Assembly (NCBI GenBank): GCA_021432635.1
Contig: MU270016.1
Span: forward strand, 1,321,905-1,385,904
Length of the DNA: 64,000 nt
Origin: Thozetella sp. PMI_491
Lineage: Eukaryota > Ascomycota > Sordariomycetes > Chaetosphaeriales > Chaetosphaeriaceae
Reading direction: 5' to 3'
Position numbers and translations under genes: made by a program. The notes beneath the pieces were generated by a model. That model did no database searches, was not told the origin of the DNA, and was given only the letters and a program-made list of their open reading frames with translations. Of the stretch, positions 1 to 64,000 are shown one piece after another. Numbering within the stretch: position 1 is the stretch's first letter; the number at the start of each line of letters is the position of its first letter.

Positions 1-14
1 TGGCGGGGACTTAC

Positions 15-652
15 CCGTTGACGGTCTGCTTAGGATGATATACATCGTCAATCTGCAAGACCATCGTCTTGCGGATCCAAGCCTCGGCCCGTTCCGGCCC
101 GCCGGGGAACCGGGCTAGGAATTCGGAGTATTTCATCCAAGACCCGCTGACATAGGAAGGGCTGAAGATATCGCCGGCAGCACTGGGGCCGGCGTCTTCA
201 GCAAACACGTCAAACTGCGGGAAGGCATGGGCGAAGAACTGGGTGTTGGTGAGAGGAATGTCAGTGCTGATGTGCAGCAGAGGCTGCTGCCGCGCGTCAC
301 TGAGAATCGTCTCGGGCGGGATCATGGCATCGTAATGGCAGTGCAGCAAGCACCCCTTCGGGGCCTTGGACGCGATGGCGAGCAGCTTGCTCCCGGTCAC
401 CGACTCCAGCCCGTGCATGAAGCGGTGCCCAGCCTCGTGGCCGGAGCCATCGCTATTCACGCCGTGGTGGTTATGTTCCTCCCAGGCTTTCAGCTTAAGC
501 ACGATTGCCTCTGCCTCTGCCTCCAGCGCTGTCCTCTGTGCTCGGCCCTCGTACCCGAGGTTTCGCTCAGCAGCGATGAGCGCCTTGCGCGCTGCTGCGT
601 AGTCTTCGACCGACGCATACGACTCCGGAACGACAAAGGAAGAAGGAGACAT
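15..652 (-). CDS. Adenosine deaminase-related protein (ADGF/CECR1 type), first exon, cut by window edge
   Basis: The start is the ATG at 652 (MSPSSFVVPES). The exon encodes about 212 residues and stops at a clear GTAAGT donor on the minus strand at 14-9, so the rest of the gene lies outside the window. The stretch KGCLLHCHYDAM (residues 99-110) carries the H-x-H-x-D pattern (H104, H106, D108) that supplies zinc ligands near the N-terminal end of the catalytic barrel in adenosine deaminases. The long helical N-terminal extension before it is typical of the ADGF/CECR1-like branch rather than of short cytosolic deaminases. The expected reaction is adenosine to inosine plus ammonia. No obvious signal peptide is seen at this start; the frame is open further upstream to 886, but that extension looks unlike coding sequence. 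It is divergent from a nucleobase permease, which fits purine salvage. Confidence 0.75.
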
Positions 653-1231
653 GCCGAGCCCGTTTTGCCAGCCACTTGTGAAAATAGTCAACGCCGATAT
701 GCACCCTGATTTGCCGCTCGATAGGTGGAAGGAGGTGGATTTTAAGGCGGAAGGCTCTTTCCGACACCTTGCCCAAATTGCGACTGTGCGTTGGAAGGTG
801 GAGCTGACGCTGACCAGGATGATGAATCCTGGGTTTAGTCTGTCCGACGGTTTCCGCCGACACAGCCCCGTGTAAGCAGCTCCCACATCACGCGATGACT
901 GTCAGGTGGGGCGTCCCAGGACCGGGCTGCGTATAAGGGACGCTACCCCAGCACGGCCGTTTGAGACTGTTGGCCCCTCTAGTCCGAGGTTAGCGTGCAG
1001 TGTGGTTTACACGTCGTGGGCCTTTTTGATAAGGCACCCTGCTCGGCAGGGAAGGAAGAATGGAGCAGCGATAAGGACGACGAGCAGAGACGGAAGAGAT
1101 AGCCGCGTCGGCTCCTGAACGGAAATATAATAATATGGAGTTCCGTCTGTGTAGATCTAGCCACTGGGAATAGCTGTATCTTGTTCCCGAAGCTTTGGCC
1201 CGTAGCCAACCCCCTTTGAAACGTCTTCAAC
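653..1231. promoter_or_regulatory. Shared divergent promoter, deaminase / NCS1 permease
   Basis: This 579-bp spacer separates two divergently transcribed genes for purine handling. No credible coding exon is visible. Co-regulation from the shared spacer is inference. Confidence 0.45.
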
Positions 1232-3053
1232 ATGACCGCCACCCCACAGGACTTGATGTATCCCGCGAGCAAGGAGAAAGATGTCGAGATTCCTACGAGC
1301 TCTGCGTCGATTCATGTTGCAGAAATGGACGAGAAGCCTCGCACGGGCCTTGAGAAGCTGGGTTACTGGGCACGCAAGCTGGACTCGTACGGCGTTGAAG
1401 CACGTGGTATCGAACGCGTGCTCCCCGAAGAGCGGCGCAAACAGAATTGGCTCGCACTCAGCTTGATCTGGTAGGCTTCTCCCGGCAGCTCTAACCAAAG
1501 ACGAGCATGCAGGAGTTCTGACTTGGTCTTTTAGGGCAGCGGGCGGCATGAACCTCAGCAGTTTCTCGGTCGGGGTGTACGGCGTACTATTCTACAACCT
1601 GACGTTGGGCCAGACCCTCGGCATCGTTTGGGGCGTAAGCGCACTTGGGTCCCTGTGCTCCGCATATATGGCTACATTCGGTAAACGAAATGGTCTGCGA
1701 GCTCTTGTCAATTCTCGATTCGCATTCGGTTGGTATGGCTCCATGGTCATGGCTTTTCTAAATGGCTTCACCGAAGTTGCCTACGGTACAATGGATTGTA
1801 TCCTGGGCGGCCAGACACTAGAGACGGTGAGCCAAGGCCGCCTGCCTTTGCCTGTCGGTATCGTTCTTATTAGGTAAGGTTCGGATCCTATTTTGATTTC
1901 GGCCAGCGAACTAACCCCCCAAGTGCTATCTCCTGGGTCATCGCGACTGGAGGATACAAATTCATACACTGGTATTCTAGGATCGCCCTCATCTTTCCGA
2001 TGCTCTCCTTTCTGGCTATGTACGGCGTTGTGGGACCCAAGTTTACCACCGTTGACACGACTTACGAGGAGCCTGCTGAAGATCGCTCCGGACAGATGCT
2101 GTCGTATATTGCCATCATCTATGGCGCATATGCCGGGGTAAGGACCTATGCAGCGTCTTAGCGGTATTGTGACTAACTTTTGGATACGCCTCAGTGGATT
2201 CCGGTCTCTGGAGACTACTACATTTACTTCCCCGAGAGTACCCCAGATTGGAAGGTCTTGGCCATGTCGTTCTTTGGCATTTGGGTCCTCCCTTCGTTCG
2301 CCGTCAGCTGCGGTGCCGGCTTCGCATCCGCCTTGTTGACCGACCCTGACTGGCTAGCACGATACGATGACTCTGTCCCCAATTTGTACGTATCATCCCT
2401 CCCATTAGTTGTGGTCGGTGCTAAGTAGGTTTTGACATCCGGATAGCGTCGCCCAAGGCCTCGAGCCGATCGGAAGTGCTCGCTTCTTCTTTGTCTTCCT
2501 TCTTGGATGGTCGCTCATCTCAAACAACATCTTTAACCTCTATAGCATCGGTCTATCTGTGCCGTTGCTGGGTGATTGGGCGATCCGAATCCCCCGATTC
2601 GTCTGGACGTTGCTCGGCTCTATCCTCATTACTGTGCTGTCCGTGGTCGGACGGAATTCATTCACGGCTGTGCTTTCCAATACCATGGCTTTGATAGGCT
2701 ACTGGTCGATCATCTACTTCGCTATCTTCGTCATTGAGTTTGTCTTCATTCGACCCAAGTTTGGCTTAGACTTGACGGCCTGGAACGACCGGAGTAGGTT
2801 GCCGCCGGGCTATGCAGCCGGTCTAGCTTTCTGCTTCGGCATCATGGGGGCTGTATTGGGCATGTGTCAAACTTGGTACACTGGGTATGTGTCTTACTCC
2901 TGTTCTATTACGCCAAAGGCTAACATATGCAGCAAAATTGGTGCCTTGATTGGTAGCCTTGGGGGGGATCTCGGCACAGAGCTGGGATTGGCCTTCACAG
3001 CGGTTGTATACCCCGTGTTCCGCTACATCGAGTTCAAGAAATTCGGACGATGA
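1232..3053 (+). CDS. NCS1 family purine/cytosine-type permease
   Basis: Six exons join in phase: 1232-1470, 1535-1873, 1924-2137, 2195-2385, 2447-2884 and 2933-3053, giving 513 residues, the usual NCS1 length. The first membrane segment carries the family signature AAGGMNLSSFSVG. Later segments include LISAISWVIATGGYKF and the conserved WxPxxxDYxxY-like WIPVSGDYYIYFP. About twelve hydrophobic segments follow the family layout, and the short cytosolic C-terminus ends EFKKFGR. The family (Fcy2/FcyB type) imports cytosine, adenine, guanine, hypoxanthine or related compounds with protons at the plasma membrane; the exact substrate cannot be told here. The neighbour at 15-652 is a likely adenosine deaminase, which supports a role in purine uptake and salvage. 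All introns have GT donors and AG acceptors and are 49-64 nt long. Confidence 0.9.
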
Positions 3054-3278
3054 AATGAGTTGCTGCGGCAAGGGAGGCGACCTAGGTATATCTGGAGTGT
3101 ACAGTTTTTTTTCTTCTGGGGTGCGTAGCAATTCGTATATTTGTATAGTTGTTACAAGTGATCTGAGCAGACACGTCGGGTTCCTTTGGTAATCTACCTA
3201 ATCCCTTTGTTTTCTTACTCGCTAGTAATACAGGATCTTGCTCAACGCGGCATAGCCACAAGGAATCTCACGCCAAAC

Positions 3279-5165
3279 TTAGGATATTGTTCCCCGAGCG
3301 CCCATCCCTTCTGTAACTGATGTCTTGATTACATTTGCGGCCCAGTCTACGACACCATCTGTTCTCCTGTTTCCCCAAGAGCAGGAGCGCAGTTGTTCCA
3401 TGAGCATAAAATTCTCGCTTGGACTCTTCAACTTCTCCTTGAACTCAACAACCGTGATGGCGGCCGTTGAACACATCAGCGATGCGAATGCCGGCCGCAC
3501 CATCCCATCTGTTGTAGCACACTTCAGGTATATTTCCATAATCTCAAAGGAGTGATCTAGGGACAAGCCGACCAGGTCCTCGGTAAGGGTCTCAATTTCC
3601 TCCATGCGGAGACTCAGGTCGCTGGGGTCTGATGTAGGGTCGGTGAGAGTCTTGAGGGTGTGCCGGCAGTGTATAAGCTGAGCGGAGCTATATGCGAATG
3701 CCAGGCCTAGCGATGAGTCGGCTTCTGTGGAAAATAACATTGCCGTTAGCGAGCCCAAATATTTATCCTCCGATTGCAATACCTATCAGTTCGCGGTTCG
3801 TTTCCCTCCACTGCTCGATTGGGCCACCGCCGAATGTGAAATTTCTCGGGCTTTTAGATATAACAAGGTCGTACAGAATACAATACAATTGCGACTGGAC
3901 AGCCAGGGCCTGGCTACAAGAACCGATGGCGTAATTCTGCGGATCTGAGACATGATCGCCGAGCAGAGTTCTGCTGAAGACCGGGGGCCGCCCAGTACCA
4001 ACAACGAATCTTATCTTGGTCAATACTTCATTCTAAAAGGTCCCCCGCTCTTAGAAGGGGCCATACTGCATATGCGTGAGACATAGAGCGTTCCAGACGT
4101 CAATAGAAGCCTGGCGCGCCGGGTTGTTGCTGTCATCGGAGCTCGTAGTGTCAATGGTGAGCATCCCGTGAACCAAGCCCATCCCACTCATTAACCAGCT
4201 GTCTATATATCTCTCCTTTTCGTGCGGAACGAGATCCCAGATGGCGAACAAAAGAAGAGCCCGAAGCGTATCGAGAGAAAGAGGCGAGCATAGCAAAACC
4301 TTCTCGGCCAGGTGCCTAGCGTGGGTATAGAGGTCGACATGGAGCTTCGAATCCCAGAGAGCCGGGATCGTCAGCAAACCGAGCAAGAGGAATGCAGCAA
4401 AGAGCACTGGGGATTTAGTGCGGATCTCCCATGGATCGATATCCAGTCCGTAGCGCTTCAACGGAAGGGATCGCAAGCTAGCGACAGTCAGCGTCCACCC
4501 GGAGCGAGGAATAGCTTGCTTACCTATCAAAAAGTGTGTGGCAGAGGTTTTCGGTTATTAGGCCTTGAGACAAGCAATCTGGAATGGGTTTCTCTGGAGG
4601 AACTCCTAGCCCGTTGCCTGTTATAATGGTCTCCAAATCCCGCACAACACTTATTGGTGCTGTTCGAGCATACGCCTGGGTACGCTCGTAGAGGGATGCA
4701 TCGTCTTCCAGGTGAAACAATGGCATGGCTTGTTCGGTAGCGGCATGGCTGCGTGGCGTGTCCTCACGCAGTGGAGCTGCCGTGTTTGTCAAGGCGCGTA
4801 TCTCAGCAACCGCTTTGTCGATAGCGGCCAATCTATCACTGGGTGAGATGGCACCCCTGCCATTCGGATAGGAACAGCTAACCTTTGGTGGATCTCGGCT
4901 CCAGGTTGGGAGGTACTGGGCCTGCAGTCGACAGCTTGCGCAGGGGAAGTGGCTACCGACGGTGCGTGGGCCTCTGGGAACGAGCATCGGAGTCTGCGGG
5001 AAGAGCAATCACTAGTTAGTAGCTACTAGCTAGGTTGCGGCCGGATAGTACGTGCCTAAGGCGGTCGCAACGGTGGCAGATATCCAAGCCAGGCAGCTTT
5101 TCACATCTCGTCCGTAGCCGGCGACAGCTGGCACAAGACGTTGCTCGGCGCTTGGCGGGCGGCAT
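3279..5165 (-). CDS. Zn2Cys6 fungal transcription factor
   Basis: The start is the ATG at 5165 (MPPAKRRATS). Exons 5165-5052, 4882-4524, 4477-4067, 4009-3783 and 3724-3279 join in phase to 518 residues. The zinc cluster reads C11-x2-C14-x6-C21-x8-C30-x2-C33-x7-C41, but the sixth cysteine appears only if intron 1 runs to the CCAAAG acceptor (5051-4883). A nearer acceptor, CCCGCAG just after a GCTACTAAC branch site, also keeps the frame open but inserts residues and separates C41. The middle region contains FVVGTGRPPVF, matching the conserved block of the fungal-specific transcription factor domain. The protein is probably a nuclear DNA-binding regulator. It is divergent from the 2-oxoglutarate oxygenase at 5527, a likely but unproven target. 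Confidence 0.8.
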
Positions 5166-5526
5166 GTGGACGCGTTTGGGCGGGAATGGGCGGCGATGTT
5201 GCTCCCCAGTGTAAAGGTAGGTTTGTTTTTGACAGACACGGCTCGAGTGCCGTCGGGGAACCGGGAAACCGGGGAATCGCTAGCGACGAATATCGTCGGA
5301 GACCGTCGGAGTTCTAGCTCCGGTCAGGGGTGCGTGGACCCAGTCCGGGCTACCCTGCTCCTCCAAAGCAGAGTGCCAAGCGTAGGAGTACTGCGGGGTC
5401 AAACCCATATAACCCCAACAAGATGCATTAGCATTATAAAGAGCTTTGTAGCTAGCTTTGCCCCTCTGAAGGGTAGGACTGCGATAGAAAGCACTGGACT
5501 TTATTGTGACAGGGATAGTCTTAGAT
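5166..5526. promoter_or_regulatory. Shared divergent promoter, Zn2Cys6 regulator / oxygenase
   Basis: A 361-bp spacer between two divergent start codons with no credible coding exon. Zn2Cys6 proteins often bind CGG half-sites. Several CGG and CCG triplets occur here (for example GTCGGAGACCGTCGGAG near 5297), but the base composition makes this weak evidence. Confidence 0.4.
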
Positions 5527-6882
5527 ATGCCGTCTACAATCACTGCGGCAGAGCCCGAGACTGTTCAACTCCGCCTCCGGTATGGGCCAGAAATCATCAC
5601 CCGCAATGTCTCCACGAAGCCCGCTCGGGAGTGCACCTTATCGGAAGTCCCCATGGTGGATTTAGCTGGCATTGACGGGGACTTGCAGCAGCGCACGACG
5701 ATCGCAGATGCTGTGCGACACGCAGCTGGGCAGCTGGGGTTCTTTTATATCAAGAATCACGGTATCGACGAAACTGTGATCCAGCGAGCACAAAACCAGG
5801 CACTGAGGTAATTTAATCGCGGTACCGCGGGATACGTCCTCCGCTGACGGGGAGTAGGTTTTTTGAGCAGCTTCGCGAGATGAAAGAGCCTGCAAATAGG
5901 AACATGTCCAAGTTCAAGAACAATGGATGGAGTGCGCAAAAATCGACACTCGTGAGTCCCGGCGAGGATCTCGGTAGGTGCCCCAGCTCGTTGTTCAGCA
6001 CCGAGGCCATTCTCACACGAAATTTTGCTTAGATTTTAAGGAGGGCTTCGGATGGAGCTACTCGCCCGAGTATGACCCGATGTACAAACACCAGAAAATC
6101 GATCCCGATGTAATAGCCACGCGAAATACCGATGAGCCGCACATATGGAGTGCGACAGCGCACCTCGACGGGTTCAAGGAAGCTTCTCTCGAGTACTGGT
6201 CAGCTTGCGTAACACTGGCAAGGAAGCTCATCCAGATTTTCGCCATTTCCTTGGACCTCCCTGAATCGTACTTTGACAGCCTGACCACGTTCCCGGGAGC
6301 TGATGGTGTCTTTAATTACTACCCAGCCACTCCGCCGGAACGACGCAGCCAAGGGAAGCTCGACATTGGGCTCGGCTCTCACACAGATTTCCAATGTTTT
6401 ACACTTCTGTGGCAGGATATGTCTGGCGGACTGCAGGTGCTGAACAAGGACTCGGAGTGGATATGGGCAACTCCCATCGAAGGGACATTCGTAGTCAATA
6501 TTGGCGACTTCTTGGCGCGGCTGACCAACGATCGATACAAGAGCACGGTTCATCGAGCCTACAACCGAGGATTCACGGACAAGCATAGGCTCAGCATGCC
6601 TTTCTTTTTCGGTTGGTATCGAGACCTTTGTGCACTTGACAGCTTTGCTGACCTAGAGATAGGTTTCAATTACGATGCCGACTGTACTGTTGTTCCCACC
6701 TGCGTGGATGCTGACCATCCTGCCAAATACGAGCCGATATCATGCGGCAGGGTGAGTGCTCTCAATACTAATGCTAGAGATGGTAACTCGCGGGGCGATG
6801 CTAATACACTTCCCAGTGGCGAGAAATCCGGTTCGGGGACGCGATAGATTCGGCTACCAAGTTGAATGGAAGTGCAGTATAA
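5527..6882 (+). CDS. Fe(II)/2-oxoglutarate-dependent oxygenase, isopenicillin N synthase-like
   Basis: Exons 5527-5807, 5858-5973, 6033-6751 and 6817-6882 join in phase to 393 residues. An N-terminal non-haem dioxygenase domain begins near VPMVDLAGI and continues through GFFYIKNHGI, a classic block of the family. The catalytic core keeps the iron ligands H249 and D251 (GSHTDF) and H306 (STVHRAYN). R318-x-S320 (HRLSMPFFF) is the usual 2-oxoglutarate clamp. Such enzymes couple decarboxylation of 2-oxoglutarate to hydroxylation, desaturation or ring formation; in fungi they are common in secondary metabolism and nutrient catabolism. The substrate cannot be predicted. The gene is divergent from a Zn2Cys6 regulator 361 bp away, a typical arrangement for a dedicated local regulator. 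Confidence 0.88.
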
Positions 6883-7125
6883 CAACAACCCTAGCAGGTG
6901 AGCAGGTAGAAAAAGCACATGTAGGTAGCCTCTTCGGGATACATAGGTGGATACACATGAATATACCAAGAATATATGAATGCATTCGGAAACGAAGAGA
7001 AAGGGGCTGACGGGATCATTGTGCTATTGATATGTTGTTGCTTTCGTACGAATGAGCTACATGCGCGGCTTTGGAACAGAAAACGCATGGACAGAATCTG
7101 AAATACTGCCTCGAGGCATAGTCTA

Positions 7126-7279
7126 TAAGTTGACCAAGGGGGTTTCCGCCACACTTGGTTTCCGCCGCCATCCCCTGTTTTCCTTTTATTTAATCGCTAT
7201 AGACTCTACAGGGTCCTGCCCACTGGGGCTGGTATTGGCTAAAGCCGATGGGGTGGCGGAAACCCCCTTGTTTAACTTA
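7126..7279. repeat. Short element with 27-bp terminal inverted repeats (MITE-like)
   Basis: Bases 7135-7152 and 7253-7270 form a perfect 18-bp inverted repeat (CAAGGGGGTTTCCGCCAC and its complement). Pairing extends outward to about 7126 and 7279 with two mismatches. Part of the interior (CCGCCGCCATCCCC against GATGGGGTGGCGG) also pairs roughly, so the whole could fold as a hairpin. The element is about 154 bp, has no coding capacity, and shows no clear target duplication. It lies between the oxygenase and the next regulator in the gene-free stretch 6883-7713. The element class is inferred from structure only. Confidence 0.45.
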
Positions 7280-7713
7280 AATAGAGATCGAAAGAGGTTT
7301 CCTATCCATATAGGCCCGGATAGTGATTAGTGGCCGCGGGATACGATTATGTTGTGACTTAAGTTAGGATTTTACAAGAGGAGCTAGACGATTGGTGTAA
7401 TGGGATACGACGCAAGGGATGGGAACACCTGGAGATATTAATTGCACTTTTCTTGACATAAACTTCATCAGAGTGTTACCTATTAAACTTTACCGCATTA
7501 ACTCTATGTCGGTCCTGTACATTAACTCGTGCCAAGCTCTTGTCACGAGGCCCAGCCCGCGATCCGGGATCGGGCCGAATATTATGTAGACAAAATCCTT
7601 GGCCAAAGTGGGTCAACATTGAGCTGGCATCACCGCTTACGTTCCCGGGCATACTTCGTAAGCAGACTGCATACGAGCTGATCTGGCCGCGCCTACCCGT
7701 ATGCTCAAGTGCA

Positions 7714-9056
7714 ATGCATTCGGCGTACAGCGACGGCGGTTTGCAAGGAGACCCGGCCGCCCCCGGCGCCCTAGAAGTAAACCTACCTGGGAGGGCATGT
7801 CGGCCATGCAGAGCTCAGAGGACCAAGGTATGACCATGGAAGTGGATATCCTGCAACACTCGGCACAGGGTGTCTCACGCATGCCACAGTGCGACTTAGG
7901 CCTCCCGAGGTGCATCACTTGTGCTCAAAGGAGCATACCTTGCTCCTATGAACCCCAGGTCCTCGCCAATAGAGCTGGAAGAGCGACGAGTCCAACTACC
8001 AACACTGCGGTCTCAGAACGAACTTCACCAGCTTCCAAGTCTCCACCAAAGTTAGCAATAGCCCCAATTAGCATCCCAACCCAAGTCGACTGGCCCCTCT
8101 ACCGAGGACAGAGTCTAGAGCCAGCCAATCGACTACTAGAGCAGCAATTATGCCATTTCTACATCCAACGCATCGAGGAACCAGACATCGGCAACTTTTG
8201 GCTTCCAAAGGACCTGTACACTCTCCCCCTTTCAGTTGGATTTGAGAATCCGTACCTGATTAATGGGATAATGGCTCTCGGGGCGACTGGGGTGGCCGTG
8301 TCAGGAGGTGGCACTCCACGCCTCCAGACAGTCGTGCATCACTATACCTCTCGCTTAATCGAGGGGCAACTGGCCGCGATCGAATCCAGTGGAAGTAGCA
8401 CCAATTTTGACTTGATATTCATCTCTGCCAACCTGATCGCCTCCCAAACACTCATGGCTCGCCAGCTTCTCCCACCAGTTCGGTCCAGCCTCCGGGGCAT
8501 CGTGGATTGGCTCCGGGTTTGGCGTGGGGTGAAGAGCCTGGTCTTGAGCTCGCCGGCACACCTCGTCTCTGAAAGTAGGTTTAAGCCCCTCCTTGCTGCC
8601 ACTGCCGCGCAAGCACAAACATATACCGCCCACTCCCCGTTCAAGGACGACGTGTTAGCTTTCTTGCTCCAGGGGCTGCCGCGCATGAGCACTCCGCGAA
8701 GAATCTACGCCGCTTATCAAGAAACCGTGGATATTCTCTGCCATTTGTACCGTTACCCGACGCGAATGAATTACGGCCGATTCTTCCTAGATACGCCTAG
8801 CGCGTTTGTCAAGTGTGTGGAACGTTGCGAGCCGACGGCCCTCGCCATCATGGGTGTTTTCTTGGCCATTTCGAGGATTATGGACATGCCCTTCATCAGC
8901 GACGCGATTGCAGAGATTGACTTGCGCCTCATCTTAGATCACTTACCTAGCATCCACCGCCGCTTGGTACAGCGAGCTATAGATCTGATAGGAGACGGAG
9001 AGTCACGAAAGGCCCCTCAAATAGCCATCGAGATAGACTCTCAGGCCAATGTTTGA
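7714..9056 (+). CDS. Zn2Cys6 fungal transcription factor
   Basis: Two exons, 7714-7827 and 7890-9056, give 426 residues. Splicing of the 62-nt intron creates a complete zinc cluster, C29-x2-C32-x6-C39-x6-C46-x2-C49-x6-C56, with C39 as the first codon of exon 2; this strongly supports the model. The C-terminal part (from about residue 110) resembles the Upc2-like / fungal_trans_2 type of regulator. It starts with a short amphipathic block around LLEQQLCHFYIQRIEE and then WLPKDLYTLPLSVGFENPYL, where the family usually has a tryptophan and a proline-rich turn followed by an aliphatic helix. The in-frame ATG at 7714 is chosen because the longer upstream frame lacks an ATG. Target genes are unknown. 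Confidence 0.82.
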
Positions 9057-9355
9057 CTGTTATCTAGTGAACTGTTGGAGTAGGATAGAAGTTTTCTCGA
9101 TATGATCCTATGTCTAGACAGTGAGCGATGAAGCGCACCTTGGACCGAATAAAGATACATTGGCGCCCGAAAATGAAATTCTTGGACGGGGTTGGGAACG
9201 AGGCCAACGCTTATGGGTACATTGTTCAGTCCCATCGCAAAAGGGCCCGCGTCCATAACGATTGGAAGGGGAAATAAGCAAGGAAAGATGCAACTATCCG
9301 GCGGACAACAGCCCCTTAATATATGCATGACATTACCATGCCCATCTTTCCTACA

Positions 9356-9737
9356 CTAAGTCCAGCACTGGCCGGAACCCGGGCCGGGCTGGCACTGCAT
9401 ACGGCCCCCATTGCAGGAATAGCAGCCGTTGCTGCCAGCACATTGGCATCGTCCAGCTATGCAATCAGCGTGGCTCGGGTAACAGGTGAGGCCGCAGCTG
9501 CAGCGACTCTCCAGGCCGCGGAGTGCTAGAAGAGCCTTTGTGGTGGTTCACTATTAGTTTTTATAACGAGCTCTCAAGCTTGGAGAACTGAAATGCACTG
9601 CCAGAATGTAGACACACCTCGTCCCCTCCAACATATACGTTTCCGTCGCTGTCCTTGATCCCGGCCACGTCCACGCTAGGCATGGCCCGGACGGTAGCGA
9701 ATGTGAGAATAAATGGTGCAAGAGCGGCGATTCTCAT
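9356..9737 (-). CDS. Small secreted cysteine-rich protein (about 99 aa), two exons
   Basis: Exon 1 (9737-9618) encodes MRIAALAPFILTFATVRA, a good signal peptide, followed by a short acidic and glycine-rich propeptide-like part ending VYVGGDE. A donor GTGTGT at 9617, a CTAAT branch site and an AAAG acceptor lead to exon 2 (9535-9356). Exon 2 encodes ten cysteines in its last 48 residues, spaced C-x-C-x3-C-x6-C-x4-C-x-C-x5-C-x2-C-x6-C-x8-C, and ends QCWT. A TTCTAG acceptor a few bases downstream, paired with a different donor (GTGCAT), gives the same cysteine frame. The even number and density of cysteines and the secretion signal fit an extracellular disulfide-rich protein. I do not recognise the family; an effector, an antimicrobial protein or a cell-wall role are only possibilities. 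A TATA box lies about 90 bp upstream. Confidence 0.6.
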
Positions 9738-9825
9738 GTTGGATAAGTTAGATAAGGTGGTATACAATTTATAGTGAAGTGATAAGTTGCGTTGTGATTC
9801 AGCTTCCGGCAGGTTTCCTGTCCTG

Positions 9826-9833
9826 TTTATATA
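9826..9833 (-). promoter_or_regulatory. TATA box of the cysteine-rich protein gene
   Basis: GTATATAAAC reads on the minus strand about 90 bp upstream of the ATG at 9737, the normal spacing for a fungal core promoter. It supports the reality of this small gene. Confidence 0.5.
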
Positions 9834-11634
9834 CCTTGTTAAGAAAGGTAGCGGAGGATACTCGGAGCAACTTGTCGAAGTGGTGAAGCTACTTCAGAGA
9901 GCCCAATCTATCTACACTGCACTCTGTGGCGCCGCTATGTAACACTCCGGGTCGACCAATTCTCACAAGATCCTCTAGTCGAAGTATAAACGATCGACTG
10001 GAGGATTCCGAGTCTCGAACTCAACATCTAGCCCCTCCAATCAATGCCCACTAACTTGATGAGTGATGCCTCGAGAGGATCGTATGTTGGACCGCATAGA
10101 AGACGTCTGACATGCTCCATTGGACTACTGCTGCGACCAAATCCTGAAGATCGAGGAAATAAGATGACCTGTGGGATCGAGCCAACATCTTAAGTAACAC
10201 TAGCTAGGTTGGAAGGACGCTACTGAGGCTTTTCCAGTGGTGTATGTTGTGAGGATTTGCACCATGTGTATCGAAGCACAGGAGCGCAGCACAAACTTCA
10301 CATCCACTCAGCCCCGACCTACATAGTGCCTTCTCTGGGACTGCTGGCACTGTGGAGTGATTCGAATTATGCTCAATGTGTTCGGCTTCCTGGTGTGTTG
10401 CGGTTCCAATTCAATGATCTGCATCATATGCTCGGAGGGCGAGGCGTTCAAATTCCTGTGATCCTATTAATGGAGGTGGAGTACAGAAACCAACAGGGGG
10501 GAAGAAAAGTGCAAAGTCCGTAGCTCGTCAAAGTTGCGATCGAGTGACACCGCCCAAGCAAGCCGGATCAAGGAGGACGAATTATGTGTAAAAGCACGAG
10601 CCCATAACTCATCGACTAGGTACATAAGCATTAACGGATTCTATCCCTGGATACAGTTCTAGGGATTTCTCCGCAGGTTAAAATCAGCAGAGCTTCTCTC
10701 GAGGAGCCAGCGAAAAATCTAAGAACAATTACTTCAACTACTGCTTGCTGAGTTGATCTCGCTGTTCGGCAATATAGTTTAGCACTCAAGATTTCTCAGT
10801 AGGAGTGGCAATGCCCATGCCATATCATCCGGCACGCACGGCATGGACCCAGTGCATTAGCGTCCTTAACTAGGTAGCCTTAGTTGGAGCTAATTGCAGT
10901 GATTAGATTGGAGCGATTCAGGTGGTTCTGCCAGAAGTCAATGCAATGTTGTACGGCGTCTGGAATGGTGGCAGAGCGCGGTAGGTGGCTGAGCGACTGG
11001 TGGAGCGGTGCGAACTGTAACTAGTAAAACGTCCCAAAAGTCTGGGGTGGGACAGCCGTTACTTGCAGGCAACCGAGGTGAGACATAACCGGCTCGAAAC
11101 GAAGTGCCGCAGTGGTAACATGTCTGCAAGAAGCCTTTCCTGATTTCATTCTCGCTGCCTCAGTGTTAACGAAAGTGGCTGAAACAACTCATTGCCTGAA
11201 AAAAATCTTACACTTCCCAAGCAGGAACCGGATCACGCACTCCTGATTAGCAGAAGCCGGACCGAAATGATCCTCGGTGCAGGCACTCGATAATCCAAAG
11301 TTGAAGGGATTATCGCAGTTATCGGTTATGCTGAAGGTCGAAAAAGACGTGCACGGGCTGAAAAAGCTACCGTAAATTCCTTCCTTTAGTTAAGGTAACT
11401 ACGTCCTAAAAGACAACGGACAAGCAATAACATACTCACCACCCCAGGTAGTTGTCAACCGGAGTGTGTCGCGGCATCAAAGCCACAGGAGTTGGCAAGG
11501 AGCCTTTAGTCAGTCCGATGCGGCCTGGGAGATGGCTTGGTTAGGGTCTGGATCAGCCCCAAGTTCGCCCACCAATCGTTTGAAGTTCAACTTAATTGCA
11601 GTAGAGAAACAACAACAAAGGCAAAAAAAGAATA
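9834..11634. other. Gene-free stretch
   Basis: I see no convincing coding region in 1.8 kb. The open frames (for example 10257-10523 plus, 10938-11129 minus) lack recognisable domains, splice partners or good start contexts. Confidence 0.5.
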
Positions 11635-11722
11635 TGCGGTTTGTGTGGATCGAACACACGACCTTCAGATATATGATGAAGTTTTCTTCAGTCTGACGAT
11701 CTCCCAACTGATCTAAACCCGC
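11635..11722 (-). tRNA. tRNA-Phe (GAA) with 15-nt intron, altered D-stem
   Basis: Read on the minus strand, the sequence folds as a full cloverleaf: GCGGGTT at the 5' end against AAACCGC plus discriminator A, anticodon loop CTGAAGA (anticodon GAA), variable loop AGGTC, and T-arm GTGTG-TTCGATC-CACAC. A 15-nt intron follows position 37 and can pair with the anticodon, as in eukaryotic tRNA-Phe genes. Two features are odd. The D-stem is GATC/GATC instead of the usual GCTC/GAGC, two compensatory transversions that keep pairing but change the internal A-box promoter. The acceptor stem also has one G-A mismatch at 5:68. It may be functional or a decaying copy. Confidence 0.8.
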
Positions 11723-12146
11723 TGGAGGACTTGGCATCGTCGGGTCCGCAGAGCCGGGATGAACGAGCTCCCTGGTCCTTTCTCATGGTGAAGCTGAGTC
11801 CCCACAGCAGAAATCTCAAGATCTCCACTACCCCCTCCTCGCTTCACAATCAGCACAAATAGAGATGTCACGATATCCACTTTGTTGGCTGGTCGAGCAG
11901 ATAATCCGCCGGTTTAGCGGGCTTCGCGGCGTTATAGGCACGAGTTAGCGGCGCCGTTAGCTACGCCGAGAACCACTCTACAGAGAGAGACAAGTGGGAG
12001 CCGGAGGGGAAAAACCCGAATCCGGCCGAGGCCCCCAACTAAACTAGCCAAGATCTCAGCCTGCATTCTCCGATCCACTAACTACAGCCTGACCTTTCAA
12101 TCCCAGGGTGGGCCATTCTCATAATTACGTGGACCTATACGCACCG
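11723..12146. other. Upstream region of the third regulator
   Basis: 424 bp with no coding gene. A CACTAACTACAG...TCCCAG arrangement ending at 12106 looks like an intron 3' end, so the regulator may have a 5' untranslated exon here or a longer N-terminus. Confidence 0.35.
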
Positions 12147-13755
12147 ATGCGGCAACCACGGCGTTTCACGCGCACACGCACCGGCTGTCTTACGTGTCGG
12201 AGGCGCCGGAAGAAATGCGACCAAGGCACTCCGATCTGTTCCGGGTGCTTCCGGAATCAACTAACTTGTTCATGGCCGTCCGAGATAGTCATCAGGCCTG
12301 GAGACCCACTGCTCGCCGGAGTCCAGTACCCAGTCGCGTCCTCAAGTGGTGCACCGACCGTGACGGCCGATAGCGAGAGCACTACCGGCCTCGGTGCCAC
12401 ATCCACCCTGGATCTTCTCGCGATACTTGGTCCGAGTGACGTGCTACCTGGGGGCCTCGGCTACCGAACGGTGGGGTGGGATCCGGCGTCTGAGCTGTTC
12501 ATTGCCGACACCCGCGCGCCGTTAGTGAATCCCAGCGCGCGCTTCCTGCTGCGGCACTACTTGGAAAGCACGTCGGCCTTGCTGGCGGCCATGCCCATGA
12601 GGTCCAACCCATTTGTGACGCACATCATCCCCCTCGCTCACTGCGATGATTTGCTCATGCACGCCGTTCTGGCGCTCAGTGGCTCCCACTACATATGCCG
12701 AAATTCGGCCGCGACTGAGATCCGGCAGTCCACTTGGCAGCATTATGCGCTTGTTATCAGCAGCCTTCGGGGCGAGATCCAACGACTGGGCCGCAAATCG
12801 CCCGAGGAGAGCCTGCGTCTCTTAGCGACTCTGATGGTGCTGTGCCATATCGAGGTGAGCGACGCCACGTACTGCCCTTTGCTTTCCCCAAGAGGCTGAT
12901 GTGTGTGTCTAGGTACTGTCGGGTGAAAGCCAAGGCGGGGTGTTTGCACACCTGCGCGCAAGCCGCCAGCTCATCCTGGAGCTTTTGCAAGGCCCTGCCC
13001 AATGCAAGAATGAAGAGGACCAGGATTTGAGAGGCTTTGTCCTGGAGACTTACGCCTATCTCGTCCTGGTAGCTAACATCACACCGTACGGAATCGTTGA
13101 AGGCCGCACTCTGCCTTTTGATGATTTCGTGACGTCTCTCGAGTCACTACAGCAGTATAAAACCTTTGGCACTTTTATGGGCTGTGGTTATTCCTTGTTC
13201 GAAAAAATCGCCGACGTCTCGAGGTTTTCTACCCGACGGCTACATGAAGAGAAGAGCGGCGGTGTCTCTCAAGAAAGCCTGGATACGTACGAGGCCCTCC
13301 TCTCGAGCATCACCTCGTGGGAGCCCACAGACTCCGGGCCTGATGCATCGTCCTGGGAAGCCTATCGAGCCATTGCCGGCGAGGTTTACAAGCATGCGCT
13401 CCTTATCTACCTGAAAGCATCGATGTGCGGAACTGTTGTGGACAATCCGAAGGTCATCTGCGATATCCAACAGTACATCGATATCTGCTTAGGCCTCTTG
13501 CTCAAGCTAGATCGCTCTCCCTTCAGCACCATTATGATGTGGCCACTCATGATTGTAGGCTCATGTCTTATCCGAGTGGACCAACGATTAGACCTTCGGG
13601 AGCGCTGCCAAAACAGTTCGTTCCAGATGACTCACGTCAGCAAGGCCGCAGATCTGCTACAGCTCGTTTGGGAAGATCCCGACAAGCGGTCGTACGGACC
13701 CTACGGATTACAGCTCGCAATGGAGAAACATGGAATCAATTTTGGCATGGCCTAA
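12147..13755 (+). CDS. Zn2Cys6 fungal transcription factor
   Basis: Exons 12147-12854 and 12913-13755 join in phase to 516 residues. The zinc cluster is textbook: C14-x2-C17-x6-C24-x6-C31-x2-C34-x6-C41, with the basic run RRRRKK between the second and third cysteines. The rest follows the fungal_trans_2 (DUF3468) layout: a helical region starting at FLLRHYLESTSALLA, then HIIPLAHCDDLLMHAVLALSGSHY, and a long C-terminal helical part. The ATG at 12147 is chosen because the open frame upstream starts only with GTG, but a splice acceptor just before it leaves room for another 5' exon. The gene stands at the edge of the amine-metabolism block, so it may regulate the permease and oxidases to its right; this is inference from position. 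Confidence 0.87.
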
Positions 13756-13827
13756 GCGAGACCGACGGAAGTAAAAGATGGATACAAATTCCTCACGATT
13801 ATGGATGCCATAGAGACCGTCCTGTTT

Positions 13828-14675
13828 TCATCCACTACAGTACAAGGACGCCATCGTCTTAGAGAAGTCCTTTCCCAGGATCTCTTGGTGCTTGTAAAGC
13901 TCATCCAGACCCTGTTTCAGGATTTCCGTGCCCTTCTGTAAGTCCTCATCCACCATGTTCATGGCCAAGCTAATGCGTAGTCCTCTAGAAGGGTATAGAA
14001 ATTAACCCTTGTGCATGCAAAGGGCGGCTAGCCAGGGCCCGGATACGCCAGGATACGCCTTGAGGACCTTCGACGATAGTCTTCCATTTTTTTGCCTAAG
14101 GCCACTGTACGGCCCATGAGATCATTCCGGTCAAGTATCCCGATCGTAGCTGTCGCTGCCGCAATGGCCATTGGGGTGAAAGCGAAGCTCAATGCAACTT
14201 CGAACGCTTAACGAGCGATATGACGGCCGCATTGCCGAGAATGAAGGATTGTGACGCCGGTGATTGACTTCCCCATGGTCACAATACCAGGCTTAAAGTC
14301 GTCGCCGATGTGCTGGTAGGACAGAAACTTGCCCGTATTTCCAGCGCCTTGGTGGACTTCGTCAACAATGCATAGCACGTTATACTGTCGGTAGAGGCCG
14401 TAAAGGTCTCTCGCGTATGCGATCTCTTGACAGTCAGAGACGTTCGGTGGAGATACTCCAAGATCACTGCTGCAATCCTCTCGTGGTGTTCGCTCAGGGA
14501 TCGTATCGCAGCCTCGAGATCCAGATATGGGAGCGGCTCGCCGGTCGTTGGATTGACGTTCGTCATCGCTTTGCTGTCCAACCCGTACTCCGTTTGCTTG
14601 ATAGCGCTGTCCATCAACCCCCAGACGGTCGACCCCAATCCGTGGTAGGAAGAACCAACAGCTAGAGTTAGGCAT
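13828..14675 (-). pseudogene. Class-III aminotransferase (ornithine-aminotransferase-like) relic
   Basis: Pieces of one fold type I, class-III aminotransferase follow each other on the minus strand in different frames. SSYHGLGSTVWGLMDS to RIAAVILEYLH lies at about 14660-14450. Next comes EIAYARDLYGLYRQYNV with CIVDEVHQGAGNTGK and GIVTMGKSITG, which carries the cofactor-binding lysine. FILGNAAVIS lies near 14240, then FTPMAIAAATATIGIL, and finally RGLRISLAMNMVDEDL to the stop at 13828. At least three frame changes separate the pieces. The C-terminal junction near 13990 could be a real intron; the one near 14450 cannot. The N-terminal third (about 130 residues) was not found. The gene is best read as broken. 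Its place beside amine oxidases suggests it once took part in amine or amino-acid breakdown. Confidence 0.72.
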
Positions 14676-14906
14676 GAATGGCGATATAAGTTAAGATATT
14701 CCGTGATTAGTCCAGCAGTTATGTTTAAAGTGTGATAGAATCTGAGTATCAGGACACTCGACTAAACGATGATTTAAAGCATCGCTGACAGCCTTCGCCG
14801 GGTTTGCCAGCGCTACAACATATATGCTCCAACAGGCAGCCTGGAGACGCCCAATGAAGGGGTAAGTAAGGTGTTCTGTTTCATTCCGTATAGTGAACAG
14901 CCCATG

Positions 14907-16693
14907 CTAATCATGGAAAACAATCCGAGGGCCTTGGTAGTGCTTCCTTCCATGGCAGAACCAATTGATACCACACAGCAAGAACGCAATGCCGACTAGT
15001 ACAATGTTGTAGTCTATCATACGTCAGATACTAAAGACAAAAGTTCACTGAAACTGTAACAGGCTACTTACTCATCGTAGAGGCGTCGACTGGAAGGAAT
15101 TGCGGGAACATGAAGAAGACTGTCAGAACCGAGGTCATGATAACCACCCAAATGTTAGCCGCATAACCTAACCAGGACGGAAGACGGAACAAGCGGTCGT
15201 CCGGAAGGTATATCTTTGATCGCCGTTGGTAGAGTAGCAGAATGGCGGGAAAGACGAAGGAGAGCTGCTGGAGCACTACGCAAGAGGCAAGCAGGGCATT
15301 GAAGGCTGCAGAACGGCGCCATTAGTTTAATGGGGAGAAGAAGCATAATGTCTTGGAAGTTACCCTACCTGTTTCCGAACCGAGATACACAAAACCACAA
15401 CGAGACAAAATAACCCAGTTAACAACGGTGGCCCAGACAGGGACGTCTAACGTCGGATGGATCGACGCGATAGTTGTTGAGTATGCAAGGGCATTGTCAC
15501 GAGCTAACGCCCACGTAATCCTGGATGCCGTCTGTAGCACGGCGTTGAGGATGATGAACGACATGAAGAGTCCCGCAGCCAAGAAGGTCGTAGCAGCCGC
15601 GTCGGACTTCATCCCGATTACGTTGATCATATACGGAAGGTATCTGAGGGACCGAGTAAGTATAGGCCTTGGAGGAGTTGAAGGTGCAACCTTCCAGCCA
15701 ATGGATGGACTTACCCCTCCCCAACAAGAAGCTCTGCCCACTCCTCATCGGACACACTATAGAGCATAGCAACGCCGTAGCCAAAGGCAGTGGCAAAGCC
15801 AACTCCTACCGCAAGGACAGCAGCGCGCGGAACCGACTTTCGCGGGTTCGGGGCCTCTTCGGACAAGTGTAGGCTTGAATCTAACCCGGCAAAGATGAAG
15901 CATGTGGTCAACAAAGCTGACATGAAGCACACGCCATCCGGCCAGCCAGTGTAGTTGGTGAAGGTGGCCCAAACAAACTCGGTTGATGCTTTGGGCGAGG
16001 AGCGAGCGACGGTAACGATGGTAGTTGTCAAGAACAACACGATGGTGAGCACGACTAAGTGATCACGTTAGACCCCGGCAAAGTTAGATGCGGTTGAGTG
16101 GAAGACGTGGGTGACTTACATCCCAGGTCATGGGTTCTGGGAAGTTTCTTTAGTACAAATATGTTGTACAAGAGGACCGAAATTCCAAAGGCTTCGTATA
16201 TAAGGAAGCCATGCCATGCTTGCCGAATGTAGTCGGCATTGTAATGGGCAACCACGGCAAGGATCTGCGTGCTAGGTATGACGACAATGGCGGCCATGAT
16301 GGCAATCCAGGAGAAATTGGTGATCATGCCGCACGTGTAAGAAACGACCCGGTTCACGCTCTTCGGTGCCAAAATGGAGGCAAAGTGGTACTGGCCGCCC
16401 GCAGTTGGATACACACTTGCCAGCTCGCCAAGGGTAAGCGCAACAGCCATATATAACGAGGCGCTGATAATCATGCCGTAGAGAATAGCGGCGGGCCCTC
16501 CTTGGTACAGAGCGAGTTGCATGCTGCCAGACAGACCGGCCCAGCTGTTGCAGATGTTAAAGCAAACAGCAATCATAGTGATGGGCCCAATGTTCTTTCT
16601 CATCTCGGCCGCGCCCTGCCCGACGGAGGTCACCTGGCCCTGCTCCAAGCTCGCCCGAGGGCTATTGGAAACGGAGATCTTGTCTTTCTCCAT
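14907..16693 (-). CDS. APC-family amino acid/GABA permease
   Basis: Five exons (16693-16120, 16054-15715, 15643-15369, 15305-15072, 15013-14907) join in phase to 509 residues with about twelve membrane segments. The N-terminal cytosolic tail is followed by MRKNIGPITMIAVCFNICNS and then SLYMAVALTLGELASVYPTA, the highly conserved block of the fungal Uga4/choline/amino-acid branch. Later blocks include FIFAGLDSSLHLSEEAPNPR, where the family has the conserved AH(L)SEE turn, and QTASRITWALARDNALA. The family imports GABA, polyamines, choline or amino acids; the true substrate is not decidable here. It is transcribed in the same direction as the neighbouring monoamine oxidase (17456-18946), which makes uptake of an amine that the oxidase degrades a reasonable inference. 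Splice sites are canonical, and the last exon ends with the usual short hydrophobic and basic tail. Confidence 0.88.
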
Positions 16694-17455
16694 CGATTCG
16701 ATGTTGGGGAACTGAGGGAGAAGAATTTTAGATGGTAGTCCTGAGGGGCGTGAGAGATCCAGTTAGCAACACAGAGGTGCACAGCACCGGGCTATATGTA
16801 AAGTATTCAGTAGTGAGCCCCATACACGCGCGTATGCAGAGGGTTATCACTATGGCACACTGTAACAACAGCACCAGCGATATGCCTCGGCAAATTCATT
16901 GCCGATAAGAGCGACTTGTTGATCTGTGCCATTGCACTGGGATTAGCCCGTCTGGCTGCCGCCAGGGACTCTTTATGAGGGGGTGCCCACTGGCACTAGT
17001 GCACACAGCGCGGTAAGATAAGGAAACCGGACGGCACCCAAGCTGGGCAAAGCTACTACTCTAGCTCGGCCTTTAGCTACTTTTCATTGTCCAAATCTAA
17101 AGTCTGTTTGTCGACTAAGACCAAGTCTCATTTCCAATGTCATGCCTAGGACTTGTTGTTAGAGTTCTTCGTGACCAGGAGCGCAGCGATCGGCTGTGGG
17201 CATGGCCGCGCTGAGGGTAGATGCATTGATGGGATTCTAGATGGGTTCTCTGGCCCATGAGAGATTTTATTCTTCACTCGCAGCAGGATCAATACCATGG
17301 ATAATTATCTCATAAAGGTGTCACCAGTGCTTAATTGACCCTAGAACGGAAGACGTCAAATCTAGGTCACGATCTATGGGCTCTATGAGAAAACATAGGA
17401 AAACACCGAATGAACTGATAGGTAGCAACAGACCTAAACGATTGTACAAAGTTGG
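16694..17455. other. Spacer between permease and monoamine oxidase
   Basis: 762 bp upstream of the permease and downstream of the oxidase. I see no coding gene; it must hold the permease promoter and the oxidase terminator. Confidence 0.45.
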
Positions 17456-18946
17456 TTATGATTTTCCAGAACCTAGAACTGCAATAACTTCTTCGGCGCC
17501 CCGGACACCCGATCGCACAGCGCCCTCCATGTAGCCCTTCCAGACCATGGCAGTTTCGGTACCTACGAAGTGAATCCTGTCAAATGGCTGACAAATGGCC
17601 TTTCCTGGGTCTCCGCAAAGACCACCGGGCATCAGGACCGGAGATGGGGCACCTCTTGCCCATGGGTCCTTTGCCCACTCCTTCTCGATTACATTGACGG
17701 GGGCCGGCACGTCAACGCTCTTCTCTCGTGCGGCGGCACACATGACAGCCTCGAATTGCGCAGTGACGAGTCGGCGGCGCTCTGCGCGCGACCATTTCGA
17801 CCATGCTCGGCCAGGGTCACCGACAATGAAGCAGGTGATGCTATACTGCCGGTCTGCCTCGGAGCATGTGTCTCGCGAGAACGAGATCGGCCCGGAGGCT
17901 GACCTCATGACGCCGCTTAGCCCTGCCTCACGCCACCACGGACGATCGTAGACGAAGATGGTCTTCGCGTAGTAGCCGAGAGCAGTATTATCCCCTAAGT
18001 TTTGCTTGCTTTCCGGAAGCGGAGGCTCGAAGGTAACCAGGGAATAGAGAGGCGTTGGCACGGACACGATTACCCTCTCAGCTTCGAACACGGGTCCGGA
18101 GTTGGCAGTTTCTACCAGGCAACCACTCTCGGGTTGCTGGGTTATTTTGGTGACAGCGGTAGACAGCCGAACGGTATCTCCAGGAAGCTTCTCGGCGAGG
18201 CGAACCGAAAAAGTTTGATTGCCTGTCAAGAGGCCAAGAGATTAGCATGGAAAAGCGGCCCGGTTGGGTTGCGAGGGACAGATACCTTGTCGGTTGCGCA
18301 AATATTGGCCGCCATCCTTCTGGTCGGAACTCATGTTTTCTAGGCCGGTACCGCTCTTTATGTAGCTGATCATGAACAGGCTACTAAGCTCGCTCGGCTC
18401 GACGCCCAAAAACGCCACGGACAGCGAACTGGCGACGAAAGCCCCTACACTTCCCGAGCAATATCGCTCTGCGTACTCTCCGAATGTCATCGCGTCTAGC
18501 TCTGCGGCACCCGGTCCAAGATGTGGGTTTTCGAGATTCGACGCCTCTACATGTGCCACGAATGTAGCCAGGAACTTGTGCGCGGCTTCCACCTCCTCCG
18601 GGTTTGTCATGTCTGGGGTTCCGTATGGCAAGCGGATAGTAGAACCGTCGGGCCGCTGCTCCACGTCATCGCCAGCTGCCCTCTGTTCAATCAGGTCGAA
18701 GCCGAACTCGCGGGCAAGGGCGTACATCTCGCTCTGGTTGGTGTCGTTGAGCCACGCTGCGCCGAGATCGACGACTCCGCCAAGAGAAGACGCGGGAACA
18801 CTGCAAGTCTTTCCGCCAACACGGTCCATGGCCTCGAGGACCACGACACTCAGGCCGGCTTCGTGCAATCGTACAGCTGCGCGCAAGCCCGACAGACCCG
18901 CGCCAACGACGATGACGTCTGTCTTCACGGGAGTTGGAGGTGCCAT
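17456..18946 (-). CDS. Flavin-containing monoamine oxidase
   Basis: Exons 18946-18286 and 18222-17456 give 475 residues, close to fungal MAO-N size. The N-terminal dinucleotide-binding motif is VIVVGAGLSG (G15, G17, G20), followed by VVVLEAMDRVGGKT, the second flavin-contact loop. The C-terminal flavin-binding block is IHFVGTETAMVWKGYMEGAVRSG. DRPWWREAGLSG and GPISFSRDT are typical substrate-domain blocks. The enzyme should oxidise a primary amine to an imine, giving aldehyde and ammonia after hydrolysis and releasing hydrogen peroxide. No N-terminal signal peptide and no C-terminal tail anchor are seen, but the ending GSGKS is short and unremarkable. The single 63-nt intron falls after the first base of a glycine codon, at the same place and phase as intron 2 of the paralogous fusion gene at 19932. 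Confidence 0.9.
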
Positions 18947-19931
18947 AATTGTCTGCTACAATGCTCAGAACTGTTTGCGGTGGATAAATGGAGGTTCCTT
19001 TGACTTGATGATAGAAAAGGTAATATATGTACCCAAAGTTTCCGTACCTACGTAAGAAGCTGTTTTTCACCAGGCTTCCATCGAACCATTCGCACGTCAG
19101 GCTGCTGATGTGGGCGGCGGGATTCCGCAGCGAGACGGGAATCGGTTTTTGCGGCGTGCCGGTGCAGTTTGGCAAACGCGCGCTATGCCCCACGAGTCGG
19201 AACCCGCGGCCAGCTCAAATTGGCTATGGTATGCTGGACGCGCGGCGAACTCACCAGCGGCCTCCGCGGAATCTTACTTACAGCTCGTCGCTTGGTGAAC
19301 TCGCACTTGGTTTGTGCTAGACTTGTGAGTCGTCTCATGGCGGGCTGCTAGAGTGTTGAGCGGTCTCGGGTTAGAGATCTCCCCGGGGCTCCCAGATCCG
19401 GCAGGCATCAGCAAAGGAAGCTGGAGGCTTATCTTGGGTAGCTGCAAAGGCGCGCTTACAAGCGCGATGACCCACCACCAGACACTCTTAACCCCAGACG
19501 CCCCACCACCATAATGCAAACTCGCGGTTAGATACTAGTGAACCAATATGTATGAGCGCATCGCTCTATGCCAAGACGCTGGGTATGGGCAATAGGGACT
19601 CGACGTCTACGCCGCGTCGTAAGACGATTGTGGCTCAACAGAAACAAATTGGCCCTCTGTTCTACATCGAATCACTTCCTTGCCTTGGATTGATTAGATC
19701 GCCAGGAACCGTAGTAGATTCCAGCCACATAGTGGAGGGAAATGATCACTTAGCCATTCCGTTGCCTTAGGTGACATCACTCCCGGGGTCCACGGGATCC
19801 GAGGCAGGTTGGATAAGAGCTCCTGTGTGGCATCCCGAATTTTCGAAGTTGTTTCCTATCGTTACCAGATGCAAGGCTTCTCGTCCTAGATTCTCGTTAT
19901 CTAAATTCAAGTCAAACCCTCTTGTTCAAAG
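18947..19931. promoter_or_regulatory. Shared divergent promoter, monoamine oxidase / RidA-oxidase fusion
   Basis: 985 bp between two divergent amine-oxidase genes. The open frames inside it have no recognisable features. Joint control of both oxidases from this spacer is inference. Confidence 0.4.
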
Positions 19932-21978
19932 ATGGCTCCTCGGGACGTCCATCCCGTCAGCAACTTCGTCGATGGCCGCGAGGTTGCAGATCCCCAATGG
20001 TACTCGCATGCCGTCTCCCTGGAGGGCAATGGTCGGCTTATCCTTACGTCCGGCCAGGTGGGCCAACGCAAGGATGGTAGCTGGCCTAAAACTAGCGGCG
20101 AACAAATCAAGCAGGCTCTTTCGAACCTCGCCGACGTGCTTTGGGCCGCCGGTGCTTCGTCACGCGATATCGCTCAGCTGCGTTTCTATGTCGTCGACTG
20201 GGACTTGAAGAACGGCATGGAACTCGTTGAGCCTGTCATCGCCCTTCTGACCGAGACGTATGGCACGACATACCGCCCCCTGACGACCTTGATCCCGGTC
20301 CCTAAGCTGGCCTTCCCCGAAGCTAAATTCGAGATTGAGGCGGTTGCCAGCGTAGGCGGCTTGGCTCGGCCGTGGAACGCCTCTGACGGACACTTGAGAT
20401 TACCGAGTGCTGTGGCGACTGCTCATCCTGTCCCTCCCGTGGAAGTCGACGTTGTGATCGTGGGAGGTGGGTTCTCAGGGCTTACAGCAGCCTATGACGC
20501 ACATCAAGCGGGATTGAAGACGGTGCTGCTAGAGGCTAAGCATCGTGTTGGCGACCGAAGTCGATCTCAGGCTCTGAAGAGCGGGCCTGGCTTTGTCGAG
20601 ATGGGCGCCACTTGGATCAACAAGACTACCCAGCCAAGTATCTACGCGCTGACGCGTAAGTTCGGCCTGGAGACTTCTGAGCAGTACACGACTGGAGACG
20701 TTGTATTTCAGGATCACAACGGGAAGGTATCTCGACTCCCACAGGGTGAGCAAGAGGCAAGAGTGAGTAGTTATACCACTACATAAACCGATTGCTGTTA
20801 CCTTCAAGGGAATGCTGATGAATTCTCTGTAGTTCGATGACCCGCAGTCAGCGCAGAACTTGTTCAAAATGGTGGTCGATATCGAAACAACCACAGCATC
20901 GATGGACATCCACCGGTGGGAAGATTTCCCTGAGGACCAGGACGTGTCGTTTGCAGAGTGGTTGGCCCAGAAGGACCTATGGCACGACCCCGCCATTAAG
21001 AGCTTCAGCAGCTTCTTGACCGCTGCCGTGGTCGGTCGGGAGCCAGATGAGGTTGGCGCGCATTATTTCCTCGACTATATCAAGTCCGGCGGAGGATATA
21101 TCAGCCTCACAACCGAGGGGGAGATGGGCGCGCAGTCACTAAAAGTCAAGAACGGCAAGTCTTCCCAGTCTGTACCCACGATGCACCCACCAAGATGAAT
21201 TCCACGCTGACTAGGCCTCTCACCAGGTACATCGGCCATCGCCATGGCACTCGCTAGCTCCATGCCTCCTGGTAGTGTAATGATCCACAGCCCGGTGGAG
21301 AGCATCACGCAGAGTGGAAATGTCGTCGAGGTTACGACAAGCGCGGGCAGCAGGTACAAGGCCAAGAAAGTGATCATGACTATTCCCACGAACACTTACA
21401 GCGAAATCAAGTTCTCGCCTCCTCTTCCACCCGCAAACCGAGCTCTTGTCTCGCGCACCAAGCCCGGCGTGTACGCCAAGATGCTCCTGACATATAAGGC
21501 CCCATGGTGGCGCGACGCGGGGCTCGTAGGAAAGTTCACCTCGTTGGTTGGGCCCATTTGCTTCAGTTGGGACGTCTGTGACGCCTCGCTGGAGCAGTAC
21601 AGCCTAGCCCTTTTCGTCGCGGGGAACATTGCGGCGCGGTGGCATTCGCTGAACGAGCTCGAGCGCGAGGAGGCGATTATCGAGCACCTAGCCAAACTAG
21701 TGGGGCCTAAGCTTGCCGACAAGGCCCGTGACATTCTCGAGGTCAACTGTGTTGAGTGGACCAAGGAAGAATACATCGGGGGTGCGCCGACGAGTGCGAT
21801 AGGGCCCAAGTTGCTAAGCAAATACGGCTACGCCATGCGACAGCCCTTTGGCCACGTTCACTTCGGTGGTGGCGAGATGGCACACGAGTGGAAGGGGTAC
21901 CTAGAAGGTGCAGTGACCTCTGGCCAAAGAGCCGCCAGGGAGGTTACGAGTCTTCTAGTCGGAACGGCTCCGTCTTAG
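19932..21978 (+). CDS. RidA-amine oxidase fusion protein
   Basis: Exons 19932-20762, 20833-21154 and 21227-21978 join in phase to 634 residues. Residues 1-140 form a RidA/YjgF/UK114 domain: WYSHAVSLEGNGRLILTSGQ, LSNLADVLWAAGAS, RFYVVDWD and AKFEIEAVAS. R115 lies where the family has its substrate-binding arginine, although the loop after it is a few residues longer. A linker (141-171) leads to a flavin amine oxidase beginning DVVIVGGGFSG (174-183) and ending HFGGGEMAHEWKGYLEGAVTSG. RidA proteins hydrolyse reactive imines and enamines. Amine oxidases make imines, so one chain could oxidise an amine and clear its product. In the second flavin loop the usual GGR is GDR (VGDRS, 206-210), which may weaken binding. 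Intron 2 uses a GC donor (GCAAGT). A paralogous single-domain oxidase is divergent on the left. Confidence 0.9.
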
Positions 21979-23563
21979 TTCTCTTTACTTGGCTCATAAA
22001 TGGACGCCGAGGGGGCCGGTCGGGAATCCTCGCAATCGCTGTCAGCCGGATCATTGACTAGGAGACCTGAGGACCGGTAGGCAAATTTCCTTCGCAGGCG
22101 GCCAAGGAGCTACAGCGCTACTGACGTATGCTCGGATGTTATTACAACCCACGGCAGGAGCAGAGCCTCAGGTCATCAAAACCGTCAGGTTCCTGCCGGT
22201 GGTTTATCAGATCAACCGCAAGGGTATCGCGAAATTCAAGCACCTCTTCCACATATGTTGTGATAGCCATGACGCCCACGCACACCCCTTCGTGCATCCC
22301 AAGGCCACACTCTCCCCCAGCAATACACGAGACACGGTCTGGCGCGAGCAGTAGGATGCTGCCATGAACGCACGAGCGAGGCACAATAAACATTGGTAGC
22401 TGTCAGTTGGCGCCTCTCGCGCAAGTAGTTTCCATATATGTAGGCACCAGTAGCTTGGCAAACACACCTACGTCGACTTGACGATCCCAGATGACGAGTA
22501 GTAATCCGCTTGTAACCGAGTCCAAAAAATGGAAGCACGCGCGACTCAGGAAGCAAGGCGTGGCCGTACAAGGTGTCTCACTCTGGGAGGATTGTCAGCA
22601 CGATGCAAGGTCCACGTATGCCATGTTCCCAGGATTGAATCGATGCCATGCGCCCCGCCTGGTTTGAGATGGGACATGGCTATGAATCATTAGATATTGC
22701 GCTTCATGTAGCTTGATGTAGTTAGATTGTAAGAGCGAGTCGCTGTGCCATGGAGCTAAACTCTTTTCAGCTGAATACTCGGCCCCTGTCAGAATACTAG
22801 GACTCTCAGCCAGGAGCCCCATCGGGCTTTAGCGGCCGCCGCCTCCGCCTCGGGGAAACACCAGACACCAGACGCGACAACTATACCGAGAAGGATAAAA
22901 CATCTTGCTTTGCGTACAACTCTCTCCTGGGTAGAGAAGAGTAATGTTATCGATGCATTCGGTGTGCAAGTGTTCCGACAAGGCCGAAGGAACTGTACTG
23001 CGTGGATACTGGGTACAGTAACTTGCAACCTTAGGTGGCAGAATGACGGGGTACGCCGTTTCCTAGGAGGTTCCTTGCTTGACCTCCCGTGGCTGCTTAT
23101 GCGTCTGGTGGCGTTGGCTCACCCACTGTATGAGTGCCCTACTTACTCGACACGCTAGGCCAAGGGAGATCTCGTACAAGCTGTGCAAGGAGGTCCTAGG
23201 CCCCTGCTAGCGCTGTGCAGTGCTTGACCAGGGGTCAAAGCTTCCCTGCGTCCGCCTCGGGACCAGACACAACTCAGCCTATGCTACAGTCCTAACAAGT
23301 ACCGCCACTGCTGCTAAGTCCCCAAGAAGCGGTACATTGGGTCCACAGTATGAGGGTTCGTGGGACGCTTTTGTGGGGCTACGGCTCTCTTCTCTGCGGT
23401 CAGGGTTCCCTGAGCCATATAAGGATGGCAGCGCTCGCTGCCCAGATTGTCTGGCTGACTTGACCAGCTCTCTTACATTCTGTGACTTTCCAGTCTATTA
23501 GTTCTTTGAAGTCGATTTAATCTCAGCCAACATAGCCCGCGCTTTGCTAAGAATCCATTCAAC
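21979..23563. other. Gene-free stretch before the acyltransferase
   Basis: 1.58 kb with several short open frames but no domain, splice pattern or start context that I can defend. A weak TATA-like CATATAAGG at about 23417 lies some 145 bp upstream of the next gene. Confidence 0.45.
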
Positions 23564-25003
23564 ATGGCGGCCCGTGCACGCTTCGAGAAGCTTCCCGTCT
23601 TCCCTCACGACCATCTGTCGCTAGAAGAGACGACAAAGTATGCACTCTCGGATATAGATCAACAAATGACCAGCAACCACACACGCCCATGCCTTGCATA
23701 CCCCTTTTCTGGTGACAAGTCTCAGCTGGTGAAGAATCTCCAGCTCGGGCTGCAGAACGTGCTGACTAACATCGGCCTGGTCGGTGGCGAGCTGTTGAAC
23801 GAAGACGGCCTCGTCTGGGTTGTTCGCAAGAACCGCGAACCCATCAACCTCCATGTACACCATCTAGATGAAGACCTGGAATTCCCACCCTTCGAGCGGC
23901 TTGCCGCGCAAGGATTTCCAGCCAGCTTCTTCTCCGACAATGCAGAGGTGTTGACACCGCCTGGCTCCAACCTGGCCGGGTTCCGCCGCGATGATGGCTG
24001 CCCGGTGGCAGTCTTCCAGGTCAACTTCCTCAAGGGCGGTGTCATAATGACGATGGCGCTACACCACATGTGTGGCGATGCCAAGAGTATCGACCACACA
24101 TTCACTCTCTGGGCTGAAAGCACCCGCGCCGCTGCGGCCGGGTCGCCGATGCCAACCTTCGCCCCATCGTTCGACCGCACATACTTTAACGCAGATTCCG
24201 CCCCGGAAGGGAAAGAATTGGAAAGCATGAAGTCAAAGGTTCGAGGCTTTACGTTCCATCCAATCGTCACCGACCCTTCCTCCGGGGCTCTCACGGAGCC
24301 TCCGCCGCCTCCGCCTATCGCGATCGTCATGTATCACTTCTCGGCGGAAAGTTGTGCGGAGTTGAAGCGAATTTGCGCCCCAGCGCCAGAATCGAAAGTC
24401 AAATTCGTCTCTTCTTATGACGTCATCTGCGCGTTGGCATGGAGAGCAATGACACGTGCGAAGATCCCCTACCTCAAGCCCGACCTTGAGACGGCTACGA
24501 CCGAGTACGCGCACCCCATTGACTCGCGCGGAAAGTTCGGCAAGGTGTCGATGGAATACTTCGGAAACGGCTTCATTATGTTGCCCACACAGCCGATCCT
24601 CATATCTGAGCTCATCGGCGATGGTGGGATCGCAAAATCAGCCGAGCTCGTAAGGCTGTCGATCCAGAGCTTCGACGCTGAGAGCATCCCCGATCTGCTC
24701 CGAGTCCGCCGTGGTATAGTCGGAAAAGAGGAGATGCGTTGGATCTGGCGCCCAGAAAATGTTATCGGCACAAGCTGGGGCGGCATGCGAGCAATGGAGC
24801 TTTATGACTTTGGGTTCGGGCTGCCTGTGTCGGTGCGGCTGCCCGTGCCACCCTTTGAGGGTGTGGTTGGGGTGCTGCCGGCGAACATGCTCGAGGGAAG
24901 CACAGGTGGATTCGATGTTTACGTCGTGTTGGAGTCTGGGTGCCAGGATCGGCTGCGCGCAGATCCTGAGTTTGCCAAGTTTTGCTCCGCGATAGAGGCC
25001 TAG
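23564..25003 (+). CDS. BAHD-type acyltransferase (fungal transferase family)
   Basis: A single uninterrupted frame of 479 residues. The catalytic HxxxD motif is present (HHMCGD, H168-D172), as is the structural motif near the C-terminus in the form DFGFG (D415-G419), where plant enzymes have DFGWG. Flanking blocks such as VAVFQVNFLKGGVIMTMALHH and YDVICALAWRAMTRA are typical of fungal members, which include trichothecene O-acetyltransferases. The enzyme should move an acyl group from a CoA thioester to a hydroxyl or amine of a small molecule in the cytosol. Acceptor and acyl donor cannot be predicted. A proline-rich stretch (six prolines after TEPP) lies mid-protein. The neighbours are an aldo/keto reductase and an esterase, so a tailoring role in a small-molecule pathway is plausible. 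No backbone synthase is present in the window. Confidence 0.87.
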   Translation: MAARARFEKLPVFPHDHLSLEETTKYALSDIDQQMTSNHTRPCLAYPFSGDKSQLVKNLQLGLQNVLTNIGLVGGELLNEDGLVWVVRKNREPINLHVHHLDEDLEFPPFERLAAQGFPASFFSDNAEVLTPPGSNLAGFRRDDGCPVAVFQVNFLKGGVIMTMALHHMCGDAKSIDHTFTLWAESTRAAAAGSPMPTFAPSFDRTYFNADSAPEGKELESMKSKVRGFTFHPIVTDPSSGALTEPPPPPPIAIVMYHFSAESCAELKRICAPAPESKVKFVSSYDVICALAWRAMTRAKIPYLKPDLETATTEYAHPIDSRGKFGKVSMEYFGNGFIMLPTQPILISELIGDGGIAKSAELVRLSIQSFDAESIPDLLRVRRGIVGKEEMRWIWRPENVIGTSWGGMRAMELYDFGFGLPVSVRLPVPPFEGVVGVLPANMLEGSTGGFDVYVVLESGCQDRLRADPEFAKFCSAIEA

Positions 25004-25284
25004 ATTCGTCCCCTTTCCAGGACGCTGACATAAAGAGTGCTGAGCTGGAGGTGAAGACAGGGACAAATGGAATAAAATTTATTCAAACAAAAGAAGAAGT
25101 AAATATTAGCAACGTAATGAATGACAAGGGACGTATAAGCCTAGGCCTCTATTCCAAAAGATTTCGATCTGCGTGGAAGGAGATGATCGGTCTTCTCCTC
25201 GTAGTTTTATGTGGTTGGCTACCTTACGAAACGCTCGATAGAGCTCGTCTAAATGTAGCTGGATGCTTCTAATTTGCTCTGAGT

Positions 25285-26294
25285 CTAAGCCGTGTTTAAG
25301 TTAAAGTTGTCCAATCCTGCCTCAGTCTTCACCGTCTCCCAAACCTCATCAATTCGTTTCGCAACACTCTCTGACAGGGGACCTTTCTTGATACCCAGGA
25401 TTGTCTGAAGAGTTTGCTCGACCGAGCTGCCACTAAATATCACCGCATCGCCATTAGCATGCTTCAGCGGACTGTTATAGACCACCCAGCGGTATGCCAG
25501 CTCGGCCTTCGGGATGCCGGTCTCGGCGCTGATGGCATTCCACTTGTCCAGACCTTCAAGGAATGCCGGCTTGGAATACAGTGTCGCATAGATGCCACCC
25601 AGGGACGTGTTCGCGTCAAAGCGACCGGCTGCCTCCTCAACCTGGGTCCGAGTCTTGGCAAGAAAGCCGCCGGCGAGGGGTGAGTAGGCGTAGAAGGCGA
25701 TACCATGCTGACGGAGAAGCGGGAAGAGTATCTCCTCCGGCTTGCGGGCCACAGGGGAGTAGTTCCCTTGGTAAACGGTAGGCGGAACATAGCCATTCTC
25801 TTTTGCGACACGAATCACGTCTTCGACCTCGTTGGGAAGGAAATTGGACAGACCGAACCTCTTGAACTTGCCCTGTCTGAAGAGCTCGTCGATTGCGGCA
25901 AGAGTTTCTTTCAAGGGAGTGACACGGTCTGGGGCATGCAGGTAGTAAATATCGACCTAGGTAGTCTATTAGTATCATCACCGCACGGCTATAACGGTGT
26001 TGTTCTCTTTCACACCTGATCTGTCTTTAGCATCTCTAGGCTGGTCGTGGCTGAGTTCCAGATTTCCTCCCTAGTTGCTGGGACTCCAGCCCAGACACCA
26101 GAAAACTTGGTTCCAATGGCAAATTCACTAGATGCATTGCGCTGACCAATCTTCTCTTCGCTATTGGTGTAGCCGCGCGCTGTGTCGATCTCCTTCACTC
26201 CCTCCTCTCTCAGGATGTCCAGGATTTTCGGGCCTGTTTCGTCGCTGCTCCAGGACGGCCACGCCGCGCCATACACAACTTTGACACCAGACAT
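25285..26294 (-). CDS. Aldo/keto reductase (AKR7-like)
   Basis: Two exons, 26294-26016 and 25956-25285, give 316 residues. The catalytic tetrad of the superfamily is visible: D37 (EIDTARGY), Y42, K63 (GTKF) and H100 (YYLHAPD). Later come FGLSNFLPNEVEDV, YQGNYSPVARKPEE, FYAYSPLAGG and the C-terminal VIFSGSSVEQTLQ, the NADPH-binding end. These blocks match the aflatoxin-aldehyde-reductase-like branch (AKR7) that reduces aldehydes and ketones with NADPH in the cytosol. The ATG at 26294 (MSGVKVVYG) is chosen over the one at 26354 because the family starts just before the first beta strand. A TATA element lies about 147 bp upstream. It is convergent with the acyltransferase gene, 281 bp apart. It could detoxify aldehydes made by the nearby amine oxidases, but that is speculation. 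Confidence 0.9.
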
Positions 26295-26439
26295 TACGCA
26301 GAAGTTTGAGAGTACTGGAAAATAAGAGGGACAAAATAAAATGAAATAGACCACTTGATATGATGATGAATGTGAGCTATTAGTGTTGCTCTCGGATGCT
26401 TCGTGTTTAGTCTCATCTACCCGGGAACCTCGCCGAAAT

Positions 26440-26445
26440 TATATA
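26440..26445 (-). promoter_or_regulatory. TATA box of the aldo/keto reductase gene
   Basis: GGGTATATAATTT reads on the minus strand about 147 bp upstream of the ATG at 26294. Confidence 0.45.
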
Positions 26446-27674
26446 CCCTTCCTCCGGCACCACCACGGCCGTAGCATTTGATTTGAAATGCTGCCGCTAT
26501 GCCGTTGCTGAGAATATTCCACGTCTATCCCGTCTGTTCACGGGTTGGCTAGGTCTTTGATATGCTATACTTCCTTTGCTGAGCAATATCTCCGTGTAAT
26601 CCCGAGAATCGCCGGAGTAAGCCTGACTTCCCGGACAAGATCAATTTCTCTTACTAAGGGGCCTACCACGAGGCATGAATACAAACATCGCATTCTGAGT
26701 AAGTGGAACGGCAATTGACGTCATCTTTCTTGTCTTTTCACCCCACTGGGAGAGTGAAGGGGGGGTGAGGGGGGCGGGGTTCGCTTGTTAGATTCCGAGG
26801 AGATGTAAAAACAAACGGAGCTCCATGGATTCCTATATAAATTTGTATGCGGATCCATGTTCCCTGAAAATTTGTCTATTCAGAGTCAATCTTTCAGTCA
26901 AAATCCTGCACTGCTTTTACTCGCTTCGCTCGTGTCAGTGCGCCAGGTAAATCCCACAAGTAGGGAGTCCATAACTAGGGCGGCGATTCCGTACACAGGC
27001 GGTACCCCCTTTGGTTAGCAAACGCCCTAACTCTATCACTCTCTTCCAACTGGCGGCTGTTGTTACCACCCCCACCTAGTTACCGACCTATCTACTTACG
27101 TCTATCTCATTTACCCTTCCCTTATTTATCACTAAGTGAGTGTATGGTGGACATTTTTTTATAGTTAGCTTCGAACGGCTATAACTACCTACCGTTATTA
27201 CAAGGAGGTTGACTCTTGATAAAGCAAATCAACGTATAATTGCATTCACCTGCGACCTATTCTGTACCGGCTGCCAGTTGTTAATAATAGTAAAAGAGAT
27301 TTTCTATGAAACTTGAGATATTAGGTATCGTACGCAAGCTCGATTTTCCCGTCATAAGCACGAGCCAACACAAACCGAGCCAGCACATGCCAGACGAGAG
27401 CAGGCCAGACAGAACAACAGCTAGATAGCAAGGGGGAGGCAGTACCTGCATGTAGTGAATGCCATACTCAGGGCTATAGAAGGGGTGCAAGGGTTTGTCC
27501 ATTAAAATATGCCACAATTCAGCGGCCAGCTGGCAGAGAGTGATAGGGTTACGGTTTTGCTGGTTAAAGGAGGTACCGCCTGCGTACGAGACCACGGTCT
27601 TGTGGGAGCCCGAGTAGGTGATATTAGTACTATATGTTTAAGAGCCTAATTATGCCTATATCATTATTGATGTT
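26446..27674. other. Gene-poor stretch with an orphan promoter-like site
   Basis: No gene that I can support. A plus-strand TATATAAA near 26834 is followed by an ATG at 26857 and a 50-codon frame with a short hydrophobic run, ending at a stop without a plausible continuation; it may be the head of a lost gene. A minus-strand open frame at 27281-27595 ends 80 bp from the esterase stop but shows no known domain. A G-rich tract lies at about 26757-26778. Confidence 0.35.
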
Positions 27675-29506
27675 TCACCGGCGGTAGATTCCTACGGCGT
27701 TGTCGTTGATGAGCTTGATTCCCTTGGCCCTCCAGCTGTCGCTCTCAGCGTGGCTAGTCACGTTGGCGTCGAAGAGGAAGTCCTTCGGGTCATTGAGGTC
27801 GTAGCGCGGCCAGGGCTCCACATTGGAAGGCCGCGAAGCATACGTGTTGGGATCTAGGTCGTGGATAAAGCTGACCCAAGACGAGGCCATCAGGTCTGAC
27901 AGGTCGAAGTAGCTCTGGGGCCGCCCGAGCAGGGTGTTGGTTGCGTCCGGCCAGTAGCCCACGCCCAGGAAGTTGTGGAACACAAATGCGATCTCCTTGA
28001 AGTGGCCGACGCCGACATAGGCGGGCACGAGGGCAGGGATGGCATTGAAACGGTAGGCATAGACAGGCACACCATACTCAGCCCACTTCTCCGCAACGCG
28101 CCGCCTCGGGGCAATGAAGATCTGGTCGCTGATGTAGCTAACCAGGCGGCGCCACTGAGCGCCGTAGGGAGGTCCCATGATCGTGTCGCCCAGGCTGGCA
28201 ACTAGCTCGACCGAGGGGTCATGCGGGTAGGCGTCGGCAATAAGGTCCTTGAAAGCCTCCGGGATCAACCTACCCGAGTCTAGGGCAGCCCTGAAATCGG
28301 CGGTAGTGTTGATGCCGGTTGGCGTCGACGTAGTGCCCTCGTCGCTGTTGGCGCCGATCAACAGAGGCACCCTCACGAACTGTCCGTTCGCCACCTGGAT
28401 GCTGCTGTAGGTGCGGACGAAGTCGCCGTCGATGACGGGGGCGAACCCTCCACTGAGGGTGGAGTTGATAATATTGTTGAGGGTAGTGTATGGCACCTTC
28501 CTCAGGCACTGTAGCTTGTCAAATGAGTCCCAGCAGCTGGCCTGCTTAACCAGGGAGTCGAAGTTGGGCTGGAACTGCTGCGATCCGTTCTGCGTGGAGT
28601 AATAAATCGGTCCACCAGACTGTGCGATGGCGGCACGGAAAAGGCCATCATCACGTCCACCGTAGGCATTAAGCTGCATACAGGGTTAGCTGGAACTCAA
28701 TGCCAAGTTTAGCAGAAGGTGGAAAGTCAAACTCACCTGAAAGCCAACGGAGGCAGCTCCTGCAGACTCGCCCCAGATGGTAACTTTCTTCGGATCGCCT
28801 TTGCCAAGTCAGTGAGATACGCTATTAAAATTGACAATATCCGGCCAACTCACCGCCAAACGAGGCAATGTTTTCCTGCACCCAGTGGAGAGCGAGACGC
28901 TGGTCCCGGAGGCCCATGTTGGTCAGACCCTCGCCGGTTACCTGGTCGCCGGCCAGGAAGCCCCAAGCACTGAGGCGGTAATTGATTGCAACGGCCATGA
29001 TAGGCTTTCCAACCTTCACCGACTGCTGTACGATGAATGACAGATTGTAGCGCTGGTCCGCGTTCCCGCCGTTGACGAAACCTCCTCCGTGGATCCAGAA
29101 ACCAATCGGAAGGGAATCATTCTCGTAGCCCTTCGGACGGACCACATTTAGCGTAAGACAGTCCTCGGAGACATCAAATATCGTCTGGTCTTTCTGTTGC
29201 GCGAGGTTAGTCATGCGACTACGGCGGACAGGATGGACCGCTTACTCCATAGCCAACACACTCCGGCGAGAACGAAGTCACGTCCTTGACGCCAGCCCAG
29301 GTCGCGTTGAGGGACTGGGCCTGCTGGAACCGCAGGTCTCCAACGGGAGGCTGCGCATACGGGATGCCCAGGAAGTGGTCCTGGTCGTACTCGGGCGAGT
29401 AGGCCCCACGGTATGTGCCGTTCTTGACCTGGACGATCGGGGGGGAACCGTGCGGTACGCAAGCGGTGGCAGCGAGGGTGGCCGCCAGAGGCAGAAGTTT
29501 CCACAT
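27675..29506 (-). CDS. Secreted type-B carboxylesterase
   Basis: Exons 29506-29246, 29193-28854, 28798-28737 and 28673-27675 join in phase to 553 residues, the usual family length. The N-terminus MWKLLPLAATLAATACV is a signal peptide, so secretion is likely. Type-B landmarks occur in order: LGIPYAQPPVGDLRF, EDCLTLNVVRPKG, FWIHGGGFVNG (oxyanion hole), NYRLSAWGFL, the nucleophile elbow GESAG (S212), then IGANSDEGT for the acidic residue and GVGHFKEIAFVF for the histidine. Such enzymes hydrolyse esters of lipids, phenolics or xenobiotics. Several N-glycosylation sequons are present. Introns are short and canonical. It shares orientation with the reductase at 25285 but is 1.4 kb away, so a common function is uncertain. 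Confidence 0.9.
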
Positions 29507-32149
29507 ATTGAAGAAGCGTCACGCCGTGCGGTATGAAAGCCACGAGGATTTCCAAGCTGGGTGGTAGGAGTGCCACTCGGTCTGGCCAGGAGCGGCGCCT
29601 CGGCCGTCTTTTCTATCCCCAGACACCCCGCCAAGATCCCCAGCTTTCGGCCGCCCTCTATCCCACGTGCCCAGCGGTCTCCAAATCCCTGGTTCTCGTC
29701 GGTTACCGGTTCCCGGGACCGGGTACTCAAGTTGTAAACAGTTGCCTCCCCCCAACCTCGATTTTGGTCAAGGCTCGCTTGTAAATCCCCCTCAAGCCAA
29801 TGGTCTTGCATTCCCAATAGCCGGAGACTTGTCCAAACGCTCGGAGATTAGTGACTCCATGAAGATTCCCCTCTTCCACCCCGGGGACACCCCATAAAAA
29901 CAATAGCTAGGGTGAACTGGCCCCGCGATTTAAAATTGGGCCCATGGGGTAACAAGGAGAGGCTCGGGCTTGTACCGCACTGCAAGATCCTCCTCCGCTA
30001 GGAGAGTAGGTCTTAGCACGAGAATCCCTATCCGATTTGCTTTTCAAAGTGTCTGCATAGCTACCCGTTGATGTCTACAATGACTTGAAGAATCGACCTC
30101 AAAGACATCATTGTAGAGGTAGGCCAGTTTCGCGGTTGCACAACGACCATCCCCAACTCTTGGGAGAGGGGAAAGGTGGAGGAGAGGCAGTTGGGTGGGC
30201 CTTCACCTCACCGCACAATTGTCATAGCACGGAAGCTCGTCGGACCACCATTCCGGCATTGGGTGACTACCGGGGGTTTAGTCGTCGCCCCGCATTCCCC
30301 TCCTATGTATGCGTCCGGCTACAGAGATCAAGACAATCCGGGGGAAATCCCGGAGACTATACGCAATTTGGTGTTCCTATCCATAGCCGCCCGGCCGCGC
30401 AATCGCTCTTGGAGACCCTATACGAGGATAGAGGTGGCCAGTGGATCCGCTGCCAATACCACCAAGGTGCCTCTAGACTATTGCTACGCACTTGTTACTT
30501 CGACCTTCCATTTTAGCGCTAAACCTCTGCTATTCTAGCTTGACCTTACCTGGGCCAGGGTACTCATGCTTTGCCAAGCGGCCTGGGAAAATGGCGTGCT
30601 ATCTTTTTCACAACGGCTTCGGCACTAGAGTAAATTAATTGCACGAGGAGCTAACTGCAGAAAGATTGGCGAGATTTACATATATTCTAAGCCTACCTAC
30701 AGGGGTTCTACCATGAACCAGCCGCATGCTAGGGGAAGAAGCTGCTGCTGCCTTCTCAAGCCACCGCTGCTAGCTAGCATCCCCTAGCTGAGGGAGGCTA
30801 GCGGCCCTAAAAGTGACGCCGTGGGGCTGGCCGATCAAGCCGGGAACAATCCGGTCTGTCTTTCGTAGTCACTCTATAGATATATGTAATAGTTATCAGT
30901 CATACATTCATTGTGTACTGCCTGGGGAGACTAGCGTAAGAGGACTGGTAGCCGTTGTAGCTAAATGTTCACTTTGGTTGCGAGCAACCCTGCCCATGCG
31001 TGCCTTGCTGTTCACTGCTGCGGCTCGCTCGACGGGCGGGAATCCAATTGCACGAGGGAGTAAAATACTGCGTGCAAGAAAGGGCAGGGCCTTTGGTCGG
31101 CCCCATGCAATCTGCATGGTCTATTGTAGCTCAACCTTTACGCGCTCCGCATCCTTCTCCGTCTCCCGGGCCGTCCATAGCCGAGCAAGGATCACACGGC
31201 AACCTCCGTTCCTATTGCATAAACTCGGATACTCGTTGTGAATTCGGCAACAAGTTTGTCATAGAACAATAAACCTTTGGTATGAGACATTAATAGGGTA
31301 TCAATGAAGAAGTGATGGTCTAGTACGCGTCCGACATCCTGAGAAATGCCAAGTCGTGGGGTGCCACTTTAATCAGAGTGCGTGTACATCTGTACAGCTT
31401 AGGACTTTTGCTAAGCTGGGGCTTCGAGATAGTAATTGAAGTTCCACTTTCTGTAAACTAAACCCAAATGCTGGCTGCCACGTATGGGCTGGCATCCTTT
31501 ATTAGCTTGGAAGTCGCAGGGGAATTGATTGCGATATACAATGATGATTCGGGTCGCATCTCCCGCCAGAAATGGCCACTACATCTTCGCAAAGCGAATC
31601 CTTTTCAGGACAGGATGCTGCAGATTTATCTCGATGCCCACCCTACAGCCCTTCTACTCCGGTGCCTTTGAACCTAAATTAAACTGGAAGCATGTCCCGC
31701 ACCTTCGCGTAATGATACCAGGCGCTAAAGGGAGACTCCCAGGCGTTTTGGCAGGGCACTTATCGTTTGGGAATAAGTAATGAAGTAGTACATCAAGCCG
31801 GGGAGTGCACAGCGACTTGCGGTTTGCGAGTACGTAGAGTTGGGATGCTAGTCGATCTGGTCGATGTGAATATGGAGGCGGGCTGGGCGAGATGTCCCCA
31901 AGTAAGCCGGATGCTGGTTCTGTGGCTAAGTCCTCGGCGGGATGTAGGTGAGAAGCATTGGAGGCATTAGAGGAGAGAAGACCATCCCTAAATACGGTAC
32001 CTGTGTAAGATCCCCTTTGCCTCGATCTAACTATTATTATCCGACGCCTACGATTCAAGTTGTAGCCAGAGTGTAGGACCTGTTCCCACGCGGCTCTAAC
32101 CCATGGTGAAAAATATATTTGCTTGTCTCTGTGTACCCTTTTCTCCTCT
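29507..32149. other. Gene-free stretch left of the retrotransposon
   Basis: 2.6 kb without a supported gene. Open frames of 120-180 codons (29278-29817 minus, 30085-30538 plus, 31654-32058 minus) have shadow-like composition and no domain. The minus strand just left of 32150 still carries the last codons of the DUF4246 gene tail, ending at a stop near 32101 (see the interrupted tail at 39418). Confidence 0.4.
32145..32149. repeat. Target site duplication, left copy (CCTCT)
   Basis: CCTCT directly precedes the left LTR and is repeated directly after the right LTR at 39418-39422, a 5-bp duplication as expected for LTR element integration. Confidence 0.85.
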
Positions 32150-32378
32150 TGTTGGAATAGCTGTTCGCAGCGCTGGCGAGCTGTGGAGGATCTGTAGTAT
32201 TAGGATCCCATTGATCACGTGGATTCTTCTTATGTGATTAATAGGAGTATATAAAAGTCGTTCCTGAGCTTATTGGCTCTTAGGAATGATATATATAAGA
32301 TAGATACTAATACATGATACGGATTTACATAGTTTATTTACTTTATTACTTTACAAGATCTCATACACTTACCAAACA
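32150..32378 (+). repeat. Left LTR
   Basis: 229 bp, starting TGTTGGAATAG and ending TACCAAACA. It contains GTATATAAAAG (TATA box) and aligns to the right LTR without gaps. Its outer (5') part keeps G and C; its inner (3') part carries about ten C-to-T or G-to-A changes compared with the right copy. Confidence 0.93.
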
Positions 32379-35300
32379 CTGATCAGTATTACTTTTAAAG
32401 CGACACAAAACAGCTAAGAGAAGCTTATAAACACTCTTCTAGAGATCGCCGCCCCAAAACCTAGAATTAGGGATCTCTGAGAGTAAGTGATTAAGATAAA
32501 GGGCTGCTCCTGAATAAGGAATCAGGACTTTGCCTTAATCATGAAAACAATTATTTTATATGTATATAAGTATTATAGCTAGTATATAAAAGATAGCTTC
32601 TTACTAGGTTAAACTCACCTAAGAGGAGCGTGATAAAGCAGAGGTTATTAGTATCCTAGAAAAGCTATAGCTTATAATCTAGAATTAGATGATTATTGAC
32701 TAAGAGGTAGTTTTACAACTATTATAATCTATTGACCTAGAAATAGCTTTAAAAGAGTAAAGAAATATATAAGTAGTATTTTATTTACTTAAGTATATAA
32801 ATAATTATATAAAGCCCTATAGCTTTAAGCTCTTAAGCTACTATTAAAAAGACTTTAAAGGATAATAAACTAAGTATTTTAAAGAGTTAAACAACTAGAT
32901 TAAATAATCTCTAGTAAGCTTTTTAAAAGATTAAAAGCTTTTAGTATAATAATTTAAAATAAGATTAATTATAAAGATCTTATAAGAGTATATAATCTAA
33001 GATTTTAATAAAGGAGTAACTATTAAAGCTTATTAAGAGATTAAAATAGAGATTATAAGTATAATAAATATAATCTAGACTAGGGATAAGTAAAGACTTT
33101 AAAGAATAAAAGCTTAAGAATCTCTAATATAAATCTTATTATAAAGACAGGGCTAGAATTAATAAACTAGCTATATAAGTTAATAATCTAAACTAGACTA
33201 ATTATAGCTTATAAATCTATTAGAATAGTTTAATATAGGTTTATTTAGGGCTATTAAAAGCTAATTAAAGACTTTAAATACCTAGTATAAACCCTATATA
33301 GCTTATCCCTTAAATAAAGGATTTTTATAGTATTATTTTATATAACCCTAACCCTAGGGATATACCTAGTAGTAAAAAAGAGATACTAAGACCTTATAAA
33401 TAGCTATAAGCTAAAATATAGTAAGAAATAATTAATAAAAAGACCTATAAGGGATTAATCTATACTAAAAGAAATAAGACTAGTAATCCTTATCTCTACT
33501 AGTATCTTTAATAAAAGAGATTAATATAAGTATATTATAGTTATTCTCTAAGATTTAAAAGGAAAAGAATATATAGACTAGAGCTTAATATAATATATTA
33601 GATTTAAAGGTAAAGTAATTCTTATTATACTTAAGAAAGCTTAAGATCTACCTTTTCTAGCTTTATATAGTATTTAATTAGATATTAAAAGGGAAAGCCC
33701 TATAGTATTTCCTTAACTATATAAATCTAAAGTAGTTATTTATTATACTATATATAGAGATTAAATAATATTATAATATAGAGATAAATAAAGTATTATA
33801 TTATAATAATTAGAGCTTATTAATACTTAATATCTTAAAAGAAAAGCTAGAGATAGCTAGAAAGAGTAATTAAGAGATACTCTAAGTATTATTTAATAAG
33901 TTATAGTTATACTAATAAGCTTTTAATAAGGAATATTAAATAAAATAATAGCTTATAAATATAATATTAAGAGTTATTTCTAATATATAAGAGCTATTAA
34001 TTACTCTTTTTAAGCTAAAGAAAAGTTTTAAAGTACTTTATTCCTTACTTTATAATATATTTTAAACAGTAAAAAACACTAATTTATCTATTATAAAAAG
34101 CTTTTTTATTAACTAAAGGTTTTAATATATTATAAAATACTTAAATAGTTCTTTCTTAAGCTTAAGACTATTTTAAACTAATAAGTTAAGCTTAAATAAA
34201 AGAAAATAAACTAATAAATATTAATATTATAAGAAAATTAGTTACTATTCTAAAAACTATATAAAAGTTAAATAAGTAAAGGTAAAAAAAGAATAAAAGC
34301 TTTAATAATCTTTTAAAAATAAGCCTAAGTAAGACTATAAAATATACCTTATAATATATAAAAAACTATCTTTATATAAGATATTTTTAAAGGAATAATA
34401 TTTAAATAATTTAGATAATCTCTTAAGTAAAGAAGAGAGTAAAGGGAAAAGTAGTTAATAATAAGAGATAATAACTTAACTTATAGACTTAATATTTTAA
34501 TATATTTTATAAGTAAAAATAAAGAATATACTATTAAAATATTATTAATTTAATTAAGAGAAATATATTAATAAGGTATTTATATTTAATAAGTACTTTA
34601 AAGCTATATTTTAAGATATTATACCTAATATTAATATTATAGAGAAATTAATTACTAGTATAAAATAGTTCTAAGCCCTTTAATAATAACTTCTTATAAT
34701 CTCTTTAAATAAAGATAAAGCTAGTAAAATATATATCTATTTTAAAAGTAAAGATCTTTTAAAATCTATAAGAACTATAATTATTAATACTTTAATTAGC
34801 TAGATTATATTTTATATAGTAGAAATACCTATACTATTCTTATTATATTTAAAAGATATAGATAATTTCTCTATAGAGTTATATAATATAAGAAATAAAC
34901 TAATAAGAGCTAATAAAATATATATTTTAATATATTATAAATAAAAATATATATAGTTCTACCTAAATAAAATAAGAATAAGTATAAATAGTATTAATAA
35001 GCTTATAAGAGTAGTATTTTTAATTAAGATAGAGTTTAGGTATATATATAAATACTTTAGTTACTCTTTTATAGGTAAAATATATAAGTTTTTTATAAGA
35101 GTAAACTATAAGGTTAAGATAAATATATTTAAGCTTATAAACTACTTTTACTATTTTTACTAACAGTATAAAAACACTTTTAAATACTTTAAGTTTACTC
35201 TTTATAAGGAAGTTAACTTTAATTATAAGATTTTAGTTAATATAATATACTTTAATAGTAAACTAATACTTTATATAATCTATATAAGTATAAGATTTTA

Positions 35301-38300
35301 AGCTAGTAGCTTTTTAAAGGATATAACTATTAAAATAATATAAAATACCTTAAAAAAATATTAGATAGATATATATTTAAATCTACTAGATATTCTTATT
35401 ATAGATTTAAGCACTAACTTTATCTTTAATTACTTTAAGGTAAAAGTAAAGCTTATAGAGATTATTTATTAGTAGGTCCTAATTAAGGTATATTATAGTA
35501 TTAAAAAGATTAAATAAATATATAAAAGTCTAAGGAAAGCTTATAATATTATACTTAAAAAAAGTAGAAAGAGTATTAAAAAAACACTTTAAATAGCTTT
35601 AAATATTATTAATATAATAATTAAATTAAATAGTTTAGTATTAATATTATTAGTATTTAATACCTATCTATAAATTTCTATAGATTTACTATCTTTAGCT
35701 AGCTAATTATAATATAAAAGAGCTTATAAAAAGGCGTTAATAAAGCTATAAAAAACCTTAACTAAAAAATATATTAGAGAAGCTATTAATATATATAATA
35801 GACTAAATATAAATAAAATCCTCTTATAAATATTTATACTAGGGAGCTTAGTACTAGTATAGTAAGAGAGTCTATATTAATAGTAAGGCTTGTTTAAAAT
35901 ACTTTAAGTATTAAAAAAAGATATTATTATAAATATTATTAATAGTCTAATTATATTTAAAACTATAATAATTTAGCTATATAATATACTAGGAGAATAA
36001 TAAACTACCTTTAAAGAGATTAGAATAAGTATATTATTTAAATATTTTAAACCTTTACTATAATAGAAATAAGATAGACTATTAACTAAGGTAAAATATA
36101 TAAAGTAAAGTTATCTAAATATAATTATAAAGTATATAATATATAATAATATACTTATAAGAATAGTTATATTTATAATAGAAAAGGAATATAAGTTATA
36201 TAAATAAGCTTTTAAGCTTAGAGCTAAGAGAGTTATTAAAATTATTAGAGTATTATTTAAACTCTTAAATTAAGTTAAAATCTAGTCCTTAATAATAGCT
36301 AGAGTACTTAAGGTAATCCCTTTAATAAAGGATTTAAAAGGTATTAAGATCTTTAGTTATAAGCTTATTTATAAAGTAAAAGGGTAAAAGACTATAAAAC
36401 TATATAAGAAATTATACCTTATAGCTTAAGGCTATAATAATAATAAAAAGTAAATACTTTTTATATAAATACTTATAATCTTATATTATAACTAGAGATT
36501 AATTCTTATACTTATATTAACTATAATATTAAAGAGATTTAAAGTTATATTATAAGATATTATACAAGCTTATACCTAGTTAAAATTAGATCTTTAATAT
36601 ATAGTTTTACTATGTCTATTATATAAGTTATATAGCTAATACTTAGAAAATATAATTCTTAAGATTATAAAATTATTTTATAAACTTATTAAAATAAGTC
36701 TATATTAGTTTATAATATATAATAAATACTATAAGTAATAGTTAGATATAAAGATCTTTAAATATAACCTATACCTACTTATTATAAAGCTAGGAAAGCT
36801 ATTTAACCTAATTAACTTATAAACTAATAATATATTTAATATTAATAGCTTAGACTTCTTATAAAAAGAGGAAATAAAACTTGTTAAAACAGGCTTTAAA
36901 GTAAAACTAAGATTATTATTAATACTTAGTATAAAGGGGGACTTTAATAATTACTATATAAGCTTAAGTAAAGACTTTATTATAATTAGGTAAAAAGACT
37001 AGGTAAAAAGACTAGAGCTTATAAATTATAATTTAAAGAATATAATAAAGTAGTTTATTAAGTAAAAAGCTTAAAAAGCCTATATTATATCTATTTACTA
37101 GCTAGAAGTAGTATTTAACTTTATAGTAGTAGTATAAGAGCTTTAACCTATTAAAATAAAGATTAATATAATTAATAAATATATTTAATAATAGATTAAT
37201 AATAACACTAAAAGACTTAAATATATATATATCAAGCTAAAAAAAGCTAGATTATATATATTTATAAATAGTTTTTTTACTAATAATAAAGACTTTAGTT
37301 TATAGATTAAATATATAATTATTCTTAATAATAAAAATATATAAAAGTAATTAAATAACTTTAAGGTGATTAGAAATATTATCTACTAGTCTTTTATAAA
37401 GTATAAAAGGATTATAAAAAGTGTTTTAACAAGTAAAATCTATAGTATAATAACTAGTTTTAATATTAGTTATATATTAAACTATATACTTAATATAATT
37501 ATATAATAGCTTAGTTTAAAAATACTAGAGCTAGTTATCTATATAGATTTAAGATTATTATACTAGTATTTAATCTAATTAAGGAGTATTATAAAAAAGT
37601 GTTTAATAATTAATTTAATAGTAATATACTAGTCTTATAAGGCTTATAAGATTATTAAGATCAGATAGATTAATAGAAGAGATAATCCTATAGATATTAT
37701 AATAAAAGCACTTCTAAATAAGGCATTAAAAACACTAATATTAATAAATAAAGCTATTTTCTATGTTAAAGGATAAGTTTAATATAAAAAGAAGTATATA
37801 AATATAGTTCCTAGAGTATAGTTTGCTTTATAATCTTACTAGCTTATTTCCTAAGATATTTATTACTTTAATTATTATATTATTTATTATTTTAAAGTTA
37901 ATACTTTAAATAATAATTACACTATAAAAAGAAGTATATAATAAGAGGAGGGAAAATATATACTAATATAAAAGATTAATTTAAGGAGATATATCCCCTA
38001 GTAATTAGGAAATATAAAAAACACTAGAGCTAGACTATTAAAATAAAAAGCAAGTTAAGCTTTTACTTAAGGGAAAAGTAGTATACTAAGCTAAGTAAAA
38101 GCCTTTTAACCAGCCTTTTTCTTCTTATTCACTATTATATTAATAATATTATTGTTATTATTATTAATATCTAGCTTTACTATAAGACAGAGTATCCTAT
38201 ATATTATAAAGCGTTAAAACTAGATCTCTTAAACTTATATTAACAGCTTTTAAAAGTAGTAAAACAAGGAAACTAATCTTAGTATTATTAGCCTCCTTTA

Positions 38301-39169
38301 TAGCTAAAAACTTAACAGTAAGAGCTATAGTTATCTTTAGGCTATAATTATAGTTAGAGCTATTAAAATATAATTAAGAGATTAAGAGAGTAATACTTAT
38401 ATAATAGTATAACTATAACTAAAGTTATAACACTAGTAATAGTTCCTAGCTAGCTAGATATTATAATAAGGATTACCCTTGTCTTTACTAGATATAGCTG
38501 ATTTTAAATATAAGAGATAAAAGCTCCTATATATAGCTCCCTTAGGCAGGTATACCTAGTAAACACCTTTTACTATAGCGCTACACGCTACCACCTTACC
38601 CTTACCCTTAGCCTTAGCCTTAACAGCTAACTTATACTATAAAGATCCTATATAAAAGCTTATTAACACATATAAAACACTAATAAAAAGAGTAAATAAT
38701 AAAACAACTTACTCTTAAAAGGTATAATAAATATTTAGTTATAACTATTAAAAAGATATATTTAAGTCAGTTAAAAGCTCTTAAATAATATTAGGAAAGA
38801 ATAGTTTAATCTTATAAATTACTGTTATTATTACTACTATTAAAAGGGGGGGAAGACTTAATATTAACTTATCTAGCTAAAAAGAGAAAGAGCAAGGGAG
38901 CTTAAGCAGATAAAGCTAGCTTTATATATATAAGGGAGCTTTTAGATTAAGGCTTTATAAGTATATTATTATTCCTTATTTTTACTCCTATTATTCTCTT
39001 TTATCTATTATTTTTATTTATAAAGCTATGTTAAACCTTATTTAACTGTTAAAAGGAGTAGATAATAGTAATAACAAAGCTATATAGATCTAATCTTTAT
39101 TCTTTTTAATAAAGAGATTTAGCTATTATATTTAAAAACTAGAAAATAAAGCTTATAAGTACTAGTTGC

Positions 39170-39184
39170 AAAAGAAAAGAAAAG
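39170..39184 (+). other. Polypurine tract
   Basis: A 15-base purine run (A-rich, AAAAGAAAAGAAAAG) ends four bases before the right LTR, where plus-strand priming takes place in LTR elements. Confidence 0.7.
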
Positions 39185-39188
39185 CTAG

Positions 39189-39417
39189 TGTTAGAATAGC
39201 TGTTTACAGCGCTGGCGAGCTGTAGAGGATCTATAGTATTAAGATCCTATTAATCACGTGGATTCTTCTTATGTGATTAATAGGAGTATATAAAAGTCGT
39301 TCCTGAGCTTATTGGCTCTTAGGAATGATATACACAAGATAGATACTAATACACGATATGGATTTACACAGTTTGTTTGCTTTATTGCTTTACGAGATCT
39401 CGTACGCTTACCAAACA
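39189..39417 (+). repeat. Right LTR
   Basis: 229 bp, starting TGTTAGAATAG and ending TACCAAACA. Here the inner (5') part shows about eight G-to-A or C-to-T changes compared with the left copy, and the outer (3') part is nearly unmutated. Confidence 0.93.
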
Positions 39418-39422
39418 CCTCT
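39418..39422. repeat. Target site duplication, right copy (CCTCT)
   Basis: Matches the CCTCT at 32145-32149 exactly. Confidence 0.85.
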
Positions 39423-39682
39423 CCTATTTTCCATCTTGCATTCTTGCTTGAAGGCATTCTGGAACTCATCATTATCCTTCTTAAAAACGAGCCAATCTTG
39501 CCAGTACCTATCGGCGTCCTTCAACGCCTTTCTCTTGGCCGCAATCTCTGCAACTTCATCTCGATTTCTGCTTGCGCCGCCAATGGGCATACCCAAGATA
39601 TGCATGGGTGCAGCCTTCGGGTCTGCGACAATCGACTGGATTGCCGGAACAACGTTGCCGCCGTCAGCCACTACGGTAAGGC
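39418..39682 (-). pseudogene. 3' coding tail interrupted by the retrotransposon
   Basis: A minus-strand frame starting after a possible acceptor (CATAGCAG, ending 39683) encodes a charged, coding-like tail containing ASRNRDEVAEIAAKRKAL and RYWQDWLVF. It reads up to the right target duplication and, as the sequence stands, runs a few codons into the LTR before a stop. Across the element, the sequence left of 32150 continues the same frame for about fifteen codons to a TAG, so insertion cut a coding exon. Linking this tail to the DUF4246 frame needs a 41-nt intron with a GTTAGC donor (39723-39683), which is short; it could instead belong to a separate gene. Confidence 0.45.
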
Positions 39683-39718
39683 CTGCTATGATTCCATGTA
39701 AGAAAAGCAAGTCGCTCG

Positions 39719-41968
39719 CTAACAAAGGAAAAACCTCTTCATCATGTGGTATCTTGCATACTGCATCCAGGCATGCTCTGTCTCCATCTGCTTCTTGTAT
39801 GCCTCTGCCTCTTCCTTGCTGAAGCATCCCTCATTCTGCCTTTCCTCGTCGTGTTTCCTCTCCCACTGCGGTGGTACACTCCTTGTAGAACAGACTCGGT
39901 AATTCGGATCCACCAGCATGAGCGTTACCGACCGATGATGCCCTAGCTTTGTTGTATCTTTCAACCGAAATGGCTCTCGTCGATACTCCATGGTGTTTGG
40001 GAACGTAATCAGTCGCCCTTGTGAGAGAGCAACTCGCCCGATTTCTTGTATGGGCAACGCAAAGTTGTGGAAATCTCTGCACATTTGCAACGGATTGAAG
40101 CCAAACACTTCGCATATGCCTTCAAACTCGCCCCTCTTGTACCTCCGATGGGCTGGTTCTTGGTACGCACTGGTAAATTTCCTATTCGAATAGAGAGCAG
40201 GTCCCCAATAGAAGAGACCTTCACCAACATTAGTCTCCTGTCGAAAGGAGATATGGCTTTGGGTAACGTTCTGGACGTCGTAAGCAAACATGGCAGTGGC
40301 AACAATATGCTCGTTCTTCTGCCCGCATAGGTCCCACGCGCTTCCCACGTACTCTGGTTTCTCAGGGCTTAGTGAAATGCCTTCAATACGTATGATCACT
40401 TGAAGCCCTTGGCTTCGGAATCGATCCTGCAGGCAAACAATGTAGGGCTCGTGGGGTGTCTTGGGAGGTGTGGCGTTTGGCTTTATCGGCCTATCGGTGA
40501 CCATGTCGACGATAGCTCTCCCCCCGTGCGCCCCAGATTTCCACTCGTCGTACGAAAAAGCGGAGCCTGGTTCCGGATGTCTGTAGTGGACTAGGCGTTG
40601 GATCTTTTGATTGAGTAGCCGGCCCACATCTTGCTCCCATTCCTCTGGCAGTGCTGTAGTCACATCCGAGCCGGGCTCTGGGCGTTCAAGATATTCTTTT
40701 GCCTGGATCCACTGCTCGGGAGTTGGCTCAGGCAACGGCTCAACATCCTCCATATCGTCATATCCGCGGGCATTCCACTGAGCCTCTTTGAGACGCAATT
40801 TGTACTTGATCTTGGTTCTTCGGTCCGCATCCTTTGGGGGCTTCCCTTGCTTGATGGCCTCGATGCTAGCTTGTTTACCCAAGTATATCCCAAGCCTTGA
40901 TCGACGAACAGCATCGAACAATGGAGCCCATTCAGGAGCTTCGTTCTCCCAATCAAGGCCATACGTGATAATCCTGCAAGGCACTCGCCCGCGTTGCTCC
41001 CTGACGTTACCAGGCGGCGCCCAGCCCTTGGGAAGCTTTACCCAAGAATCATCCCACCTTGTCTGTCCCCTGATCAGGCAATCGTTCCACAGCTCAACGG
41101 ACAGCGATATAAGCTTTCCAAGGCTTTCGTAGAGAGATGCATGGGCAGGGCTGAGGTCGTTGACATACGAGGTTAGTCGCATGTCGGTACCTGACGGTTT
41201 CGTAAACTGGACGTCGCTCGGAAGCCACTGATATTTGTATGACCAGAGGTATGCCCCTAGGTTCCCAAAATCCTCCTCTTCAAAAACATGTTCCCAAGGC
41301 CTCGGTCTCGTAGTACCCATTCGCTTTTGCACTTCATCTGAGTGGGTTCTTTTGTCGATATGTTCTGGTGCTCTCTCTGTTGTAAAATTCGGACTGCTCG
41401 CAATATCGCCTTGGAGCGTGACTTGGCCGTCGTGAGCCAGGACCCGACTCTTCCCCCAAACCAACGGATACAATGCTGGGTCGACATATGTGGAGACGCC
41501 GTCGCTTCCGGTTCCTTCACGCTTCACAAGTATAGGCTGCAGCCCAGACTGAAAATCGGCGCAAAGTTCTTGGCCATCCAATACATCTGACTTGCAAACG
41601 CACGAGCCTGTGTCGAGTACGCGCAAGTGGCCCTTTTCTTTCAAGTAAGCTGCTTTGTCTCGAAGCTCGGCCACGCACCATTCCCATGCCTTTTCGCTCA
41701 TAAGGGGCCGCGAGGCGAAAATTTCGTCCCGCCAGCGCTGCACCACATCTTGGCTAAAAATGGCAATATGCCACCTCGCGTTGTCGGTCAGCTCGTTCAT
41801 CACTGCCACCATCACGAGCTCGCGCTGGGTGATTGCGGGCACTTGCTTCCACTCCCTGAAGCCGTGCGCAAAGCGATCCGAGATAGAGAGCTCCTCGTCT
41901 AGAGGAATGCCCCCAAAGCCAGGCACATGAGGTGGGCTGACGCTTTTGTCCATACGCGGTACCGACAT
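39719..41968 (-). CDS. DUF4246 family protein
   Basis: One long frame of 749 residues from MSVPRMDKSVSPPHVPGFGG to a TAG at 39719. The family pattern is clear: an N-terminal PGFGGIPLDEELS segment, the AVMNELTD...W block, LWSYKYQWLPSDV, then SYVNDLSPAHASLYESLGKL, and a C-terminal GRLITFPNTMEYRREPFRLKD followed by KLGHHRSVTLMLVDPNYRV and SVPPQW. The C-terminal histidine/arginine pattern recalls 2-oxoglutarate oxygenase-like folds, but no activity is known to me, so the function stays open. The stop may lie within a short intron (donor GTTAGC at 39723) that joins a tail at 39682-39418, where the retrotransposon is inserted. The main domain is intact, so the protein may still be made. Confidence 0.85.
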   Translation of the reverse strand: MSVPRMDKSVSPPHVPGFGGIPLDEELSISDRFAHGFREWKQVPAITQRELVMVAVMNELTDNARWHIAIFSQDVVQRWRDEIFASRPLMSEKAWEWCVAELRDKAAYLKEKGHLRVLDTGSCVCKSDVLDGQELCADFQSGLQPILVKREGTGSDGVSTYVDPALYPLVWGKSRVLAHDGQVTLQGDIASSPNFTTERAPEHIDKRTHSDEVQKRMGTTRPRPWEHVFEEEDFGNLGAYLWSYKYQWLPSDVQFTKPSGTDMRLTSYVNDLSPAHASLYESLGKLISLSVELWNDCLIRGQTRWDDSWVKLPKGWAPPGNVREQRGRVPCRIITYGLDWENEAPEWAPLFDAVRRSRLGIYLGKQASIEAIKQGKPPKDADRRTKIKYKLRLKEAQWNARGYDDMEDVEPLPEPTPEQWIQAKEYLERPEPGSDVTTALPEEWEQDVGRLLNQKIQRLVHYRHPEPGSAFSYDEWKSGAHGGRAIVDMVTDRPIKPNATPPKTPHEPYIVCLQDRFRSQGLQVIIRIEGISLSPEKPEYVGSAWDLCGQKNEHIVATAMFAYDVQNVTQSHISFRQETNVGEGLFYWGPALYSNRKFTSAYQEPAHRRYKRGEFEGICEVFGFNPLQMCRDFHNFALPIQEIGRVALSQGRLITFPNTMEYRREPFRLKDTTKLGHHRSVTLMLVDPNYRVCSTRSVPPQWERKHDEERQNEGCFSKEEAEAYKKQMETEHAWMQYARYHMMKRFFLC

Positions 41969-43118
41969 GCTGGTGTTAGCATTCAGCAGTGTCGTTGGGG
42001 GGGAAAAGCGCGTGTGACAATTGAATGCGATGGGACTAGCACTTGCAGAGGAGACGGTACCTAAGTAGAGGTAGGATTTGGCCCCGAGTTTGTCCGGTCT
42101 GTACCGACCATATATGCATATCGTGGAGATAATTTAAAGCTAGGAGAGGGTCAGCCAGTAAAATATCTCGCATATCCACTAGGTTGACCCCTGACGAGCT
42201 CTAATTACTCGACTCTCTGTCATCAAATCAACCCTTCCCTTTCCCCGTCAGCTCCTGGACGTCGGTGACGGCAAGCAAAGAAAACCAAATAAATAAAGCG
42301 CCTCTCTTCCATAGTAATTGCTAATCTCTACAGTCTCAAATACGAATGGTCATTCACTCTACGACAATGGTTTCGAGGACAAGCAATGCTGCCAGCAAGG
42401 CAAATGACATTCACTAAAATGTGAAAGGAACTATTGCCGGAAGGGCATCAGGGCCCATCTACCGAAACCAAGGCGGAACTACATCATTTTTTCGTCGGCG
42501 GCGTCCAAAAATCTAACGGCGATAGTATCTGTCGCAGTCTTTTCTTCTCCCAGGATTTTGCAATGACCAGTTCCTCCTACGCACCATAGGGACTCCTTCA
42601 TTGATTCCTAGAGACAGGTCTCGTTGAAATACAACCAATTGCTGTACATGAAAGAAGCAAATTGTACGCTAGGCAGCAATTGTTAATGAGTTCAGTCGAA
42701 GCGCTCCATGGTAGCCGCGGCTGCGCATGAACTGCGGATAATGGTTTGAAGCGCTGCGACAATTCGACGAGAACTGATTATTTATAATTCGGTAGATTAC
42801 TTCTAGGTATAGCGGTTAATCCAAAGTCTCAAAACGACGCTGACATGAGATCGTCATCCGTTAATCCCTTTGGGGCTATAAATTGCGACACCTGTGCTAG
42901 TAGTCTTGGCTCGCTCATCCCAAAGGCCGAGGTATTGCCTAATTTCTCAGTAGGGGTTCTTTGAGACATTGCAACATTCCTATAGAAGGAATATAGATTC
43001 TTGGCTGAACCAGATTATACTAGTCACATCTGTGTAATGGAAGGTAGCGATATCATAATGAAATACCAAGAGCGGGAATATTGTGCGGTCAAAGCTGTCG
43101 TGCTGACAGCTTGAAAAG
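41969..43118. other. Spacer upstream of the DUF4246 gene
   Basis: 1.15 kb without open frames of useful length on either strand. It should hold the DUF4246 promoter on the left and the promoter of the small peptide gene on the right. Confidence 0.5.
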
Positions 43119-43127
43119 TATATAAAG
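43119..43127 (+). promoter_or_regulatory. TATA box of the small secreted peptide gene
   Basis: AGTATATAAAGAAC lies about 130 bp upstream of the ATG at 43255, good spacing for a core promoter. Confidence 0.5.
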
Positions 43128-43254
43128 AACTCACCTTGCTGATCCCGCGGTACTACCATGATTAAACAGATCTCGCACTGGATACTGCCTATCTAATTAT
43201 ATCTACCGCTCGATCTTACGAGCTCGTATCCTGTTTCCCCTTATATCATCAACC

Positions 43255-43504
43255 ATGCATCACTCCGCTATTTTGGTCGTCTTTTTAGCGGCCTCCCGCT
43301 GTACTGCGGCACAACTTGTTGCTGTGCATCGCGATCGTAAGACTATAAACTCGGGTTCCTATAAAGTGTTCACTGCCTAACGGTTATATAGTTACTGAGG
43401 ACAACGCCCCCAACCTAGAGCGTAAAGGGGCGGTTGACGTGAACATGATTCCCGACTGGACCGTCAAGAAGCGTCTTCCGGACCCTACCCCCTTCCCGCT
43501 CTAG
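43255..43504 (+). CDS. Small secreted peptide precursor (64 aa), two exons
   Basis: Exon 1 (43255-43336) and exon 2 (43392-43504) are separated by a 55-nt intron with donor GTAAGA, branch CCTAAC and acceptor ATATAG; together they give 64 residues. The N-terminus MHHSAILVVFLAASRCTAA is a signal peptide. The mature part is short and acidic to neutral, and has a basic site KKR before the last nine residues LPDPTPFPL, plus a second basic pair in LERKG. Kexin-type processing would release a proline-rich nonapeptide; this is inference. The mature part has no cysteine, so it is not a disulfide-type effector. I do not recognise a family. The TATA box, start, intron and stop fit so well that a real gene is likely despite its size. 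Confidence 0.6.
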
Positions 43505-44655
43505 GATCTCAGGCCGCTCTTATAAGACACATGAATGAATTGGAACACCTTCACGGCCAATCTAGCACTCTCAGCGGGATAGGCAGCGTGAGAGGGGGCG
43601 CAAGTGTGAATGGTTTCTAAAGCAACGTACCTGTTGACATGGGAAAAGAAAGCAAGTTCAAGACTAAATCTAGATAATTATCATTGACCATAGCTTCCAA
43701 GCTGTAAGAGGTCGTCTAGCTTCAATATAGGACTTTTGGTTTTTTTTCCTTCTTCACTCATCGAGATGTATATATCTCGGGCCACTTACTCCCATTACCC
43801 CTCTCAGGAGAATACTTAGCCTACTTGATACTTGGTATTGCCGCGATCGATCCGCCTATATAAACCGGATATTGTGTTGCCGAAGCGCTCGTTCTCTCGT
43901 GGGTCGCAAAATTCACCGACCTCTCGACTACGAGAATAGCGAGGCTTGCGCATGATGATTTGAAGCCCCAAGAAGCCTCAAGTTCGACCCAAATAATGGT
44001 ATTCTGGTACTTTACACCGCGTTGTCTTTGTGGATCCATGCATAAAAGTTCTCTAGATAAGGATAGGGAGGGAGGCAGGCATAGAAAGCAGGCAGCGATT
44101 TCGAGTTCAAGGGCATTCGCAGATATTCCGTACACGTGACAGAGCTTGGAGCTTCGGCCTTCGGGAGATCATAAACTCGGCTTGGCCCGTCCATGGTCGT
44201 ATTGACCCACTTATCGAATGGGCAGGTTCGGGTCCACAAACCCTCAATCTTAGCGGCCTAACTATCATTTTTGACACTAAACTCGGATTCAAACAAAGGT
44301 TTGGATGGATTGACGCTAGGCTTAGACAATTCAGGGCGGATAACAAATCCTGGAAAAGGCTCTCAGATGAATGATCTAAAACCTGTCTCGTTTCTCCACG
44401 GACTTCCATCGCCGGCTATTCCTAGCTGGAGCTCACGGCGTCTCTATAGTCCAAGACCTGACTGCCATGATGGAACGCTAACATTTACCTTCCCGGAGCC
44501 CGCATGTGAACAGTCCCTGTTGGTACCTAGGTACCAAGGCATACGCAAGGCGGGGTTGGGGTCTTGAAGGGGTAAAACGAAACGAGGCAGATTTCCCTTC
44601 CCTCGAGTAGCCTTTGCTGACCACACGAGCAGCACCTCTCGGGAACGCGTCCAAG
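43505..44655. other. Gene-free stretch before the P450
   Basis: 1.15 kb with only shadow-like open frames on both strands; I see no supported gene. Confidence 0.45.
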
Positions 44656-46388
44656 ATGTTTGCCAATATCGTGGTCGTCTGCGCGACGGTAAATGCACCA
44701 ATCTCGAAGAGACACTGCGTAGACTAACGAAAGCCCAAGCTCCTTGTCTCCTCCCTCTTATACTGCGTCTACAATCTGACGCTGCACCCACTGGCGCGAT
44801 TTCCTGGGCCACTCCTCTTCCGTGCCACGCGTCTCGCAAGTGCCCTTCGATGGATCAATGGCCGCCTGCCCTTGGACATGCTCAAGCTGCACGAGCAGTA
44901 CGGTGACATTGTCCGCATCGCGCCGAACGAGCTAGCATTTGCGCACGAGGACGCTTGGCGAGAGATCTGCGGCCACCGCCCCCAGGGCAGCATAGGTCCG
45001 GAGGAGCTACCGAAGTGGACCAGGTTCTACCGCAATGTCGGCATGCCGCCAAGTCTTATCTCTGAGGACAGAGATAACCACGCGCTGCTGCGGCGGCTCA
45101 TGGCACCTGGCTTCAGCGACCGTGCCATGCGCGAGCAAGAGCCCGTCATTGGGGGCTACATCAGCTTACTGATTCACCAGCTGCGCGCAAACAGTGTGGT
45201 ACGACCCATCGATAGCATCGGCAAAGAGGGTGAGAAACGACCTGATGTCGAGATCGGGGCCCCTAAACCCGTCGACATGACGGCGTGGTTCAACTGGACG
45301 ACCTTTGATGTAATCGGCGACCTGGCTTTTGGCGAGCCTTTCGGGTGCCTGGAGCGTGGCATCTACGACCCATTCGTTGCGCAGCTAACAGCATCAGGGA
45401 AATTATCGGTGTTTATAGCGGCGTTTAAACCCTGGGGGCTGGACCTACTTATAGTTCCCTTACTGCGTTATTTGGTCGTACGACGCCAGCCTGTGAACAA
45501 AGCCACGACAGAAAAGTTGCAGAGGCGAATGGCACTGAAGGAGGAGCGTGCAGACCTGATTGGAGGCTTGCTGAAAAAGCAGAAAGATTGGGTAAGTTTA
45601 GGGCAGTGCAACAATCAAGATTCTCAATGCTGACAGACAAGAACCTGGATTTTCTGCGTATCAGATCGAACGCCGGCCTGCTCGTGGTTGCGGGTGCTGA
45701 AACCACTGCCACGCTGCTCTCTGGTGTCACCTATCTTCTCCTCAAGAACCCCAAGGCGCTAAGCAAGTTAACTGATGAAGTGCGGTCCACCTTCAAATCG
45801 GAGGATGAGATCACGCTCTTTTCTGTCAGCAAGCTGCACTATATGCTCGCGTGTCTCGACGAAGCCATGCGATGCTATCCACCAGTTCCCATCGGATTCC
45901 CGCGCCAGGTTCCGAAGGGGGGTATCATGATAGCAGGGGAATTTATCCCCGAATCTGTAAGTCTAGCCATCCAGGCCAAGAGACAAACTGGGAAGCTAAT
46001 ATGTCAGACCGCTTGTGCCGTGTGGCAATATGCGCTCTACCATAGCGAAAAGAACTTTAGACTGCCATTTGAGTACCACCCGGAGCGTTTCTTGCAGGAT
46101 CCAGCCTTCGCAAGCGACAAGCTGGATATTCTACAGCCATTTTCCTTTGGCCCGAGAAATTGCATTGGTCGCAAGCAAGTCCTCCATCCCCTGCCTCCTC
46201 AGAGAAGTGACTAACTTACTCATTCTAGCCTCGCCTATGCCGAAATGCGACTTATTCTCGCCCGAATCATTTTCAACTTTGATATGCGGCTTGCGGATGA
46301 GAGCAAGGACTGGTTAGATCAGAACGTTTACGTCTTTTGGGAGAAGCCTTCTCTCCCCGTGTTCTTAACGCCGGCAAAGCGAGGATGA
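44656..46388 (+). CDS. Cytochrome P450 monooxygenase
   Basis: Five exons (44656-44688, 44740-45591, 45642-45956, 46008-46174, 46229-46388) join in phase to 508 residues. The tiny first exon supplies the start of a membrane anchor (MFANIVVVCATLLVSSLLYC). The proline hinge HPLARFPGP follows, then HEQYGDIVRIAPNELAF. The oxygen-binding I-helix is AGAETTATLL, the K-helix is ACLDEAMRCYPP, and the PERF region is YHPERFL. The haem loop FGPRNCIGRN (ligand C452) is completed by splicing. The last intron has a GC donor (GCAAGT) and splits the asparagine codon just after CIGR. The enzyme should sit in the ER membrane and hydroxylate a small molecule with electrons from P450 reductase. The substrate is unknown, and no backbone synthase lies nearby. 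Confidence 0.88.
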
Positions 46389-47461
46389 ATAAGGATTTTG
46401 TGTCTTACAACAACTCACTAGAGTGACTAAGCGATGTATTTCAAGGGAGAAGAGTTAGTATTAGTCCTAAGATGTCTTGCGGGCATCGGAATCTAAGGAG
46501 GTGGCCGTCGTGCTGGCTGTGCATTGTTAGCAGTTATCTAGCATCGGCTGTAGTGCCATGTTAGGGCCTACCTTAGCTAACCTAATGCCCGCAATTGGTT
46601 GGGCTGGTGTCACTTGACCAAAAGCAGAATGTTATTGGAAGACCAGTCTGGAAGCCAATCGAGTCTTGTGACCAGTGCCCGAAGCTGCTATGTGATCGTC
46701 CTGGCTATAGATTATAAGCTTCGGTATTGAATCTAGGCATCGGTGAGTCGATCGTTGAACGTGGCGGGTTGTTATGTGCATTAGCTGGCTGACAGGGCGC
46801 TATAATGAGATGCGGATTGGTGGATAGTAGAGGCCATGCAGCTTAGGATGCTACGGAAGCATTCCGCTACAAGAAGATACTAGTCGGCGCGGGGAAACCT
46901 ACCAAATGGGCTGCAACGGCCGGACTGGTGGAGCACAAGTGGTGCAGAGAACGCGCGGACGGCCGGCACATCCACTGCAGAGGCGTCCCGAGCGCTTCAA
47001 ACAAGCTTTTTGTACCCGATAGAGGAGCACAACACACCTGCAGCTGCCATACTTGGCATAGATGAATGCCGACTGATCACCAATAGTAGCGAAGGTTTCT
47101 TGCACGATGATATTCGCATGTGCAAATCAATGGTGCTGGAGGAAAGCAATTCACGATGTGGGACGCAAGGTGCCGCGAAGAGCGCCACAATCTTTGCCGA
47201 TGTGTGTAGTAACAATCCAATAGAGGCAGCTACTATTATTATCCTGTAAAGTCGGGGGGAGGTTTGTCCTCCTCAGCTTGCCAAGCATTTATATAAACTG
47301 GTGCCATCTTGTAATAAAGTTCAATAGGCAAGTAGCCCATCAGCTCTCCTCGGCCGTAGTGATATTACGAAAGGAAGCCGGGGATTTCTTCCTATCACTT
47401 CACCAGAAGCCAGATACCGGTCTACTCGTCTTCATCCTCATCTAAGCCCACTGATTTCACG
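46389..47461. other. Spacer with cutinase promoter
   Basis: 1.07 kb without a supported gene. TATATAAA at 47290-47297 lies about 165 bp upstream of the cutinase ATG and is followed by a pyrimidine-rich leader. Confidence 0.45.
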
Positions 47462-48258
47462 ATGCTACCTTTCTTCCTGACCCTTGGCCTTGTCACATTT
47501 GGTTCAGCGGCGCCTGTAGCATTAGAGACTCGTCAGACCTGTTATAGCGGTGTCTACGTTATTGGCGCTCGCGGCACGAGCGAGGATCCTGGATTCGGCA
47601 GCGTTGCCTCTGTCGTTACTTCTATCCTCGCCGGCATCCCCAACTCCGGAAGCATTGCCCTTGACTATCCAGCTTCTTGGCTCGACCCGCTATACCCCGA
47701 GTCCGTAACAGATGGCATCAATACGTTAATCAGTCTGGTTGAAAACTATGCGAACAGTTGCAGCGGCAAGATTGTCCTCGTCGGCTTTAGTCAAGGAGGA
47801 AATGTCATCACCGATGCCTTGGCCGGTGGTGTTGATAAGCCAACCCCACTCAGCGCGTCATATGTTGCTCGCAGTATGCGAAAACTGCTTTATAGAGGAG
47901 CAAGAGTTATGAGTTAACACTTGCATAGTATCTGCGATTACTGTTTTTGGCGACCCAACGTTCACTCACGGGCAGTCCTTCGATGCCGGTACCGACACCA
48001 CTACTGACGGTGTAAGTTCAATTCACCTTCTCTGACTGACTGTCGATACGCCTTGTTAACAATTGATTCAAGATTTTCGCTCGTGAGGCAGGTGGTGCTA
48101 GTCTTGCTCTTCTGAACACATATGCTTCGAAAGTTAAAAGCTATTGTGATAATGGAGACATCTACTGTGCATCTGGCGATGACACAAGCGCACATAGTGA
48201 AGAGGTTCCGACTTGGGGGAGCGCCGCCGTCCAGTTTATTGTTAGCAAAAGCACCTAG
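47462..48258 (+). CDS. Cutinase-family serine esterase, secreted
   Basis: Exons 47462-47873, 47929-48011 and 48073-48258 join in phase to 226 residues, the cutinase size. A signal peptide (MLPFFLTLGLVTFGSA) is followed by a possible propeptide ending ETRQ. YVIGARGTSEDPGFG is the start of the alpha/beta fold. The nucleophile motif is GFSQGG (S110). The acidic residue lies in the disulfide loop YCDNGDIYC, and the histidine in TSAHSEEVPTWG. Family members hydrolyse cutin or acetylated xylan, or act on other short esters outside the cell. In a plant-associated fungus this would serve cuticle or cell-wall breakdown; the sequence alone does not choose. Cysteines at positions expected for two disulfides are present. 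Confidence 0.9.
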
Positions 48259-49181
48259 AGCAACTAGCAAGTATATAGTGGCCGTTTATCGGAATGATGC
48301 AACTGTTTCTTCATATTGAATATTATATACAGTCCAATAATAAGATCGAAGATAGTCTTGTAAATCTGAGTACGTTGAAGCAGCGTTTGAGGCTTGTTTT
48401 AGGGCTTTGAAACACCACTAGCAACTCTGCCATATTGAGGCGACCTAGCAAGGGAATAGACTTCTTTTAGATAACTTTAACATCCTTCAAGAGGTTTACT
48501 TATGCGAATACTGAGACACTGTTTCGTACTGTATAAGAAGAGAGTGACATTTGTGTATAATGAACGATGGAACTTTGACTAGAGAGTGGCAAAATTTAAG
48601 GAAGAGGATCGACTGATTTAGCCCCAAAGACCATCATACATAGCTGAGAGATATTAATTGCGTGCAGGAGAAAAGAAAAAAGATCACATCGACCACAATG
48701 ACACTCTGGTCTGTATGCTACCTTACGGGAAACAGTTCTCTTGGTGGGATAATAGATCTCGCCTGCTCGGCATCACCTGAGCAACAGCCAGTGAACTTTC
48801 GTTGAACAGGGTAACAGAGGAGTAAGCTCGCATGTTACATTCCCGTTCAAAAGGGACAGTGAAGTCTTCCTGAAGCGACGTAGGAGGGGACGTTGTTAAT
48901 TCCTGGATCAGGTGGCTTTGACGGACCAAAAGCCCTCGATACCACCCACGAGAAGGGGAGTACTGCGAGGGTATCGTAAGCTTGACGAGCTCTGACCGAT
49001 AGTGAGGCCAATTTGAACCCCAGCGCATAGCCTGGGTAGGCGCAGGGGGCAGCTTCGCATGACCTCGCAAGGCTTGGCTGGTTCCACGACAGACGCCACG
49101 GCCATGATGATTGGGCGTTTAATTGGCCTCAACCTATGACAATTGGTCCGCCCTGCCTTGCGCAAGCATAAAAGACAAAGC
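48259..49181. other. Gene-free stretch
   Basis: 923 bp between the cutinase and the zinc-finger gene. Short minus-strand frames (48723-49070, 48908-49183) show no domain or signal. Confidence 0.45.
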
Positions 49182-50563
49182 ATGACCCCGCTTCGTAACG
49201 AAATTCCCCTTCCTTCTACATCGAAACCCTCATCTCGAGGTGTGACGGTTCGCTGTCGCTCTCGGGGAGGGAGCTCCCCTCATCGAACTCCCTTGGTGTG
49301 TCCTTTTCCTTGTCCACATCTCTCTTTGGGAAGAGAACCTGTACTAATGAGCGATAATGCGCTTCTTACAGCCTTGTCACCCACGCGGGTTAAGCTCCTC
49401 GAGCACACCTCCCTTCAGCGCACCAGCGCAACTTAGCGGTCGCGGGTCCCGACCCGCGATCTCCCCATTCAGTGGGATCATCATGATTATCATGTAACGC
49501 AATGCGAGGAAATTCGCACCAGCGCGGTCCTCGACACTTCTCGATGGGAAGATGAATCTAGTCACCACGGTGGTGGTAGGGATGATGAGGATTGTCCCGT
49601 CTTCGGTGAGACTCTGCGCTCTACAGTGAGTCCAGGGGCAGGCAGCGAGTGGCTGGCCAATGCGCGAGCGGTGCACAGCATCCCGAGCGCTTGCATTGAC
49701 CCGGCACTGCTCTCTAGTCGTAACTCACAATTTATGAGCCGTTGTTCTCCGACGGATGAGCCTCAGATTCTCTCTTACCATGCTACAACAAATCCTCCTC
49801 TGTCGTCCGAAAGTTCATACAATTCCACCTTATTTTCACCTCCTGCATGCTTGGATCCGGTATCGGTTCTCTCGACGCTCTCTCCTACCGTGATACAGGA
49901 TAATAGTCAACGCCTCTCATTCTACCCAACATCATCCACATATTGCGATGTTTCAACGCCTCCTCAGTCCACCAGTAGCCCCACCAGTAGTTCAACGCTT
50001 ACGATTGAGCCCGTTGGCTCCCTCCATCCTCTGCCTATCGACCGGGCCGAAGCAGTTCCGGTTGGATTTTGTGCTTTTTGTGGCAACGCCTCTCCTCCTT
50101 TCCCCTTGTCTGGGAGAAGATCGTTAGCGTGGGTAACCCTTCGGCTTATCTTTCTATCATGTTTCTCAGGTAGCGTTTTCTAACATTACTCTCATTTCGA
50201 AGTCGTCACATCCAAGAGCAGCACAAGTATCGCTGCGAACTCGGTTGTGAAAGCCTTATTTTCCAGACGGAGCGTGACCGTGAGCGTCATTACACTACGA
50301 AGCAACACTTATCCTCCAGGGAAAGTGGAAATACCCCATCACGGTCCCAATGGTGTTGCGGCTGTGGCAAGTCACACTACCGACGAGATAATCATTTGCG
50401 GCACCTAAAAACTTGCAATGGTGGAAACAAGGCAGATTACCTATGCGGAATCTGCGGCGATTATTCCGGGACAATCGATAAGCAAAGACACTACGAACAT
50501 GTCAGGGGATGCATGAAAAGGCGCGGTAGGAAGTCAGCCAACGCTTCAAACTTCCGACCCTAA
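49182..50563 (+). CDS. C2H2-type zinc-finger protein (reconstructed)
   Basis: The exon model 49182-49388, 49473-50122 and 50203-50563 is in phase and gives 405 residues. The C-terminal part has three finger-like units: CAFCGNASPPF with RSRHIQEQH, YRCELGCES with RERHYTTKQH, and WCCGCGKSHYRRDNHLRHLKTC. They are followed by a fourth pair, LCGICGDYSG with RHYEHVRGC. Such Cys/His spacing, partly irregular, is common in fungal zinc-finger proteins. The central part is rich in serine, threonine and proline. The junction at 50122/50203 is supported because it completes the first finger; it uses a GTTAGC donor and a GAAG acceptor. The first exon is the least certain part. A DNA-binding regulator is likely; targets are unknown. 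Confidence 0.55.
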
Positions 50564-51694
50564 TTTTGACGAAACTTTCACGTTCGTTACCCATGAACTG
50601 GCGATAACGCAGGGATTTCTTGACTGGACTTGTTTTCACATCTTGGGTGTCGGGTATTCAGGCCCATTCCTGGTACCCCTGGTGCGAATGGGGCTCGATT
50701 GGTGCTGATCATCATTGTCGGATTATTGCCTGGACCGGTCAAACATTGGCCAGTAAGAGTCAAACTCTTGCATACGTTTTAGATAACTCGCTTATAGCTG
50801 AGATTAGGTACGGTTAAGGAAGCTAGGCAAACACCTATTACCAGTACCTTGGTGCAGCTTCGGTAATGGGCTTTCCATTGGTGCTTTTACGTAACTTGTT
50901 CGAGATAAGCTGACGCATAAGATTCCAATTTTCGAGTAAATCATTCAATTAACAATGGAAACAATGGATCTAAGGAAACGCAACTTTAGTTCTTGGGTAC
51001 CTTATGTGGGGTAGGTGGCTCCCATGTTGTACTGTATAATCATCAGCAGCCCTTGCTTGGAAACACTCAAGGCACGTGCAAACCTACCGTGGCGAGGGCT
51101 CGGTGGGAACCCGAGGCTGCTGAAGCATATTCCTCTACTATATCACCGGCTTTGTGATAGTGGTTGCTGGTGCGTCAATGCTTTGCTATAACATAATGTT
51201 TGTGGGTTCTGCTGGCCACGCTGGCCGTAGTTTTCAGGGTAGGTATGTGTTGGACGGTGCTTCCTAATTAGGAAGGACCGCAGACCTAGGTCAGGTGATG
51301 AACATTGTTTTTTACGTAATTAGCGATTTATTAATTGGATTTTATCCGATTTACCTGGTTTTACCTTGTTTTACTTTACCACTGCCTTAATACAGCCCTA
51401 TATCTACTTTTGTATAACGTACGGCCATCACGAGGATCAACGAGATCCAGCTGCCATACCAAGATAAATAGCTAGCTTACAAGCCAGCTTTACAGGCAGC
51501 TAGTCAAGCAAGCATGTCACCATCTCAATCACTAATTTACTGGCCCAGATTTAATGGCTATAGTTACGCTTTCAAACATACTTGCGTCGGTCCCGTACTA
51601 GCTCATAGAATGGTTTAGTACCTACCTATTTTACGAACAATGATCTTTTTTGTAAGCAAGGGTTAGTTACTGGCTTTACGAAGAGTAACACTAC

Positions 51695-51699
<5 letters not shown>

Positions 51700-51728
<29 letters not shown>
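51700..51728 (+). repeat. Poly(A) tract, 29 bases
   Basis: An uninterrupted run of 29 A follows CTACGATTT. Its length is far beyond chance for local composition and could mark the tail of a retroposed sequence ending here on the plus strand. Confidence 0.6.
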
Positions 51729-51731
<3 letters not shown>

Positions 51732-51834
51732 TAATAAATTACTTTAATATCTGAACCCTCCCTTAAGCAGCACCACGTAGACTCGCTAGGTGGCGGCGGT
51801 AACAACCTTCTTTCGTGCAGCCTTTAAATTTTAT

Positions 51835-51846
51835 AACCCTAACCCT
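51835..51846. repeat. Interstitial telomere-like repeat, two units
   Basis: AACCCTAACCCT matches two units of the fungal telomere repeat (TTAGGG on the other strand). It is short and may be chance or a repair scar. A similar pair occurs inside the RIP-mutated element at about 33345-33356. Confidence 0.4.
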
Positions 51847-52000
51847 ATCTAGAAAGCTGGCCAGCTCGGCAAGCCACCGAGCCAATAAGCATTGTCGTAC
51901 CAACAAGCGATGCCGTATACTCTGCTACATAATATGCGAAAATTCCTGGTGAAGCCAACAGTAATTGTTGCCCCCCCATCTAGGAATCTCACAGTCGTAG

Positions 52001-52036
52001 TACCTAGGTAGGTAGGTACCTTGTAGGTAGGGTAGG
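52001..52036. repeat. TAGG-rich microsatellite
   Basis: TACCTAGGTAGGTAGGTACC followed by further GTAGG units. This simple repeat type is frequent in fungal intergenic DNA. Confidence 0.6.
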
Positions 52037-52302
52037 TTTTGGCCGTAGCTGTTCTTACCGGTTGGCTGTGGTAAATGGCCTCACATGGACCTTACGTCAG
52101 ACATTCATTTGATTGGTCTGCTCACAAGTCTAGTGCCGACACCCTTGTGATAAAACTTCTCGCCAGGCCCGGTTAACAGAGGCCGCACGTATATTCCTTC
52201 ATTCCTTATCCACCTACAACTAAGACGTGTGCTTTGCATTGTCTCGTACGCCAGGAACAAGCCACTCAACACAGCCCAAGCGCGTGAACGGACTCTCCGA
52301 GC

Positions 52303-54242
52303 ATGAGTTTTAGGAAAGAGTCACCATTCGTGGGTAAGACGTGGACAAAGTCAATCGGCGTAACAGACGACATTTTCTATTGTGGAAAGTGCCAAAATGA
52401 GCACCAAACAAGTACTCAGTAAGCATTTACAATATCTTCCGATTCCCCGTGCGAAGGGGTCGTGAACTTCATCAAAAACATTGGCTAATAGTATCTAGAG
52501 AACCGAAATGTTGCGACGACAACCTGCAATGGATTCCAACAGATGTGAAACGTTGCATGCCGCCCCAAATAGAAAACACACCCGATTCTATCCAAATACC
52601 GTATGAATCATATCTCGGTGCTATCCTTGGGGGACAATTCCGCCTTGGTCGGGTAGTCTGGGAGGATGAAGACAGCCATGAAAAAGTTTATGCCGCCAAA
52701 GCGTTACTTGCCCCCAGCACGCAGTACGAGGCTAGATCATATGACTTCTGCGCCCTTCCCAAAAGTCTTCTAGCCGCTCGCAAGCGACACTTCAGGCGGC
52801 TACGTACAAAGTCGGATTGTGAGATCGATCAAGCTGGAATGAAATTCCTCGTTTACCGAAAATGTTTACCGGTATCCAACGCAAGTCGAGAAGTAGAGCA
52901 CATCAGCCCGCACCGCAACAAGTTGGAGCCCAAGGACCTCAGCGAGGGAACTCGCATGTTTTTCGGAGATTTCGAAGTGCCTGGAAGTTCGATCATCGCG
53001 CCAAACCCCGACCTTTTGCAGGAAATAGAGCAGCGTTTGTCTCGAAGTACAGTTGACGACCTACCACTGGGATGTTTGGTTGGGGGCAAAAAGCGAGAAG
53101 TCGATTATAACTGCGAGAAACACCAACGGTGCAGATACCGGAGACGGAAACCAAGAAAGCAACCAAGTCCGGATACGACAAATCTGCTACAGAATATGCA
53201 GCTTTTCTCTGTCATGCGACACAGGGATGATATTCCAATCCAGACCCAACTTGACACCGAAGTCAGCGTTAAGGCCACAAATGATGATTGGAAAGAAACA
53301 TTATTTTCTGCGGCCAAAGATGGTAAATATAAGGTCATACACGTATTACTCGATAGGCTCTCCAACCTTGAAGCGAGGGATAAGTCGGATAGGACTCTGC
53401 TCATGCTCGCGGCCGCCAATGGAAATGATAGAGTTGTCCGATTATTACTCAACAGAGGCGCCAACATTGAAGCAAATCATTGGAATTGGGGCACACCACT
53501 CTCTTCTTCAGTCATGTACGAGAGAGCTGTAGTTGTGCAGTTACTACTCGATAGAGGCGCCGACCTTGAAGCAAAAAATAGGATGAAGGAGACAGCACTC
53601 TTGATAGCAGCTAAGAGAGGAAACTACACAATGACCNNNNNNNNNNNNNNNNNNNNNNNNNNNNNNNNNNNNNNNNNNNNNNNNNNNNNNNNNNNNNNNN
53701 NNNNNNNNNNNNNNNNNNNNNNNNNNNNNNNNNNNNNNNNNNNNNNNNNNNNNNNNNNNNNNNNNNNNNNNNNNNNNNNNNNNNNNNNNNNTACAATGAC
53801 CAAGCTACTACTCGATAGAGGCGCCGACCTTAAAGCAAAAAATAATAACAGGGAGACAGCACTCTTAATAGCGCCTAGAAGAGGAGACGACATAATTACC
53901 AAGCTACTACTCGATAAAGGCGCCGACCTTGAAGCAAAAAATAATAATAGGGAGACAGCACTCTTGATAGCGGCTAGAAGAGGAGACGACAAAATTACCG
54001 AGCTACTACTCGACAGAGGCGCTGACCTTGAAGCAAAAGATCGCAATGGAGAGACAGCACTCTTATTAGCAGCTGAGAGAGGAGAAAACACAATTACCAA
54101 GCGACTACTCGACAGAGGCGCCGACCTTGAAGCAAAAGATTATAATGGGGAAACAGCACTCTTGATAGCGGCTAGAAGAGGAAACGATACAATTACCAAG
54201 CAATTACTCAACAGAGGCGCCGACCTGAAAGCTAAAAAATAG
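52303..54242 (+). CDS. Ankyrin-repeat protein, with assembly gap and terminal frameshift
   Basis: The main frame runs from about 52457 to a TAG at 54240-54242 and is open across a 155-N gap. A 5' exon (52303-52418, MSFRKESPFVGKT...FYCGKCQNEH) joins in phase only through a 38-nt intron, so it is tentative. The N-terminal half (to about residue 270) contains GAILGGQFRLGRVVW and KVYAAKALL, which faintly recall the glycine loop and lysine of a kinase N-lobe, and then conserved-looking ARKRHFRRLRTKS; I cannot name it. The rest is at least nine ankyrin repeats of the form RGADLEAKNNNRETALLIAARRG. The last four are nearly identical in DNA, a sign of recent tandem copying. Past the TAG, a +1 frame continues ankyrin-like sequence to 54408, so an extra A in an A6 run truncates it. 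Confidence 0.7.
53637..53791. other. Assembly gap (155 N) within ankyrin repeats
   Basis: N run flanked by almost identical repeat units (AAATGAC-type junctions on both sides). The frame is kept at the given length, but the true length is unknown because assemblers collapse such repeats. Confidence 0.98.
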
Positions 54243-55039
54243 GGATTGGGAGACAGTACTCTCTAGAGCAGTTGAAACCCGAAAAAGTCGGGTTACCCGG
54301 TTATTGTACGACCGGAGTGCTGCACGTAGATTGAAAGCAGCCTACTTTTTGTGTGACGGGATATCATATTATTGTGGCAATTTTGGTAATATTACCTTGG
54401 CTACCTAACGACTTCTTCATTACAAAGAGGGAGGCACTTAAATTAAAGTAAATAGTAGAGATCAACTTAGTACATAAGAGCCATATTGTATAGTGCGATT
54501 CACTGTATAATATCCGCGATAAGTTGGCTTTACGACTTTGAAAGGAACAGTTCGAATAGTATAGCCAGTCCACTAATTGAAGCGGTGAAGCTAGAATGTT
54601 GGGGCGTGTTGTGATAATTCAATGGTCAGGTTTTATTTCGCGCCGTTAAAACTTGTAGGCAAATTTAAGAAGTCTCCTGCATTCAACTAGATTATTTCAG
54701 ATCATAGAGACATGTCTACGTAGCTCGAGAAGCTTGAGTCTGGCTGGATCTCTTCACTTATATCCAGATGGTTTGGCGCTAGTTAGCTGATCTAGACAGC
54801 CAGTGAAGCAACCCAAGTGAGCTCGCCGTGAGAAAAGCTGGTACTTCACAATACTTTTCTCTACTATCCTTGTCTTTTCCGCCTCTCCTTCGCGCCATTG
54901 ATTGTCCTGGTGCTACTTGTATGCCGGTACTCTCTGGTGTAAACCAGTAATCAATCATTATTAGCCTCGAGAGCATTGAAAGATGGTGTCCCGCAAATCC
55001 AAATCTTCACCTCTGACTAAAAGGATTGCCATGCGGCAA
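54243..55039. other. Stretch downstream of the ankyrin gene
   Basis: Holds the frameshifted ankyrin tail (to 54408) and then about 600 bp without a supported gene. Confidence 0.45.
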
Positions 55040-55645
55040 TATCTATGTTTTTACTCTTTCTCCTCTTCTCGCCGGAGATTCGCCTGACATCCTGGCAGCA
55101 CTCACTTTAGCGCCGCCATATCATAAATATAAGGCTCATCCCAACCTCATACCTGCCCACATTGGGAAGCGCTTCCCGAGGTGGCACGGTGAGCGCACCC
55201 CCGCTACCAGGCAACTCTTCGCGGATACAATTTGCCGAGCACGCTGCTACGGATATACCGTGATTCCCGAGAAGGGCCTTGTCGTTCTACCACATCCACT
55301 TCCCTTGCGCTTTTACAATGACGACAGGGGTCTTGTCAACAGTGGAGAACCTGGATCTATTTATCTCAATCCAACTTACGATGTTCTTCAGTTATTCCCG
55401 CTGGTGCTCGTGAAAGACACCCTCGTGGACTTTCTGTGCGATCTGAAGACCAAATTTGATCGTCGCCGCATTCGTCTTCTCAGGTAGTTTGGTGTTCGAT
55501 GGTCTCGAAAGAAATAACCTTCACACATTGCGACTTACGCACATTGATACTGTCACTAGGGCGGCTCTCGTTGAAACACTGGAGCATTTACAGGAAATCT
55601 CTTTACTTCATGTCTCATCCGACGAACGCACGGCAGCGCTATGAG
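55040..55645 (+). pseudogene. 2EXR-like gene relic
   Basis: FSPEIRLTSWQHSL near 55070-55110 matches the opening of the fungal 2EXR domain (F..LPPEIRL.IW.h.L), then hits a stop. A second frame carries the middle, with SIYLNPTYDVLQLFP, where the family has I.FNP..D.LyF. A third frame, from about 55470, gives SLVFDGLERNNLHTLRL and ALVETLEHLQEISLLHV. At least two frameshifts and one stop separate the pieces and no intron would repair them. It is a decayed member of a large, fast-evolving fungal family of unknown function. Confidence 0.5.
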
Positions 55646-57180
55646 TTCCGCCGGTCATCCATGACGACATGAAGCGATTCCTAAAGCGATTCGATCCTCG
55701 AGATATAGTTGGCGCCTGCTGTCGGTTCCTTCAAAGGCTCGACTCTGTTCTGCCAAAGATAGAACATTACTTTGGTTTAGCATCCCTTCCCGGTGGAGTA
55801 TGCCTATGCCGCTTTGAACCGAGCGAAAGCACCCGCCTAGTTGGGAAGAGAGGGTAAGATCTAGAATCACCCGCCGCTGCCCTACTAGCCTCGAGAGAGT
55901 GACGAAGACCTATCCAAGGCTGCTGAGCCTGCTTTTGGTTGTTGGGTGCTCCTTTTGGACGCAAGTGGTCTATATCAAGTGACCAGGACGTTGACAGCAG
56001 CAGAACATCAGAGTAAAGACGGTGATAGATTTGGCATTCCCAGATGTCGGCCTAAAACCATGCTTGTAACCTTCCATACGAAATGGCATTATCTGAATAC
56101 ATTCAAACAATCATCTTAGCCCCAAAAGTGACATAACTAGATAAACGTAACAAGATAGTAGAAAGCGGGCACAAGGAACTAAGACGCAAATACTGACGCA
56201 CCCATAGTCTCAAGATTCATGGACTTCAGAAGCCTAGATGAGTGGCACAACATTAGCTGGAGAATGGCACGCTGCACGAAGGGGTTGCGCAGCAGGAGCC
56301 CTGCAAACCAAGTTGGCTACCACGTGAAATTGTATCTGCGACAGGACTTTTGGTGGCTGAAGGAATCAATAGCTCAATTTTTTTTTTCAGAGGTGGGAGA
56401 CTTCACTGTTATTCATCAGGGCTTCTTGCATAGCAATTTGTTGCAAAGTCTAACCCTCATGGTCACTAGTTATCTGTCGCGATCTTATCTTATTCCCGGG
56501 GATGAGCATTGGAAGAGGATCTGGTGGGGGGTTTTCGCTCCAAATTTTGTAAAACTATCGTGTAGTAATACCGCCCCATCCAGCCGTGAGATTCGTGAGC
56601 TTGACTCCCTAGTGATTGACCATATCCCACTGCTCATTGCGCTGAACCACCGCGACCACGCCTTGATGCGCTCCAACGGATCGCAATTTATCACCCTATT
56701 TTTGACCAATGACCCACTGCCGTGAGGAAAACAGGCGACTCCCCCGCATGCATCTACCCTCCCCAGGTTTCTCATTCGGGCCTAGCTGCCGATGCGCGGG
56801 CGCCTCCTATTAGTGCGCATCTACAATCCCTGTCGCGCGTGCCGGCGCTACAGCAATTCCACCACTTCGATGCTCGATTTCCGCCAAGCAGCGTTCGATT
56901 CGGGGTAACTTGCGAACTGTACATGCCTTGGGACTGGGGCCCAGGACCCACGGAGCCCATGGGGTGAAACGTACGCGACTTTTGTGTCGGATGTGCAGTT
57001 CGGTTAGGGCCTTGCTCCTCGGCCATCGTGAGTCCAGCAGCTAGGTCTTGGGGTCGCGGCGAAAATGGTATAATTGCCTGACGTCCCCCCCTCGGCTTGC
57101 TTTCCTGCCGTCTTTGCTAATCTAGCGGCTCCCGACCCAATACCGTGCCTGATCTATAGTCCCGTGGCACTGACGCTATC
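55646..57180. other. Gene-poor stretch before the sugar transporter
   Basis: An open frame at 56219-56725 (168 codons) has an ATG but no domain, signal peptide or homologous feel; it may be a chance frame or a relic. No other candidate was seen. Confidence 0.35.
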
Positions 57181-59065
57181 ATGGGTCTCTCTCCGCATAC
57201 TTACCAAGTAAGCCAGCCAAGCTACCTCGAGCCTGTCCACAAAGCTCCTAAGTGAGTTCGCATTATGAACAGTTGGACTGACATGCGATGCTCATAGTTC
57301 CTCGTCGGGGTCTTTGCCTCCCTGGGCTCTGCTCTTTTCGGGTACGACCTTGGCGTTATCGCTGGCGTCATTGGGTCCGATAACTACAAAAACAAATTCC
57401 CCGCATCTGACGACACGAGGGCCATTCAGAATGGCATTGTGGTGTCCCTCTTCACCGCCGGAGCTTTCACCGGGGCAGGCCTGGCTGGTCCTTCCGGTGA
57501 TTGGCTTGGTCGGCGATGGACCATCTTTGTTGGCGCAGTCATCTTCATTGTCGGCGGGTCCGTTCAGACGGCTGCTCAGTCCCTAGATTACCTGTACAGT
57601 GGTCGGTTTTTGGCAGGCCTAGGAGTCGGTTTCTTGACCATGATTGTCCCCGTTTATCAGGGAGAAATCGCGCATCCATCCATTCGCGGAAGAGTCACGG
57701 GCCTCCAGCAGTTCATGTTGGGTATTGGTGCCCTCATGGCCAGTTGGATCACTTGGGGAACCAACATCAACAGGTCGGACGAAGGCCAGTGGCGAATTCC
57801 CCTGGGAATTCAGCTCCTGCCCGCTGTCATTCTAGCCGCTCTAATCTTACTCTTCCCAGAGAGTCCCCGTTGGCTCATTGACCACGACAGAGCCGAGGAG
57901 GGCCTCAAGACGCTGGCCCAATTGCACTCAAATGGGGACGCCACCGACCCGTGGGTTCAGGCAGAGTTTGCTCAAATTCAGGAATCCATTACCTTTGAGC
58001 ACCAGCATGAAGCAAAGAGCTACAAGGAACTTTTCGTCAACCGGTATGCCGTCTCGAGGTCGAAATTATTTGCATCGAAATTGCCACTTTTGCTAACTTA
58101 AACTTGCTCCTTGCCCCAGCTCATCGTTCCGCCGTCTCTTCATCGCCTGCGCTCTCCAGGCCTCCGTCCAAATGACAGGTGTCTCGGCAATTCAGTACTT
58201 CTCTGTCAGCATCTTTGGCCAGATCGGCATTTCTTCAGATAACGCTCTGAAGTACCAGGCTATCAACAGCATCCTGGCTTTGTTGGCCCAGGCCGCCTGC
58301 ATCCTTACGATTGACAGATTCGGACGACGATGGCCACTCATTCTTGGCAACCTCCTCAACTGCGTCACGTTCATCATCGCTACTGCGCTCATTGGTTCGT
58401 CGTAGTTACTTCTCATATCGCTCCACTCTTTGTCTAACCGCATACATAGCTTCGTTCCCTCCTGGAGCAGAGAACGGTGCCAGCGCTGGTTGGGGCTTCA
58501 TCATTGTGTATGTCAAAGCTCGAGAGGCTCCAAACCGGTTGATTCTTTTGCTAACATTGCACAAGCACCTGGATCTACAACGTCTCCTTCTCGTATTCTT
58601 GTGGTCCACTCTCATGGTATGTTTATGCGTTTTATAGGTTCAAGGGGAGACGATCTGCAGTATACTAATAGCCACGCTTATAGGATCATCCCGGCCGAAA
58701 TTTTCGACACCCACACTCGAAGCAAGGGCGTCTCGATCGCGACGATGACAAGTTTCGCCTTCAACACGATGATCGGTCAGGTTACGGACCTCGCTATGAC
58801 GCGAGTTAGCTGGCGCTACTTCCTCTTGTTCGTAGTCTGCAATTTCACCAACGCCATCTTCTTCTGGGTCCTGCTTCCAGAAACGAAACAGCTGCCGCTC
58901 GAGGAGATGAACTACCTCTTCACCAACGCCCCTTGGATCGTCCCCGGCTCTGACAAGTCTACCTACACTGCAAATCTGGCCGCCGACCTTGAGCGTCGTG
59001 CCGCCGAGGCCAGGGAGAAGGGCGCCGCTGAGCACCACGATGAGGCGGACGCACCAGCCTCGTGA
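57181..59065 (+). CDS. MFS sugar (hexose-type) transporter
   Basis: Six exons (57181-57207, 57298-58043, 58120-58394, 58450-58507, 58566-58616, 58684-59065) join in phase to 512 residues. The first exon codes only MGLSPHTYQ. Family marks of the sugar porter group follow in order: LFGYDLGVIAGVI in helix 1, GDWLGRRWT after helix 2, RFLAGLGVGFLTMIVPVYQGE in helix 4/5, PESPRWLIDHDR at the end of helix 6, and IPAEIFDTHTRSKG and LPETKQLPLEEM at the C-terminal side. Twelve membrane helices are expected. The protein should carry a hexose or similar sugar across the plasma membrane with protons. The C-terminal tail is cytosolic and rich in alanine and glutamate. The two tiny exons near 58450-58616 fit because they complete the helix 9-10 region. 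Confidence 0.92.
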
Positions 59066-59382
59066 GATGAGCAGGGATAAAGAGAGACAGAAACCTGGAA
59101 CAGGGGGTTAGTAGATTGATCCAGTATTGTGCTCTTAATCTGCGTACGCCAGTCGTCGTATTATTTTACTATTCCCCAGATTTCTGCTGCTGGTTAAATA
59201 TTGATCAAGCAGAAGTTTCACATAGCTATATTATCTACCTAGGCAACTAGTTCGAATAGGCTTATAAACCCTACTCATGCCGCAGTGCGTAGCAAATTCG
59301 ATGAACTGGCGACCAGCCAATATACCATACTCACAACCGCCAGGCACAGTTATCTGCCCGCCCCCTGTTAAGATAGATGTTA
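59066..59382. other. Spacer between convergent genes
   Basis: 317 bp between the convergent stop codons of the transporter and the sulfotransferase-like gene. I see no gene; it must contain both terminators. Confidence 0.5.
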
Positions 59383-60168
59383 CTACAGTAGCAAATAGTA
59401 GCCCCCAAAGGCGATTCCAACGGTCGCGAACAGCCCAAGCCATCTCATTAAACCACGACCAACCATCTCCTTCGTCAGCCTTTCGATGGCCTCTCCATCG
59501 TTGATTCTCGGGAAAGGCACATTCTCCGGCACCTTCTTCCCCAGAGCTTTGCAAAGCGGTTCCCAGCCGTCCCTCACATCAAGGAAAAACAGTCTGTCCT
59601 TAGGAACGGTCCGTTTCAGCCAATCAATATGGTAATGGTACGTGTGCTCTGTGGGCGGCTCGATCTCTCCGTAGATATCGCTATAAAGGCCTCGCAGATG
59701 GTTGATATAATCGGGAAAGTGCCGCATCGTGGGGAGAGGCAGAAGCACAAAGCGGAGGAACCACAGGGTCGCGGCTGTCGCGATGGCCGCCATACTGCGC
59801 GTCCATGATTCAGGGTCGCGGACCGTGCAGATGACGATAGCGTTCGGATAGAGCTCAAGAAGTTGCGGAAACAGCTGGGCTCCGGGTGTGTCCGTAGTCG
59901 CTACGTAACCATCGAATTGTGCTTTTAAGATATCCATCACGCGTTTTCTATCAGCGTCATTTTTTGGCGGCCACCGGGACAAGAGCTTGTTCCAGTCAAG
60001 AATTTCTTTCGATGCGCCCCTAGTCATCTGCGTTCCGCCATGGTATACTGGACCGTCCAAGAGAATGCGCAAAGCCTCGCTGAAAGACGCGGTGCCTGTG
60101 CGGGGGAGGCCGGCGCCGATCACCTGGAATTCAGCTCCTGGCTTGGGCACAGAGGCTTGGTTACCCAT
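59383..60168 (-). CDS. Sulfotransferase-like P-loop protein with C-terminal membrane segment
   Basis: One exon of 261 residues; the ATG at 60168 is used because the codon before it is GTG. VIGAGLPRTGTASFSEAL (from residue 17) is the phosphosulfate-binding loop of the Sulfotransfer_4-type family common in fungi. Other family blocks are GPVYHGG, PKNDADRKRVMDILK, FDGYVATTDTPGAQLFPQL, NAIVICTVRDPESW and RLFFLDVRDGWEPLCKALG. The end, RWLGLFATVGIAFGGYYLLL, is a membrane segment, so the protein is probably tail-anchored. The chemistry of these fungal proteins is poorly known; sulfate transfer should be seen as a family-based guess. It is convergent with the sugar transporter. Confidence 0.85.
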   Translation of the reverse strand: MGNQASVPKPGAEFQVIGAGLPRTGTASFSEALRILLDGPVYHGGTQMTRGASKEILDWNKLLSRWPPKNDADRKRVMDILKAQFDGYVATTDTPGAQLFPQLLELYPNAIVICTVRDPESWTRSMAAIATAATLWFLRFVLLPLPTMRHFPDYINHLRGLYSDIYGEIEPPTEHTYHYHIDWLKRTVPKDRLFFLDVRDGWEPLCKALGKKVPENVPFPRINDGEAIERLTKEMVGRGLMRWLGLFATVGIAFGGYYLLL

Positions 60169-60846
60169 CACGGTTGGAAGGTGACTAAGATGTGGAAAGC
60201 CGTTAGGAAAATGGGGGCGGCTAAATTAGCTGCAAGTGTTGGACGAGAATTGTTTTGTTTGCCTAACTGAGGTGTGTGTCACGAGCGGGCTTGTTGTTTT
60301 GGGGGTCGTAGCCAACACAAGGCTGTGAGCATGGGCCTGTCTCAAGTGCTTACACCAGTGCGCAGCATGTATCCACTGGCCTAAGTTAATTGGAGTTAGT
60401 CGGCGGCACAATCGACCGATTCAGTACTAGTTTGGTGGCATTTTTGTCAGACCAAGGTAGGCGGCGAACGTAATTGTCAACCTAGTGCGGATCCATATAC
60501 GGTTTTGCATCGCCTGTTTCTCGGCTTCACAGATCCTTGACACCTTGCTTGCCTGCCTGCTGCTCCTGGGTTACTATTATGTAGGATGCACGAAGCATAC
60601 ACCTATATTATGTGACTGCATACAAGAAAAATAAATGCAGCAGCATGTGCCACAAACGATCACAGTGTAAATGAGGGAGTAGAAGCAAGCTGAAATTGAT
60701 GAATCCACTGTCTGATAGTTTATCCGAATTTGCCAAGCTCTACTCAGTATGCAAGAGCTTCCGGCTGAACGTGAAAGAGTCAGCAAAGCCCTGCCGAGAG
60801 ACTTGGTGGCGGGATAAATGGTATAGGCTCTAACAACACGTTCCGG
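60169..60846. other. Spacer upstream of two divergent genes
   Basis: 678 bp (813 bp between the two start codons) without a supported gene; it serves as promoter region for the sulfotransferase-like gene and the DUF8021 gene. Confidence 0.45.
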
Positions 60847-60854
60847 TATATAAA
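60847..60854 (+). promoter_or_regulatory. TATA box of the DUF8021 gene
   Basis: GGTATATAAACTCC lies about 130 bp upstream of the ATG at 60982. Confidence 0.5.
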
Positions 60855-60981
60855 CTCCTCCTCAGTTCGTGTTACCTGGAACTCGTTATCCATCACTAGA
60901 AGACTCTGGTTCTTAGAAGGTACTAGTATCTTTGGAATCACGCAAAATCTCTTGTCGCAGTTACCGGGCAGACGGTGCATC

Positions 60982-61815
60982 ATGTGCCAACAAGCGTTGC
61001 TAACATGGGCGATCTATCTGGGCATACTAGTGTCACCGGCTCTGGCACGCTGCCTATACGCCGACATGCGTGATGCTACTGATCAGTACACCGAATCGCA
61101 AGCAAGCGGCCAGCTTGGTGATTACTTCACAGCACCTGGCGTCAAATACTTGGAGAATGGCATGGCCGTCAATATCACCAAGGCCATCCTTCATCGTCCC
61201 CTCAATATCACATACAGCCGCACCATGATCGACCAGGAAAATTGTGTGTCGTATACCGAGCTGGTCGCAGAGGACCTCAAGGATCCCTACGTTATCGGCA
61301 CACAGGTTCATCTTCAAGCACCTTCTGGCGAGCCTGGGACCCGCATATATCTTGTCGACAGCGTCATCACTACGACCAAAGACTACCGCTTCAACGCCAC
61401 CCAGACATCATACTACCTCAACGCGCAGGACTGGTCGTACATCTCGACCGAGGACCAGTACAGTCGAGACACTCTGAAAGCTATAGCAGATGCATACTTA
61501 GACCAATGGAGCAACGGCACCAAGACCGCCGTCCAGTGGGCAGCCACATGTGCGAGATTGGAAGGGGGTTCTTACGTGAGCAATCCCTGTGGCGCCGAAG
61601 TCAACGGAACGCAGCCGAGCACACACCGACGGTACGTCATCGACGTGACGATTGGGTCCGTCAACGTGCAGTCCACCTTCGGACCGCTTGGTAATGCGCC
61701 GGCGAGCCACGACTTTCGAGTTGTGAGCGGAAAGTTGCTCTACGTGAACATGATCGCCGCTACGACGGCGGCACCTCTAGTAAAGGGTAGGAGGCGTATA
61801 TCGCGGCGATGGTAA
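60982..61815 (+). CDS. DUF8021-type secreted protein
   Basis: One exon of 277 residues starting MCQQALLTWAIYLGILVSPA, a signal peptide; the longer frame upstream has no ATG. The conserved C-terminal domain of this fungal family is clear: AIADAYLDQWSNG, then WAATCARLEGGSYV, then RRYVIDVTIGSVNVQSTFG, and finally ASHDFRVVSGKLLYVN. Cysteines and several NxT/NxS sites fit an extracellular glycoprotein. The function of the family is not known to me. The C-terminus ends in a basic tail (KGRRRISRRW) that is unusual for a mature secreted protein and might be cut off. Confidence 0.82.
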   Translation: MCQQALLTWAIYLGILVSPALARCLYADMRDATDQYTESQASGQLGDYFTAPGVKYLENGMAVNITKAILHRPLNITYSRTMIDQENCVSYTELVAEDLKDPYVIGTQVHLQAPSGEPGTRIYLVDSVITTTKDYRFNATQTSYYLNAQDWSYISTEDQYSRDTLKAIADAYLDQWSNGTKTAVQWAATCARLEGGSYVSNPCGAEVNGTQPSTHRRYVIDVTIGSVNVQSTFGPLGNAPASHDFRVVSGKLLYVNMIAATTAAPLVKGRRRISRRW

Positions 61816-62415
61816 TAATGCATGTTATGGGAGGCTCTTCGTTAGTGCTGGGGTTGCGAAGGAAATAAGATCCCCTGATATAAGGTGGTTAAGGAGATGG
61901 GACGGACAGCGCGACGAGGACCGAGGGATCGGAGTGGTCAGCCCGGACGTCGGGGCTTGCGGTCCTTGTGAGACCGACTCGGGCAAACCTCCCAAAAATT
62001 AGTTTTGCCGCTTTTGGCGATCGGAGAATACTAGCTAGGTACAGATGCCTGTCCGGTCTTTGCGGTTTTTGCAAATCCTCTCGTCGGAGGAACTCGATGT
62101 AGCTTGACCAATCAGAGCTTAGCGAACCGGCTTGGCCCAAAGTGTCTACCGTACCCACGGTACCCACCTAGGTCGGGGATACAAGCTTCGTCTTCCGTTC
62201 CCTTCGCTGTCTTGGTTTTTACAGTCATGAGATGGCTGAGGGACTACAACAAGAGGATCCTAAATTACAAATCTAAGCCTCTCTACCAATGTGGACCCTA
62301 CAGATGATAAATGGCGGGATGATTCCCAGTATAAAGTTGTCTCCAAGCCGGCGCCTCGTTCAACAAGGTGTTAGCAAACGGCACGACTTCATCCTCTAAC
62401 GCCTCGAGCAAGAAA
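61816..62415. other. Spacer
   Basis: 600 bp between two plus-strand genes for secreted proteins; no supported gene. Confidence 0.45.
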
Positions 62416-63375
62416 ATGCGATCGTCCTCCATTCTCACCCTAGGCGTTACCATAACCCTTGCAGGCAACGTCACTGGCATGGCAACAGAACATCCGCTCG
62501 GCGAGCGAAGCCCATCCGTTCCATATCCCGATATTGCGGACACTAGCCATGCGACTCCGTCGCTCGTCAACTTTTTTCGTGGATACTTTACTGCGAAGAG
62601 CGCTCACGATGCACCTGGCTTGGCAAGCTACTTCGACCCGACAAACGCTACCTACGCCGATGCTGTCCTCGGCAGCGCCTTTTCCCAACCCGACATGGCC
62701 GCGACCTTCGCGTATGTGGCATCTACTTGGGGGCCCGACTCCAAGTCCTATCCGCTGCGAATTATCGGCGATATGAATGGCGCAGTTATTATGTTTAGGA
62801 ATACCCCTGACATGTTCGGCGCCGAGCTTCTCTCGATAGCCGCCGTCGACTTCAAGGGCGGCAAGATTGTGCGCCAGGTAGATTACTGGGACGGGCGGCG
62901 GAACCCCGTCGCCGACTCGCGCGTGCCGGACGACCAATACCCCGCGGATTTCGGCGAGAAGAAATTTCGAGTATGCCCGAATCGGGTACTGCAGTCTGTG
63001 GTAGACCAGCTACATGCTGCCCTGTCGGCTGGAAACGGTTCAGGCGCGGTAGCCCTGTTCACAGCCGATGCCGTCCTCGAGGAACGAACTGCACGCAGTC
63101 GGATTGAAGGCCAGCTAGCTATTGAGCGCTACCTAGAGCGAGCCTTGGCTTCGCTCCCCTACGGAAGCGGCTCAACTGTCCGGCACGTGGTAGGAAGTGG
63201 GCAAGGTGGCGGGTACGAATGGGTCGGCAAATCCGGCGCCGCGGCCCGGAACGGTCTCACTGCATTGGAGCTCGATCAAAGAGGCAAGATTACACGACTG
63301 ACTACTGCCTGGGACGCCTCGCGAGCGGATGATGCAAATATTAAGGCGCTCACTGAATTGGCGATCGAGGAGTAA
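62416..63375 (+). CDS. Secreted protein with two NTF2/SnoaL-like domains
   Basis: One exon of 319 residues from the ATG at 62416 (MRSSSILTLGVTITLAG, a signal peptide); the longer frame begins with GTG. Two similar alpha+beta units follow. The first, about residues 40-155, has LVNFFRGYFTAKSAHDAPGL, then ADAVLGSAFSQ, and ends AAVDFKGGKIVRQVDYWDG. The second, about 180-315, has LHAALSAGNGSGAVALFTAD, RIEGQLAIERYLERAL and ALELDQRGKITRLTTAWD. The pattern 'G + I x x x x x x W D' closing each unit is typical of SnoaL-like/NTF2-like domains. Such folds can be small-molecule cyclases, isomerases or binding proteins; here activity is unknown. A secreted tandem form is uncommon enough to note. Confidence 0.75.
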   Translation: MRSSSILTLGVTITLAGNVTGMATEHPLGERSPSVPYPDIADTSHATPSLVNFFRGYFTAKSAHDAPGLASYFDPTNATYADAVLGSAFSQPDMAATFAYVASTWGPDSKSYPLRIIGDMNGAVIMFRNTPDMFGAELLSIAAVDFKGGKIVRQVDYWDGRRNPVADSRVPDDQYPADFGEKKFRVCPNRVLQSVVDQLHAALSAGNGSGAVALFTADAVLEERTARSRIEGQLAIERYLERALASLPYGSGSTVRHVVGSGQGGGYEWVGKSGAAARNGLTALELDQRGKITRLTTAWDASRADDANIKALTELAIEE

Positions 63376-63958
63376 CGTAGGGGATGATGGACTGCTTGTT
63401 ATTCTGATCGAAGAGCATGGTGAATAGGAAAGTTTAGATATGACGAGGGCTTGTATATTCTTAAACTATTTCGATGTGCGCGACACGAATCTAGAACGTC
63501 ACAACTAGATATCGTGCCTATTTTGATTTCATTCATCCCATTATGGCGTGCAAGGCGACTCAGCTAATAGCCTACGTCCGCTGTGCTGGGAAGGATACCC
63601 TGGGCGGTAGTGAGACCTATGCACTGGCTAGTCTCTGTAGAGCTTGGGCTGATCGGCTTCGTATTCTAGAAATGCAGCTCGTACTGCGACTTCTTTTCTA
63701 CCATTTGCTACAGCGTCGTTAGCTGATGTGGAATCAAGTCAGGGCGTTGTGCAAGTTCGGTTAAATAACCGCGGTTGGCAAATGTGTCGCCACTTGTACC
63801 CGAGTTCAGCTAGCGGACCACGGCCTGAGTAAGGTTACCTAAGGTAGAGCTATACGTATACGCAAAAAGAAAATACCTTTTAAACCTCCCTCATATGTAC
63901 CCCTCTTCGACCTTTAACTTTTCTTAACTTGTATCTCATATAGCAGCAACAACTTCAA
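63376..63958. other. Spacer at right end
   Basis: 583 bp without a supported gene; the part before 63959 is pyrimidine-rich and A-rich near the ATG, like a fungal 5' leader. Confidence 0.4.
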
Positions 63959-64000
63959 ATGGCGCCCAACCAAGAAGAGCTAGGTTTCTCTACCCGACAG
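63959..64000 (+). CDS. Possible start of a gene cut by the window edge
   Basis: ATG in a good context (TTCAAATGGCG) opens fourteen codons, MAPNQEELGFSTRQ, to the end of the window. The leader before it looks like a fungal 5' untranslated region. Nothing can be said about the product. Confidence 0.35.
   Translation, partial: MAPNQEELGFSTRQ

Follow-up and report, generated by a model that had tools for sequence, protein, structure and literature searches.

What does a Rid domain do at the head of a fungal amine oxidase, and can it act on the imine that the oxidase would release? The question is raised by a gene in the window, by which we mean the whole 64,000-nucleotide stretch of Thozetella sp. 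PMI_491 DNA that was analysed; it lies on a contig of 2,039,263 bases (C2) in a 72.3-Mb assembly. A preliminary description had read this gene as a RidA imine deaminase fused to a flavin amine oxidase, possibly a self-clearing enzyme that oxidizes an amine and hydrolyses the imine in one chain.

A Rid domain and an amine oxidase in one chain

On the plus strand, an exon at 19932–20762 that encodes the Rid domain, a linker and the start of the FAD-binding oxidase (from the frame and Pfam) is joined in the spliced frame to exon 2 at 20833–21154 and to exon 3 at 21227–21978, which runs up to the stop codon, giving a coding sequence of 634 residues with a single terminal stop. Pfam places the Rid domain (PF01042, 56.8 bits against a cut-off of 27.3) at residues 23–140 (19998–20351) and the oxidase (PF01593, 190.7 bits, cut-off 19.8) at residues 181–624; the frame and Pfam have the flavin amine oxidase domain beginning at residue 172 (20445–20762 in the first exon) and extending into exons 2 and 3. 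One open exon (open reading frame 19905–20786) holds the Rid domain, the linker and the oxidase's opening GxGxxG motif, so the fusion is independent of splice prediction. With both domains above their cut-offs and their join within one exon, the claim of a single chain holds. Two separate genes were dismissed, since the open exon runs across the join; a further 48 proteins concur.

The two splice junctions fared differently. A database protein from the same fungus (P0001, 622 residues; 98% identity at 100% cover) represents the same gene and crosses intron 2, a GC–AG intron at 21155–21226, exactly as the 21154/21227 junction of the preliminary description has it. For intron 1, which that description placed at 20763–20832, P0001 uses another donor: it lacks residues 266–277 (20727–20762), which fits a donor at 20727. 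Most relatives have these 12 residues in some form, and in an 81-row alignment column 268, which lies within them, carries a letter in 70 rows and arginine in 62 of these. Because this column is mostly arginine, the relatives favour the donor at 20763, and the 20762/20833 junction is backed by them against the evidence of P0001.

A stand-alone amine oxidase of 475 residues (P0088; 17456–18946, minus strand, intron at 18223–18285; Pfam and frame) starts 985 bases from the fusion and is divergently oriented. Its GT–AG intron falls at the same codon and in the same phase as the GC–AG intron 2 of the fusion, which suggests that the two oxidases of the window share ancestry.

Spread and history of the fusion

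Searching a protein database with the window protein gave 87 matches among the candidates that share most words with it, and the first 80 were aligned. In the resulting 81 rows, 50 cover more than 70% of residues 10–145, namely the window protein and 49 database proteins from Pezizomycotina, one of which (P0001) is the window's own gene. The fusion is thus no chance join, and the domain pair proves to be conserved across fungi; the genera named include Trichoderma, Fusarium, Talaromyces, Penicillium, Aspergillus, Exophiala, Cladophialophora, Fonsecaea, Blastomyces, Alternaria, Colletotrichum, Beauveria and Neofusicoccum. Among the 38 rows in which both domains are near-complete (P0001 excluded; 703 pairs), mean pair identity is 0.48 for the Rid domain, 0.56 for the oxidase and 0.22 for the linker, and the Rid and oxidase identities correlate at 0.84. 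Purifying selection appears to act on both domains.

A protein search with the Rid domain by itself, whose reach is set by shared 5-residue words, returned just two short proteins: P0208, which also contains the start of an oxidase domain, and P0209, of 183 residues with no listed domains. A scan of prokaryote genomes with patterns from three close sequences gave 57 pattern matches and no confirmed relatives.

The Thozetella genome itself holds further members. Searching the assembly for PF01042 gave 28 exon matches. Against the fusion profile, the window scored 230 bits, a gene on contig C3 89.6 bits, a gene on contig C49 58.6 and 35.8 bits over two exons, and the next match 43.8 bits. The C3 gene (L047, 4307–6200) is a second Rid–oxidase fusion, of 607 residues with PF01042 and PF01593 both above cut-off; it is flanked by a gene for an aldehyde dehydrogenase on one side and one for an MFS transporter on the other. 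On C49 (L046, 2251–6890), three genes lie within 5 kb: an unfused oxidase (2251–3726), a Zn2Cys6 regulator and, on the opposite strand, a stand-alone Rid of the fusion type; a short-chain dehydrogenase is found upstream. A Rid tree of 53 rows splits the fusion, C3 and C49 Rids from eight others (bootstrap 97, SH-aLRT 71) and pairs C49 with C3 on long branches (92 and 77). The oxidase tree likewise pairs the C49 oxidase with the C3 fusion on long branches (SH-aLRT 95), and when either is omitted, the remaining one still groups with rows of the neighbouring oxidase's type (neighbour-type rows), outside the window's clade.

That tree has 87 rows, with neighbour-type rows thinned from a 115-row set and used as the root. 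Of the 71 rows in the window's oxidase clade, 46 are fused, the basal lines among them; the 25 unfused rows fall into nested sets (six from Colletotrichum and 19 others). Without C49, the unfused label requires two changes, and the well supported branches force two. As reconstructed here, the tree shows a fused state basal in the clade and two losses of the Rid domain. In three Verticillium proteins (P0048, P0054 and P0062), the stretch SRPWTPADGHL stands between a hydrophobic start and the oxidase. Because it is close to the linkers of fused proteins (SRPWTEADGHL in P0002, ARPWNASDGHL in the window), this stretch is, as far as sequence can tell, a remnant of a fused ancestor.

We then compared the starts of these proteins, counting a start as hydrophobic if a 10-residue mean Kyte–Doolittle value reached at least 1.6 within the first 35 residues and before the FAD-binding strand. 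By this measure, whose threshold and before-strand limit were set after a first version and which is applied to related rows, a signal-peptide-like start is present in 18 of the 24 unfused rows with an intact start (all six from Colletotrichum and 12 of the other unfused set), in none of 48 fused rows and in none of 114 neighbour-type rows; the remaining six unfused rows lack one at that threshold. With a threshold of 1.9 before the strand, the unfused count is 15 of 24. The first version, at 1.9 over the whole first 35 residues, had given 17 of 24 unfused, 0 of 48 fused and 108 of 114 neighbour-type rows, the last figure arising because the hydrophobic FAD-binding strand itself lies within the first 35 residues; N-terminal extensions of neighbour-type proteins have a median of 9 residues.

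The C termini were scored for a peroxisome-like (PTS1-like) tripeptide, [SAPC][KRH][LMI]. Such an end is seen in 15 of the 44 fused rows and in 1 of the 120 neighbour-type rows. Among 30 unfused rows it occurs in four (P0070, P0071, P0075 and P0077), each of them a piece whose FAD-binding start was not located. The end is SKL in P0002 and P0003 and SRL in the C3 fusion; a PTS1-like end is absent from the window protein, which ends in APS. On a pattern that was noticed post hoc, is based on hydropathy and covers about two independent losses, fused forms appear to reside in the cytosol or peroxisome and most unfused ones to be exported, and retention of the Rid domain seems to go with an oxidase that acts inside the cell. 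Fusions in two oxidase lineages of this genome, the split pair of neighbours on C49 and retention of the domain in proteins without an export-like start together make for a strong tie between this oxidase-linked Rid type and amine oxidases.

The arginine site and the proposed function

In RidA, Arg105 contacts the ligand's carboxylate through a hydrogen bond or salt bridge, and its change to alanine nearly abolishes activity (PMC4433059). We located the corresponding position in two ways: three MAFFT modes aligned the 50 fusion rows with TdcF, YjgF and 3vcz, and a profile of 16 fusion Rid domains was aligned with PDB sequences. The profile runs without a gap from P116 to L126 along the Arg105 stretch of TdcF and sets Thr118 (codon 20283–20285, plus strand; also placed there by MAFFT) on Arg105. 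Across the 50 fusions, some rows of which are partial, this column holds threonine 43 times, serine three times, and valine, methionine, alanine and glutamate once each, the glutamate in a row (P0065) that is badly aligned there; arginine never occurs. Serine is also found at the arginine site in about 10% of RidA proteins, according to the same source (PMC4433059). The position of Glu120, occupied in the window by Glu134 (codon 20331–20333, plus strand, by MAFFT), is glutamate in 48 of 50 fusions, with two gaps, and that of Tyr17 is tyrosine in 39 of 50. The tryptophan typical of Rid4 and Rid7 is absent from the Arg105 site in all 50.

These features set the domain apart from the RidA deaminases. 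The fusions share with E. coli TdcF and YjgF the Pfam family, the glutamate at Glu120 and mostly the tyrosine at Tyr17, but they mostly have threonine in place of Arg105, and against the NCBIfam model of Rid detoxifying hydrolases (TIGR00004) the window protein scores 28.7 bits, below the cut-off of 106.25. The RidA identity given in the preliminary description does not stand in its canonical sense, and a canonical RidA deaminase was dropped as a candidate for want of the catalytic arginine. Replacement of Arg105 with retention of the glutamate is the combination that marks the Arg-less subfamilies Rid4–Rid7 (PMC4433059), and the best PDB matches of the fusion-Rid profile, 5v4f (asparagine at the site) and YjgH/1pf5 (tryptophan), are Arg-less too. 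Rid4 and Rid7 differ in having tryptophan where the fusions have threonine, the fusion Rid is attached to an oxidase, and the published Rid4–Rid7 subfamilies are described as mainly bacterial (PMC4433059). Within the Thozetella genome, the site is isoleucine in the C3 fusion and threonine in the C49 Rid; where it is visible in other Rids, it is arginine in L002 and L005, tryptophan in L010, leucine in L021 and alanine in L008.

The preliminary description had named loss of the RidA arginine, together with a substrate site modelled as unable to bind an imine, as refuting its reading; the arginine is missing from all 50 fusions. Because Arg105 binds a carboxylate, however, its loss argues against 2-imino acids and not against imines that lack a carboxylate, which the products of a monoamine-type oxidase would do. 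The arginine loss may therefore reflect the substrate rather than a lost function.

Our preferred reading, to which we give close to an even chance, is that the protein is an intracellular FAD amine oxidase whose tethered Arg-less Rid domain handles the oxidase's own imine. The oxidase, of the monoamine oxidase or aminopolyol oxidase type, would convert an amine to an imine and H2O2; the tethered domain would bind the released carboxylate-free imine, so that Arg105 would not be needed, and would either speed its hydrolysis or keep it off cell components. In oxidases that look exported, the Rid domain would have gone and a signal-peptide-like start taken its place. Cell location, export, substrate, imine binding and catalysis are all what we infer in this scheme. 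Of the self-clearing enzyme first proposed, the conserved chain and the lasting Rid–oxidase link survive, and the canonical RidA domain does not.

Several observations speak for imine handling. Conservation of the Rid domain is close to that of the oxidase (0.48 against 0.56); bacterial genes for RidA or Rid3 are often found in clusters with those for FAD amine oxidases (PMC4433059); and Rid proteins accelerate the reaction of the flavoenzyme DauA (PMC5619798). Retention of Glu120 lends weak support, since RidA mutants at Glu120, like those at Tyr17, have near-normal activity in the account given by PMC4433059. Against imine handling stand the lack of Arg105 in all 50 fusions, given what its change to alanine does to RidA, and the finding that a Salmonella Rid7, which has no such arginine, does not hydrolyse a leucine-derived imine (PMC4433059). 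Two further points count against the necessity of such help: neighbour-type oxidases have neither a Rid domain nor a signal-like start and are apparently intracellular, and the imine of the Aspergillus niger oxidase AnFAO is reported to hydrolyse spontaneously (PMC9415688).

The main rival, a real but doubtful possibility, is that the Rid domain is not a catalyst and instead trimerizes the oxidase or serves as a regulatory or substrate-presenting module, a role that Arg-less Rid4–Rid7 proteins may also have. The absence of Arg105 from every fusion and from the nearest PDB relatives speaks for it, as do the prediction that Rid4–Rid7, which lack the arginine, are unable to hydrolyse imines and the typically trimeric state of Rid proteins (both from PMC4433059). 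However, the domain was lost twice, each time with a signal-like start instead, which suggests that folding and assembly of the oxidase are independent of it, and the link is specific to amine oxidases even where the Rid is a separate gene.

We regard as unlikely the alternative that the domain is a functional imino-acid deaminase, with a displaced basic residue, Arg or Lys at 115, three positions upstream, standing in for Arg105. Residue 115 is indeed arginine in 31 and lysine in 11 of the 50 fusions, yet it is glutamine in five and another letter in three; all three MAFFT modes, like the alignment of the profile with PDB sequences, put T118, not R115, on Arg105; L010, with tryptophan at the site, likewise has arginine at 115; and canonical proteins have no basic residue at that position.

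In the oxidase half, the GxGxxG residues G178, G180 and G183 are kept. Lys469 aligns with the flavin-proximal lysine of MAO-B (Lys296), and 76 of the 77 rows represented in this column have lysine. Ala571 aligns with the MAO-B cysteine that binds FAD covalently; that cysteine is absent from the window protein, and a covalent FAD cysteine is not known to be required across the whole flavin amine oxidase family. The GGR motif at the FAD site is broken: Asp208 (codon 20553–20555, plus strand, by alignment) replaces the second glycine, and of the 75 rows represented in this column, 73 have glycine and two aspartate, the latter being the window protein and P0001, which are one gene. G208D, A436T and K455N are the window's only departures at the 93 columns conserved to at least 95%, and relatives depart at 0 to 10 such columns (66 rows), a range on which a pseudogene was rejected. 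That the window's copy is impaired by Asp208 while the architecture works elsewhere is highly improbable in our judgement: a change confined to this one gene and two further departures at highly conserved columns would fit, but the reading frame is open, Lys469 and GxGxxG are intact and three departures fall within the range of the relatives.

Known enzymes and the genomic neighbourhood

The preliminary description knew of no described function for this architecture, which may in fact be known already, since the patented full-length Exophiala spinifera APAO may have a YjgF-like N terminus. A provisional APAO sequence scores 95.8 bits against the fusion-Rid profile and has cysteine at the Arg105 site; the same provisional sequence would be 32% identical to the window fusion and 48% identical to the neighbouring oxidase P0088, which would place the window fusion in another oxidase clade. 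Should APAO indeed carry such an N terminus, the fusion is a known arrangement, of which the window protein is a member from another oxidase clade.

Among described enzymes, APAO, a fungal FAD amine oxidase that acts on hydrolysed fumonisin, is the closest (PMC9415688), and one review describes the E. spinifera enzyme as only speculated to be an amine oxidase (PMC9726736). AnFAO resembles the window type in being a fungal FAD monoamine oxidase that turns a primary amine into an imine; it differs in the spontaneous hydrolysis reported for that imine, and its description, in the available part of PMC9415688, mentions no Rid domain. In the open-access literature, a scope that excludes patents and most subscription papers, we found no account of the fusion family, its missing arginine or the exchange of Rid domain and signal.

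PMC4433059 describes the function of the Arg-less half of the Rid family as unknown. A conserved Rid–oxidase fusion names a reaction to which this Rid type is coupled, and in the apparent exchange of Rid domain and export signal there is a natural test of whether cells require assistance with the imines of their own oxidases. We put forward only tentatively, as possible rather than probable, the wider view that the fusions represent a Rid type that would use carboxylate-free imines without Arg105, fused or adjacent to an oxidase, retained only where that oxidase is intracellular and swapped for a signal peptide on export. If true, this would give the Arg-less Rid type a function and provide an evolutionary test of the pre-emption of imine damage. 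The family could also guide a search for fungal amine-detoxifying enzymes akin to those studied for fumonisin clean-up.

Homologues of both oxidases of the window, those of the neighbour being taken from the best 120 of 3290 matches, occur on contigs of equal length in Rhizodiscina lignyota, Eremomyces bilateralis, Talaromyces stipitatus and Fusarium solani, and in F. solani their locus tags are ten apart; this suggests that the fusion and the neighbouring oxidase may form a conserved pair. Pfam identifies an amino acid permease, an acyltransferase, an aldo-keto reductase, a carboxylesterase and a Zn2Cys6 regulator among the nearby genes of the window. By their predicted families, these would fit general amine uptake and processing, and we claim no fumonisin cluster.

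Some minor features of the window may be recorded. Pieces of a type B carboxylesterase lie at 27675–29518 on the minus strand, near both amine oxidases, and a set of esterase and amine oxidase genes has some apparent resemblance to fumonisin breakdown. At 14208–14906 on the minus strand, pieces of a class III aminotransferase stand in different frames, one of which matched PF00202; the gene is either broken or split by introns. A frame of ankyrin-like repeats at 52401–54242 contains a stretch of X that corresponds to a run of N. Between 32001 and 40000 the GC content is 0.21–0.25, against 0.45–0.56 elsewhere, perhaps a tract of repeat-induced mutation (RIP).
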